Notes under the pieces: generated by a model | Told to the model about the DNA's origin: nothing | The model's input: only the letters and a program-made list of their open reading frames with translations | Databases searched by the model: none | Translations under genes and position numbers: made by a program | IMG/VR virus record: IMGVR_UViG_3300047489_000122 | Location: 1-35,818 of that record | Length of the DNA: 35,818 nt | Source of the DNA: a virus | Reading direction: 5' to 3' (one strand) | Shown: positions 1 to 35,818 of the stretch, one piece after another | How the letters are laid out: the number at the start of each line of letters is the position of its first letter | Numbering within the stretch: position 1 is the stretch's first letter

Positions 1-127
1 ACGACTGTGATTTTAACCGATTAAAATAATCCATAATCTCATTTATGTTGTAAGTTGGCTGTTTGATCTGCGCTTGCGTTGGAGTTATTGCCGCGCCACC
101 GATCAAATTTTGCAGACGATTATATTG
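1..127. repeat. Left copy of 127-bp terminal direct repeat
   Basis: Identical to the last 127 bases of the window. It lies inside a coding sequence, and that reading frame continues intact across the join and stops 8 bases further on. An overlap of exactly 127 bases equals a common largest k-mer size in short-read assemblers, so it is best read as the overlap of a circular contig and not as a biological terminal repeat. Confidence 0.95.
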
Positions 128-1318
128 CGCCGCATCTTCCGGACTGATGACATTTTGTAATCCCAATTCTGGAATCGCGCCGGCCTGCACTTTGCTTTTT
201 TGTTGAAAATACGGTGTTTGTAATTCAAGTCTGCGTAACGCATTAAGATAACGCGGATCTGATTTTGCTTGTTCAACCAATTCATCGCGTGATGGGATGC
301 GAATCGTTACATCGCCTTGTACGCCGCGACCCGCGCTTTCTTGTGCAGCAATTGATTCTTGTCTAAGTTTTGAAATTACAGCATCCAACGCATTATTTTT
401 TAACTCATCTTCTTTCATTTTAATGAAAGCATCGCGAGATTGAGTCATTACGTCGGTTTTTTCTTTTAATTGCTGCTGTAATCTTTGTCTTTCTTCTTCA
501 ATTTTAGATGGCTTTTCGCCGACCCCCTCCATGTAGGCTTTTTCTTTCGCTGTAAGACCGCCTTTGATTGCGCCCGATAGCTGTTCTTTTTGTCCAGTGA
601 CAAACTCGCCAGCCTCTTTGCGGGCCTCTTCTGTAAGTTTCTTTTCAAGCGCGTCGGCTGTTGCTTGTTCTGCTGTGCGAAGTGCAATGCCTTTCGTCGC
701 AAGGTCTGCCGCGCCGCCTTTCTTTTGGAACAGCAATGCGTCCAAGCCTGCCATACCTGTGCTGTACGGCCCTGCAGCTTCTTTACGCAGCAAGCTTTCT
801 ACAGATCCACCGCGCAATGCCTGCAATGGTGTAAACTCTTTGATGTCGCCGGCCTCAAATTCCGGTACGTCGATTTTTTCTCGCGCAAAAACTTTTTGCG
901 CTGTTTCAGTTGCGCCGGCGTCACCTTCACCAAGCTTTTTTACAAGGTCTGGCGTTTCAGCTTCACCAAACTTGAACTGCGGCTGTTCGGACAGATACTT
1001 TTGTTGTCCTGTTTTATAGCCGATGCCTTCCTGTGCTACGCGCGTCGCTTCCTGTCCGGCTTCACGCAACAAGGGCTGTTCTGCAAGGCGTGTAATGCCG
1101 CCGATGTCTGCGCCTTTCAGTTGTCGACCGAACGCGGCCCCAGGGGCTTGACCTGATTTCGTAAATTCAGACGCCGCCTGACCGGCCTTTGGACCTGCAG
1201 CAACGCTTCCGACAGGTGCCTCAGTGCCAACGCGCTTTGAAGGTGTAGCCTCAGGTGCGATCATGCCCATAAGGCGTCCGTATTGTTCTTCTGATTTTGG
1301 TTTGCCAAGGAATGCCAT
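1..1318 (-). CDS. Probable internal/ejection virion protein (crosses the circle seam)
   Basis: No family is recognised with certainty. The frame is open from an ATG at 1318 to the window edge and, continued on the circle, ends with TGA at 35684-35686, giving 441 residues. The start is preceded by GAGGTGA, the Shine-Dalgarno type seen before neighbouring late genes. The protein is rich in Ala, Gly, Gln, Glu and Lys, with a charged helical stretch around residues 235-330 (KAYMEGVGEKPSKIEEER...). It has no signal peptide. It lies directly after the portal gene and just before three other large helical virion genes, where podoviruses keep internal (ejection) proteins, so a virion role is inferred from composition and place. 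The last third is more AT-rich than the first part. Confidence 0.6.
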   Translation of the reverse strand, partial: MAFLGKPKSEEQYGRLMGMIAPEATPSKRVGTEAPVGSVAAGPKAGQAASEFTKSGQAPGAAFGRQLKGADIGGITRLAEQPLLREAGQEATRVAQEGIGYKTGQQKYLSEQPQFKFGEAETPDLVKKLGEGDAGATETAQKVFAREKIDVPEFEAGDIKEFTPLQALRGGSVESLLRKEAAGPYSTGMAGLDALLFQKKGGAADLATKGIALRTAEQATADALEKKLTEEARKEAGEFVTGQKEQLSGAIKGGLTAKEKAYMEGVGEKPSKIEEERQRLQQQLKEKTDVMTQSRDAFIKMKEDELKNNALDAVISKLRQESIAAQESAGRGVQGDVTIRIPSRDELVEQAKSDPRYLNALRRLELQTPYFQQKSKVQAGAIPELGLQNVISPEDAAQYNRLQNLIGGAAITPTQAQIKQPTYNINEIMDYFNRLKSQS

Positions 1319-1326
1319 AGTTCACC

Positions 1327-3306
1327 TCAAAGCATTGGCGCGGCTTCTTCAGCCGGTGCCGAAGGTTTTGCCGCTGATTCTGTTAGTTCTGTTGCCGTCT
1401 GACCGGGGAGTTCTGCAGGTTGGCCGGATGCGCCTGCGGGTTGCTGTGGCATCTGTTCGCCACGGAGTATGGCTTTCAGCATCGGATCGAGTTGCTGTTC
1501 CATAGTAATACGTTCCTGCATCAATGCTATAACAGCCTGTGTAATTTCTGACTGCGTTCTGACGTAAGGATTGTACAGCAGTTTCTTATAAGCGTTGATG
1601 AACATTGGATGATTGTCGGTCATCATGGGTGCAACTGGTCTGCCTTCGAGGATTGCATCAATTTCACCCTGCACCGCCATGTTTTCCGACAGGTCATCGT
1701 CAAACAGCGTGTCCACTGGCGCACCTTCAATGAGGTTGAGGTACTGCTGTGGCTTCTTAACAAGGCCAGCCTGCAAAAGGCTGTCACCAAACTGCAGACG
1801 GCCTGCGACTGTGTTCATTAAAGGCGATTGAGTGCGGATCTTAATCTGGCGCAAGCTTTTGAGGTCTTCTGACTTAAATTGCTTCACATAGCTGACGGAA
1901 CCCTCACCAGTGATGTCCAGAATCTGTTCCTCGGAAGCGAATAGCTTGTAGTTCTGGATAGCAATGTTGACGAGTTCTTCTGCCCATATGGTGATGGACT
2001 TGGATGCGCTGTTGAGAAACTCCATTGCATTCGCTGCGAGTGTGGCCGCCATGGCACCGGAGGTTACGTTTGCCGGAGGTTGTCCGCGCAAAGTTTCCGT
2101 AATCATCGACACGTTTGACATGTACTGGCTGCAGATGTTCAGAAAATTAAACACTTCTGGTGGTGTGCTTGTTAGCTGCAAAGGTTCAGGCTTGCCGCCG
2201 CCTTCCGCGTTTGCAGGCGTGTAGCTAATGAACGAAAGTCCTTTGATGTCGTTTACGCTGATGTCTGCACCTTTTGGCACCAGAACGCTTTGAACTGCAG
2301 TAGCCTGTTGGTTGGTGGCGATTGCGCTGAAGGAATGGTCAAGCAATTCCTGCGCAGGCAACAAGTTGGACAGCATCGGATAGCCGAGGCCAGTGCCAAG
2401 AATGTTCTCAAACTTTAAAAACCTGCCGGGGATTTGTCCGTAGGGATTCTCACCGTCTTCAAAGACACAAGTTCCGCTGGCGTAGATGGTCATACGGCCT
2501 TGTGGCAGTGCAGGCGTTGGCCTGTGGTAAAACTCATACACATAGATCATGTCTGACGATTCGTAGCGCGACAGGAAGTTAAGGTTAGGCAAAGTTTGCC
2601 GCACCTCTTTGACTGATGGAATGCTGCGTACTTGGTCTGCAAGTTCAGGATAGCGCGCGGCGTAAGTCCAACGGTTACGAACGCGCTTAATTACAACCCA
2701 ATCAATGTTTTTCTCGTTTTCGATGGACCAGTCAAACACGATGTCATGCGGATCGTGGATGTCCATTTCCAACGCGCCTTGGTACTGCAGACCGTCGCCT
2801 TCAGGCCGTACGCCAATAGGCTGTCCACCAGATTGATTCCAGCAGACTGACCCGAACACATGGCCAAGTACGGACACACGTTCCGCCGCGCTTTCCGACA
2901 GCTTGTCCATGCCTTGCTTTTGCCAAAGGTCATTGGCGAGTGCTTTACCTATCTTAGCTGTTTGCAGTGGGTTTGCGTCGTCGATGTCTGTGAGGGCTTC
3001 CCAATTATAGCGTTGCTTGGTGATGACTGATACAAACTGCCTGATAAGAGTGCGGGCCTGTGGGACAACCATCCTGACAAGTTCGCCTTGTTCACCGCTG
3101 AATCCCAAGCTTGTCAGCCATGAGTCAGGGTTGATGACAGGGCTGTAGTAAGCTGACATGTTGCGCCAGTAGGCTGCAAGGATGGAAGTGAACACCGAAC
3201 TTGCGGAAGTGTTGGAACCCCACATTTGCACATGATCGTCCAAGTGCCCGATCACTCTGTCCGTTTCGTCTGTTGCCCAATAGCGGTCGGATTTGATGTT
3301 GATCAT
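1327..3306 (-). CDS. Portal protein (head-tail connector)
   Basis: Predicted 659-residue portal, the dodecameric ring at the capsid vertex through which DNA is packaged and ejected. The length fits podovirus portals. Recognisable features are an N-terminal helical region with aromatic repeats (ILAAYWRNMSAYYSP), a central wing/stem region around residues 180-400 (DPHDIVFDWS, YVYEFYHRP, GRFLKFENILGTGLGYPMLSN), and a long helical C-terminus ending in a Pro/Ala/Gln-rich tail (from about residue 615), as is usual for a barrel-forming portal. The ATG overlaps the stop of the nozzle-like gene (ATGA, 3303-3306), indicating coupled translation. Large terminase, scaffold and capsid genes lie upstream in the same late block. 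The family assignment is by pattern and context. Confidence 0.82.
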   Translation of the reverse strand: MINIKSDRYWATDETDRVIGHLDDHVQMWGSNTSASSVFTSILAAYWRNMSAYYSPVINPDSWLTSLGFSGEQGELVRMVVPQARTLIRQFVSVITKQRYNWEALTDIDDANPLQTAKIGKALANDLWQKQGMDKLSESAAERVSVLGHVFGSVCWNQSGGQPIGVRPEGDGLQYQGALEMDIHDPHDIVFDWSIENEKNIDWVVIKRVRNRWTYAARYPELADQVRSIPSVKEVRQTLPNLNFLSRYESSDMIYVYEFYHRPTPALPQGRMTIYASGTCVFEDGENPYGQIPGRFLKFENILGTGLGYPMLSNLLPAQELLDHSFSAIATNQQATAVQSVLVPKGADISVNDIKGLSFISYTPANAEGGGKPEPLQLTSTPPEVFNFLNICSQYMSNVSMITETLRGQPPANVTSGAMAATLAANAMEFLNSASKSITIWAEELVNIAIQNYKLFASEEQILDITGEGSVSYVKQFKSEDLKSLRQIKIRTQSPLMNTVAGRLQFGDSLLQAGLVKKPQQYLNLIEGAPVDTLFDDDLSENMAVQGEIDAILEGRPVAPMMTDNHPMFINAYKKLLYNPYVRTQSEITQAVIALMQERITMEQQLDPMLKAILRGEQMPQQPAGASGQPAELPGQTATELTESAAKPSAPAEEAAPML

Positions 3307-6300
3307 CGGCTGACCCTTTGCGTGACTGGTTTTGAGAAGAGACTGATTGCTTGTAGTTCTAATGGTTCACCGGCGACCTTGTGGTCAAGGATGGGCTGAA
3401 TAAAGGTGCCTATGAATACTTCACGAGGAACGTAGGTTCGCAAGATAACCGCAGGCTGTGTCGTGTAGACCCGTTGAATAGATGCCTCGCCACCCCAAGG
3501 GAAGTTGCCCCATTCCAACTCGCCCCACCCGCCGAAGCTTGGCGCGTCGCCGGCTGTCCCCACCTTATAATTCCATTGCTGCTTTGTTGATGACGTTACA
3601 CTATCTGAAGAGAAGTCTAGAGAAATATTGCTACAACTTTGAAAATTCCTAAATGAACATTGAAACTCAGAGAATTGCTTCAACATGCCGCTTTGACCCA
3701 TGACCAACGGGCTAAACTTTACCAACGTCCTGTAAGCCTGATTTACGAACGCAAGGCTAGAAGATGTTGCTTTGTATGCGCTTTGTAACGTCGCGATGTA
3801 TGCCTGTGTTGAGTATTTGATGACCGATTCTATTTTGTAAAGTCGACCCTCACACACAATCGCATCGCCGGCACTTGGGGTAAACAGACCAACGGAATCA
3901 ATTGTTACCATAAGGTTAGATTGTTTTTTATCCGTGACCACCACCTGATCAGTTGTCGAACCCGTAGCCGCATTTGTCGCAAGCACCGAAAACGTCGTCG
4001 CGTTGATAAACGTGACTGATCTGTAGCCAAGTAGGTCTGTTGGGCTAGTAAAGCTTGCTGCAATTCCTGCACTGAGTTCCTCTATTGTGATGGCATCGCC
4101 TGTAATTAGGCCGTGTGGTTGCGCTGTCACAATAGTAACTGTCTGATTACCGTTTGCCACTGTTGCCGTCAGACTTGCCTCGCTGATGTATGGCGCAACA
4201 TACAGGTCACCGTTTGCACCTGCGACAGCCAAACTGCTGGCAGTGAACGTAAACTCTGTGTCTGATACGATTGAAACGGTACGCAGGCCAACCAAGTCCC
4301 CCGCCCCACCGGCAAACGCAGCGGTTAGAGTGCTTGACGGCCTGCTTACTGTTATTAATTGCCCCTGCAACAATCCATGATTGACAAGTGTCGTCATCGT
4401 AACAACATCTGATCCGATGTTAGCCAACACACTGCCGATCATCGCTTTTACAACTGGCGCGCAGTATTCTTGCCCTGAATAGTCAATCAGATTCTGTTCT
4501 TTGCGTTCTTTGACGATCTTGTTCTGCGCAAGCGTAGGAATAAAATACAACTTGTCATCTGAGGGCCGCAGCAAACCATTGAAAAACACCTTGTTCGCGC
4601 CGGTCCAGCTTGTCCACGCTTCTGTCAGGTAGTTGTAGCAGTAGGTCACGTCTGCCACCGCCGACAGTGTATTAGGCCGTTTAGCTGACAATAAATAAAG
4701 GCGTTCTGATTCGTAACCAACGGCTGACGTGTTGTTTTCCAAGTCTTGGCCGAGAATGGCGGTCAAAAGAGGTTCAATGATACGCGAAACGATGCGTACA
4801 GCACTGTCCGTAATCTGCACTACGCCTTGATTGCTAAGGCAGTACACGGAGTTGTTTAGAACAGCCACTGAATCCGTTGCCTTTACAAAAACCGTATTGT
4901 CCAACGCTGTAACGGTGAAGTTCGATGCGCTGTCACCGTTGAGGCGATAGATACCGTCGTCTTTTAGAATGATCAGCGAGTCGCGGAGTGCTGCAACACG
5001 CAGAATGGGCGATGCACGGCTTCCCACGTCGCGAATATTGAACAGCGGCACCGCTTCAGGTTCATTTATCTTTGAAATGTATAATCTGTTAGGCCCGATG
5101 TCGGATTCTGACTGCAATGACGTGCCAGACGCAGGAATTATCGGTTCAAACGCCTGTCCGAGTGCCGATGCCGCGTTGGTGGTAAGGCTGAATGCTGCTT
5201 GATCAAGGTTTTTGGCTAGCAGAGTGATAGCACCTGGCGGTTGAGTCACTTCAGACGTGTACTGTGCATAGACAATTGACGTTGCGTTGCGGTTGAACGC
5301 CTTTATTAAATAGCTGGCAGTGTAATAAATGGCCTGCGAAACGGTTACAATTGGGCTTGCTGTCGTTATCACGCGTTTGACGATGCGCTGTCCTGTCGAC
5401 GTGCGTGTTCCTTCAAAAGTTATGCTGCCTGTAGCACCGGATGCCACAGTGAACGTAAACTGATTGGCTGTTGTGACCGTAATTTGGTACTCGCCGGCAG
5501 GAATACCGCCGACAGCGGACAAAATTCTGATGTAATCGTTGTTTTGAAAGCCATGCGCGGTGCGGTTTACAGTTGCCGTTGTGGTTACGACCGTCACTGC
5601 GTTTGTTACGGTTTCATTTCCGACAGGTGCGTTCGTCGCGTCACCGTAGAACCTATACGTTTCCGTCGTCACGCCGTCTGTCAAGCTTAAAGTGTTACCG
5701 TTGGCGATCAAACTCGGATCAACTGTCGTCAAACTCAGCAAGTGATACTGCACTGTATTGGCATAAAACGCATAACCTTTAAACACAGCAATATCTTCGG
5801 CACGAGGCGGCCTTGAGTTTGCCTGCAGGATGCCTTCCTGATTGCTGTTTGTGTACAGAAACGGCTGTCCGGCAAGCAAAAGGTCTGGCAAGTCGTCTGT
5901 GTAGGTCAAAAAGCCGTTGGAAACGTCTGTTGAGGTCAAGTTCTGTTCTGCGACAAGGCGAAAGTCGTCGAACGGTTCGCTTGTAGCACTGACAGACCCA
6001 GACGTTCTGTAGACTTGGTACAGATATTCCGTTGATGCGACCTCGTTCGGAATGCTGGCCGTGATGGTAGCTGTTGGGTTGTAACTATATTCGATCGTCG
6101 CGAGGAACGGACTAGGCGTTGTTCCTGCTGGAACTGTGTAAGCAAAGGTAAACGATACGCCAGGGATGACCGTCACTGTCGCAAACTGACTATTCGGTGC
6201 TACCGTAATGACTGGCGTTGTGACCGTTACAGGCGTGTATTGCACAATCGTGACAAATTCACCTGCCGTTGTGAACGGATGGCCGCTATCCACGACCGTC

Positions 6301-7376
6301 ATGGTGGCCGTTGTGCCCACAATCGTAACACTCATAGAGGCCGATATGCGGGTGCTGTTGTAAAGTATTGCCTGCTGTGATGGTGCGCCAATAACAAGGT
6401 TGCCTTGTGCGTCTTTCCGGCCAAATACGATGCGGTATGCCGTCTGTGAATTGGCTTTGATCGGGCCTGCTGCGCCTGTGGGTGCAACCTGAACGTCGAG
6501 TCCTGATGGCATACCCGCCTCAAGTGCAGGCAAGTCTTCGCGTTCCAGCTTGTACACGCCATTGTCTGTCGTGAAGTAGCTGTTTCCCTGTGCCGCAAAC
6601 TGCCGCGACACGCCTATGCCGTTAGCCGTTACGTCAATCGCAGGGCTAGGCACAACAGTATAGTAAAGGTAGCTTGCTGCAGCGATAGTTGATGACAACA
6701 CGGACGCATTTGCAGGGTTTGTTGCTACGATTCTGAATGCGTCTTTTGCCTCATAGTTCACCGCGCCCGTCGATGTTGACGCTGTGGCGATTGTGAACTG
6801 GTCATCGGTGATTCTTGTAATTGCGTAGGTGCCGGCTGTAATTCCGCGACTGTTAGTGCCGATTGTGATCGTGTTGCCGGTAATCATTCCGTGTTCGGTT
6901 AAGTCAATCGTCGTCGTCGCGCCTGATGCGGTGACTGTAGCTGCGAAAATGGTCTGAACCTGACGGACGCCGTAGAGGTCGGCTGTCAGATGGTCAAACG
7001 CCTGCGCCACAGCGTCTGATGTTGGAATGCTAAATTGTGAAACGTAGTCATTGTTGCGTATGCCGTGTGCGTTGCGCCTTACGCCGACGTTCGTGCTGTT
7101 TAGGTAGCATTGAATCGTTGCAAAAACCGGTGCGGTGATGACGCGGTACAGTGTGTCTTGCGAAATAGCGAACAAGCTTGTTCCATATTCCCACGTTCTG
7201 TTAAGACTTTGTGTGTTAACAAACTGTGCAAGTAGGTTCTCACCACGGCATTTGTTGATGATGTAGTCTTGGTTGATAATTGCATTCTCTGCACGTTCCA
7301 GCCTTCCAGCCGGCACGGTCAAACTGTTGGGCTGTATTGCAAGGCCCGTAAACTTCTCAATCGTGTTTTGCTTCAT
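3303..7376 (-). CDS. Large beta-rich tail nozzle/hub-like protein
   Basis: A 1357-residue protein, the largest here. Blade-like stretches recur (SLFAISQDTLYRV near 67-80, SYFTTDNGVYKLE 266-278, DSLIILKDDGIYRL 799-812, NSVYCLSNQGVVQI 842-855, ERLYLLSAKRP 891-901, DKLYFIPTL 941-949). This pattern fits the beta-propeller platform of short-tailed phage nozzle proteins (T7 gp12-like role): it would extend the tail below the adaptor and bind fibres. Inserted into this core are at least four HG-containing modules, near residues 157-200, 603-645, 995-1047 and 1085-1134, each with an HG(L/M/F)-type turn and ending in a short FT(I/V/F)-type strand. It lies between adaptor and portal, with 4-base overlaps on both sides. 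The function is inferred from fold pattern and position. Confidence 0.6.
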   Translation of the reverse strand: MKQNTIEKFTGLAIQPNSLTVPAGRLERAENAIINQDYIINKCRGENLLAQFVNTQSLNRTWEYGTSLFAISQDTLYRVITAPVFATIQCYLNSTNVGVRRNAHGIRNNDYVSQFSIPTSDAVAQAFDHLTADLYGVRQVQTIFAATVTASGATTTIDLTEHGMITGNTITIGTNSRGITAGTYAITRITDDQFTIATASTSTGAVNYEAKDAFRIVATNPANASVLSSTIAAASYLYYTVVPSPAIDVTANGIGVSRQFAAQGNSYFTTDNGVYKLEREDLPALEAGMPSGLDVQVAPTGAAGPIKANSQTAYRIVFGRKDAQGNLVIGAPSQQAILYNSTRISASMSVTIVGTTATMTVVDSGHPFTTAGEFVTIVQYTPVTVTTPVITVAPNSQFATVTVIPGVSFTFAYTVPAGTTPSPFLATIEYSYNPTATITASIPNEVASTEYLYQVYRTSGSVSATSEPFDDFRLVAEQNLTSTDVSNGFLTYTDDLPDLLLAGQPFLYTNSNQEGILQANSRPPRAEDIAVFKGYAFYANTVQYHLLSLTTVDPSLIANGNTLSLTDGVTTETYRFYGDATNAPVGNETVTNAVTVVTTTATVNRTAHGFQNNDYIRILSAVGGIPAGEYQITVTTANQFTFTVASGATGSITFEGTRTSTGQRIVKRVITTASPIVTVSQAIYYTASYLIKAFNRNATSIVYAQYTSEVTQPPGAITLLAKNLDQAAFSLTTNAASALGQAFEPIIPASGTSLQSESDIGPNRLYISKINEPEAVPLFNIRDVGSRASPILRVAALRDSLIILKDDGIYRLNGDSASNFTVTALDNTVFVKATDSVAVLNNSVYCLSNQGVVQITDSAVRIVSRIIEPLLTAILGQDLENNTSAVGYESERLYLLSAKRPNTLSAVADVTYCYNYLTEAWTSWTGANKVFFNGLLRPSDDKLYFIPTLAQNKIVKERKEQNLIDYSGQEYCAPVVKAMIGSVLANIGSDVVTMTTLVNHGLLQGQLITVSRPSSTLTAAFAGGAGDLVGLRTVSIVSDTEFTFTASSLAVAGANGDLYVAPYISEASLTATVANGNQTVTIVTAQPHGLITGDAITIEELSAGIAASFTSPTDLLGYRSVTFINATTFSVLATNAATGSTTDQVVVTDKKQSNLMVTIDSVGLFTPSAGDAIVCEGRLYKIESVIKYSTQAYIATLQSAYKATSSSLAFVNQAYRTLVKFSPLVMGQSGMLKQFSEFQCSFRNFQSCSNISLDFSSDSVTSSTKQQWNYKVGTAGDAPSFGGWGELEWGNFPWGGEASIQRVYTTQPAVILRTYVPREVFIGTFIQPILDHKVAGEPLELQAISLFSKPVTQRVSR

Positions 7377-8308
7377 GGCACACTCACTGATGGGAATCGG
7401 CGTACCGTCACACGTCCGCGAAGCAATCCGTCACGTTGGATGACCTTCGGCACTGAACCTTCAACGCGCGGCGACAAAATTTCACGGCAATATCTGATTT
7501 TCTGCTGCAGCTTTTCTTCTGCAATCTTCATTTGGTCTGGAATCGACAACGCCTCAAGCACACGGACTGCGGTTGCATGGACAAGTACGGTAGCCGCTTC
7601 GTCGGGCATCTGGATCAAGCTAGTTTCGAGTGCTGTACTTACCACGTCGCCAGCTTCCAAGCCGGACAGTGCTGTACCTGAAAAGCCACTGACAGTGAGA
7701 ACAAGGCCAGTAATGTTGGTAATGGTTAAGTCTTTGTAATGCAGAGGATGCGCAGGGCGCACGTCTGTCACGTCAATCTTGCTACCGATTGTCAAATTGC
7801 TAGGCACCTTGCTGACCGTGATGGTGTTTGTGCCAAACGACGTGATAGCTGCAGTGCGGCTGTTCAGCACAAGGTCTGAAGGCTTGCGCAGCGTGTACAG
7901 GATAACCGTTCCATTGCTTGAAGGCGTTGGAAGCAGGCGGATGCTGTCACCTTCAACCATGAATCCGTTAGGCGTTCCTTGGCCGAGGTTTGTAAACCTG
8001 TAGCTGTCTTCGATGCTGATGCGCGGCAGGTCATATACAAGGCCGCCGCCGACGTTATTGTATTGAATTTCTCTCAGTGTGCGACCAATAGCGCGTTCTG
8101 GGATGCGGAAACTAAGGTCGCCAGCGTTTACCGCAATTTCTTCACGGAAAACGAAAAACTCTTCACGCAATGCGACTATCATTGGCACTACCATTGAGGC
8201 TTGTTCCTCGTTGGCCAGTGCCAAGATGTCGGTCTGCGAGAACCGAGGTTGGTAATTTGGTACGGTGATGGCCCTGTCCACCGCCGCAAGGAATGACGTG
8301 GTGTCCAT
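7373..8308 (-). CDS. Head-tail adaptor-like protein
   Basis: A 311-residue protein that probably forms the ring joining portal and tail nozzle (the role of T7 gp11 or P22 gp4). The N-terminus is helical (TTSFLAAVDRAITVPNY, ILALANEEQASMVVPMIVALREEF), followed by a beta region (LSFRIPERAIGRTLREIQY, YRFTNLGQGTPNGFMVEGDSIRLLP) and a C-terminal helical part (DEAATVLVHATAVRVLEALSIPDQMKIAEEKLQQKI). This order is common in podovirus adaptors. The ATG at 8308 is chosen because AGGTGG lies 5 bases before it; a GTG nine bases upstream lacks a site. The stop overlaps the start of the next gene. The role rests on pattern and gene order. Confidence 0.6.
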   Translation of the reverse strand: MDTTSFLAAVDRAITVPNYQPRFSQTDILALANEEQASMVVPMIVALREEFFVFREEIAVNAGDLSFRIPERAIGRTLREIQYNNVGGGLVYDLPRISIEDSYRFTNLGQGTPNGFMVEGDSIRLLPTPSSNGTVILYTLRKPSDLVLNSRTAAITSFGTNTITVSKVPSNLTIGSKIDVTDVRPAHPLHYKDLTITNITGLVLTVSGFSGTALSGLEAGDVVSTALETSLIQMPDEAATVLVHATAVRVLEALSIPDQMKIAEEKLQQKIRYCREILSPRVEGSVPKVIQRDGLLRGRVTVRRFPSVSVP

Positions 8309-8320
8309 TGCTTCCACCTA

Positions 8321-8668
8321 TTAATATTTGGGTTTCTTCTTACCAGGCATTACTGCGATTTCGGTCACGCCAACTTTGAGGCCCTTCTTTTCAGGCATCA
8401 AAGGCTTGCCGCCACCAAAGAAAGCTTTCATTTCGTCTTTCAGACCGGACTTGCCTTCAGATTCGCCCAACGCTTCCATTTCAGCGTCTTCAGCTTTGTC
8501 TTCATCTTCGCCCATGGCCTCGCCAAGTTCCTCTACCATTTCAGGTGCAGCAGACTTGAAAGGTGTACCTTCAACGCCCGATTCCTCTTCGGAAGCTTCC
8601 ATCGCCATAAGCTGACGAAACTTGTCGAGGATCTCTTTGTAGATTTGCATTTCTGCTTGGTGTTGCAT
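8321..8668 (-). CDS. Small acidic hypothetical protein of the head-tail module
   Basis: Not recognised. It has 115 residues with an N-terminal helix (QAEMQIYKEILDKFRQLMAM), a strongly acidic middle (residues 25-70, many Glu and Asp) and a basic C-terminal end (PGKKKPKY). AGGGG precedes the start. Small acidic proteins with a basic tail occur in head modules as chaperones or minor head proteins, but nothing here fixes that role. It is co-oriented with, and 12 bases from, the adaptor gene. Confidence 0.65.
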   Translation of the reverse strand: MQHQAEMQIYKEILDKFRQLMAMEASEEESGVEGTPFKSAAPEMVEELGEAMGEDEDKAEDAEMEALGESEGKSGLKDEMKAFFGGGKPLMPEKKGLKVGVTEIAVMPGKKKPKY

Positions 8669-8680
8669 GTTCGTTTCCCC

Positions 8681-9487
8681 TTATGCCCATGCGTTTACTG
8701 GTGAAAGTTGATTTGTCAGTGCGCGGATCTCAATGACTTTTGAGACTCCCATGCGGTTTTTGAAGTTGATGCCTGCGGACGCTGCGGTTTTCCAGATATA
8801 AACCCCGGTTCCTGCGTCGGCCTCAAGCAACAGGTTACCACGATCCGACAATGCCGTAATCACGTCACCTGCAAAGTCTGTGACGCAGTAGATCTGTTGA
8901 TTACCGACAGCCACGACAAAGTGAATCGCCTTGCTGCCGATAAAGTCCGCACTACAGGACAAGCCATCTGCTACGTTCACAAACGCGATGGATTCAGGCA
9001 CCACGGCACCGCGAACAAAGCTTGCATTCGTGGCATCTGTCGAAACACGGAAAGGCTGCGCGTAGATGTCTTTAATGTCTGCAATGACTTCCCAGACGTT
9101 CCCGCTGTCAGCGTACTGAATCAACACGCCGCCGTAGTTTGTCTTGATCGTATAGCTGGCCGCGCCTTGGATGGTATCGCCGCCTGCAGCGTTGATTGTC
9201 AGGTTTGCTGACTGTGCAGTGCCTTGCTTGTCGAAGATGGCGTAGAACTGACCTTTAACGCCTGTTGGCAAGTTAATAACTGACGCGCCTGCGCCTGCAA
9301 GCAACACGCAATCTGTAGCCTGTGCCGTTGATGGTGTAACCGTAACTGTTCGCACCGATGTTTTTAGGGCCGTCGCAACTGCAGCGTTAGACAAAGCAAC
9401 GAGGTAGTCGGTTAGTGCCGACCACCCCGTTTCGCCGTCTTCCGGTATGGAGTACGCAACGCCGTTAAAGGTTACGCTGACTGACAT
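8681..9487 (-). CDS. Beta-rich structural protein (head or tail decoration/fibre type)
   Basis: A 268-residue protein. The N-terminus (VTFNGVAYSIPEDGETGWSA, then LTDYLVALSN) is a short domain commonly seen at the start of phage structural and fibre-type proteins. Residues about 57-137 form a beta module (VLLAGAGASVINLPTGVKGQ... ending in a W-x-V strand) that resembles two copies inside the protein at 28821-29507. The last 47 residues begin EADAGTGVYIWK and end NAWA, and align without gaps to the last 47 residues of the fibre at 29518-30888. I infer a virion surface or fibre-linked protein; the exact site is unknown. Confidence 0.6.
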   Translation of the reverse strand: MSVSVTFNGVAYSIPEDGETGWSALTDYLVALSNAAVATALKTSVRTVTVTPSTAQATDCVLLAGAGASVINLPTGVKGQFYAIFDKQGTAQSANLTINAAGGDTIQGAASYTIKTNYGGVLIQYADSGNVWEVIADIKDIYAQPFRVSTDATNASFVRGAVVPESIAFVNVADGLSCSADFIGSKAIHFVVAVGNQQIYCVTDFAGDVITALSDRGNLLLEADAGTGVYIWKTAASAGINFKNRMGVSKVIEIRALTNQLSPVNAWA

Positions 9488-9490
9488 ACC

Positions 9491-9796
9491 TTATTCCTTT
9501 ATGAGAATGGCCACCCGAACATCGCGCGTAATGGATGCAGAGAACTGGATCGTAATCAGGATGTTATTGGGTACCGTTGTCGTCGGATCTTGCAACACCG
9601 AACACCCGATAATTTTGTGCGGAATACCTGTTGAGGTCGCACCCAATGCTGACTCAATCACGACGACGCCTACAATTTGCGGCAACGTAGAAATGGTTCC
9701 CAAGATGGATGCCGTTTCTAAGTTTACTGCGGTATTGTGCGTTGCAGTAATATCAGCATGAAAAACCTTCAAACCAAGCTGTTGTGGGAGAAGCAT
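9491..9796 (-). CDS. Small hypothetical structural protein downstream of the capsid gene
   Basis: Not recognised. It has 101 residues, rich in beta-branched residues (ILGTISTLPQIVGVVVIESA, NNILITIQFSASITRDVRVAILI). AGGGGG lies 5 bases before the ATG and is part of the short CCCC/GGGG hairpin that follows the capsid gene, so its translation could be tempered by that structure. The composition resembles that of the 121-residue protein at 12579-12944 (both end in an IT..S..RDVRVAI / SFNVKMCVF-like strand), which suggests a small beta-sandwich virion protein. This is inference. Confidence 0.6.
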   Translation of the reverse strand: MLLPQQLGLKVFHADITATHNTAVNLETASILGTISTLPQIVGVVVIESALGATSTGIPHKIIGCSVLQDPTTTVPNNILITIQFSASITRDVRVAILIKE

Positions 9797-9834
9797 AAAA
9801 ACCCCCTAATGGGGACGCGCGTACCTTAGTACGC
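9797..9834 (-). terminator. Tandem hairpins after the capsid gene, weak terminator-like
   Basis: On the minus strand the capsid stop codon sits in the loop of a 6-bp hairpin (GCGTAC, loop TAAG, GTACGC, 9819-9834). Just downstream is a 4-bp all-GC hairpin (CCCC, loop ATTA, GGGG, 9803-9814) followed by five T (9797-9801). The T-run leads straight into the next ATG at 9796. The stem is short, so termination would be partial. A partial terminator after the capsid gene is a known way to lower expression of downstream genes (as after T7 gene 10). Confidence 0.4.
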
Positions 9835-11151
9835 AACGCCCTCGTCGTTTCCGTTTGTCCACACAATCTGACGTGCAGGTGCGCGGCACATGACAAACTG
9901 GTCGGAGAACGAACGGACAACCCAACCTGCTTGGTTTTCGAGTGGGAATATAACTTCCTTGTCGAGTCCAGGCACCTTGAAGCTGATTTCAGCCGAACCA
10001 GAACGCAACCAGTCACCGATTTCCAAGCCGTAAGCGTCGCCTTCCATGATCATGCGGTGTGGCACAATCTTGTTAAGGCCGTTTGCAGCGTAGTATTCGA
10101 TAGTCTCAAATCCGTTTTGTGCAGCAGACTTGTAAGAAGCGTCATACTTGCGCATCGCCGCCTCATCCTGAGTCAGCGCAGCGAAAGTGCGTGGGTTCAC
10201 ACAAACCATCAAAGGCTTGTCCAAGCCACCCTTGTTCACAGCCTGCGCAACACCTTCCTGGAGTGCCTTGAGGCTGAAGCGTTTTTTGAGAAGGTCAACC
10301 CTGTTAGCTTTCCACAGTGCGTACTGAGTCGCGCTGATGCCGAACAGTGTTCCTGTGTTTTCGAGGATCTTGTGCAAGCCAACCATTTCCTTGTCAGCTT
10401 CCATTCCTTCAAATGCAACTTTGTGGCTTGTGAGGCCAGAAGCGGCAACTGGAACGAAGTCAACATAGAGAATGCCGTTGTCTGCATCGACAGACACAAG
10501 CTTGCCGGAAGCAACCACTGCGTTAGTTGAGTCCAACTGCTGAACAACGCATCCTTCCAGACCAACCCACAGACCTGCAGCGAAATAGCCAGGTGCCAAG
10601 AGGATTGCCTTCGAGGTTGTGTTCACGCCTGCAGTAAAAGCAACACCGCCGACGGTCACGTTTCCAGAACCGGAGTAGGTTGCGCCGCGGTAAACAGTTC
10701 CCGATGGTGCATAGCTGACGTAGCCAAGTTTAGCTGCGCGTTGTCCGTGGATACGCATAGCTTCCAACAGGCGGCTGTGCGAACGGATGTGGTTCTGCAT
10801 GACGTGCTTAGTACCGTCATAGAATGCCTTCTCGCCACCGCCAGCAGAACGGCTGATGAACGCGAAAGGGATAACCGAAGTCAACACAACTTGGCTTGGG
10901 ATGATGGACGATTGCTTAACAACGCCAGCGATTGCCGGATTGATGTCGAATGCGTCCTGTCCTGTTCCTGCAAGTGTCCAGCCAGTTTCGTTTGCAAGCA
11001 CGAATGCTTCGACAAAGCTGTCACCGACTTTGCGGCCTTCAGAGAATGGAATTTCACGGGCCAAAGGAAAATCTTGTGGCAACAGGTTGTGAAGGTCGCC
11101 ATAGACGCGCTTAAAGAGGTCAACGACCTGCTGATTTGATACTTGTGACAT
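9826..11151 (-). CDS. Major capsid protein (HK97 fold)
   Basis: A 441-residue major head protein. The N-terminus is helical, followed by an N-arm and E-loop-like region (PFSEGRKVGDSFVEAFVLAN, near residues 35-55), a long helix (KAFYDGTKHVMQNHIRSHSR), an inserted beta domain (about 150-240) and the P/A-domain-like half (ALQEGVAQAVNKGGLDKPLM... VNPRTFAALTQDEAAMRKYD). It closes with a beta strand region ending QIVWTNGNDEGVAY. No prohead-protease gene is seen, so processing is not evident. Scaffold lies upstream and adaptor downstream, the usual order. AAGGA lies 10 bases before the ATG. The family is judged from architecture and context. Confidence 0.88.
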   Translation of the reverse strand: MSQVSNQQVVDLFKRVYGDLHNLLPQDFPLAREIPFSEGRKVGDSFVEAFVLANETGWTLAGTGQDAFDINPAIAGVVKQSSIIPSQVVLTSVIPFAFISRSAGGGEKAFYDGTKHVMQNHIRSHSRLLEAMRIHGQRAAKLGYVSYAPSGTVYRGATYSGSGNVTVGGVAFTAGVNTTSKAILLAPGYFAAGLWVGLEGCVVQQLDSTNAVVASGKLVSVDADNGILYVDFVPVAASGLTSHKVAFEGMEADKEMVGLHKILENTGTLFGISATQYALWKANRVDLLKKRFSLKALQEGVAQAVNKGGLDKPLMVCVNPRTFAALTQDEAAMRKYDASYKSAAQNGFETIEYYAANGLNKIVPHRMIMEGDAYGLEIGDWLRSGSAEISFKVPGLDKEVIFPLENQAGWVVRSFSDQFVMCRAPARQIVWTNGNDEGVAY

Positions 11152-11169
11152 ACGTTAGTTTCCTTTCAA

Positions 11170-11655
11170 TTATTTGAGTTCGCAATGGATACGGATAACT
11201 GCAACTGCTGCGGTTCCTGCGTCCAAGCCTGTGATAACGGACTGAACAGCAAGGTTGCCCAGCGAAGAAACAGCAACGCGTGGTGCTGAAGCCGAAGGCA
11301 AGGTGTTTGCCATTGCTGCGGGCAAGCCAAGTGCAATAGCCGCTGCGCCTGCGTCAATTTCAGACAACAGTTCGACAGCGTGAACCTTAGCGATCTGTCC
11401 ATCGCAGTTAAGGATCAAAGCCAAGGCGTCGGTGCCGAGTGCTGTAGATCCGAAGTCGGTAGCAAGAAACTCGCTAGAACTTCCAAGCAGGGCGTCGATA
11501 GCCGCTTGCGTGAAAGGTGTTGCCGATGCACCGATAATTGCTTGCGCCTGTGCGCCAACAAACTTGAGTCCTTTAGCATCAACCATCAGGTCGATGACTG
11601 CCTTCTGATGACGCGCCAATGCGTCATTCTTGAGAATGTAACTTGGTACTGCCAT
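11170..11655 (-). CDS. Hypothetical protein between scaffold and capsid genes
   Basis: Not recognised. It has 161 residues and is very rich in Ala and Leu (IDAGAAAIALGLPAAMANTL, GLDAGTAAVAVIRIHC). There is no signal peptide. GAGGTG lies 8 bases before the ATG. Its position directly before the capsid gene suggests a capsid decoration protein or head-assembly partner, but no motif confirms this. It is co-oriented, with 18 bases to the capsid start. Confidence 0.65.
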   Translation of the reverse strand: MAVPSYILKNDALARHQKAVIDLMVDAKGLKFVGAQAQAIIGASATPFTQAAIDALLGSSSEFLATDFGSTALGTDALALILNCDGQIAKVHAVELLSEIDAGAAAIALGLPAAMANTLPSASAPRVAVSSLGNLAVQSVITGLDAGTAAVAVIRIHCELK

Positions 11656-11662
11656 GATTTAT

Positions 11663-12568
11663 TCACCTCTTAGAAAATTGTTTGTCTTTCATTGCGAAAA
11701 AGTCATCTGTAGACATTGCTTGTGGTTTTTTCGTTGGTGCCGACGCCTGTGCGGTTGGTCTGCGACCTTGGTTAAACTGACGCATGTCTGCTTGACGCAA
11801 TTTCTGTAACTGTTCCTTTGGCAAGCTTTTGATGTCATCTTCGGAGAGGTTAGCGAGTAGTTCTAATCGCGCCTGTTGCTGTTCTTTGACGACTCTTTGG
11901 TACGCCTGCGCAACGGAGATTTGCTTCCCTGCGGAAGCGGCACCGAGTTTGAGTTCTGCAATACGCGCCAGGACGGTTGGCGTAGGGCGGATTCCCTGTT
12001 CGGTGAAAAATTCTACAAACTCATTTTCCACAGTTTCCCTTGCTTTTGCAACAAACTGCTGTTCGGCTTGTTGACGCTGCAACTCTGCCTGTTTTTGTTC
12101 CATTTGCTTATAGCGTTGGAGTTCACGTTCGTTGTCGTAGGCCCGACGTTGGTTTTCGTCCATATACTCGTACTTGAGGCGTTCAGCGGCACGCTTCATG
12201 GCGATGTCGTCAACGTCTAAGCCAAGCTGTTCTGCAAGGCTAAACAAAGCTTCAGGATTGCTTTTGACGTTGTGGATCCATTGTTCAAAGCCTTTGGCGA
12301 TCTGAACCTCACGTTCATACTGCTTGCGGAGTTCTGCGGCCTGTTCCATGCGCTTAGCTGCGGCCTTGTTGTGGGCATAACCGCGCTTCAATTCCTCTTC
12401 GTCGACTTCGAGTTCCTCGTTATCGACCTTAACCTTGTATTTGTTGACGGGCTTTTGTTCAGGCTTTGGCTTTTGGCTAAGTTCCTGTTCAATGCCTTGG
12501 CTGTCCTGTTCCGCAGCAGATGCCGCGCCTTCAAGTGATCCTGTGTCTACGCTTTCCATGCTTTCCAT
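11663..12568 (-). CDS. Scaffolding protein
   Basis: A 301-residue, highly charged, mostly helical protein: an acidic N-terminus (SVDTGSLEGAASAAEQDSQG), a basic hinge (KPEQKPVNKYKVKVDNEELE, near 35-55), long coiled-coil regions (residues about 60-200, many Glu/Lys/Gln) and a basic C-terminus (PTKKPQAMSTDDFFAMKDKQ). This is the typical make-up of podovirus scaffolds, which template the procapsid and leave before DNA fills it; the basic C-terminus usually contacts the capsid shell. I chose the ATG at 12568 because AAGGAGG lies directly upstream. An in-frame start at 12676 would overlap the preceding gene by about 100 bases and lacks this site. Confidence 0.8.
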   Translation of the reverse strand: MESMESVDTGSLEGAASAAEQDSQGIEQELSQKPKPEQKPVNKYKVKVDNEELEVDEEELKRGYAHNKAAAKRMEQAAELRKQYEREVQIAKGFEQWIHNVKSNPEALFSLAEQLGLDVDDIAMKRAAERLKYEYMDENQRRAYDNERELQRYKQMEQKQAELQRQQAEQQFVAKARETVENEFVEFFTEQGIRPTPTVLARIAELKLGAASAGKQISVAQAYQRVVKEQQQARLELLANLSEDDIKSLPKEQLQKLRQADMRQFNQGRRPTAQASAPTKKPQAMSTDDFFAMKDKQFSKR

Positions 12569-12578
12569 ACGAACCTCC

Positions 12579-12944
12579 TTATGAGTAAAACACGCACATT
12601 TTGACGTTGAACGAAACTGGTGACGATGACGTGATGGTAGCTGAGACTTGGTTTGCGTCGCCGGATTGCCAAACAAACGATGTTACCGGTGCATCCGACT
12701 GCAGGATGATGATGCCTATGGGCCTTGCGTTGACCGCAAAGGTCAGGGCTATGTTTGGCGTAAGCTTCTGCGTGATAATTTGGCAGTTGAGATTGTCTGC
12801 CAATGTGATGCCATTTCGCAGAATGCGAATCGTGTTGTCTGCAAGGCCGTTGACGTAATCAATAAACGGCTGCAGTTCCGTGTATGCCTTGCTTGTAGCA
12901 ATTAGGCTGACTTCAAAGATGCGCGATATGGTGATCTTTGCCAT
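12579..12944 (-). CDS. Small hypothetical structural protein upstream of scaffold
   Basis: Not recognised. It has 121 residues with an N-terminal helix (YTELQPFIDYVNGLADNTIR) and then a beta-rich half (IALTFAVNARPIGIIILQSD ... ATITSSSPVSFNVKMCVFYS). AAGGGA lies 8 bases before the ATG. It sits between two other small genes of the packaging-to-scaffold interval. A minor virion protein is the best guess from composition and place. Confidence 0.6.
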   Translation of the reverse strand: MAKITISRIFEVSLIATSKAYTELQPFIDYVNGLADNTIRILRNGITLADNLNCQIITQKLTPNIALTFAVNARPIGIIILQSDAPVTSFVWQSGDANQVSATITSSSPVSFNVKMCVFYS

Positions 12945-13133
12945 TTAGTTGTCCCTTGTTTCGGCGTCGATGCCTGTTTGTATGACGATTTCTCTGTTTT
13001 CATTAAGTGATACCATAACGTAGCCGCTGGCTGACGCAGCAATCGCGTCTATCAAAGCTTGGGCAAGTGATAGATCGTCAAAGTCCTCTGTCGTTTCTTC
13101 CCACTGTTCTGTTGGAACCTGTGCAAATTGCAT
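12945..13133 (-). CDS. Small hypothetical protein downstream of large terminase
   Basis: Not recognised. It has 62 residues, acidic (EQWEETTEDFDDLSLAQALI), then a beta strand pair (SGYVMVSLNENREIVIQTGI). The ATG at 13133 is chosen because it follows the terminase stop by 8 bases. A longer form from 13226 would overlap the end of the terminase gene by 85 bases and would read terminase-coding DNA in another frame. The stop is followed at once by the start of the next gene. Confidence 0.5.
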   Translation of the reverse strand: MQFAQVPTEQWEETTEDFDDLSLAQALIDAIAASASGYVMVSLNENREIVIQTGIDAETRDN

Positions 13134-13141
13134 TGCGCCGC

Positions 13142-14569
13142 CTATCCTTTCCGTTTGCCAAACGAGTTTAGCAGGGCATCTGCCAAGGCTTTGTTTGATT
13201 GCGCGTCTTTGGGCTTTTGCATCCATGCTGGGGCCACCTTTTCCGCATATGTTAGACCTTCTGGTGTAGGGTTGGTTGACCTATCCACCATGCGGTTAGC
13301 GTATATGAGGGCTGCAAGGGCATCCATGTGACCCAACGCCATTGATCTGGCAAAGTCCGTGCGCTGTTTGTTAAATGTTGCGCCTCGTAGTGTGGCAATA
13401 AGGAACTTGCATCTTGAATGGACACGGATCTTGTTATGAGTGAAGGCTAGACGCACTGCGTTGATTCCAGCCTCAAAGTCATCCTTGTGCGGTAGCAGGG
13501 CCTCAAAGCCATGCTTGTATCTAAGGTCTACAAGTAGCTGTCCGGGTGCGTCCATGTAGGCAGACTTGATTCTGCGGCTGCCTGTCATTTCACGCATAGC
13601 CTGCACGATGGTGTCAGTGTCCGTGTTGCTGTCGTGTACCCGTTCGTCGTGTACTTCTATGACGGCCTGTTCAAAGTTGTAGGTCACAAGCAAGCTGACA
13701 GTCTTGTCACGCACACCGCCAAAGTCTGCAGAGATTGTCCAGAACGTGTGTTCTGGCGGGTCAAACGTACCAACGTGGCTTTCGCTAAACTCTGGCACGC
13801 AGACTGACGCGCCGTCACGGACTATCTGAACCAAGTATTCGCGCTTCCATGCAGGACTGTTTTCACCACCTGCCAGAATCTTAGCCTTTTCAATCTGGTC
13901 GAAGGTCAATTGAGGGTTGGTATAGATGTCCAACTCAAACTTGGTGCCTGTTACAGAACATCTTGGGTAGACTTCGGTATGAATGTAATGGTCTGGTTCC
14001 TCTGAGGGCGTTGTAACGTGGAGTAGCTGGCCACCAGACCTGAGAAGCTGCGGGCCTATCACTGAACGCAAAGCATAGTCGTAATCGTCAGACTGAACAA
14101 AGCCACCTTCCTCGCAGATGATAAGCTTTGCATTCCCGCCTCGCAGACTGTCTACATGCGCGCGTTCTAGGACACCTAGCCTCAGTTCCGAGTTTCCGAC
14201 TTTCCATCTGTAGTCTGATTTGATGGGCTGTATCAGTCCCTCAGGCGCATCTTGGCAGATAGGGCCTAGGTTGTCTGACACAATGTCCTTAGCCTGTTTA
14301 AGAGTAGGTGCCGCGATGCGGACGATGCTGTTAGGATTCTGCAGGCAATAAGACAGCGCATAGCAGGCTGACAGATAAGACTTTCCCCACTGACGGCTAA
14401 TAAACAGAAGGGCTTCCTGGGCATTCGTGTTCCGTAATGTTGACCAAATTCTTTTTTGTCCGACATGTAGTTTATAGCTGAGGTTGCCAGCGTTCCACGC
14501 TTCCTCTGTAAGGCGAAGAATGTCTGACTGTATCAATGCCTGATATTCCGCAAGTTCCTTTGGTGTCAT
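13142..14569 (-). CDS. terL: Terminase large subunit (packaging ATPase/nuclease)
   Basis: The DNA-packaging motor. In the 475-residue form the ATPase domain has a Walker A SRQWGKS (58-64) and a Walker B LIICEE (149-154), where the usual Asp before the catalytic Glu is Glu. A coupling-type motif HVTTPS follows near 184-189. The C-terminal RNase H-like nuclease shows its acidic residues in SADFGG (D282), AYMDAPG (D340) and GHMDALAALIY (D416). The ATG at 14569 is preferred because GAGGTG lies 8 bases upstream; the ORF also opens at 14599 without a clear site. It is separated from the small subunit gene by the plus-strand island at 14622-15628, which is unusual. Confidence 0.96.
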   Translation of the reverse strand: MTPKELAEYQALIQSDILRLTEEAWNAGNLSYKLHVGQKRIWSTLRNTNAQEALLFISRQWGKSYLSACYALSYCLQNPNSIVRIAAPTLKQAKDIVSDNLGPICQDAPEGLIQPIKSDYRWKVGNSELRLGVLERAHVDSLRGGNAKLIICEEGGFVQSDDYDYALRSVIGPQLLRSGGQLLHVTTPSEEPDHYIHTEVYPRCSVTGTKFELDIYTNPQLTFDQIEKAKILAGGENSPAWKREYLVQIVRDGASVCVPEFSESHVGTFDPPEHTFWTISADFGGVRDKTVSLLVTYNFEQAVIEVHDERVHDSNTDTDTIVQAMREMTGSRRIKSAYMDAPGQLLVDLRYKHGFEALLPHKDDFEAGINAVRLAFTHNKIRVHSRCKFLIATLRGATFNKQRTDFARSMALGHMDALAALIYANRMVDRSTNPTPEGLTYAEKVAPAWMQKPKDAQSNKALADALLNSFGKRKG

Positions 14570-14621
14570 ATTACGCGCACCTCGGAAATTGATGCCCATG
14601 ATATTCTGACCTAGGGCACTT

Positions 14622-15347
14622 ATGAAAACCGTACTGATCTGTCCTGACGTTCATATCCCGTACGAACATGAGGCCGCTGTTAAGTGCCTTGTGCGTGTCT
14701 GTAAAGCTATTCAGCCTGACTACTTTGTCTGCCTTGGCGATTTGCTGGACTTCTATCAGTTGTCCCGCTTCGACAAAGATCCTAGCCGTAAGACTACCGT
14801 CAGTGATGACTGCGACCTTGCGCGCAAATGGTTCTACAAAGTCGATGCTGCTTTGCCTTTGAAGTGCGAAAAGGTCTTCATTGAAGGCAACCACGAAAAC
14901 AGGCTGCAAAAGTGGATATGGTCTAACGCTATGGATCTCGGAAAGATGATCCCTAGCCTGCCGGACTATCTTCACCTCAAACGCCTTGGCTGGGTTCATG
15001 TTCCATACGGCAAACTGTGGCGTCTTGGTGATGTGCTTTACATGCACGGTGACAGGTGCGGCATGAACGTCAGTATGAACATGATCCGCAAGTATGGCTG
15101 CAATGTAGTCCACGGCCATGATCACGGTGCCGCGCTGCGGTACTTTGCTAATGCTGTGACCCGTATGTGGGCACTCAACTGTGGGCACCTGAGTGATATG
15201 GATCAGCAGGAATACCTTTACGGTGGCGTTGCAGACTGGACGATGGGCTTTGGCCTTGTCGAGTACACAAACGACCTTAAACATGCCGTACCTTCTTTCG
15301 TCCCTGTGATAGACGGCAAGGCAATCGTAAGAGGTAAGTTGATATGA
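14622..15347 (+). CDS. Calcineurin-like metallophosphoesterase
   Basis: A 241-residue enzyme of the calcineurin-like phosphoesterase superfamily with all metal-binding motifs present: D9-x-H11 (PDVHIP), GDLLD (G39-D43), GNHE (N90-H91-E92), MHGD (H142) and GHDHG (H166, H168). It should bind two metal ions and hydrolyse a phosphoester; the substrate (nucleotide, RNA, DNA end or phosphoprotein) cannot be told from sequence. AGGG lies 5 bases before the ATG. It is on the opposite strand to the surrounding late genes, diverging from the large terminase with about 52 bases between starts, and its stop overlaps the next gene's start. It looks like an inserted accessory unit. Confidence 0.92.
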   Translation: MKTVLICPDVHIPYEHEAAVKCLVRVCKAIQPDYFVCLGDLLDFYQLSRFDKDPSRKTTVSDDCDLARKWFYKVDAALPLKCEKVFIEGNHENRLQKWIWSNAMDLGKMIPSLPDYLHLKRLGWVHVPYGKLWRLGDVLYMHGDRCGMNVSMNMIRKYGCNVVHGHDHGAALRYFANAVTRMWALNCGHLSDMDQQEYLYGGVADWTMGFGLVEYTNDLKHAVPSFVPVIDGKAIVRGKLI

Positions 15348-15628
15348 TGTTAAGTAAGTCTGAGATCGACAAGCTGAAAGCTTTGCCTTGGTACACGTTC
15401 GAGGTCATGTACTGCCTCGACAAAAAGACTGTCACGAAGAAGGTGCGCGGCAAACGTAGTTTTACATGGGAACTTGAGAATTGTGTCCGCTTCACGATTG
15501 TCGGCGAAGAAGGCGAAAGCTTGTTCGAGTTGGATGGTGAACTATTCATAAGCTGTCGAGTTCTTTCTCAAACGCTACGTCAACAGACGCATCCAGCAGG
15601 GCCTTCCTCTTCGCTTCGAGTTCTTTAA
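15344..15628 (+). CDS. Small hypothetical protein coupled to the phosphoesterase gene
   Basis: Not recognised. It has 94 residues, with a start overlapping the phosphoesterase stop (ATGATG/TGA), so translation is likely coupled. The first part looks protein-like (SEIDKLKALPWYTFEVMYCL, then a basic KKTVTKKVRGKRSFTW). The last 28 residues lie antisense over the 3' end of the small terminase gene (83-base tail-to-tail overlap) and look like low-quality coding. The true product may be shorter in relatives. No metal or catalytic motif is seen. Confidence 0.5.
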   Translation: MMLSKSEIDKLKALPWYTFEVMYCLDKKTVTKKVRGKRSFTWELENCVRFTIVGEEGESLFELDGELFISCRVLSQTLRQQTHPAGPSSSLRVL

Positions 15629-15986
15629 GCCTGTCCTGATTGGTCAGCACGTCGCGGGCTGCAGTGTGGGTAATCTGGACGTTTTCCTGCAGGCCAAGGA
15701 TGGTCTTCGAGGCAAAGATGACCGCCGCGGGGTTTCTTTGCATGATCAGGTCATCCAAGGCTTCTAGCACTCTCTCTGATCGAGTTTTCCTTACGAACTC
15801 TAGAAAAGCTTCCCTACCCTTTTTGTAAGCTTCAGCGATTTCAGGATTTTCATTGATTCTTTGGTGATATGTCTCATGCGATACGCTTAATTGTTGGGCA
15901 ATCTCTTGTTGCAAGTGTCCTTTACGCGCAAGCCTTTCGACTTCCGCAGGATCAACTTGTTTTGGTTTTGGCCCACGCTTTGCCAT
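15546..15986 (-). CDS. Terminase small subunit-like DNA-binding protein
   Basis: A 146-residue protein with a basic N-terminus (KRGPKPK) and a helix-turn-helix at about residues 12-45 (AEVERLARKGHLQQEIAQQL, SVSHETYHQRI). A long helical region follows (EAYKKGREAFLEFVRKTRSE...) and then a C-terminal coiled part (DRLKELEAKRKALLDASVDV). This layout matches small terminases, which recognise phage DNA and feed the large subunit. Its start directly follows the methyltransferase stop (TGA then ATG), with GAGG upstream. It could also be a regulator, but its place two genes before the large terminase on the same strand supports a packaging role. Confidence 0.75.
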   Translation of the reverse strand: MAKRGPKPKQVDPAEVERLARKGHLQQEIAQQLSVSHETYHQRINENPEIAEAYKKGREAFLEFVRKTRSERVLEALDDLIMQRNPAAVIFASKTILGLQENVQITHTAARDVLTNQDRLKELEAKRKALLDASVDVAFEKELDSL

Positions 15987-16727
15987 TCACCAAAGTTCCT
16001 CTGTTGGCTTTGTTTCTGCGATACGCTTTGACGCCATTTCAAAGTATTTGTCATCCATTTCAATGCCAATAAACTTCCTGCCAGTGTTCACACAAGCCAC
16101 ACCTGTGGAACCTGATCCCATGGTAAAGTCGAGAACAGTCTCGCCTTCATGCGTGTACGTTTTGATCAAGTATTCGAGAAGTGCGACTGGCTTTTGGGTT
16201 GGGTGATAATTTTCTTTTCGATTGGCGTTTGAAAATTGAATGATTGAACGAGGTTGATAAAATTCTAAACACCTTTCTTTCCCATCATGTTTAGACAAAT
16301 TTTCGCTGCCAGAATAACTTTGATGAGTTCGTTTGTATTTTCGGGTTGTTAATCTTCTTATTTTTTGTGGATAGTATTTGATCGTTTTTTTAGCAAAAAC
16401 ACTAACAGTTTCGTGCTGCTTCATAGGTCTAATTTTTGCAATTGCAAAACCTGTCGGCAACACTTTATCCCACACCCAATCATACCTGAACCGCTTGATT
16501 TGACTCATGCGCAAGGCACTAGAGAACGGTTCACTGCCAAACAACAAACACGCACCATTGGGCTTGAGAACACGCCAGATTTGTTCCCACATGGGTTCAA
16601 ATGGGATCACGTTGTCCCATTTGCAAGCTGTCGTGCCGTAAGGTGGATCTGTGAGAATCATATCCACTGATCCGTCTGGGATCTGTTTCATAAGTTCCAA
16701 GCAATCCCCATGCAGCAAAGTTTTCAT
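15987..16727 (-). CDS. Beta-class DNA methyltransferase (probably N6-adenine)
   Basis: A 246-residue amino-methyltransferase. The catalytic DPPY (27-30) comes first and the SAM-binding DFTMGSGSTG (200-209) near the C-terminus, the motif order of the beta class. HPTQKP (175-180) is the usual X-motif. DPPY favours adenine N6, though N4-cytosine cannot be excluded. No restriction enzyme gene is adjacent, so it is a solitary phage methylase, probably protecting phage DNA or marking it. The middle (about residues 95-175), where target recognition lies, is clearly more AT-rich than both flanks. The start overlaps the stop of the membrane protein upstream (ATGA). Confidence 0.93.
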   Translation of the reverse strand: MKTLLHGDCLELMKQIPDGSVDMILTDPPYGTTACKWDNVIPFEPMWEQIWRVLKPNGACLLFGSEPFSSALRMSQIKRFRYDWVWDKVLPTGFAIAKIRPMKQHETVSVFAKKTIKYYPQKIRRLTTRKYKRTHQSYSGSENLSKHDGKERCLEFYQPRSIIQFSNANRKENYHPTQKPVALLEYLIKTYTHEGETVLDFTMGSGSTGVACVNTGRKFIGIEMDDKYFEMASKRIAETKPTEELW

Positions 16728-17014
16728 CGTTTGATCTGTAGTGCCGTCAGGCGTGTAGTTGCGTCCTCAAGCCGGATTTCCAATTTCTGGATACGCTTGT
16801 CCGTTTCAGCCTGCTGCGCTTTAAGGTTGGCCTCTATTTGGCGCGAAAACACGTCCTGCTGCGTTCTTACCGTGTCGGATAGGCTATCTACGCTTGCCAC
16901 CGCTTCTTTTGCTTCCTTGACGGCCTTTGCTGCCTTTTGGTGTAGCTGCCAACACAACGTCAGAAAAACACCCGATGCCACTGCGAGTAGGCCAATAAGA
17001 ATTTCGTAGTTCAT
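16724..17014 (-). CDS. Membrane-anchored coiled-coil protein, overlapping the resolvase gene
   Basis: A 96-residue protein with an N-terminal transmembrane helix (residues 5-23, ILIGLLAVASGVFLTLCWQL) followed by a long Ala/Lys/Glu/Gln coiled coil (30-95). This is the layout of inner-membrane spanins and similar lysis or tethering proteins. The ATG at 17014 has GGGG upstream; a start at 17044 would give a poor N-terminus. Its first 131 bases lie inside the 3' end of the RuvC-like gene in another frame, and its stop overlaps the methyltransferase start. It could be an i-spanin, but no adjacent o-spanin lipoprotein is seen. Confidence 0.65.
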   Translation of the reverse strand: MNYEILIGLLAVASGVFLTLCWQLHQKAAKAVKEAKEAVASVDSLSDTVRTQQDVFSRQIEANLKAQQAETDKRIQKLEIRLEDATTRLTALQIKR

Positions 17015-17495
17015 TGTAACCCCAGATTGAAATGAGAATTGCATCTACGATGCCGTCTTTGATGCCGCCTCTTGGTCCAACACAAAACTCTGCAGTCTGC
17101 GGGTGCATAGCCTGCAAGGTGGCAAAAGCGGCCGCCTTCGTTGCTTTCTTGCGTTCAGTGTTGGTTGTGCCTTTTTCGTGTTTGAGTGCAATGCCGAGAG
17201 ACTTTTGCCAGACTTGAGGCCGTACCCTGCAAAGATTGCTGCAGCGGGATTCTGCCCACGCTAAAATGCGACCATAATTTAGGCCCATCGTAAACGCGCC
17301 TAAGCGGCCGTCAGAGGCAAAAGTGCTTTGTTCTTCGATAATGATGCAGTCTAGTGGAAGCTGAAAGGTCAGGCGGTTCAGTTCAAGGATGTCAACTTCG
17401 CCATCGCGATACGGCAGGTCGTAGAAACGAAAAAAGCTTCCGTCGTGGAAACACAATGCACCTGTTTTTCCGCAGTCTATTCCCAAGACGCCCAT
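16884..17495 (-). CDS. RuvC-like Holliday junction resolvase
   Basis: A 203-residue RNase H-fold nuclease of the RuvC type, which would cut branched DNA left by recombination and replication before packaging. Acidic residues are at D7 in GIDCGKTGA (5-13), in IIIEEQ (51-56) and in KDGIVDAILI (D147, D151), with a VRPQVWQK stretch (91-98) typical of the family. The ATG at 17495 is chosen for GAGG 9 bases upstream and because the GIDCG strand then falls at the usual distance from the N-terminus. The last 44 residues are basic and of low complexity (PKGSKGRQGSKRSGGKRR) and overlap the next gene. It is the first gene of the late block. Confidence 0.85.
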   Translation of the reverse strand: MGVLGIDCGKTGALCFHDGSFFRFYDLPYRDGEVDILELNRLTFQLPLDCIIIEEQSTFASDGRLGAFTMGLNYGRILAWAESRCSNLCRVRPQVWQKSLGIALKHEKGTTNTERKKATKAAAFATLQAMHPQTAEFCVGPRGGIKDGIVDAILISIWGYNELRNSYWPTRSGIGCFSDVVLAATPKGSKGRQGSKRSGGKRR

Positions 17496-17536
17496 GTGGG
17501 TTAGCCTCATTCCGTGAGAGTTGAGGTAAGCCTACA

Positions 17537-17698
17537 ATGATCTTGACAAAATGTCAAAAGTGCCCGTTAGCCGACTGTATTTCGGGCGTCGTCACAACAG
17601 GAAAGCCCCATCGCCCATCCCAAGCGATTTCCTCCACCAACGAACCTGTTGGTATTGCCGCCTGCCTGCCAGCGGGAGTTGCCCGACAACCAAGTTAA
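17537..17698 (+). CDS. Possible small Cys-containing protein (reading frame A)
   Basis: An uncertain 53-residue frame with GAGGT 9 bases before its ATG and a C-x2-C-x4-C cluster near the N-terminus (TKCQKCPLADC). The rest is low in structure. It overlaps a second plus-strand frame (17551-17775) that is also Cys-rich, and its start lies next to the palindrome at 17543-17557. At most one of the two frames is likely to be the gene, or they are parts of one gene broken by a frameshift. Confidence 0.25.
   Translation: MILTKCQKCPLADCISGVVTTGKPHRPSQAISSTNEPVGIAACLPAGVARQPS
17543..17557. promoter_or_regulatory. Perfect 15-bp palindrome, operator-like, at the head of the late block
   Basis: TTGACA, centre AAA, TGTCAA is a perfect inverted repeat. 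Read leftward, one arm is a consensus -35 box (TTGACA) pointing at the late block that starts at 17495. A TAGGCT lies 17 bases further on but is a poor -10. Read rightward, the other arm is also TTGACA. A repressor or activator site controlling one or both directions is plausible. No second exact copy was noticed in the window. Confidence 0.45.
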
Positions 17699-17775
17699 AC
17701 AAGGTAAGGTGCCAAACTTGTTGCCGAGATTTAAAGTGTAGCCTGCTTATTGGCAAAAAAAAACCCTTGGGTTAA
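17551..17775 (+). CDS. Possible small zinc-ribbon-like protein (reading frame B)
   Basis: An uncertain 74-residue frame with seven Cys, including CWYC (33-36) and CQTC (54-57) spaced like a zinc ribbon, and a basic tail. No ribosome site is visible before its ATG, which lies inside the palindrome at 17543-17557, and its stop falls inside the terminator hairpin. It could be translated from another start, be the 3' part of a gene whose 5' part is frame A (17537-17698), or be chance. Confidence 0.3.
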   Translation: MSKVPVSRLYFGRRHNRKAPSPIPSDFLHQRTCWYCRLPASGSCPTTKLNKVRCQTCCRDLKCSLLIGKKKPLG

Positions 17776-17783
17776 ACCAAGGG
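17755..17783 (-). terminator. Rho-independent terminator for leftward transcription
   Basis: Read on the minus strand: stem CCCTTGG, loop TTTAAC, stem CCAAGGG, followed by nine T. The 7-bp stem and long T-run are a textbook intrinsic terminator. No T-run follows on the plus strand. It lies to the left of a plus-strand block, so it would stop leftward transcripts from the recombination operon (19.0-22.7 kb) that read antisense through the initiator region, before they enter the late block. Confidence 0.8.
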
Positions 17784-17809
17784 CAGACTACCCGTTGCTA
17801 CCAACAACT

Positions 17810-17856
17810 AAGGATGCCTTCCTTCTACCAAGAGTGTGGCATCCGCGCAAGGATGC
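17810..17856 (+). promoter_or_regulatory. Alternative hairpins around the initiator gene's ribosome site
   Basis: AAGGATGC occurs twice (17810-17817, 17849-17856), and between them lies GGCATCC (17838-17844). The middle element can pair with the first copy (7 bp) or with the second copy (6 bp, 6-base loop). The second pairing covers the ribosome site AAGGA (17849-17853) that lies 5 bases before the ATG at 17859. The two pairings exclude each other, so this may be a translational switch. Binding sites for the encoded protein are another option. Confidence 0.35.
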
Positions 17857-17858
17857 TT

Positions 17859-18320
17859 ATGACTTTTACTTTATTTCCCGATGATCTTTTTAAGTATTTG
17901 TCGAGTTCATACGAACAAGCGTTGATGCTGCGCATTTTATACCGCTGTGGGTTTGATGGGCAAAGTGCTTGCTTTGAAACTCGCACCAATATGTGCGCCG
18001 CCTTGGGTATGGCACCAAAAACGTGGACGCGAACGATTAAGGATTTGGAAGCGAAAGGTCTGATCAAAGTCGCAAGGCATCCAAAAACGCCACATCAAAT
18101 TACGTTGACCGATCTGGTGAAAGAACTTTTATGGGGTAAAAAGTACCCACTAAAGATTAATACTATAGATACGGGGTACAATTTACCCCTAAAAGAAAAA
18201 AAGAAGGCGGTACGCAAGCGTCCCGCAAAAGACAACGGACACTCCGTAAACATTGAAACAACCAGTGAAATAGAACGCATCCATTCAAAATGGTTAAAAA
18301 AACAAGATAGTTCCGATTAG
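17859..18320 (+). CDS. Winged-helix DNA-binding protein, possible replication initiator
   Basis: A 153-residue protein. The N-terminal part (DDLFKYLSSSYEQALMLRIL) leads into a winged helix at about 17-80 (FETRTNMCAALGMAPKTWTR, TIKDLEAKGLIKVARHP). A Lys-rich, probably flexible, C-terminal third follows (KEKKKAVRKRPAK). The pattern resembles the DNA-binding domains of phage and plasmid replication initiators; a repressor is the alternative. The ATG at 17859 is chosen over 17814 and 17853 because only it has a ribosome site at proper distance (AAGGA, 5 bases). Twin inverted repeats lie within the gene, as iterons do in lambda O. No helicase or polymerase gene is present. Confidence 0.55.
   Translation: MTFTLFPDDLFKYLSSSYEQALMLRILYRCGFDGQSACFETRTNMCAALGMAPKTWTRTIKDLEAKGLIKVARHPKTPHQITLTDLVKELLWGKKYPLKINTIDTGYNLPLKEKKKAVRKRPAKDNGHSVNIETTSEIERIHSKWLKKQDSSD
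18134..18190. repeat. Two GGGGTA-N5-TACCC inverted repeats inside the winged-helix gene
   Basis: Copy 1: GGGGTA (18134-18139), five bases, TACCC (18145-18149). Copy 2: GGGGTA (18174-18179), five bases, TACCCC (18185-18190). The copies start 40 bases apart, close to four helical turns, with AT-rich DNA between (18151-18173) and an A-rich stretch after copy 2. Repeated inverted sites in an initiator gene suggest protein binding and perhaps a replication origin. Confidence 0.5.
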
Positions 18321-18323
18321 ATT

Positions 18324-18422
18324 GCGCTGACGCGCGCCTGACTGGGCTTGCCGCCCAGCGTCCGGCTACGCCGTCCTGCCCGCTCAGGGTGTTGCACACC
18401 CCGAACCCCGCTTTTTTCTTTT
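18324..18422 (+). other. GC-rich chain of hairpins ending in a T-run (structured RNA, terminator or origin)
   Basis: Directly after the winged-helix stop lie four successive hairpins: GCGC/GCGC (18324-18335), CTGGGC/GCCCAG (18342-18358), CGGC/GCCG (18363-18373) and GGGTGT/ACACCC with a 3-base loop (18387-18401). About ten bases later comes a T-run (18412-18422). The stretch is far more GC-rich than its surroundings and no ribosome-site-led reading frame was noticed in it. It may act as a rightward terminator, a structured RNA or part of an origin. The compositional contrast suggests separate ancestry. Confidence 0.5.
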
Positions 18423-18484
18423 AAGGTTAGGAATATGGTTTTGAGATTTCCCGCTTCGCATAGGATCAACTTATGGAGATTACT

Positions 18485-18976
18485 ATGGAATACACTTTGA
18501 CAGAATCAGAACAGATCATCGCCAAGTTCGTTGCAGAACAAAGAACCGCAAACAACAGGAACGCAGGCACAACCAACATGCGTAAGTCTGAAATGTCGGA
18601 CTTTGAGATTGATCTTCAAGGCTTTGGCGGAGAACTGGCCTTTTGTCGCCTAGTAAACGTGTTCCCAGACCTCACAGTCCACAACAGATCCGCCGCTAAG
18701 GGCGAGGATAACGGCGACTGCATTCTAAATGGACAGCGTATAGACGTAAAAACGTCAAAGAAGGCCGAGGCTGCATTGTGGGTGCCTGTACGCAAGATTG
18801 GTACTGCGGATGCCTACGCGCTTATGGTGGGCACGTTTCCCACCTTCAGGCTAGTCGGAATGGCGGACGTTGAAACTGTGAAGGAATGCAAGGTCTATAA
18901 TGACAGTTATGTTGTGGATCAAAGCAAGCTTGTAAGTCTTGCGATCTATCAGGTTAATCTGTGCATGAAAGACTAG
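18485..18976 (+). CDS. PD-(D/E)XK nuclease-like protein
   Basis: A 163-residue protein with the spaced residues of a PD-(D/E)XK nuclease core: E50 in GGELAFCRLV, D78 in NGDCI and D87-V-K89 in RIDVKTSKK, in that order and on predicted helix/strand/strand. Such small proteins in phages act as DNA nucleases (resolvases, exonucleases, or host DNA degraders); the substrate is not evident. The ATG at 18485 has GGAG about 7 bases upstream; an ATG at 18473 is too close to any site. It is the last gene of the plus-strand block and meets the Dam-type methylase gene tail to tail with 4 bases between. Confidence 0.6.
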   Translation: MEYTLTESEQIIAKFVAEQRTANNRNAGTTNMRKSEMSDFEIDLQGFGGELAFCRLVNVFPDLTVHNRSAAKGEDNGDCILNGQRIDVKTSKKAEAALWVPVRKIGTADAYALMVGTFPTFRLVGMADVETVKECKVYNDSYVVDQSKLVSLAIYQVNLCMKD

Positions 18977-18980
18977 CAAT

Positions 18981-19457
18981 TTAAAATGTCGTTAACATTG
19001 TGCCGATCTTTGCATCCTTGGCGCGATACCAAAGATCCTCGCAATTATAGAAAATTAAAGCAGATCCAAACGGAACGCCTCTGCCGCCTGCGCCAACGTA
19101 CTCCGTCCTCTTGTTCAAAATTAAGATTTTGTCTGCATATGGAAAAATAACCTCCTGCCACGTTTTAGTTTCGAGGTTGGAGGCTTTGTATATGGCAACA
19201 ATCCGAACACCATTAGCGGCCTCGTTTGCGGCCTTTTTAAAGAAAGCGTAAGCCTGACTGAATGGCGGGTTCATCCAACACCACTGATCTAAGGGCCAGT
19301 CTCTCGACAAACAATTATTTTCTTTAGTCCAGTATTTGGGAAATTTGTGGTTCTCGGCAGAAGCACACACGTCGAAGGCATCGGTTAAACCAATCGCCTG
19401 CAGTAGTTCTGGCGGAGTGCCCCACTCGTCAGAACGTAAACCTTTGTAAATATCCAT
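18981..19457 (-). CDS. Phage Dam-type N6-adenine DNA methyltransferase
   Basis: A 158-residue protein matching the phage Dam family: DEWGTPPELLQAI (10-22), FDVCAS (28-33), a middle CLSRDW region and the catalytic NPPF (63-66). It transfers a methyl group from SAM to adenine N6, often in GATC-like sites, protecting phage DNA from host restriction. It is of a different class from the DPPY enzyme at 15987-16727. The ATG overlaps the stop of the gene before (TAATG). It is the last gene of the leftward recombination operon. Confidence 0.93.
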   Translation of the reverse strand: MDIYKGLRSDEWGTPPELLQAIGLTDAFDVCASAENHKFPKYWTKENNCLSRDWPLDQWCWMNPPFSQAYAFFKKAANEAANGVRIVAIYKASNLETKTWQEVIFPYADKILILNKRTEYVGAGGRGVPFGSALIFYNCEDLWYRAKDAKIGTMLTTF

Positions 19458-19708
19458 TACTCTTCCTGATTGTCTGGATGTGAACTGTGCTTGTCCCCAG
19501 GTTCAATGCGGATCATGACCCTGTGTGCAGAGTACCGGCTTTCGTGTGGGCCGCACAGTGCGATGATACGCCACAGTACGTCCGCAAAGGCTTCTGCGAT
19601 ATCACGTTCAGAGTCGTCCCCAGTGTCGAAGACATATACGCTTTCAGGTTCGTCCTCGCACTGGTGCCTTACAATCCAGCCGTTATCTGCACGTTCAATC
19701 TTGATCAT
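19457..19708 (-). CDS. Small hypothetical protein, paralogue of 20244-20435
   Basis: Not recognised. It has 83 residues. The N-terminus (MIKIERADNGWIV) matches that of the 63-residue protein at 20244-20435 (MISIEKVKNGYVL), and both have a helical middle, so they are probably paralogues of a small phage family. The ATG at 19708 is chosen because it overlaps the preceding stop (TAATG) and gives this shared N-terminus. An ATG 12 bases earlier would add four residues. Confidence 0.65.
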   Translation of the reverse strand: MIKIERADNGWIVRHQCEDEPESVYVFDTGDDSERDIAEAFADVLWRIIALCGPHESRYSAHRVMIRIEPGDKHSSHPDNQEE

Positions 19709-19842
19709 TAAAACATCCATTCAATCAATAAATAAACGCCGTAAATGCCTGCACCAACATAAGATGCAAGACAAACACATCCTACAATTAACCATGCTGC
19801 GCGCACTGTTTTGTGAACCAATTCAAACGCTGCGTCCGTCAT
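19708..19842 (-). CDS. 44-residue membrane micro-protein A
   Basis: The frame encodes 44 residues with one strongly hydrophobic stretch (residues 17-40, WLIVGCVCLASYVGAGIYGV...). The start overlaps the preceding stop (ATGA, 19839-19842) and the stop overlaps the next start (TAATG), which strongly supports translation by re-initiation. The N-terminus is mildly polar and the C-terminus short (IEWMF). Function unknown; a membrane anchor, lysis or host-interference peptide are options. Confidence 0.7.
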   Translation of the reverse strand: MTDAAFELVHKTVRAAWLIVGCVCLASYVGAGIYGVYLLIEWMF

Positions 19843-20108
19843 TTGTAAACCTCGTAAGTGTTTCCTTTGGCTGCGTTCTTTTCACCGGATACCTTGATTT
19901 TCTCTGCGACAGTAAGGCGTTTGAGGCTGTCTTTAATCTGCGCTTCTCTGATCGGCATGGGCAGGTGACGGCGTAGTTCCATAACTCTGCCTGCAAACTT
20001 GCCGCCTAAGCGTATAAGCACGTCAAGGATCATCTGATCATGAGACTGATCGGTCATCTGCTTTTTTAGCTGATTGTGCTGCACCATTTTTGCGATTGCT
20101 GAATTCAT
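19839..20108 (-). CDS. Small winged-helix-like hypothetical protein
   Basis: Not recognised as a named family. It has 89 residues, with helices and a likely winged-helix fold (MILDVLIRLGGKFAGRVMEL, IREAQIKDSLKRLTVAEKIK, a beta hairpin at the end), suggesting DNA binding. GAGGTG lies 5 bases before the ATG at 20108, so translation starts there although the first 71 bases overlap the ribbon-helix-helix gene. The stop overlaps the next start (ATGA). Confidence 0.6.
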   Translation of the reverse strand: MNSAIAKMVQHNQLKKQMTDQSHDQMILDVLIRLGGKFAGRVMELRRHLPMPIREAQIKDSLKRLTVAEKIKVSGEKNAAKGNTYEVYK

Positions 20109-20244
20109 AACGACACCTCAATTGATAAATGATAACTGATTGTACTGATAAACCTCTAGCCTCTGTTTTAATTTGATTATACAAAGGCACTGGAAGTCTT
20201 AGCAGTATCGCCTTTTTAGGTTCGCCCTGAGGCCGTCCAGCCAT
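20038..20244 (-). CDS. Ribbon-helix-helix-like DNA-binding protein
   Basis: A 68-residue protein beginning MAGRPQGEPKKAILLRLPVP, then LYNQIKTEARGLSVQSVIIY: a basic arm, a beta strand with alternating residues (AILLRLP), and two helices, the pattern of Arc/MetJ-type repressors. The C-terminus is polar. The ATG overlaps the preceding stop (TGATG), with AGAGG about 10 bases upstream. An in-frame ATG at 20295 lies inside the previous gene and is not favoured. It may regulate this operon. Confidence 0.6.
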   Translation of the reverse strand: MAGRPQGEPKKAILLRLPVPLYNQIKTEARGLSVQSVIIYQLRCRYEFSNRKNGAAQSAKKADDRSVS

Positions 20245-20435
20245 CAGGGTTTTGCCTCTACAATTAAATGTATGCCTTCGTCCGCCTCGAACCATTGTTC
20301 CTTCAGAGTGTTGCAGACTGCCGCTAGTGCTGCGTTCATTGATCCAAACTCTTTCTGGCAGACCATTGTGTATTCCTCATCATCTTCATTAATGTTCAGA
20401 ACATAGCCATTCTTTACTTTCTCAATGCTAATCAT
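20244..20435 (-). CDS. Small hypothetical protein, paralogue of 19457-19708
   Basis: Not recognised. It has 63 acidic residues: MISIEKVKNGYVLNINEDDE, then a helix (GSMNAALAAVCNTLKEQWF) and a final strand (GIHLIVEAKP). It shares the MI-x-IE-xxx-NG-aromatic start and helix layout with the gene at 19457-19708. GAGG lies before the ATG and the stop overlaps the ribbon-helix-helix start. It lies directly downstream of SSB. Confidence 0.65.
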   Translation of the reverse strand: MISIEKVKNGYVLNINEDDEEYTMVCQKEFGSMNAALAAVCNTLKEQWFEADEGIHLIVEAKP

Positions 20436-20444
20436 GGTTTAACC

Positions 20445-20813
20445 TCAAAACGGCAAATCGTCGTCGTCAAAATCAACTGCCTGCGCACGTCCTTGCTGGC
20501 TGTAGTCCGGTACGTCGTTATTTTTCACCGTTGTCCGAATAATAGATGCGTTTAATTCCAAGGATGTTTTTTTACCGTGTTTACCTTCATATTCACGCGC
20601 TGTAAGGCTGCCAGATGTGTACACAAGGTCGCCTTTCTTTACGTCCTTCAAATACTCGCCAGTCTTTTCCCATGCTTGGATAGAAAACCATGTAGTCTTG
20701 TCGCCGCTTCCGACTGCAACGCTGCAGGTAACGATCTGCTTGCCTGTCTGCGTCATTCGTGTTTCTGCGTCACGGCCTGCACGTCCAAGTAATGTTGTGA
20801 TTGCGTGTGTCAT
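20445..20813 (-). CDS. ssb: Single-stranded DNA-binding protein (SSB)
   Basis: A 122-residue SSB. The OB-fold region shows the usual elements (LLGRAGRDAETRMTQTGKQI; TTWFSIQAWEKTGEYLKDVK; KGDLVYTSGSL; a beta hairpin with the basic GKHGKKTSLEL). The tail ends in DFDDDDLPF, the acidic tip that recruits partner proteins in bacterial SSBs. It coats single strands during replication and works with the neighbouring annealing protein and exonuclease. The start overlaps the stop of micro-protein B (ATGA). Confidence 0.95.
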   Translation of the reverse strand: MTHAITTLLGRAGRDAETRMTQTGKQIVTCSVAVGSGDKTTWFSIQAWEKTGEYLKDVKKGDLVYTSGSLTAREYEGKHGKKTSLELNASIIRTTVKNNDVPDYSQQGRAQAVDFDDDDLPF

Positions 20814-20944
20814 TTCTTATTTCCTTTGTTTCTGATGTAGTTAGTAATGGCGTCGTCTAGGTTAATCATTGAGTACACCAACAGCGCAAGGATCACGCTT
20901 AAAGCAATGATCAACGCAACAAGTGATAAGATTCCGATAATCAT
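20810..20944 (-). CDS. 44-residue membrane micro-protein B
   Basis: A 44-residue frame lying exactly between the annealing protein and SSB genes. Both ends overlap their neighbours by 4 bases (ATGA). Residues 2-24 are one long hydrophobic helix (IIGILSLVALIIALSVILAL...) and the C-terminus is polar and basic (YIRNKGNKK), predicting a single-pass membrane protein with a cytoplasmic tail. Function unknown. Confidence 0.7.
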   Translation of the reverse strand: MIIGILSLVALIIALSVILALLVYSMINLDDAITNYIRNKGNKK

Positions 20945-21570
20945 GAAAACACCTTATCGCGCGTAATTGTTGCCCACGGCGTTCCAGCTTGCAGTTTTCT
21001 GATTGCTTCCCTGGCGATAGTCTTGTCTGTTTCGCCCCACTGCGCCACAGGCTTACCGATCAGATCTTCAACTGCCTTTGGATAAGTAAGGCCATGGGCC
21101 GCAAACAGGTCTACCATTGCATTAGCCGCTGGCTTGGCTGTAGATGCTGACACAGGCTTTGCAACGCTTGGTGAGGCTGTATGGCCTGCTGTGTGACCTG
21201 CAGCAGTATTGCCGTCGTCATCGTCTGCGATCACGCCTAACGCCGCACTCAAAGACGCCCGTCTTGCGTAGGTTGTGGCTGCAACCATTTTCTGCGGATC
21301 TTGCGGGTCTTTACAGACAATTGGGTATCTGCCTTCAACATGCTGGCCGCTTTCGTGGATGATGCGCGTCAACAGTACTGGCACGCCTGATGCGTCAACA
21401 TCTGACAACTGCAGCACGGCAAGGCCGTTTTTATGCAGCGCGTCCCTAATTGCGTCCCACACTGATGCCAAGTCTGCATACTTGCTGCGGAAATGTGGGT
21501 TGTTGCTGTCTTTGATTGCGATTCGGATCTGTGACTGCGCTTTGACAAGTGCCTGATAGATCTCTTTCAT
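20941..21570 (-). CDS. erf: ERF-family single-strand annealing protein
   Basis: A 209-residue recombinase of the ERF superfamily. Markers are FRSKYADLASVWDAIRDAL (27-45), the GLAVLQLS strand, ATTYARRASLSAALGV (98-113) and the acidic DDDDGN (116-121), followed by an Ala/Thr/Pro-rich linker and a C-terminal helical segment. ERF proteins anneal complementary single strands; in P22 they circularise and recombine phage DNA. It is flanked by a RecE-like exonuclease and SSB, the usual partner set. Starts and stops are joined to micro-genes on both sides. Confidence 0.92.
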   Translation of the reverse strand: MKEIYQALVKAQSQIRIAIKDSNNPHFRSKYADLASVWDAIRDALHKNGLAVLQLSDVDASGVPVLLTRIIHESGQHVEGRYPIVCKDPQDPQKMVAATTYARRASLSAALGVIADDDDGNTAAGHTAGHTASPSVAKPVSASTAKPAANAMVDLFAAHGLTYPKAVEDLIGKPVAQWGETDKTIAREAIRKLQAGTPWATITRDKVFS

Positions 21571-21641
21571 CTGATAAATGCCTCATAGAATGATTCAAAA
21601 AGCGATATTGCAACAAGTGCGTAGAATGCGTATTCAATCAT
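21567..21641 (-). CDS. 24-residue hydrophobic micro-peptide
   Basis: The frame encodes 24 residues (MIEYAFYALVAISLF then ESFYEAFIR). It starts in an ATGA overlap with the exonuclease stop (21638-21641) and ends in an ATGA overlap with the ERF start (21567-21570). It is hydrophobic and aromatic, possibly membrane-inserted. It may be a functional peptide or a coupling leader for ERF translation. Confidence 0.5.
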   Translation of the reverse strand: MIEYAFYALVAISLFESFYEAFIR

Positions 21642-22417
21642 TTTGCCCACCCCGGAAGGTGGAGGGTTTGTACTTGCTGGCTATACGCAGGCCAAAGATC
21701 CAAGGCTGCGCATTCCTTGTAAAGGTCAATTGCTTTTCTGTACTGCTGGCGGCCATGTTCCAGCATTTCATCTGACGCCTTGTAAACAGCCACGGCGTAA
21801 GGCGCGTCTTTTTCGACTGCAACCCAATAGAAGTCGCGTTTCTTGCCGTCTATTGCTTCTGCAACATCGACATAGAGTGCGGCCTGTACCTGATAGGAAA
21901 AATTAATTACAGACCTGCCAAACGGATCTGGTCTAGCATCAATACAGGTCTTGAGGTCGACGATGTAGCTGTCTGTTCTGTAGTCTGGTTTGATTCTACA
22001 ATTGACGCCGAGGAAGTCGCTAACAACGCCCGCTTCTTCAGCCACTCCACCGGCAATGAGTGCGCTTGCCCCCAGATGTGAACGTATTGCGGAGGCGATG
22101 CTAACCGCCGCGTCGTAATCTGCACGGCTGACAAACTGTATTCTTTGCTGTGCAGCGAGGCTTGCTTCCCAATCACGGGTTGCCTTTCCTTCCTTTGTGC
22201 GCCCGTCAACGTCAGCGCGCGGGCGATAACGCGCCTCTGCAACGTGGGGTTCCAGTACGAACGTGTGCGCCAGACTTCCGAATGCCAGCGCGGGCGATTC
22301 CAGTTTCTGAGGGTTGCGATAATGTGCAGGAGAACGAAGCAAACGCCTAATATCAGTAGAGGAAATGAAAGTTGCATATCCATTAAAGTATTCCTCGTCT
22401 GTAAGTTGTTTCCACAT
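21638..22417 (-). CDS. RecE-like exonuclease (PD-(D/E)XK fold)
   Basis: A 259-residue protein of the phage RecE/exodeoxyribonuclease VIII-like type. Marker residues are H51 in FGSLAHTFVLEP, D145 in CRIKPDYR, D154-L-K156 in YIVDLKT, and SYQVQAALYVD (174-184), the order of this nuclease family. It would resect double-stranded ends and hand single strands to the ERF protein. The N-terminal half of cellular RecE is absent, as in other phage versions. The ATG at 22417 overlaps the preceding stop (TGATG), with GAGGTG 8 bases upstream; a TTG three bases earlier is a less likely start. Confidence 0.9.
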   Translation of the reverse strand: MWKQLTDEEYFNGYATFISSTDIRRLLRSPAHYRNPQKLESPALAFGSLAHTFVLEPHVAEARYRPRADVDGRTKEGKATRDWEASLAAQQRIQFVSRADYDAAVSIASAIRSHLGASALIAGGVAEEAGVVSDFLGVNCRIKPDYRTDSYIVDLKTCIDARPDPFGRSVINFSYQVQAALYVDVAEAIDGKKRDFYWVAVEKDAPYAVAVYKASDEMLEHGRQQYRKAIDLYKECAALDLWPAYSQQVQTLHLPGWAK

Positions 22418-22665
22418 CAAAACTTCACCTCGTCCTTTTTTTCCTGTGCAGCGCGCTTGGCGGCATATTCAGCAACAATTCTGTCGGCTTGAAAGCTAAT
22501 AGCCTGTGTTTTGAGTGCGGTAACGATTTCAATGATTTCGTCAAATTCAGATTCCGGCGTTGCCGGACTGAGAACTTCCGCCATCATTTCAAGGCGTGTT
22601 GAAAGTTCAGAAAAAAACGCTTTGCGCGCATCGGGTGCAAATTTGCCAGAAATAGAGAAAAACAT
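22417..22665 (-). CDS. Small helical hypothetical protein, first gene of the recombination operon
   Basis: Not recognised. It has 82 residues, mostly helical (DARKAFFSELSTRLEMMAEV, ESEFDEIIEIVTALKTQAIS, and a basic-acidic tail with AEYAAKRAAQEKKDE). AGGAG lies 8 bases before the ATG. Being first in the operon and joined to the exonuclease gene, it could regulate or assist it, but no motif proves this. Confidence 0.6.
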   Translation of the reverse strand: MFFSISGKFAPDARKAFFSELSTRLEMMAEVLSPATPESEFDEIIEIVTALKTQAISFQADRIVAEYAAKRAAQEKKDEVKF

Positions 22666-22745
22666 AATGATACTCCTATGGGCTTAATTGCCGTCGGTGG
22701 TCTTACATTTCTGATATCAATAATGCAACAAAAAGGTTATCAAAC
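22666..22745. promoter_or_regulatory. Divergent intergenic region: likely promoters for recombination operon and endolysin gene
   Basis: Eighty bases separate the two divergent starts, so promoters in both directions are expected. An AT-rich core with TGATATCAATAAT lies near 22712-22724. Leftward, TTGCAT is followed 17 bases later by TAAGAC, and the ribosome site is AGGAG. Rightward, AAAGG precedes the endolysin ATG. No strong consensus promoter or clear palindromic operator is seen. Confidence 0.35.
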
Positions 22746-23423
22746 ATGGAAAACACAAAAACTCTTGTAGGTTATCGCGTCTGTCTTGAGGCTGGCCACG
22801 GATACCACGATGACGGCGTGTATGATTCTGGTGCCAATAACAAAGGCATCCACGAACACATACTTAACGTCGCGCAGGTTGAACACGTTGCAAAGATTCT
22901 TGAAGCCAAAGGCTGTCAGGTGACAAAGGTCATCTGCACCAAGGGCAACGGCCTGTCCCTTGGACAGCGAGGCTTGCAGGCTGCAGGGCACCATTTGTTT
23001 ATTTCTCACCACCACAACGCCTTTAACGGCAAGGCGCAAGGAACTGAAGTCCTGATGCACCTTCAGGGCACAATGACAGACAAGCACTTTGCCGAAGGGC
23101 TATCAAAAACAATAGCTAACGCCTTGGGCTATGCAGACCGTGGTGCAAAGAAGCAAAGCTTAGGAGTGCTGAGAACCGTGCCGGAAAGCGTAAAGGTAGG
23201 CGTCTTGGTTGAATCGTACTTTATGGACAACAGTAGCCTTGATCCAGATGATCTTGAGGCGTTGTCACTGAAGGCTGCAGACGCAGAGGCCGCCTACATT
23301 GAGGCGTACCTGCTGGCCAACTGCAAACCTAACAAGGTTGTGATGGTAGAACCGAGGAAAGTAGACCTGCCGCCAGCAGAACCAAAGAAAGTTGAACTGC
23401 CCAAGTCGCCTTGGAAGCGTTGA
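22746..23423 (+). CDS. N-acetylmuramoyl-L-alanine amidase (endolysin)
   Basis: A 225-residue zinc amidase of the amidase_3 type that cuts the bond between muramic acid and the stem peptide. Zinc ligands and the catalytic Glu are visible: H18 in LEAGHGY, E37 in HEHILN, His in FISHHHNAFNG (88-90) and E156 in VLVESYFMDN. There is no signal peptide or transmembrane segment, so it should need a holin or other membrane lesion. The C-terminal 30 residues form a Pro/Lys/Glu-rich tail with repeats (RKVDLPPAEPKKVELPK) in place of a folded wall-binding domain. It lies apart from the membrane-protein cluster at 24.2-25.6 kb. Confidence 0.93.
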   Translation: MENTKTLVGYRVCLEAGHGYHDDGVYDSGANNKGIHEHILNVAQVEHVAKILEAKGCQVTKVICTKGNGLSLGQRGLQAAGHHLFISHHHNAFNGKAQGTEVLMHLQGTMTDKHFAEGLSKTIANALGYADRGAKKQSLGVLRTVPESVKVGVLVESYFMDNSSLDPDDLEALSLKAADAEAAYIEAYLLANCKPNKVVMVEPRKVDLPPAEPKKVELPKSPWKR

Positions 23424-23510
23424 TCGTCTGCGCATTTGTTTGTAGGGAAAACAGATTGCCCGGCGAATGTGGTTTTCCCGGGCATGACACCTACAGCTAG
23501 GAGAATGCAA

Positions 23511-24188
23511 GTGCATAGCGATATAGTCACAGTACAGCGCGACAATCAAGTTTTTGTTTCATCCCGTGAAGTAGCGGCGAAATTCGGCAAACTACACAGC
23601 AACGTAGTTAGAGACATCAAAAACCTGATTCATCAAAACAAAGATAATGCAGACGCAACAAAATTCTTTTTCCTCAATTTTGAGGAACAGCGGATATCAT
23701 TGGATAATTCTCCAAGACGTGGCCGTCCTCCAGAACCACACTATTTGATGACACGCGATGGTTTTGCGTTTCTTGCGATGGGATTCACAGGCCGCAAAGC
23801 GATTGAATGGAAAGTGCGATTTCTAGAAGCTTTCAAGTTGATGGAAAAAACCATTGTAGAACAGCTTCCGGCTTTGAAAGCACGCATATTAGAACTTGAG
23901 GCCGAATCATCCCGCAAAGCACTTCCAGGGCCACGAAAGGATCATGTCGCTGTGCCTGTCATGCAGGAAAATCTGTTCGGTCAAGTTGAGGCGATTAGCT
24001 ATGTGTTGCGTCACAAAGAAACGCTTGACGAACTTCAAAAGTCGCAGGCCCGCGCCCGTCAAATGCGGAAGATCCTCAAGGGCATGCAAGACAAGTTTGA
24101 TGCTTTGGTAGATCGTATTGATTTGCTAGAAGGAAACAAAAAAGCAAAGTTGATTCGCATGATCAAAGATGAACCAGAAAAAACTTAA
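23511..24188 (+). CDS. Rha-family phage regulatory protein
   Basis: A 225-residue protein. The N-terminal DNA-binding region matches Rha: VSSREVAAKFGKLHSNVVRD (16-35) and HYLMTRDGFAFLAMGFTG (77-94), followed by KAIEWKVRFLEAFKLME. The C-terminal half is helical and charged (LQKSQARARQMRKILKGMQD...). Rha proteins are known from lambdoid and other temperate phages and affect infection of particular host strains. I choose GTG at 23511 because AGGAG lies 7 bases before it and the protein then begins like its family; upstream ATGs at 23484 and 23505 lack a properly spaced site. Its stop overlaps the convergent stop of the next gene by three bases. Confidence 0.85.
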   Translation: MHSDIVTVQRDNQVFVSSREVAAKFGKLHSNVVRDIKNLIHQNKDNADATKFFFLNFEEQRISLDNSPRRGRPPEPHYLMTRDGFAFLAMGFTGRKAIEWKVRFLEAFKLMEKTIVEQLPALKARILELEAESSRKALPGPRKDHVAVPVMQENLFGQVEAISYVLRHKETLDELQKSQARARQMRKILKGMQDKFDALVDRIDLLEGNKKAKLIRMIKDEPEKT

Positions 24189-24694
24189 TTTGATGATGCG
24201 CTAACTTCAACCCAATGTTCCGCCAGCACGTTGCCTGCGTCATTTCGTACTGTCAGACGACGCTTGCCTGGCGTATTAAGCACCACAGCATATAGCACAT
24301 GGCCGCCGTCCACATCCTTTCCCATGTAGCCTAGCCGCCATTTGTCTGCCCACAGGTGCGTGTTGTAGGCAAACGGTGCAGTGTACCGCACTGTGAACGG
24401 ATGGCCTGCAGCAATCGCACGGTCTATAAGAATGCGAGGCGGTCGAGGCGTTGGCTTCGGTGTGGGTGTAGGAGTGGGTGTTGCTGTGGGGATAGGTAAA
24501 GGCGTGGCTGTTGGAACGGTAGGCTGTTTAGGCGTGTCCTCGTTCTCGCATCGGGACAGCATACCTAACACGACGCCAATAATTGTCGATAGTGTCACGG
24601 CGATTTGACGCCACTGGCCCACTGGCAACCATTTTACGATCGCCAGCAAGCCTGAAATAAACTCAAGTGCTTTTTTAAGCTTTGAGTGCTTCAT
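24185..24694 (-). CDS. Membrane-anchored protein with Pro/Thr linker and C-terminal domain
   Basis: A 169-residue protein. A short basic N-terminus leads to a transmembrane helix (about 31-47, IAVTLSTIIGVVLGMLS), then a TP-repeat linker (about 54-86, TPTPTPTPKPTPRPP), then a beta-rich domain (RILIDRAIAAGHPFTVRYTA ... NDAGNVLAEHWVEVS). The Cys at 49 is preceded by Arg, so this is not a lipobox. A periplasmic domain on a stiff stalk is predicted. It lies last in a cluster of small membrane genes, suggesting a lysis or envelope role (spanin-like or holin-linked). The ATG at 24694 is the first ATG of the frame. Confidence 0.6.
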   Translation of the reverse strand: MKHSKLKKALEFISGLLAIVKWLPVGQWRQIAVTLSTIIGVVLGMLSRCENEDTPKQPTVPTATPLPIPTATPTPTPTPKPTPRPPRILIDRAIAAGHPFTVRYTAPFAYNTHLWADKWRLGYMGKDVDGGHVLYAVVLNTPGKRRLTVRNDAGNVLAEHWVEVSASSN

Positions 24695-24935
24695 AGACTG
24701 CGCCAAGCAGTTCGAGTGCTTCAGAAGCTGCGATGTCTTTGAGTTCTGGCCCAACCTTGTCCAGACCTTTCACACCTTCAACCAACGCATTACGAAACTT
24801 TTCATCAGCAACCAGCTTGCTTCCGAGTGATACCGCGTCGCCAAGGTCAAGACCGTCTTTCGCAAGTTCTGCAATAGCCTTGCCAAGTACAACCAATGCC
24901 ACCAATGCCTCTTTGCTTTCTTTTACGTCTGTCAT
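24675..24935 (-). CDS. Small helical hypothetical protein of the lysis-like cluster
   Basis: It has 86 residues, helical and amphipathic (ESKEALVALVVLGKAIAELA, KDGLDLGDAVSLGSKLVADE, ASEALELLGAVYEALKA). Small proteins of this look are common in tailed phages but have no assigned function that I know. It is joined to the gene before by an ATGA overlap and overlaps the next start by 20 bases. Confidence 0.65.
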   Translation of the reverse strand: MTDVKESKEALVALVVLGKAIAELAKDGLDLGDAVSLGSKLVADEKFRNALVEGVKGLDKVGPELKDIAASEALELLGAVYEALKA

Positions 24936-25141
24936 TTCGATTCCCTTTCCAGTTGTTGGATACGTTTCTCATGCAAATCGATCAGTCTGTCTTGGTTCGT
25001 GACTTTTTCTACGATTACCGCCAGCTTTACAGACAAGTCTTGCAAGCCGACTTTTGTCTCTTTCATAAACTCAATGGCTTGTAAGAGGAAAAACGCGATA
25101 ATGCCGCGTATAACCCAATCTGTTATGCCTTTAAGATCCAT
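24932..25141 (-). CDS. Small membrane protein with coiled coil (holin- or spanin-like)
   Basis: A 69-residue protein with one transmembrane helix (about 9-26, WVIRGIIAFFLLQAIEF) followed by a charged coiled coil (VGLQDLSVKLAVIVEKVTNQ, DRLIDLHEKRIQQLERESK). This layout occurs in i-spanins and in some phage membrane proteins near holins. No second spanin lipoprotein is adjacent. It overlaps both neighbours, by 19 and 4 bases. Confidence 0.65.
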   Translation of the reverse strand: MDLKGITDWVIRGIIAFFLLQAIEFMKETKVGLQDLSVKLAVIVEKVTNQDRLIDLHEKRIQQLERESK

Positions 25142-25590
25142 AGTGCGATCCCCATTGCGACGCTAAGAGTTACTGAAAAAGTCACACCGTAAAGTGCGAA
25201 TCTTGCATATTCCCGCGCCGCTGCGAGGTTAGCGGTTTCAATGTTCTGTTTTGCTTCAAGACTGCTGAGTGCGCTTGCCAGACGTTCGATCTGGTTTGTG
25301 TTTAACTTACCACGGCTGAGAGAATCTTGAACATTGAAGTCATTGTGTTCTGTTGCCCATTTGACGTGCTTCTCTAGTTCATGGATTGCATCCCAAAGAG
25401 GCGAAAGGTCTGTCATGTTCTGGAAGGCGTCAAACGAGGCCGTAGGCACACGGATGACGAATTGATTAGTGTTTACCTTCTCCACCTCGCAACCTTCGCC
25501 TGTAAGGTCTATTTGAGGGTCACTTATTCCGGCGTGGTGATACGGAAACTGTTGGACGTCTTCTTTTGCGGGAATTTGGACGTGGGCCAT
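25123..25590 (-). CDS. Tail-anchored membrane protein of the lysis-like cluster
   Basis: Not recognised. It has 155 residues with no N-terminal signal, a beta-rich first part (EKVNTNQFVIRVPTASFDAF), a coiled region (residues 70-125, RLASALSSLEAKQNIETANL) and a C-terminal transmembrane helix (about 132-153, GVTFSVTLSVAMGIALWIL). A cytoplasmic domain held to the membrane by its C-terminus is predicted. AAAGGA lies 10 bases before the ATG. As the first gene of the leftward cluster after the divergent region at 25.6 kb, it may have its own promoter. Confidence 0.6.
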   Translation of the reverse strand: MAHVQIPAKEDVQQFPYHHAGISDPQIDLTGEGCEVEKVNTNQFVIRVPTASFDAFQNMTDLSPLWDAIHELEKHVKWATEHNDFNVQDSLSRGKLNTNQIERLASALSSLEAKQNIETANLAAAREYARFALYGVTFSVTLSVAMGIALWILKA

Positions 25591-25674
25591 GTTGTGTGAT
25601 CCTTTCGCTTTAGTTTGAGGCTATGTTATATTGGAAAAGGGCACTTCTCTCCACCATACCACCTCGGAGGGATC
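25591..25674. promoter_or_regulatory. Short divergent intergenic region, possible promoters
   Basis: It lies between a leftward and a rightward start. The core TTATATTGG contains a 5/6 -10 match in each direction (TATATT rightward, TATAAC leftward). No convincing -35 accompanies either. GGAGGG directly precedes the rightward ATG at 25675 and AAAGGA precedes the leftward ATG at 25590. Confidence 0.3.
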
Positions 25675-25872
25675 ATGTGGCTAGACGAACTGAACGAAAA
25701 CGAAATTGCCGTCATGGAAACTAGCATCCGCGCAGCACTGGCAAACGACGAACTTACCGGTCAGACCAAGATCAATGCGCAACAGGTTCTCGGACAGATC
25801 GAAGATTACCTTTGGAGTAGCGTTTGCCGTGGTAGTCCAATTGATTCAGATCAACTCCAAACAAGCCGCTGA
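25675..25872 (+). CDS. Small hypothetical protein, antisense at its end to the lipoprotein gene
   Basis: Not recognised. It has 65 residues: MWLDELNENEIAVMETSIRA, then ALANDELTGQTKINAQQVLG, helical and acidic. A strong ribosome site (GGAGGG) lies before the ATG. Its last 101 bases lie antisense over the 3' end of the lipoprotein gene. It is the only plus-strand gene in the late region between the Rha gene and the circle seam. The start signal makes it likely real; the C-terminal residues (SPIDSDQLQTSR) may be unconstrained. Confidence 0.5.
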   Translation: MWLDELNENEIAVMETSIRAALANDELTGQTKINAQQVLGQIEDYLWSSVCRGSPIDSDQLQTSR

Positions 25873-26707
25873 GAAACAACCATTCCCAGCCTTGTGACCT
25901 TTGCCAATCATCGTCGGTAGTATCTCTCGCAATAGACCACTGTTCCTTGTGTTCAGGTTCATCTGGCCACAAAGCAAGTGCAAGCTGTGCGCAGGACTCG
26001 TCAGCACCTTCTACCACAAAGCAGAACCACGGATTGCCTGCCTGTCTCAAATAGGCGTTTCTTGCAGCTTCATAGGACACTCTGTCCTCAAAACCAGTCT
26101 TCCAGGCTATGTAAGCTGCCTCTGCGACCAAGTTTAGCTGATAGCCTGTTGGTACCGCGATTGATTGCATAAGTAACGTCTTGCCGAAGATCTGTCCGTT
26201 AAACCACATCGTAGGATCTCTTACAAAGCCAAGGTGCGCGTGTGTGAATCCCATGAGTGCATGTGTGACCGGCGTAAGGTTACAGCGTCCGTCTGTATCG
26301 TCCTGACAGATACGGCCTGTGTCTTTGATGTGGTTCTTGACCTCAAGCCATCCAAGATTTTTGGATAACTGCGCTGCCATGAAACCGAATAGCTGATCTC
26401 TTGAAGCGGTGTTGGATGTGTCACTGCGATTTGGTGCGCGGTAAAGCTGTCCGTTTTTGACTGAGGCTGACACACCTTCGCAGGCAGACTGAAAGTTTAT
26501 GCTGCAAAGCATGCCGAGTGTTGTAGCCATGCCGTCGCCGTCTTTGCAATTTTCTGCGGAAGGATGACCGTCACACCACGGAGTCCACAAGGCTGTTTCT
26601 GATGCTTTAAGTTTGATTGCTTTGAGTGTGTCTGGAGAGAGAGAAGGATCTCGCGGGTCAGAGAACCCGCAAGAGGAAAGAAAGAGGCAAACAGGCAATA
26701 GTCGCAT
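25772..26707 (-). CDS. Predicted outer-membrane lipoprotein of unknown function
   Basis: A 311-residue exported lipoprotein. The very short signal MRLLPVCLFLSSC has a lipobox LSSC with Cys13. The residue after the Cys is Gly, not Asp, which favours outer-membrane sorting in Gram-negative cells. The mature part has several Cys pairs and conserved-looking patches (ASRDQLFGFMAAQLSKNLGW, HALMGFTHAHLGFVRDPTMW, YIAWKTGFEDRVSYEAARNA). No family is recognised with certainty. GGAGG lies 5 bases before the ATG. It follows the exported fibre-like gene by 17 bases on the same strand, so the two are probably co-expressed late. Confidence 0.7.
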   Translation of the reverse strand: MRLLPVCLFLSSCGFSDPRDPSLSPDTLKAIKLKASETALWTPWCDGHPSAENCKDGDGMATTLGMLCSINFQSACEGVSASVKNGQLYRAPNRSDTSNTASRDQLFGFMAAQLSKNLGWLEVKNHIKDTGRICQDDTDGRCNLTPVTHALMGFTHAHLGFVRDPTMWFNGQIFGKTLLMQSIAVPTGYQLNLVAEAAYIAWKTGFEDRVSYEAARNAYLRQAGNPWFCFVVEGADESCAQLALALWPDEPEHKEQWSIARDTTDDDWQRSQGWEWLFLSGLFGVDLNQLDYHGKRYSKGNLRSVREPVAH

Positions 26708-26724
26708 GGTTGCCTCCTGTGAGG

Positions 26725-28809
26725 TTAGTTGATCATAAATCCAGATATTTCATAACTAAATGAATAACTGGATGATGTCGGTGCAAATGTTTTACCTGTC
26801 GGATATAACGTCGTGGCTGTCGTTATTTTGAAATAACCGCTTGATTTGCATTGAACGGCTTCAGAGGTATTTCCTGCTGCAATTATTTGTGTAACAGACG
26901 GCTGTCCGGTTGCATCGTTTATCGGTGAACCATTTACTGAAGTCGTAAAGCCACATGCAATTTTTGTTGGTGCAACGGCTCCGACATTGTAGGTCATCAT
27001 CATAAAATAATATCCAGGTTGCAACGTAATGCCTGTTCCTGTTTTATCGACGCCTTGAGATTGTCCCGTATAGGCTGTTCCAATATTGGAAATTATCGAT
27101 CCTTGGTACCCAGTCGCAATAGCATCACCCGTTGCTGCCGCCTTCACCGGGCCTTGAACGTACAGCGCGGAGTTTGAAGGTTGGTCAAGTGGAGTTATTG
27201 TGAATGAAATGATGTTTGCATCGGTATTTCCAGCTGCTGATGATTGTGCGCGACACGATCCGTTGTTACTCGCGTTTGTGTCAACTGTTTTACTGGCTTC
27301 TAATCTAAAATTGCGTGTTGCAACAGAAGTGTTTGTGTAAATACCTTGGAAACTCAAAAACGCATTAGTTGTATTTGTACTTGCCGTTGGTCTTGCAGCT
27401 TGGTTTACTTGTTCTGCAACTGTTGTCCTTAATGTTCCAGATGAATCTGTTTCAGCAATTCTGAATGTGCAAACGGTTACGTCGTCTACCGTTGTACCTG
27501 GTTGGGCAAGCATGTAACCGCTAATTTCTAGTTTATAGGAACCAACTGGCAGATTTGGAATACTAAACCCAAGATCGTTGCCGCTGTTTGTAGTTGTGAC
27601 CGCCGCCTTGCCTTTTAACAATGTTGGCTGATTCCATGTTGCGTTATTAAAGCTTGAATAGCCGGTTACTTCTGCTGTTCCGGCAAACAAACCTTGTTGA
27701 GAATTGCGATACTCAACCGCACCCCAAGTATTCTGCCGTTCAGGAGTCACGACAAGTTCTGAGGATGTTGGAAAGCGGTAGGCGATTAATTGAAATTGAT
27801 TGCCGACAGTAGTACTAGCGTTGTAAATATCGGCAGAGTTTGAAGGGGACGAGGAAAATCCTTGAACTTGAATAGTTGGCGAAGAAACCGTTGTATATTC
27901 TTTGGTAAAGACCAAAGTAAGTCCGTTATAATAAGTACCAGCTAAGTTAGTATATTGAAATACTAATCCTGAAAAATTAGAACCATCTCCTAATCGATAA
28001 CCAACCGAGTCATTAACGGTACCAGCTTTGATCGCAGTAAAATGCGCTATAAACATATACTTTCCGGGTTTTAAATTATTAAAAGTAGCGCCCGGAATTT
28101 TACCCGCGGTAGTCGTAGCTGATCCCGTTACTGTTCCAGTGTTGCAATCCGCATCAGCGGAAAAGTTGGTTACCGTACTTGAATTAGTTGACCAATTACA
28201 ATTTGAAGCCGCAGACACAATATAACTTCCAGCCTCTTCCGCCTGACTTACGTTCGCCATGTTAGTCGCAAGTCCGACGTAGATGCCGCCGATTTCGTTC
28301 GTGCCTGTCAGTGATGCCGTAGCCTGCTGTACTCGCAAAGTCGTAGCCGCTGAAAGGTCGCCACATGGAAAGTTTATCGACGCAATGCGCGGATCTGTCG
28401 ATGCCGTAAGCGTAAGCTGTGCGACTGTGTTTGAACCTTGCCGGATTTGCACCGATGTACTGCCGACAGAAAAGCCACGGTAGCTAAACCTTGCTTCGCA
28501 GTTTTGATTCTTCATTCCCGCGTCAAATGTGCGTGTTGCCCAATCTGCATAGCCTGTTGACGTGCTTGTCGTGATATTAAACTCGGATGTTGCTACCAAT
28601 GGTGTTGTGGTGGAACGTGTGACTGTGGCAGAGGATGCGGTTACGTTTGCCACGTTCGTCTGCGCGTTGGGGTTCAGAACAAAGTTAGATTGTCCAAAGA
28701 CGTTGGAAACGTAGTTTCCTTGAAGAATGACTGGGTTTTGTGCGGTAGCCAATGGCACCGCCGCTGTTGTCAACAATGTTGTCCAAAAGGCTAGTTTCTT
28801 AAAATTCAT
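26725..28809 (-). CDS. Exported fibre/receptor-binding-like protein with Sec signal peptide
   Basis: A 694-residue protein. The N-terminus MNFKKLAFWTTLLTTAAVPL followed by ATAQ is a clear Sec signal with an A-T-A cleavage site after residue 23. The rest is Ser/Thr/Asn-rich beta structure of the kind found in phage fibre proteins: a first lectin-like domain (FGQSNFVLNPNAQTNV, SINFPCGDLSAATTLRV), later repeats (GSYIVSAASNCNW; NLPVGSYKLEISGYML; LQPGYYFMMMTY; SFSYEISGFMIN). Fibre proteins normally have no signal peptide, so export to the periplasm or surface is unexpected. GGAGG lies before the ATG at 28809; an earlier in-frame start would hide the signal. It sits between fibre genes and a lipoprotein gene. 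Confidence 0.7.
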   Translation of the reverse strand: MNFKKLAFWTTLLTTAAVPLATAQNPVILQGNYVSNVFGQSNFVLNPNAQTNVANVTASSATVTRSTTTPLVATSEFNITTSTSTGYADWATRTFDAGMKNQNCEARFSYRGFSVGSTSVQIRQGSNTVAQLTLTASTDPRIASINFPCGDLSAATTLRVQQATASLTGTNEIGGIYVGLATNMANVSQAEEAGSYIVSAASNCNWSTNSSTVTNFSADADCNTGTVTGSATTTAGKIPGATFNNLKPGKYMFIAHFTAIKAGTVNDSVGYRLGDGSNFSGLVFQYTNLAGTYYNGLTLVFTKEYTTVSSPTIQVQGFSSSPSNSADIYNASTTVGNQFQLIAYRFPTSSELVVTPERQNTWGAVEYRNSQQGLFAGTAEVTGYSSFNNATWNQPTLLKGKAAVTTTNSGNDLGFSIPNLPVGSYKLEISGYMLAQPGTTVDDVTVCTFRIAETDSSGTLRTTVAEQVNQAARPTASTNTTNAFLSFQGIYTNTSVATRNFRLEASKTVDTNASNNGSCRAQSSAAGNTDANIISFTITPLDQPSNSALYVQGPVKAAATGDAIATGYQGSIISNIGTAYTGQSQGVDKTGTGITLQPGYYFMMMTYNVGAVAPTKIACGFTTSVNGSPINDATGQPSVTQIIAAGNTSEAVQCKSSGYFKITTATTLYPTGKTFAPTSSSYSFSYEISGFMIN

Positions 28810-28820
28810 ATAACCTCCGA

Positions 28821-29507
28821 TTAAACGTAGCTTGCGATCATATTGCGAGAGATTTCTACCCAACGAGAAGTTGTGCTGTCATATTGTACCAAAAGCGTTG
28901 AATACTTCGATAAAACAACATCGCCGTTCAGAATCCAACCGTTTGCAGCATCGTTCTGTGCAATTGTCACGGTGTTAGTGCTGTCGTTTCCAATGAACAG
29001 CAAGGTCATGCCGTCCGTGCCGCCTGTGAGGGTTGTGGCCATGCTAACAGCCGCTGCGTTGCCTTGTACTTTGATGCGCTGGAATGGCTGTGTGCCGATG
29101 GTTGGAGTTCCGCCTGCCGACAAGCTTTGAACCAACGATGTTTTGAATCCGCCTGCAACACCACCGACAACCTGCCAAGCACCGCCTGTGAGAAGGTTTG
29201 CAGACCATTTGAGGTAAAGTGCCGCGCCATTCGGCAGGGCAATATCACCGCCTGTGCCTGTCACTATCTTGTTTCCATTAGAGGATGACGCAGAGTCGTT
29301 TGCGATTGTCAGGTCTGCGCCTGTGCTGTTGATTAAGGTAAGTTCATACCCTGAAATACCGTCTGCGAGGCCCGTCAGTGACGTTCCTGACGTTGCCCTT
29401 ACAAACGATACACCGCCAAGTGCCACGTTGTTACCTGCAGCAATTGCAGTACCTTCCCGTGTTACAAGTTCTTTGGTTGTCTGCAGACGTTCTGGAAAAA
29501 AAGCCAT
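28821..29507 (-). CDS. Fibre-type structural protein with internal duplication
   Basis: A 228-residue beta-rich protein with two similar halves: about 50-115 (GYELTLINSTGADLTIANDS ... GAWQVVGG) and about 163-225 (GMTLLFIGNDSTNTVTIAQN ... RWVEISR). Both end in a W-x-(V/I) strand. The same module appears once in the protein at 8681-9487, so these genes share a building block. GGAGG precedes the ATG. It lies between a repeat-rich fibre and the exported fibre-like gene, suggesting a fibre or adhesin-linked virion protein. Confidence 0.65.
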   Translation of the reverse strand: MAFFPERLQTTKELVTREGTAIAAGNNVALGGVSFVRATSGTSLTGLADGISGYELTLINSTGADLTIANDSASSSNGNKIVTGTGGDIALPNGAALYLKWSANLLTGGAWQVVGGVAGGFKTSLVQSLSAGGTPTIGTQPFQRIKVQGNAAAVSMATTLTGGTDGMTLLFIGNDSTNTVTIAQNDAANGWILNGDVVLSKYSTLLVQYDSTTSRWVEISRNMIASYV

Positions 29508-29517
29508 GTTTACCTCC

Positions 29518-30888
29518 TTACGCCCATGCCGTTGCCGACAACAGAACGCCTTCTTTAATGGTGATCAAAATTTTGTGTGTCCCGCCTAATCTTGATTTGA
29601 TTGTTATTACGCCAGTGTTGTTGCCCTTGGCGATGTAGAATCCCGTTCCGCTGTCGGCTTCCTGATACTTGTTTTCTTGGTCTGTCAGGATAGTAAGCAG
29701 GCCGTGCTTATAATACGCGCAAACTTCCATGCCTGCATGACCTTCTGCGTTAATGCCAAACTTAAAGCATTCGCCTTTTGTTGCATCAAAGGTCAGTGTC
29801 GTACTTTGCAGGTGGGTGACGTTGGCAAACGCGCCTGATGCCGGTTGCAGCATTGAAGTCACAACTGTCGTGTTGCTGTAAGCGATGGACGACACAATCG
29901 CGCCTGTCATTGTGCCGCCAGTTTTCAGCAAGTATGCAGTCAATGCCGTTGTGTTCACATCAAAGCTGAATGCGCCTGCAGCGTAGCTGATCGGTGCCGA
30001 TGCGCTGAACAGTGCGTGAATAGACGTGTTTTGCACCTGTGCGCGGATACCTACACTGCCAATCGCCTGCACGTCTAAGTCGATGCGTGTGTTGTTTGCA
30101 TCCGGAAGGTTGCCAGACAAGCGAATATCGCCACTGATTGTGCCGGTCGTGTAAGTAAGATTAATAGAATCCGTATCTTGCACAGCAAGTGCGCCTTGGA
30201 TGTCACTGTCCGCAATCTGCGCGCGCAAGCCAACAGTGCCAGTAGATTGAATATCAATCGGCACAATCTTGTAGCCGGCATCTGCAGCGTTATTTGACAA
30301 GCGAACGTCGCCTGTCATTGCGCCGCCTGAATACGTCAGGTCAATCGAATTGCTATCAGTGACAGACAACGCTGCTTGAATGGACGCATTACTGATTTGT
30401 GCCCGCAAGCCTGCGTTTGCGCCTGTTTCGACGTTTAGATCGACAAGCTGATAACCAACACTTGCCGCGGTCGGCGACAGCTTAAGGTCTGCGGAATATG
30501 CGCCAGACGTATACGTCAGATCCACGCTGTCGGTGTCTGTTGCGCTAAACAGTGCTTTGATGTCGGATTCTGCCACAACTGCCAGAAGGCCATGATTTGG
30601 TGCCGGCTGAATCGTAATCGTTGCTTTTATGCTGCCCACCGGTGCGCCGTCTGCCGAAATACGCACATTCGCGGTTAGAACGCCCGCTGTATCGTCTAAG
30701 TCAATACTGTCAGTGTCCGCGATGGTGCCGCCGCCGACCTGCTGCCACGTTCCGAGGGCAAGGTTGTAAGCATAGAAAGATCTGTCACTGAGTGAAAAGA
30801 CAACCCAGCCATCTGCAGCAATGTACGCCGATGTCGGTGGGCTTGGGACTATCGGTACCCCGTCTAAGGGAATGTAAAGGTGCGCCAT
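29518..30888 (-). CDS. Tail fibre with tandem 60-residue repeats
   Basis: A 456-residue fibre. The N-terminal 55 residues (LYIPLDGVPIVPSPPTSAYI..., WVVFSLSDRSFYAYNLALGT) should attach to the virion. Residues 57-296 are four tandem repeats of exactly 60 residues, with a partial fifth. LLKTGGTMTGAIVS (320-333) is the short motif typical of phage fibre trimers. The C-terminal part holds a beta module (YYKHGLLTILTDQ...) and a final 47-residue segment shared with the protein at 8681-9487. TGAGGTGA precedes the ATG. Host binding is the likely role. Confidence 0.8.
   Translation of the reverse strand: MAHLYIPLDGVPIVPSPPTSAYIAADGWVVFSLSDRSFYAYNLALGTWQQVGGGTIADTDSIDLDDTAGVLTANVRISADGAPVGSIKATITIQPAPNHGLLAVVAESDIKALFSATDTDSVDLTYTSGAYSADLKLSPTAASVGYQLVDLNVETGANAGLRAQISNASIQAALSVTDSNSIDLTYSGGAMTGDVRLSNNAADAGYKIVPIDIQSTGTVGLRAQIADSDIQGALAVQDTDSINLTYTTGTISGDIRLSGNLPDANNTRIDLDVQAIGSVGIRAQVQNTSIHALFSASAPISYAAGAFSFDVNTTALTAYLLKTGGTMTGAIVSSIAYSNTTVVTSMLQPASGAFANVTHLQSTTLTFDATKGECFKFGINAEGHAGMEVCAYYKHGLLTILTDQENKYQEADSGTGFYIAKGNNTGVITIKSRLGGTHKILITIKEGVLLSATAWA
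30001..30720 (-). repeat. Four tandem 180-bp coding repeats in the tail fibre gene
   Basis: They encode residues 57-116, 117-176, 177-236 and 237-296 of the fibre. The unit has the frame TDSIDLTY..G....D.RLS......G......D......GLRAQI..S.IQ.AL. The copies have diverged at the DNA level, so this is an old duplication and not a recent slippage. Copy number may vary between relatives. Confidence 0.85.
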
Positions 30889-30896
30889 GTGTCACC

Positions 30897-31238
30897 TCAG
30901 CCGTTGATTGTGCAGTGTGCGATTACTTTGCAAGTTCCGCCAGAACCGGACGTGTGCGCATTGTTGAGGCGCAAGTATTTGAATCCTACGCGCTGCAGTT
31001 CAATAATGTGATTCGTTGTCGTGCTTGTGTAGGCAAGGCTGGATGACGGCACCGTGCTAAAGTTTGTCCCGTCATTAGATGACTGCAAACTGACCGTTCC
31101 TGCAGACGTGCTAGCACCGAAGGTGAAGATCACTTGCAAGGAAACAAGCTGATAAGGTGCAACGCTGATGGCTGGCGTGTTGAATCCAGCGCCAAGTGCC
31201 TGTGATTCGATGATAACAAGGTCAACTGTCTGTTTCAT
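30897..31238 (-). CDS. Small beta-sandwich structural protein
   Basis: Not assigned to a named family. It has 113 residues, nearly all beta (YQLVSLQVIFTFGASTSAGT, VSLQSSNDGTNFSTVPSSSL, RVGFKYLRLNNA, CKVIAHCTING). Proteins with this SSNDGTNF pattern occur beside phage fibres and are thought to be minor virion proteins. GGAGG lies upstream and the ATG overlaps the stop of the ejection-type gene before it (ATGA). Confidence 0.6.
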   Translation of the reverse strand: MKQTVDLVIIESQALGAGFNTPAISVAPYQLVSLQVIFTFGASTSAGTVSLQSSNDGTNFSTVPSSSLAYTSTTTNHIIELQRVGFKYLRLNNAHTSGSGGTCKVIAHCTING

Positions 31239-32755
31239 TGTTCTTTTCCTCCGGAAAATGCTTTAGATGCTTGTTCACCTGCTAAAAAGTTTAGATATAC
31301 GCCGACAAGTTCTGGATCGTTTTTGGCCATCTTTTGCGCAGCGTTTAACATGGATGCCGCAACTTGCGGGCCACGTTCGCGGGCAATTTTGTTCACAAGT
31401 GCAAGTGATGCGCCACCGATTGCACCGCCGACACCCATCGTAGCACCACCTGCGCCTGCAAGTCCCGCGCCCGTAATATAGTCTGTCAGACTAATGCCTC
31501 TGTTTGTGGCCATGCGTGTGGCTTTTTCTTGTGCAGTTTGTGCCGCTTCTGTCGCAATAGAATACTTGCGGTTTGCTGCCTGCAGTTTCTTTACGAGATC
31601 CTCGCCGCCTTCCAATTCTCCGGCAGACTTTTGAAGTTGTCCGCGCACGATCTTTGAGATTTTCTGTAGTTGCTTATCAAATGGTTTATCTTTGCCTGTT
31701 GGCGTATATGCTATTTCTTGTAGTTCTTTTACTTCGTCATGCAGATCTTTGAATGACGGTTTGTAACCATCTTCGACCATTTGCGCCAACCGTGATACAT
31801 AAGCATTTTCTACCCGATCCGCCATGCCTCCAGTAGCCGCGATTTTACGCAAAGGCTGGATTACGTCTTTGTAGATCTTTGCAAGGATGTTCTCCATTGT
31901 TCCCTCTGGAACTGCACCGCCTGCAATCTTGTCCAGCTTGGCGTAAATGTCGCCGATGATCTTTCCTTGCTTGGATTCTTGCCTTGCTGCTTCCTCTGCG
32001 ATCTCCGGTACGTTCTTTCCGGCAGTGACGATGCCTTGTTCAAGAACTTGCTTGCCGTAGGCTTGGCGACCGCCGGGAAGGCGTTCGATCCTGCGTGAAG
32101 GCTTAAGAACATCGGCACCTGTCGCCTTGGCTGCACGTTCGTACGCCGCCGCTTCAAGTTTTGGCTGCAGATATTCCGCGCCTTTCTGTCCCATTTTTGT
32201 CAGTGCTGCACCCGTTCCTGCGCCTTTAAGAACTTCAAGCGGATCAAAACCCGATTCTGCGCCCGCTTGGACGCCGCCAACCAATGCCTGTCCTGCCGGA
32301 GATTGAAACGCTTGGCCTGCAAGTGCCCGCGCCCCTGTTGCTGCGCCCGCAAAAGGTGCTGCGAGAAGCTGACTTCCAAGTCCTAGTGCTTGTCCGCCGA
32401 GGTAGGAACCTGGTTCATATTCTTGCGCGATCTTCTCGCGTTCTCTGTAGCGTTCTTTCTCAACTTCGTAAGGGTCGAGGCCCAAATATTCGGACGCTTT
32501 TTTAGGCAAAACATACTGCAAACCACCACGGATTGCAGGTGCAGTGTACTTTGCTGTTCCAAAGGTCAACACGTCTGCAAGGCCGCGACGGATTGCTTCA
32601 GACGATGACACGGGCACGTCTGGTTCTGGCACCTTGGCAGGGCGTGAAGGCTTTGCGGGTGCCATGGTTGCCCGTTCTTCGGCTTCTCGTTCTTCAAGAT
32701 CCCGCATTTCCAATTCTTCAAGTTCAGCTTGTTCCTGTGGCGTTAGTGGCATCAT
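31235..32755 (-). CDS. Internal/ejection virion protein with Gly/Ala-rich hydrophobic regions
   Basis: A 506-residue protein. The N-terminus is acidic and helical (EQAELEELEMRDLEEREAEE), followed by a Gly/Ala-rich, weakly hydrophobic segment (about 115-160), long charged helices (200-410) and a second Gly-rich hydrophobic hairpin near the end (about 430-460, GAGLAGAGGATMGVGGAIGG). Membrane-active Gly/Ala stretches within helical proteins are typical of podovirus ejection proteins, which leave the head and cross the host envelope ahead of DNA. A second ATG three bases on (32752) is equally well placed. It overlaps the next gene's stop. Confidence 0.7.
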   Translation of the reverse strand: MMPLTPQEQAELEELEMRDLEEREAEERATMAPAKPSRPAKVPEPDVPVSSSEAIRRGLADVLTFGTAKYTAPAIRGGLQYVLPKKASEYLGLDPYEVEKERYREREKIAQEYEPGSYLGGQALGLGSQLLAAPFAGAATGARALAGQAFQSPAGQALVGGVQAGAESGFDPLEVLKGAGTGAALTKMGQKGAEYLQPKLEAAAYERAAKATGADVLKPSRRIERLPGGRQAYGKQVLEQGIVTAGKNVPEIAEEAARQESKQGKIIGDIYAKLDKIAGGAVPEGTMENILAKIYKDVIQPLRKIAATGGMADRVENAYVSRLAQMVEDGYKPSFKDLHDEVKELQEIAYTPTGKDKPFDKQLQKISKIVRGQLQKSAGELEGGEDLVKKLQAANRKYSIATEAAQTAQEKATRMATNRGISLTDYITGAGLAGAGGATMGVGGAIGGASLALVNKIARERGPQVAASMLNAAQKMAKNDPELVGVYLNFLAGEQASKAFSGGKEQ

Positions 32756-34557
32756 TGACCCCCTGCTTTGCGGCGTCTGTAATCTTCAAGTTTTTGCTTT
32801 TCTTGCGGCGTAAGTCGTTTTTTGCCGGATGGTAGCGTATCACCGCCTGCCGTTGGAACACGTTGTTCAACGCCGACCACCGCCTCAGGACGTGCGCCGT
32901 AAAGCTTGCCCTGTTCGATGTATTGCTGGCGTTTCGCTTGGTACGTTTCTTCGATGCCTCTAAACAGGGCTTCTGCTGTCTGAATGAGGTTTTGGCGTTG
33001 TCCTGGCTGCAAACGTCCTGTGCCTGCCGCTTTGGACAATGTGTTGCGCATGGAATCAATCAGGCCACCGCCGCGTTCTGTGATGGCAAACTCTGTTTCA
33101 CGCACAACAGATCCAGGATCGAGGATTTTGGCAAACTTGGTAATGAGGGCTTGGTCAGACTGTGGTGTGCCTTCCGTTGCCAGAGTTCTAAGCTGTGCAA
33201 GTTCGTTTTTCATCAATTCATGCGCTTGCACTGTCTTGTCTGCGCGGTACTTGCCCGCTAAGTCCATTTCAACCTTAGCCACATCTGCAGGAACATCGCC
33301 CAACATTTTTGGTGGCTTCTCAGGCTTAGGTGCTTGAGGTTGTGCTTTCTGCATTGCGCGTAGACGTGCAATTTCCTTCTGTGCTTCAATTTGTGCCTGC
33401 TTGTCACCACTGCGCGTAGCTGTTTCGTAGCGTTTGTAGGCGTCGTTGATGAGACTTTCTTCTGTACGCTGTCCAAGCAACGCCCTTTGATACTGCGCGC
33501 GTTCCTGTGCTTGGTGCTTTTGCAAGATTGCAGGAAGGAATTGCTTTAACTGGTACGCTGGCACGTTAACTGGCACCTTCACATCAAATTCTTGCAACAT
33601 AAAGTCACGGGCAAACTGTGAAACGTCGCTGTTAGGATCGTACTGTTCCCGTTCGTCTGCAAAGTCGATCTGTTTTATCGCAAGGTCAACTGCACGGGCG
33701 TTCATCTGCATATTCTCGTTTGCAACGTCCAGACGGTCTTTCAACTGCTGACGTGCGAGTGTGTCCTCGCGTGTCACAATCTTCTCTGCAATACTTTCCG
33801 CAGTCTTGCCGCCAATTGATCCTGCACCAGATGCCGCCTTCGACGCAGCAATGAACAGACTGCCGAGGCCGCCACGGTCACGCAATGCGTCAACGTCTTC
33901 CATGCTGACACGGGCTTGCTGAACTTGTTCAAGATTCTGCTGCAACATGTCTGGATACTTTTTAGCCAATGCGGAATACAGACCTTGTGGCGTGTTGAGG
34001 TCTGGCATCTTATCAGTAACATTGTCTTTTTGCGGTTCGAGGCTTGTACCAGACGCAACGTCTGCCTTGGTGTTGTCGTCGAGTTCCCACGGTTTATCGT
34101 CCAGCATTCTAAGGTCTGCAATCGACATACCCTGTTCCGGTTCCATGAACTGCGGACCAATATCGAACTGACTTTTTCCAAGTTGTGGGCCACGACCTGC
34201 GCCCCCCGTGCCGCCTCTGTTTGTGCCGTATGACTGTTGAGGCTTTGGCTTTTCAGCCTGTGGAATTTGATATGGCTTGCTTGTAACGGACGCATAGTCC
34301 ATTTCCAGCGGTTCATAGCCTGATTGAAGTTGTGGCATTGGCGGTGCCGGCGGAACTGCTTGCTTGCCTTTAAACAGATCCAGTAAACCCTGACGAAGAT
34401 CCTGTGCTGGCATTCCACCAAGCACGGATGATGGTTCTGCAGATGACCCAAAGTCAAACGTCGTCATATTCGGCTGTACAGTCATATTCACCGGATCGTT
34501 GGGATCTGGGATTTTAACTGATCCTGCCACCGGTTTGTAATACTTACTTATTGGCAT
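32752..34557 (-). CDS. Large internal/ejection virion protein
   Basis: A 601-residue protein. The first 190 residues are Pro/Gln/Gly-rich and probably disordered (QQSYGTNRGGTGGAGRGPQL); the rest is helical and charged (REDTLARQQLKDRLDVANEN, RLRAMQKAQPQAPKPEKPPK, LAGKYRADKTVQAHELMKNE...), ending in a basic tail. There is no signal peptide or strong transmembrane segment. The size, helical content and place between two other such genes fit the internal core proteins of short-tailed phages. GAGGTGA precedes the ATG. Confidence 0.7.
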   Translation of the reverse strand: MPISKYYKPVAGSVKIPDPNDPVNMTVQPNMTTFDFGSSAEPSSVLGGMPAQDLRQGLLDLFKGKQAVPPAPPMPQLQSGYEPLEMDYASVTSKPYQIPQAEKPKPQQSYGTNRGGTGGAGRGPQLGKSQFDIGPQFMEPEQGMSIADLRMLDDKPWELDDNTKADVASGTSLEPQKDNVTDKMPDLNTPQGLYSALAKKYPDMLQQNLEQVQQARVSMEDVDALRDRGGLGSLFIAASKAASGAGSIGGKTAESIAEKIVTREDTLARQQLKDRLDVANENMQMNARAVDLAIKQIDFADEREQYDPNSDVSQFARDFMLQEFDVKVPVNVPAYQLKQFLPAILQKHQAQERAQYQRALLGQRTEESLINDAYKRYETATRSGDKQAQIEAQKEIARLRAMQKAQPQAPKPEKPPKMLGDVPADVAKVEMDLAGKYRADKTVQAHELMKNELAQLRTLATEGTPQSDQALITKFAKILDPGSVVRETEFAITERGGGLIDSMRNTLSKAAGTGRLQPGQRQNLIQTAEALFRGIEETYQAKRQQYIEQGKLYGARPEAVVGVEQRVPTAGGDTLPSGKKRLTPQEKQKLEDYRRRKAGGQ

Positions 34558-34565
34558 GTGTCACC

Positions 34566-35675
34566 TCATGCGTTCATCGTGTCATAGCGTGATTTTTTAC
34601 GTCCAGTGATCGGATCAAGTTCATCCTGATACGTCGGTGCCTCTTGATTCGGTCCGAAGTCGTATCGCGGGCTGACTTGTTCTGCAGGGCCAGCGGTTAC
34701 GGCAGCTTGTGGTCGCGGTGTTTTGCCGTATTGATACGCGGCTGTCGATGCTACGTCACCAATGCCTTGGTAAAGCTTGTTTATATCCGCTGCGGATTGC
34801 GCACGAGATTTTGTAAGGTCTTCTGTTATGCCTGCCTGTTTGCCGTATTTTGCAAGCTGATTTTGATATTGCTGCTGTGCAAAGTTCATTGCACGATCAC
34901 GGGCTGCGGCCTGCGCGCCCACATTCTTTTCAGCAATTCCTTGTTTACCTGCGATGTTGAACTGCTGCGCCCGATTGCGAATTTCTGCAGCAAGGTTTGC
35001 TTGTTCTTGTTGTGAACGGGCCAACCGCTGATTGAACGCGTTAATTGCGCCGACGTTTGCTTGTTCGATGTCGAGTTCACGGCCAAGCTGACGGCCTGCT
35101 AGTGTTCCTGCTTCCGATTGTGCCCGCGCGCGTTCCTGCAGACCTGCAAGTGCCGCTTGTTCGCCGGCAAGTGCCGCCTGCATACCCGCGCCTTGCTGTT
35201 GCTGCAGTGCTGCGCCGTAGGCTGCGAGGCCGCCTTGCTGACCTTGACGTGCAAGTTGCTGTTGCAAGGTTGCTGCCTGTGATGACATTGTGCCTGCCGC
35301 TTCTCTCATGCCTCTAGCACGTTGGATTTCGGCCATAACGTCCGTTCCGCTGCGCGAACGATCAAGCAAGTCCTGCAACACTTGCTGTTCTGCGCCTTTT
35401 GCGCGCTGTGCTTCGGCTGACCGCATTTCAACCATGCGCGGATCACGTTCACGAACATATGCTGCAACTTCTGGATCATAATCTTGCAACCATTGGTAAA
35501 CTTCCGGCGTGAAATATTCAGGACGTGCTTCTGGAATGCCGATCTTGTTCAAAGCATCCTGCAAACGCGCCTGCTGTTCACGTTCGTATTCTCTCGCCTC
35601 TTGGCTTTCGCTGTACTGCATTGCGCCGCTTATAACTTGCGGCCCTAATATTAACGCCAAGGTTAGTGGGTCCAT
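34566..35675 (-). CDS. Internal virion protein with hydrophobic N-terminus and Gln/Ala-rich coiled coil
   Basis: A 369-residue protein. A short hydrophobic start (MDPLTLALILGPQVISGAMQ) leads to a very long coiled coil rich in Ala, Gln, Arg and Glu (about 25-290; QQQLARQGQQGGLAAYGAAL, ERARAQSEAGTLAGRQLGRE). The start resembles that of many phage internal proteins that interact with membranes. It lies first after the seam-crossing gene in the late order; GAGGTGA lies before the ATG. A role in genome ejection is inferred. Confidence 0.7.
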   Translation of the reverse strand: MDPLTLALILGPQVISGAMQYSESQEAREYEREQQARLQDALNKIGIPEARPEYFTPEVYQWLQDYDPEVAAYVRERDPRMVEMRSAEAQRAKGAEQQVLQDLLDRSRSGTDVMAEIQRARGMREAAGTMSSQAATLQQQLARQGQQGGLAAYGAALQQQQGAGMQAALAGEQAALAGLQERARAQSEAGTLAGRQLGRELDIEQANVGAINAFNQRLARSQQEQANLAAEIRNRAQQFNIAGKQGIAEKNVGAQAAARDRAMNFAQQQYQNQLAKYGKQAGITEDLTKSRAQSAADINKLYQGIGDVASTAAYQYGKTPRPQAAVTAGPAEQVSPRYDFGPNQEAPTYQDELDPITGRKKSRYDTMNA

Positions 35676-35683
35676 ACGTCACC

Positions 35684-35818
35684 TCAGATAAACGACTGTG
35701 ATTTTAACCGATTAAAATAATCCATAATCTCATTTATGTTGTAAGTTGGCTGTTTGATCTGCGCTTGCGTTGGAGTTATTGCCGCGCCACCGATCAAATT
35801 TTGCAGACGATTATATTG
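35684..35818 (-). CDS. 3' end of the seam-crossing virion gene (same gene as 1-1318)
   Basis: These bases hold the last 44 codons and the TGA stop (35684-35686) of the gene that begins at 1318. Codons up to 127/35818 are duplicated by the contig overlap. The frame matches exactly on both sides of the join, which supports the circle. The stop lies 8 bases before the ATG at 35675, so the late operon is continuous here. Confidence 0.9.
   Translation of the reverse strand, partial: QYNRLQNLIGGAAITPTQAQIKQPTYNINEIMDYFNRLKSQSFI
35692..35818. repeat. Right copy of 127-bp terminal direct repeat
   Basis: Identical to bases 1-127. Removing one copy gives a 35,691-bp circle with no broken gene at the seam. 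Confidence 0.95.

Follow-up and report, generated by a model that had tools for sequence, protein, structure and literature searches.

The 694-residue protein P0001, encoded at the end of the tail-fibre operon of a podovirus-like phage, is very probably exported by the infected cell and is likely to be an adhesin or lectin. It is best explained, tentatively, as an exported, disulphide-bonded, multi-lectin adhesin on the surface of the infected cell, possibly one that masks receptors, a reading based on a signal peptide, the disulphide pattern, the homology of its lectin tips and its place in a mobile cassette. What is new in P0001 is the combination of being phage-coded, Sec-exported, equipped with tandem lectin tips and mobile together with a lipobox-protein gene. 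The window, that is, the whole 35.8-kb IMG/VR record analysed, was recognised as podovirus-like from its portal, large terminase and internal-virion-type proteins. In its virion proteins it is closest to a phage of Silvanigrella aquatica (phylum Bdellovibrionota; major capsid protein 43-44% and portal 36% identical), and because of this resemblance of capsid and portal the host of the window phage is probably also a member of the Bdellovibrionota, for which almost no described tailed phages were found. The Silvanigrella phage record (L011; CP017838), which is partial and unannotated and also contains a duplicated stretch and masked bases, yielded no relative of the adhesin.

The gene occupies 26725..28809 on the minus strand, with its ATG at 28809 and its stop at 26725, and Ser, Thr and Asn comprise 33% of the residues of the product; the reading in the earlier note of a Ser/Thr/Asn-rich protein with its own ribosome site thus stands. 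That site, GGAGG (28814..28818, minus strand), was read from the sequence in the 11-nt gap behind the upstream gene, and AGGAGG occupies the equivalent place in the relatives L002, L003 and L004. This ribosome site and the starts of the relatives point to ATG 28809 as the start, rather than the longer TTG start at 28863. Seven viral homologues are present in IMG/VR, five of them, including the distant L005, with an intact start, and an artefact of frame, start codon or assembly was ruled out because independent contigs are concordant. Counts of promoters and terminators gave no excess over chance.

Residues 1-23 (28741..28809, minus strand) form a predicted Sec signal peptide, MNFKKLAFWTTLLTTAAVPLATA, with a basic start, a hydrophobic core and A-T-A preceding the predicted cut, after which the mature protein begins with Q. 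By a home-made score of signal strength, this N-terminus ranked first among 37 window proteins. The same score was reached by 36 of 20000 random N-termini of window composition, by 16 of 20000 with the composition of the mature protein and by 85 of 20000 shuffles of the first 40 residues. Each of the five homologues whose N-terminus is complete (L008, L002, L003, L004 and the distant L005) carries a signal; the L007 and L013 homologues are cut off at contig ends and were excluded from this count. The window and L002 have 41% identity in the signal and 87% in the adjoining domain, a pattern that fits a signal peptide constrained in its function only. The clean Sec signal proposed in the earlier note is therefore borne out by its rank and its conservation, and signal-less homologues, named there in advance as what would speak against it, were sought and not found among the IMG/VR viral homologues with an intact start. 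A scan with the internal-linker pattern likewise returned the same family only, with no signal-less member.

The cysteines lend independent support to export, or to oxidative folding outside the cytoplasm. Seven family members were cut at their conserved linkers and the cysteines counted per segment, a count that includes the truncated N-segment of L013, in which both cysteines are kept, and omits the truncated N-segment of L007. An even number (0, 2 or 4, at differing places) was found in all 27 countable segments. As a comparison set, 36 further virion-type proteins from the same phages were counted: cysteine occurs in 23, with 12 odd and 11 even counts (Fisher p 7e-5 against the family segments, an indicative value only because the homologues are not independent). 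The distant L005 homologue is an exception, with one unpaired cysteine. Disulphide bonding of P0001 is well supported by this pattern.

The AlphaFold model of P0001, of middling confidence (pLDDT 57), displays four beta domains. The conserved N-domain (residues 24-190; 28240..28740, minus strand) is predicted to be a jelly roll resembling carbohydrate-binding modules (CBMs), with residues 46-183 matching CBM-type domains at a VIA-align Z of about 12, and contains Cys104/Cys149; its dN and dS between the window and the siphovirus L002 are 0.12 and 0.81 at 87% identity. Three variable domains follow on the same strand, separated by the conserved linkers RFPTSSELVVTPER (residues 345-358; 27736..27777), conserved in seven close family members, and PLDQPSNSALYVQGP (residues 540-554; 27148..27192), located by alignment. 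The first, D2 (residues 191-344; 27778..28239), carries the sole match of a phmmer search of whole P0001 against all PDB chains, namely Bd2734 (8okw; E 1.1e-11); for D2 the E value is 8.4e-13, and its Cys204/Cys222 align with two cysteines of Bd2734. The second, D3 (residues 359-539; 27193..27735; Cys447/Cys519), is TNF/C1q-like with the fold of the Bd2734 tip: VIA-align superimposed the region 359-541 on 8okw with Z 18.1 and an rmsd of 2.2 A over 149 of 152 residues, a score clearly higher than that of the next-best TNF-like lectins (Z about 12), and a profile of the D3 family found an 8okw chain at E 2.3e-11. Since phmmer and the D3 profile find the same PDB chain, the relationship with Bd2734 reaches beyond the model alone; judged by sequence and predicted fold, D2 and D3 are homologous to the Bd2734 tip. 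The last, the C-terminal beta domain D4 (residues 555-694; 26728..27147; Cys619/Cys654), was delimited by alignment, and its family profile had no sequence match in the PDB. The lectin-type folds, CBM-like in the N-domain and Bd2734-tip-like in D2 and D3, are well supported and favour a glycan- or receptor-binding role for P0001.

Searches of PHROG, Pfam (above cut-off) and NCBIfam with P0001 gave no match, and for two of its relatives Pfam C1q came up as a weak match (best E 1.4e-6). No relatives were found in annotated phages and plasmids or by a profile search of genome contigs, and the D3 stretch alone as query and the GKIPG motif pattern returned nothing further. A pattern search of genome contigs, which is not a real survey of bacterial homologues, gave one Aeromonas stretch that may be a chance match.

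Bd2734 of Bdellovibrio bacteriovorus is a mosaic adhesive trimer (MAT) on the surface of this predator (PDB 8okw; PMC10769870), and a mutant lacking it preys on E. coli with a slight delay (PMC10769870). The MAT superfamily is described as having a signal peptide, a conserved beta-rich N-domain of ~130 residues, reported to be without a PDB relative, and variable adhesive C-terminal domains (PMC10769870). P0001 has the same order of signal peptide, N-domain and variable adhesive domains, together with TNF-like tips that have aligned cysteine positions and probable disulphides (8okw; E 1.1e-11, Z 18.1). It differs in being phage-encoded, in presenting up to three variable blocks in tandem, and in that no S74 domain or beta-helix was recognised in it. 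Moreover, its beta-rich domain behind the signal matches CBMs (Z about 12), while the MAT N-domain could be compared by description only. P0001 is thus MAT-like in architecture and tip family, but is not filed as a MAT because the defining N-domain, known by description only, appears to differ. Phage receptor-binding fibres with C1q/TNF-like or carbohydrate-binding domains resemble P0001 in domain types, modular swapping and place in the fibre operon, but differ from it in that P0001 possesses a Sec signal and even cysteine numbers in all countable segments.

Upstream of P0001, on the same strand, lie a 456-residue gene (29518..30888), 57% identical in the sister phage, and directly before P0001 a 228-residue gene (28821..29507). 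The claim that P0001 lies among fibre genes holds in so far as both are fibre-like in composition and position, although neither matched any family. The 228-residue protein is 33-35% identical over 102 residues in G003-G005, and its C-terminal ~100 residues recur in a 478-residue gene of the siphoviruses; we take this shared part to resemble a common fibre motif. Downstream, 17 nt beyond the P0001 stop, begins the gene of a 311-residue predicted lipoprotein (25772..26707, minus strand) with a MRLLPVCLFLSSC lipobox (LSSC) and four cysteine pairs, of which both members of the pair 68/76 are absent in L002. This protein recurs at 65-82% identity immediately behind the adhesin in five further contigs, in phages with unrelated virions. 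It had no family match, and its model is all-helical at low confidence (pLDDT 43), so poor that a fold search is meaningless; the analysis lent no support to the idea of an (alpha/alpha) toroid glycan enzyme. Next in the operon, still on the minus strand, are a 155-residue protein (25123..25590) with a C-terminal transmembrane segment (hydrophobic at 135-153), found in G006 only (80%), and two proteins that travel with the cassette: one of 86 residues (24675..24935), 42-76% identical in six contigs with unlike virions, and one of 189 residues (24185..24754) with a single transmembrane segment and a Pro-rich stretch, 31-37% identical in siphovirus-type contigs and 73% in the sister. An Amidase_3 gene (22746-23423) on the strand opposite to the late operon has relatives of 36-38% in G001, G002 and G004.

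A partial precedent is offered by phage T5, in which the llp gene, a neighbour of the gene for the receptor-binding protein, codes for a disulphide-bonded lipoprotein of the periplasm that excludes superinfection (PMC9586334, PMC4728585). Likened by description, Llp and the Cor superinfection-exclusion lipoproteins share with the P0001 cassette phage export, disulphide bonding and a gene adjoining that of a receptor-binding protein, and the 25772-26707 protein shows, as read from its sequence, an LSSC lipobox and paired cysteines. They are, however, small periplasmic lipoproteins, compared to a 694-residue multi-lectin protein and a 311-residue helical lipobox protein here. The lipobox protein could be the anchor of P0001 or itself an exclusion factor.

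The adhesin cassette passes between phages whose virions are unrelated. In the whole-contig comparison with the sister phage G006, the capsid protein is 99% and the portal 98% identical, yet P0001 is only 44% identical. G001 and G003-G005 share with the window P0001 (37-50%), the lipobox protein (65-82%) and the 86- and 189-residue proteins, and no virion gene except the ~100-residue piece of the 228-residue fibre in G003-G005. The latter three have siphovirus-type tail genes (a tape measure was recognised in L003); G002, another podovirus type, carries the adhesin, the 86-residue protein and an amidase. D4 is 67% identical between L002 and L013 despite their differing virions. The N-domain does not follow tail type, being 87% identical to that of the siphovirus L002 and 69% to that of the sister podovirus with its 99% identical capsid. 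Such a distribution is unlike that of a dock on one tail type and indicates a host component or a co-moving partner instead; from these identities, the host envelope, and not any particular tail, is the probable docking site of the N-domain. An N6/N4 DNA methyltransferase gene (15987-16727) is absent from the sister and 67% identical in the siphovirus-type G004; on sequence grounds, it is another exchange between these phage types.

The proposed mechanism would have P0001, expressed late, exported through Sec and folded with disulphides in the periplasm, to work on the envelope of the infected cell and not as a cytoplasm-built part of the tail. Its CBM-like N-domain, perhaps with the co-encoded lipoprotein, would tether it to an envelope component common to the hosts of unrelated phages, and the variable TNF/C1q-like lectin domains would point away from the cell and bind up glycans or receptors at its surface, leaving infected cells and debris unable to adsorb the phage or its competitors. 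The phage appears to produce an adhesin of the kind that bacteria display, perhaps as a mask or new coat for the cell that it infects. Surface location, anchoring and receptor masking are inferred, masking by analogy with T5. That P0001 acts off the virion is somewhat favoured; masking or exclusion in particular is a more speculative suggestion, and the decoy and cell-cell attachment roles put forward in the earlier note are likewise candidates only. The llp gene of T5 is early, whereas P0001 lies in a late fibre operon, and no autotransporter or other element for export across the outer membrane was recognised, in an analysis not aimed specifically at such elements.

A conserved N-domain with swapped tips is also typical of evolving virion receptor-binding proteins, and P0001 may instead be a virion fibre that matures in the periplasm, where it would be exported, disulphide-bonded and trimerised before joining virions at lysis, possibly via the C-terminal part that the upstream fibre gene has in common with other phages. 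This alternative, considered unlikely, accords with the position of P0001 inside the tail-fibre operon, right after a fibre-like gene whose last ~100 residues recur in unrelated phages that also carry P0001. It is weakened by an N-domain that follows neither tail type nor phage kinship, and by the likeness of the shared C-terminal part to a common fibre motif; tailed phages are not known to us to export a tail fibre through Sec, and a literature search gave no precedent. An ordinary virion fibre of the cytoplasm, with a hydrophobic N-terminus that does not act as a signal, would suit the operon position and fibre-like beta composition. It is very improbable, however, because the signal persists in every intact-start homologue despite sequence divergence and every segment that could be counted in the seven close members has paired cysteines.

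An unlikely role off the virion is that of a host-modifying adhesin, a new MAT-like surface fibre altering attachment of the host to prey, surfaces or other cells. The homology of D2 and D3 to the tip of a predator surface fibre and the Silvanigrella phage as nearest virion relative fit such a role; against it, P0001 lies in a late operon ahead of the lysis region, so its synthesis probably falls just before lysis, the window has no recognised integrase, and the P0001 N-domain appears different from that of MATs (fold match against the statement in PMC10769870). Improbable, too, is an envelope or lysis helper, in which P0001 and the lipoprotein would act on peptidoglycan or the outer membrane with the transmembrane proteins and the amidase: the cassette does include transmembrane proteins near the Amidase_3 gene and partly co-moves with it, but hypervariable lectin tips are unexpected in a lysis factor, and the cassette proteins tested matched no lysis family. 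More general, and still rather doubtful, is the proposal of a mobile cassette in tailed phages of Bdellovibrionota whose lectin fibre, exported through Sec and matured in the periplasm, serves outside the cell, either joined to virions at lysis or remaining on the envelope, by means of the same tip domains with which the host phylum recognises its prey.

If the preferred reading of P0001 as a surface adhesin of the infected cell is true, phages also export receptor-binding domains as free adhesins, common to unrelated phages of one host group, and the prey-recognition fibres of predators (MATs) and phages are linked by common tip domains. P0001 would then be a testable, fast-evolving candidate for superinfection exclusion in a phylum with almost no described tailed phage found. 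A distant relative of P0001 is encoded in a phage with myovirus-type baseplate genes (L005:3014-4345), 28% identical over the N-domain and with a signal of its own; its gene again comes last among the tail genes, ahead of those for a transmembrane protein and a lipobox protein (4945-5406). The same phage contig encodes a 620-residue protein (L005:6353-8215) with many Cys-rich repeats of the type CxxxxxCNxxxGCSW.
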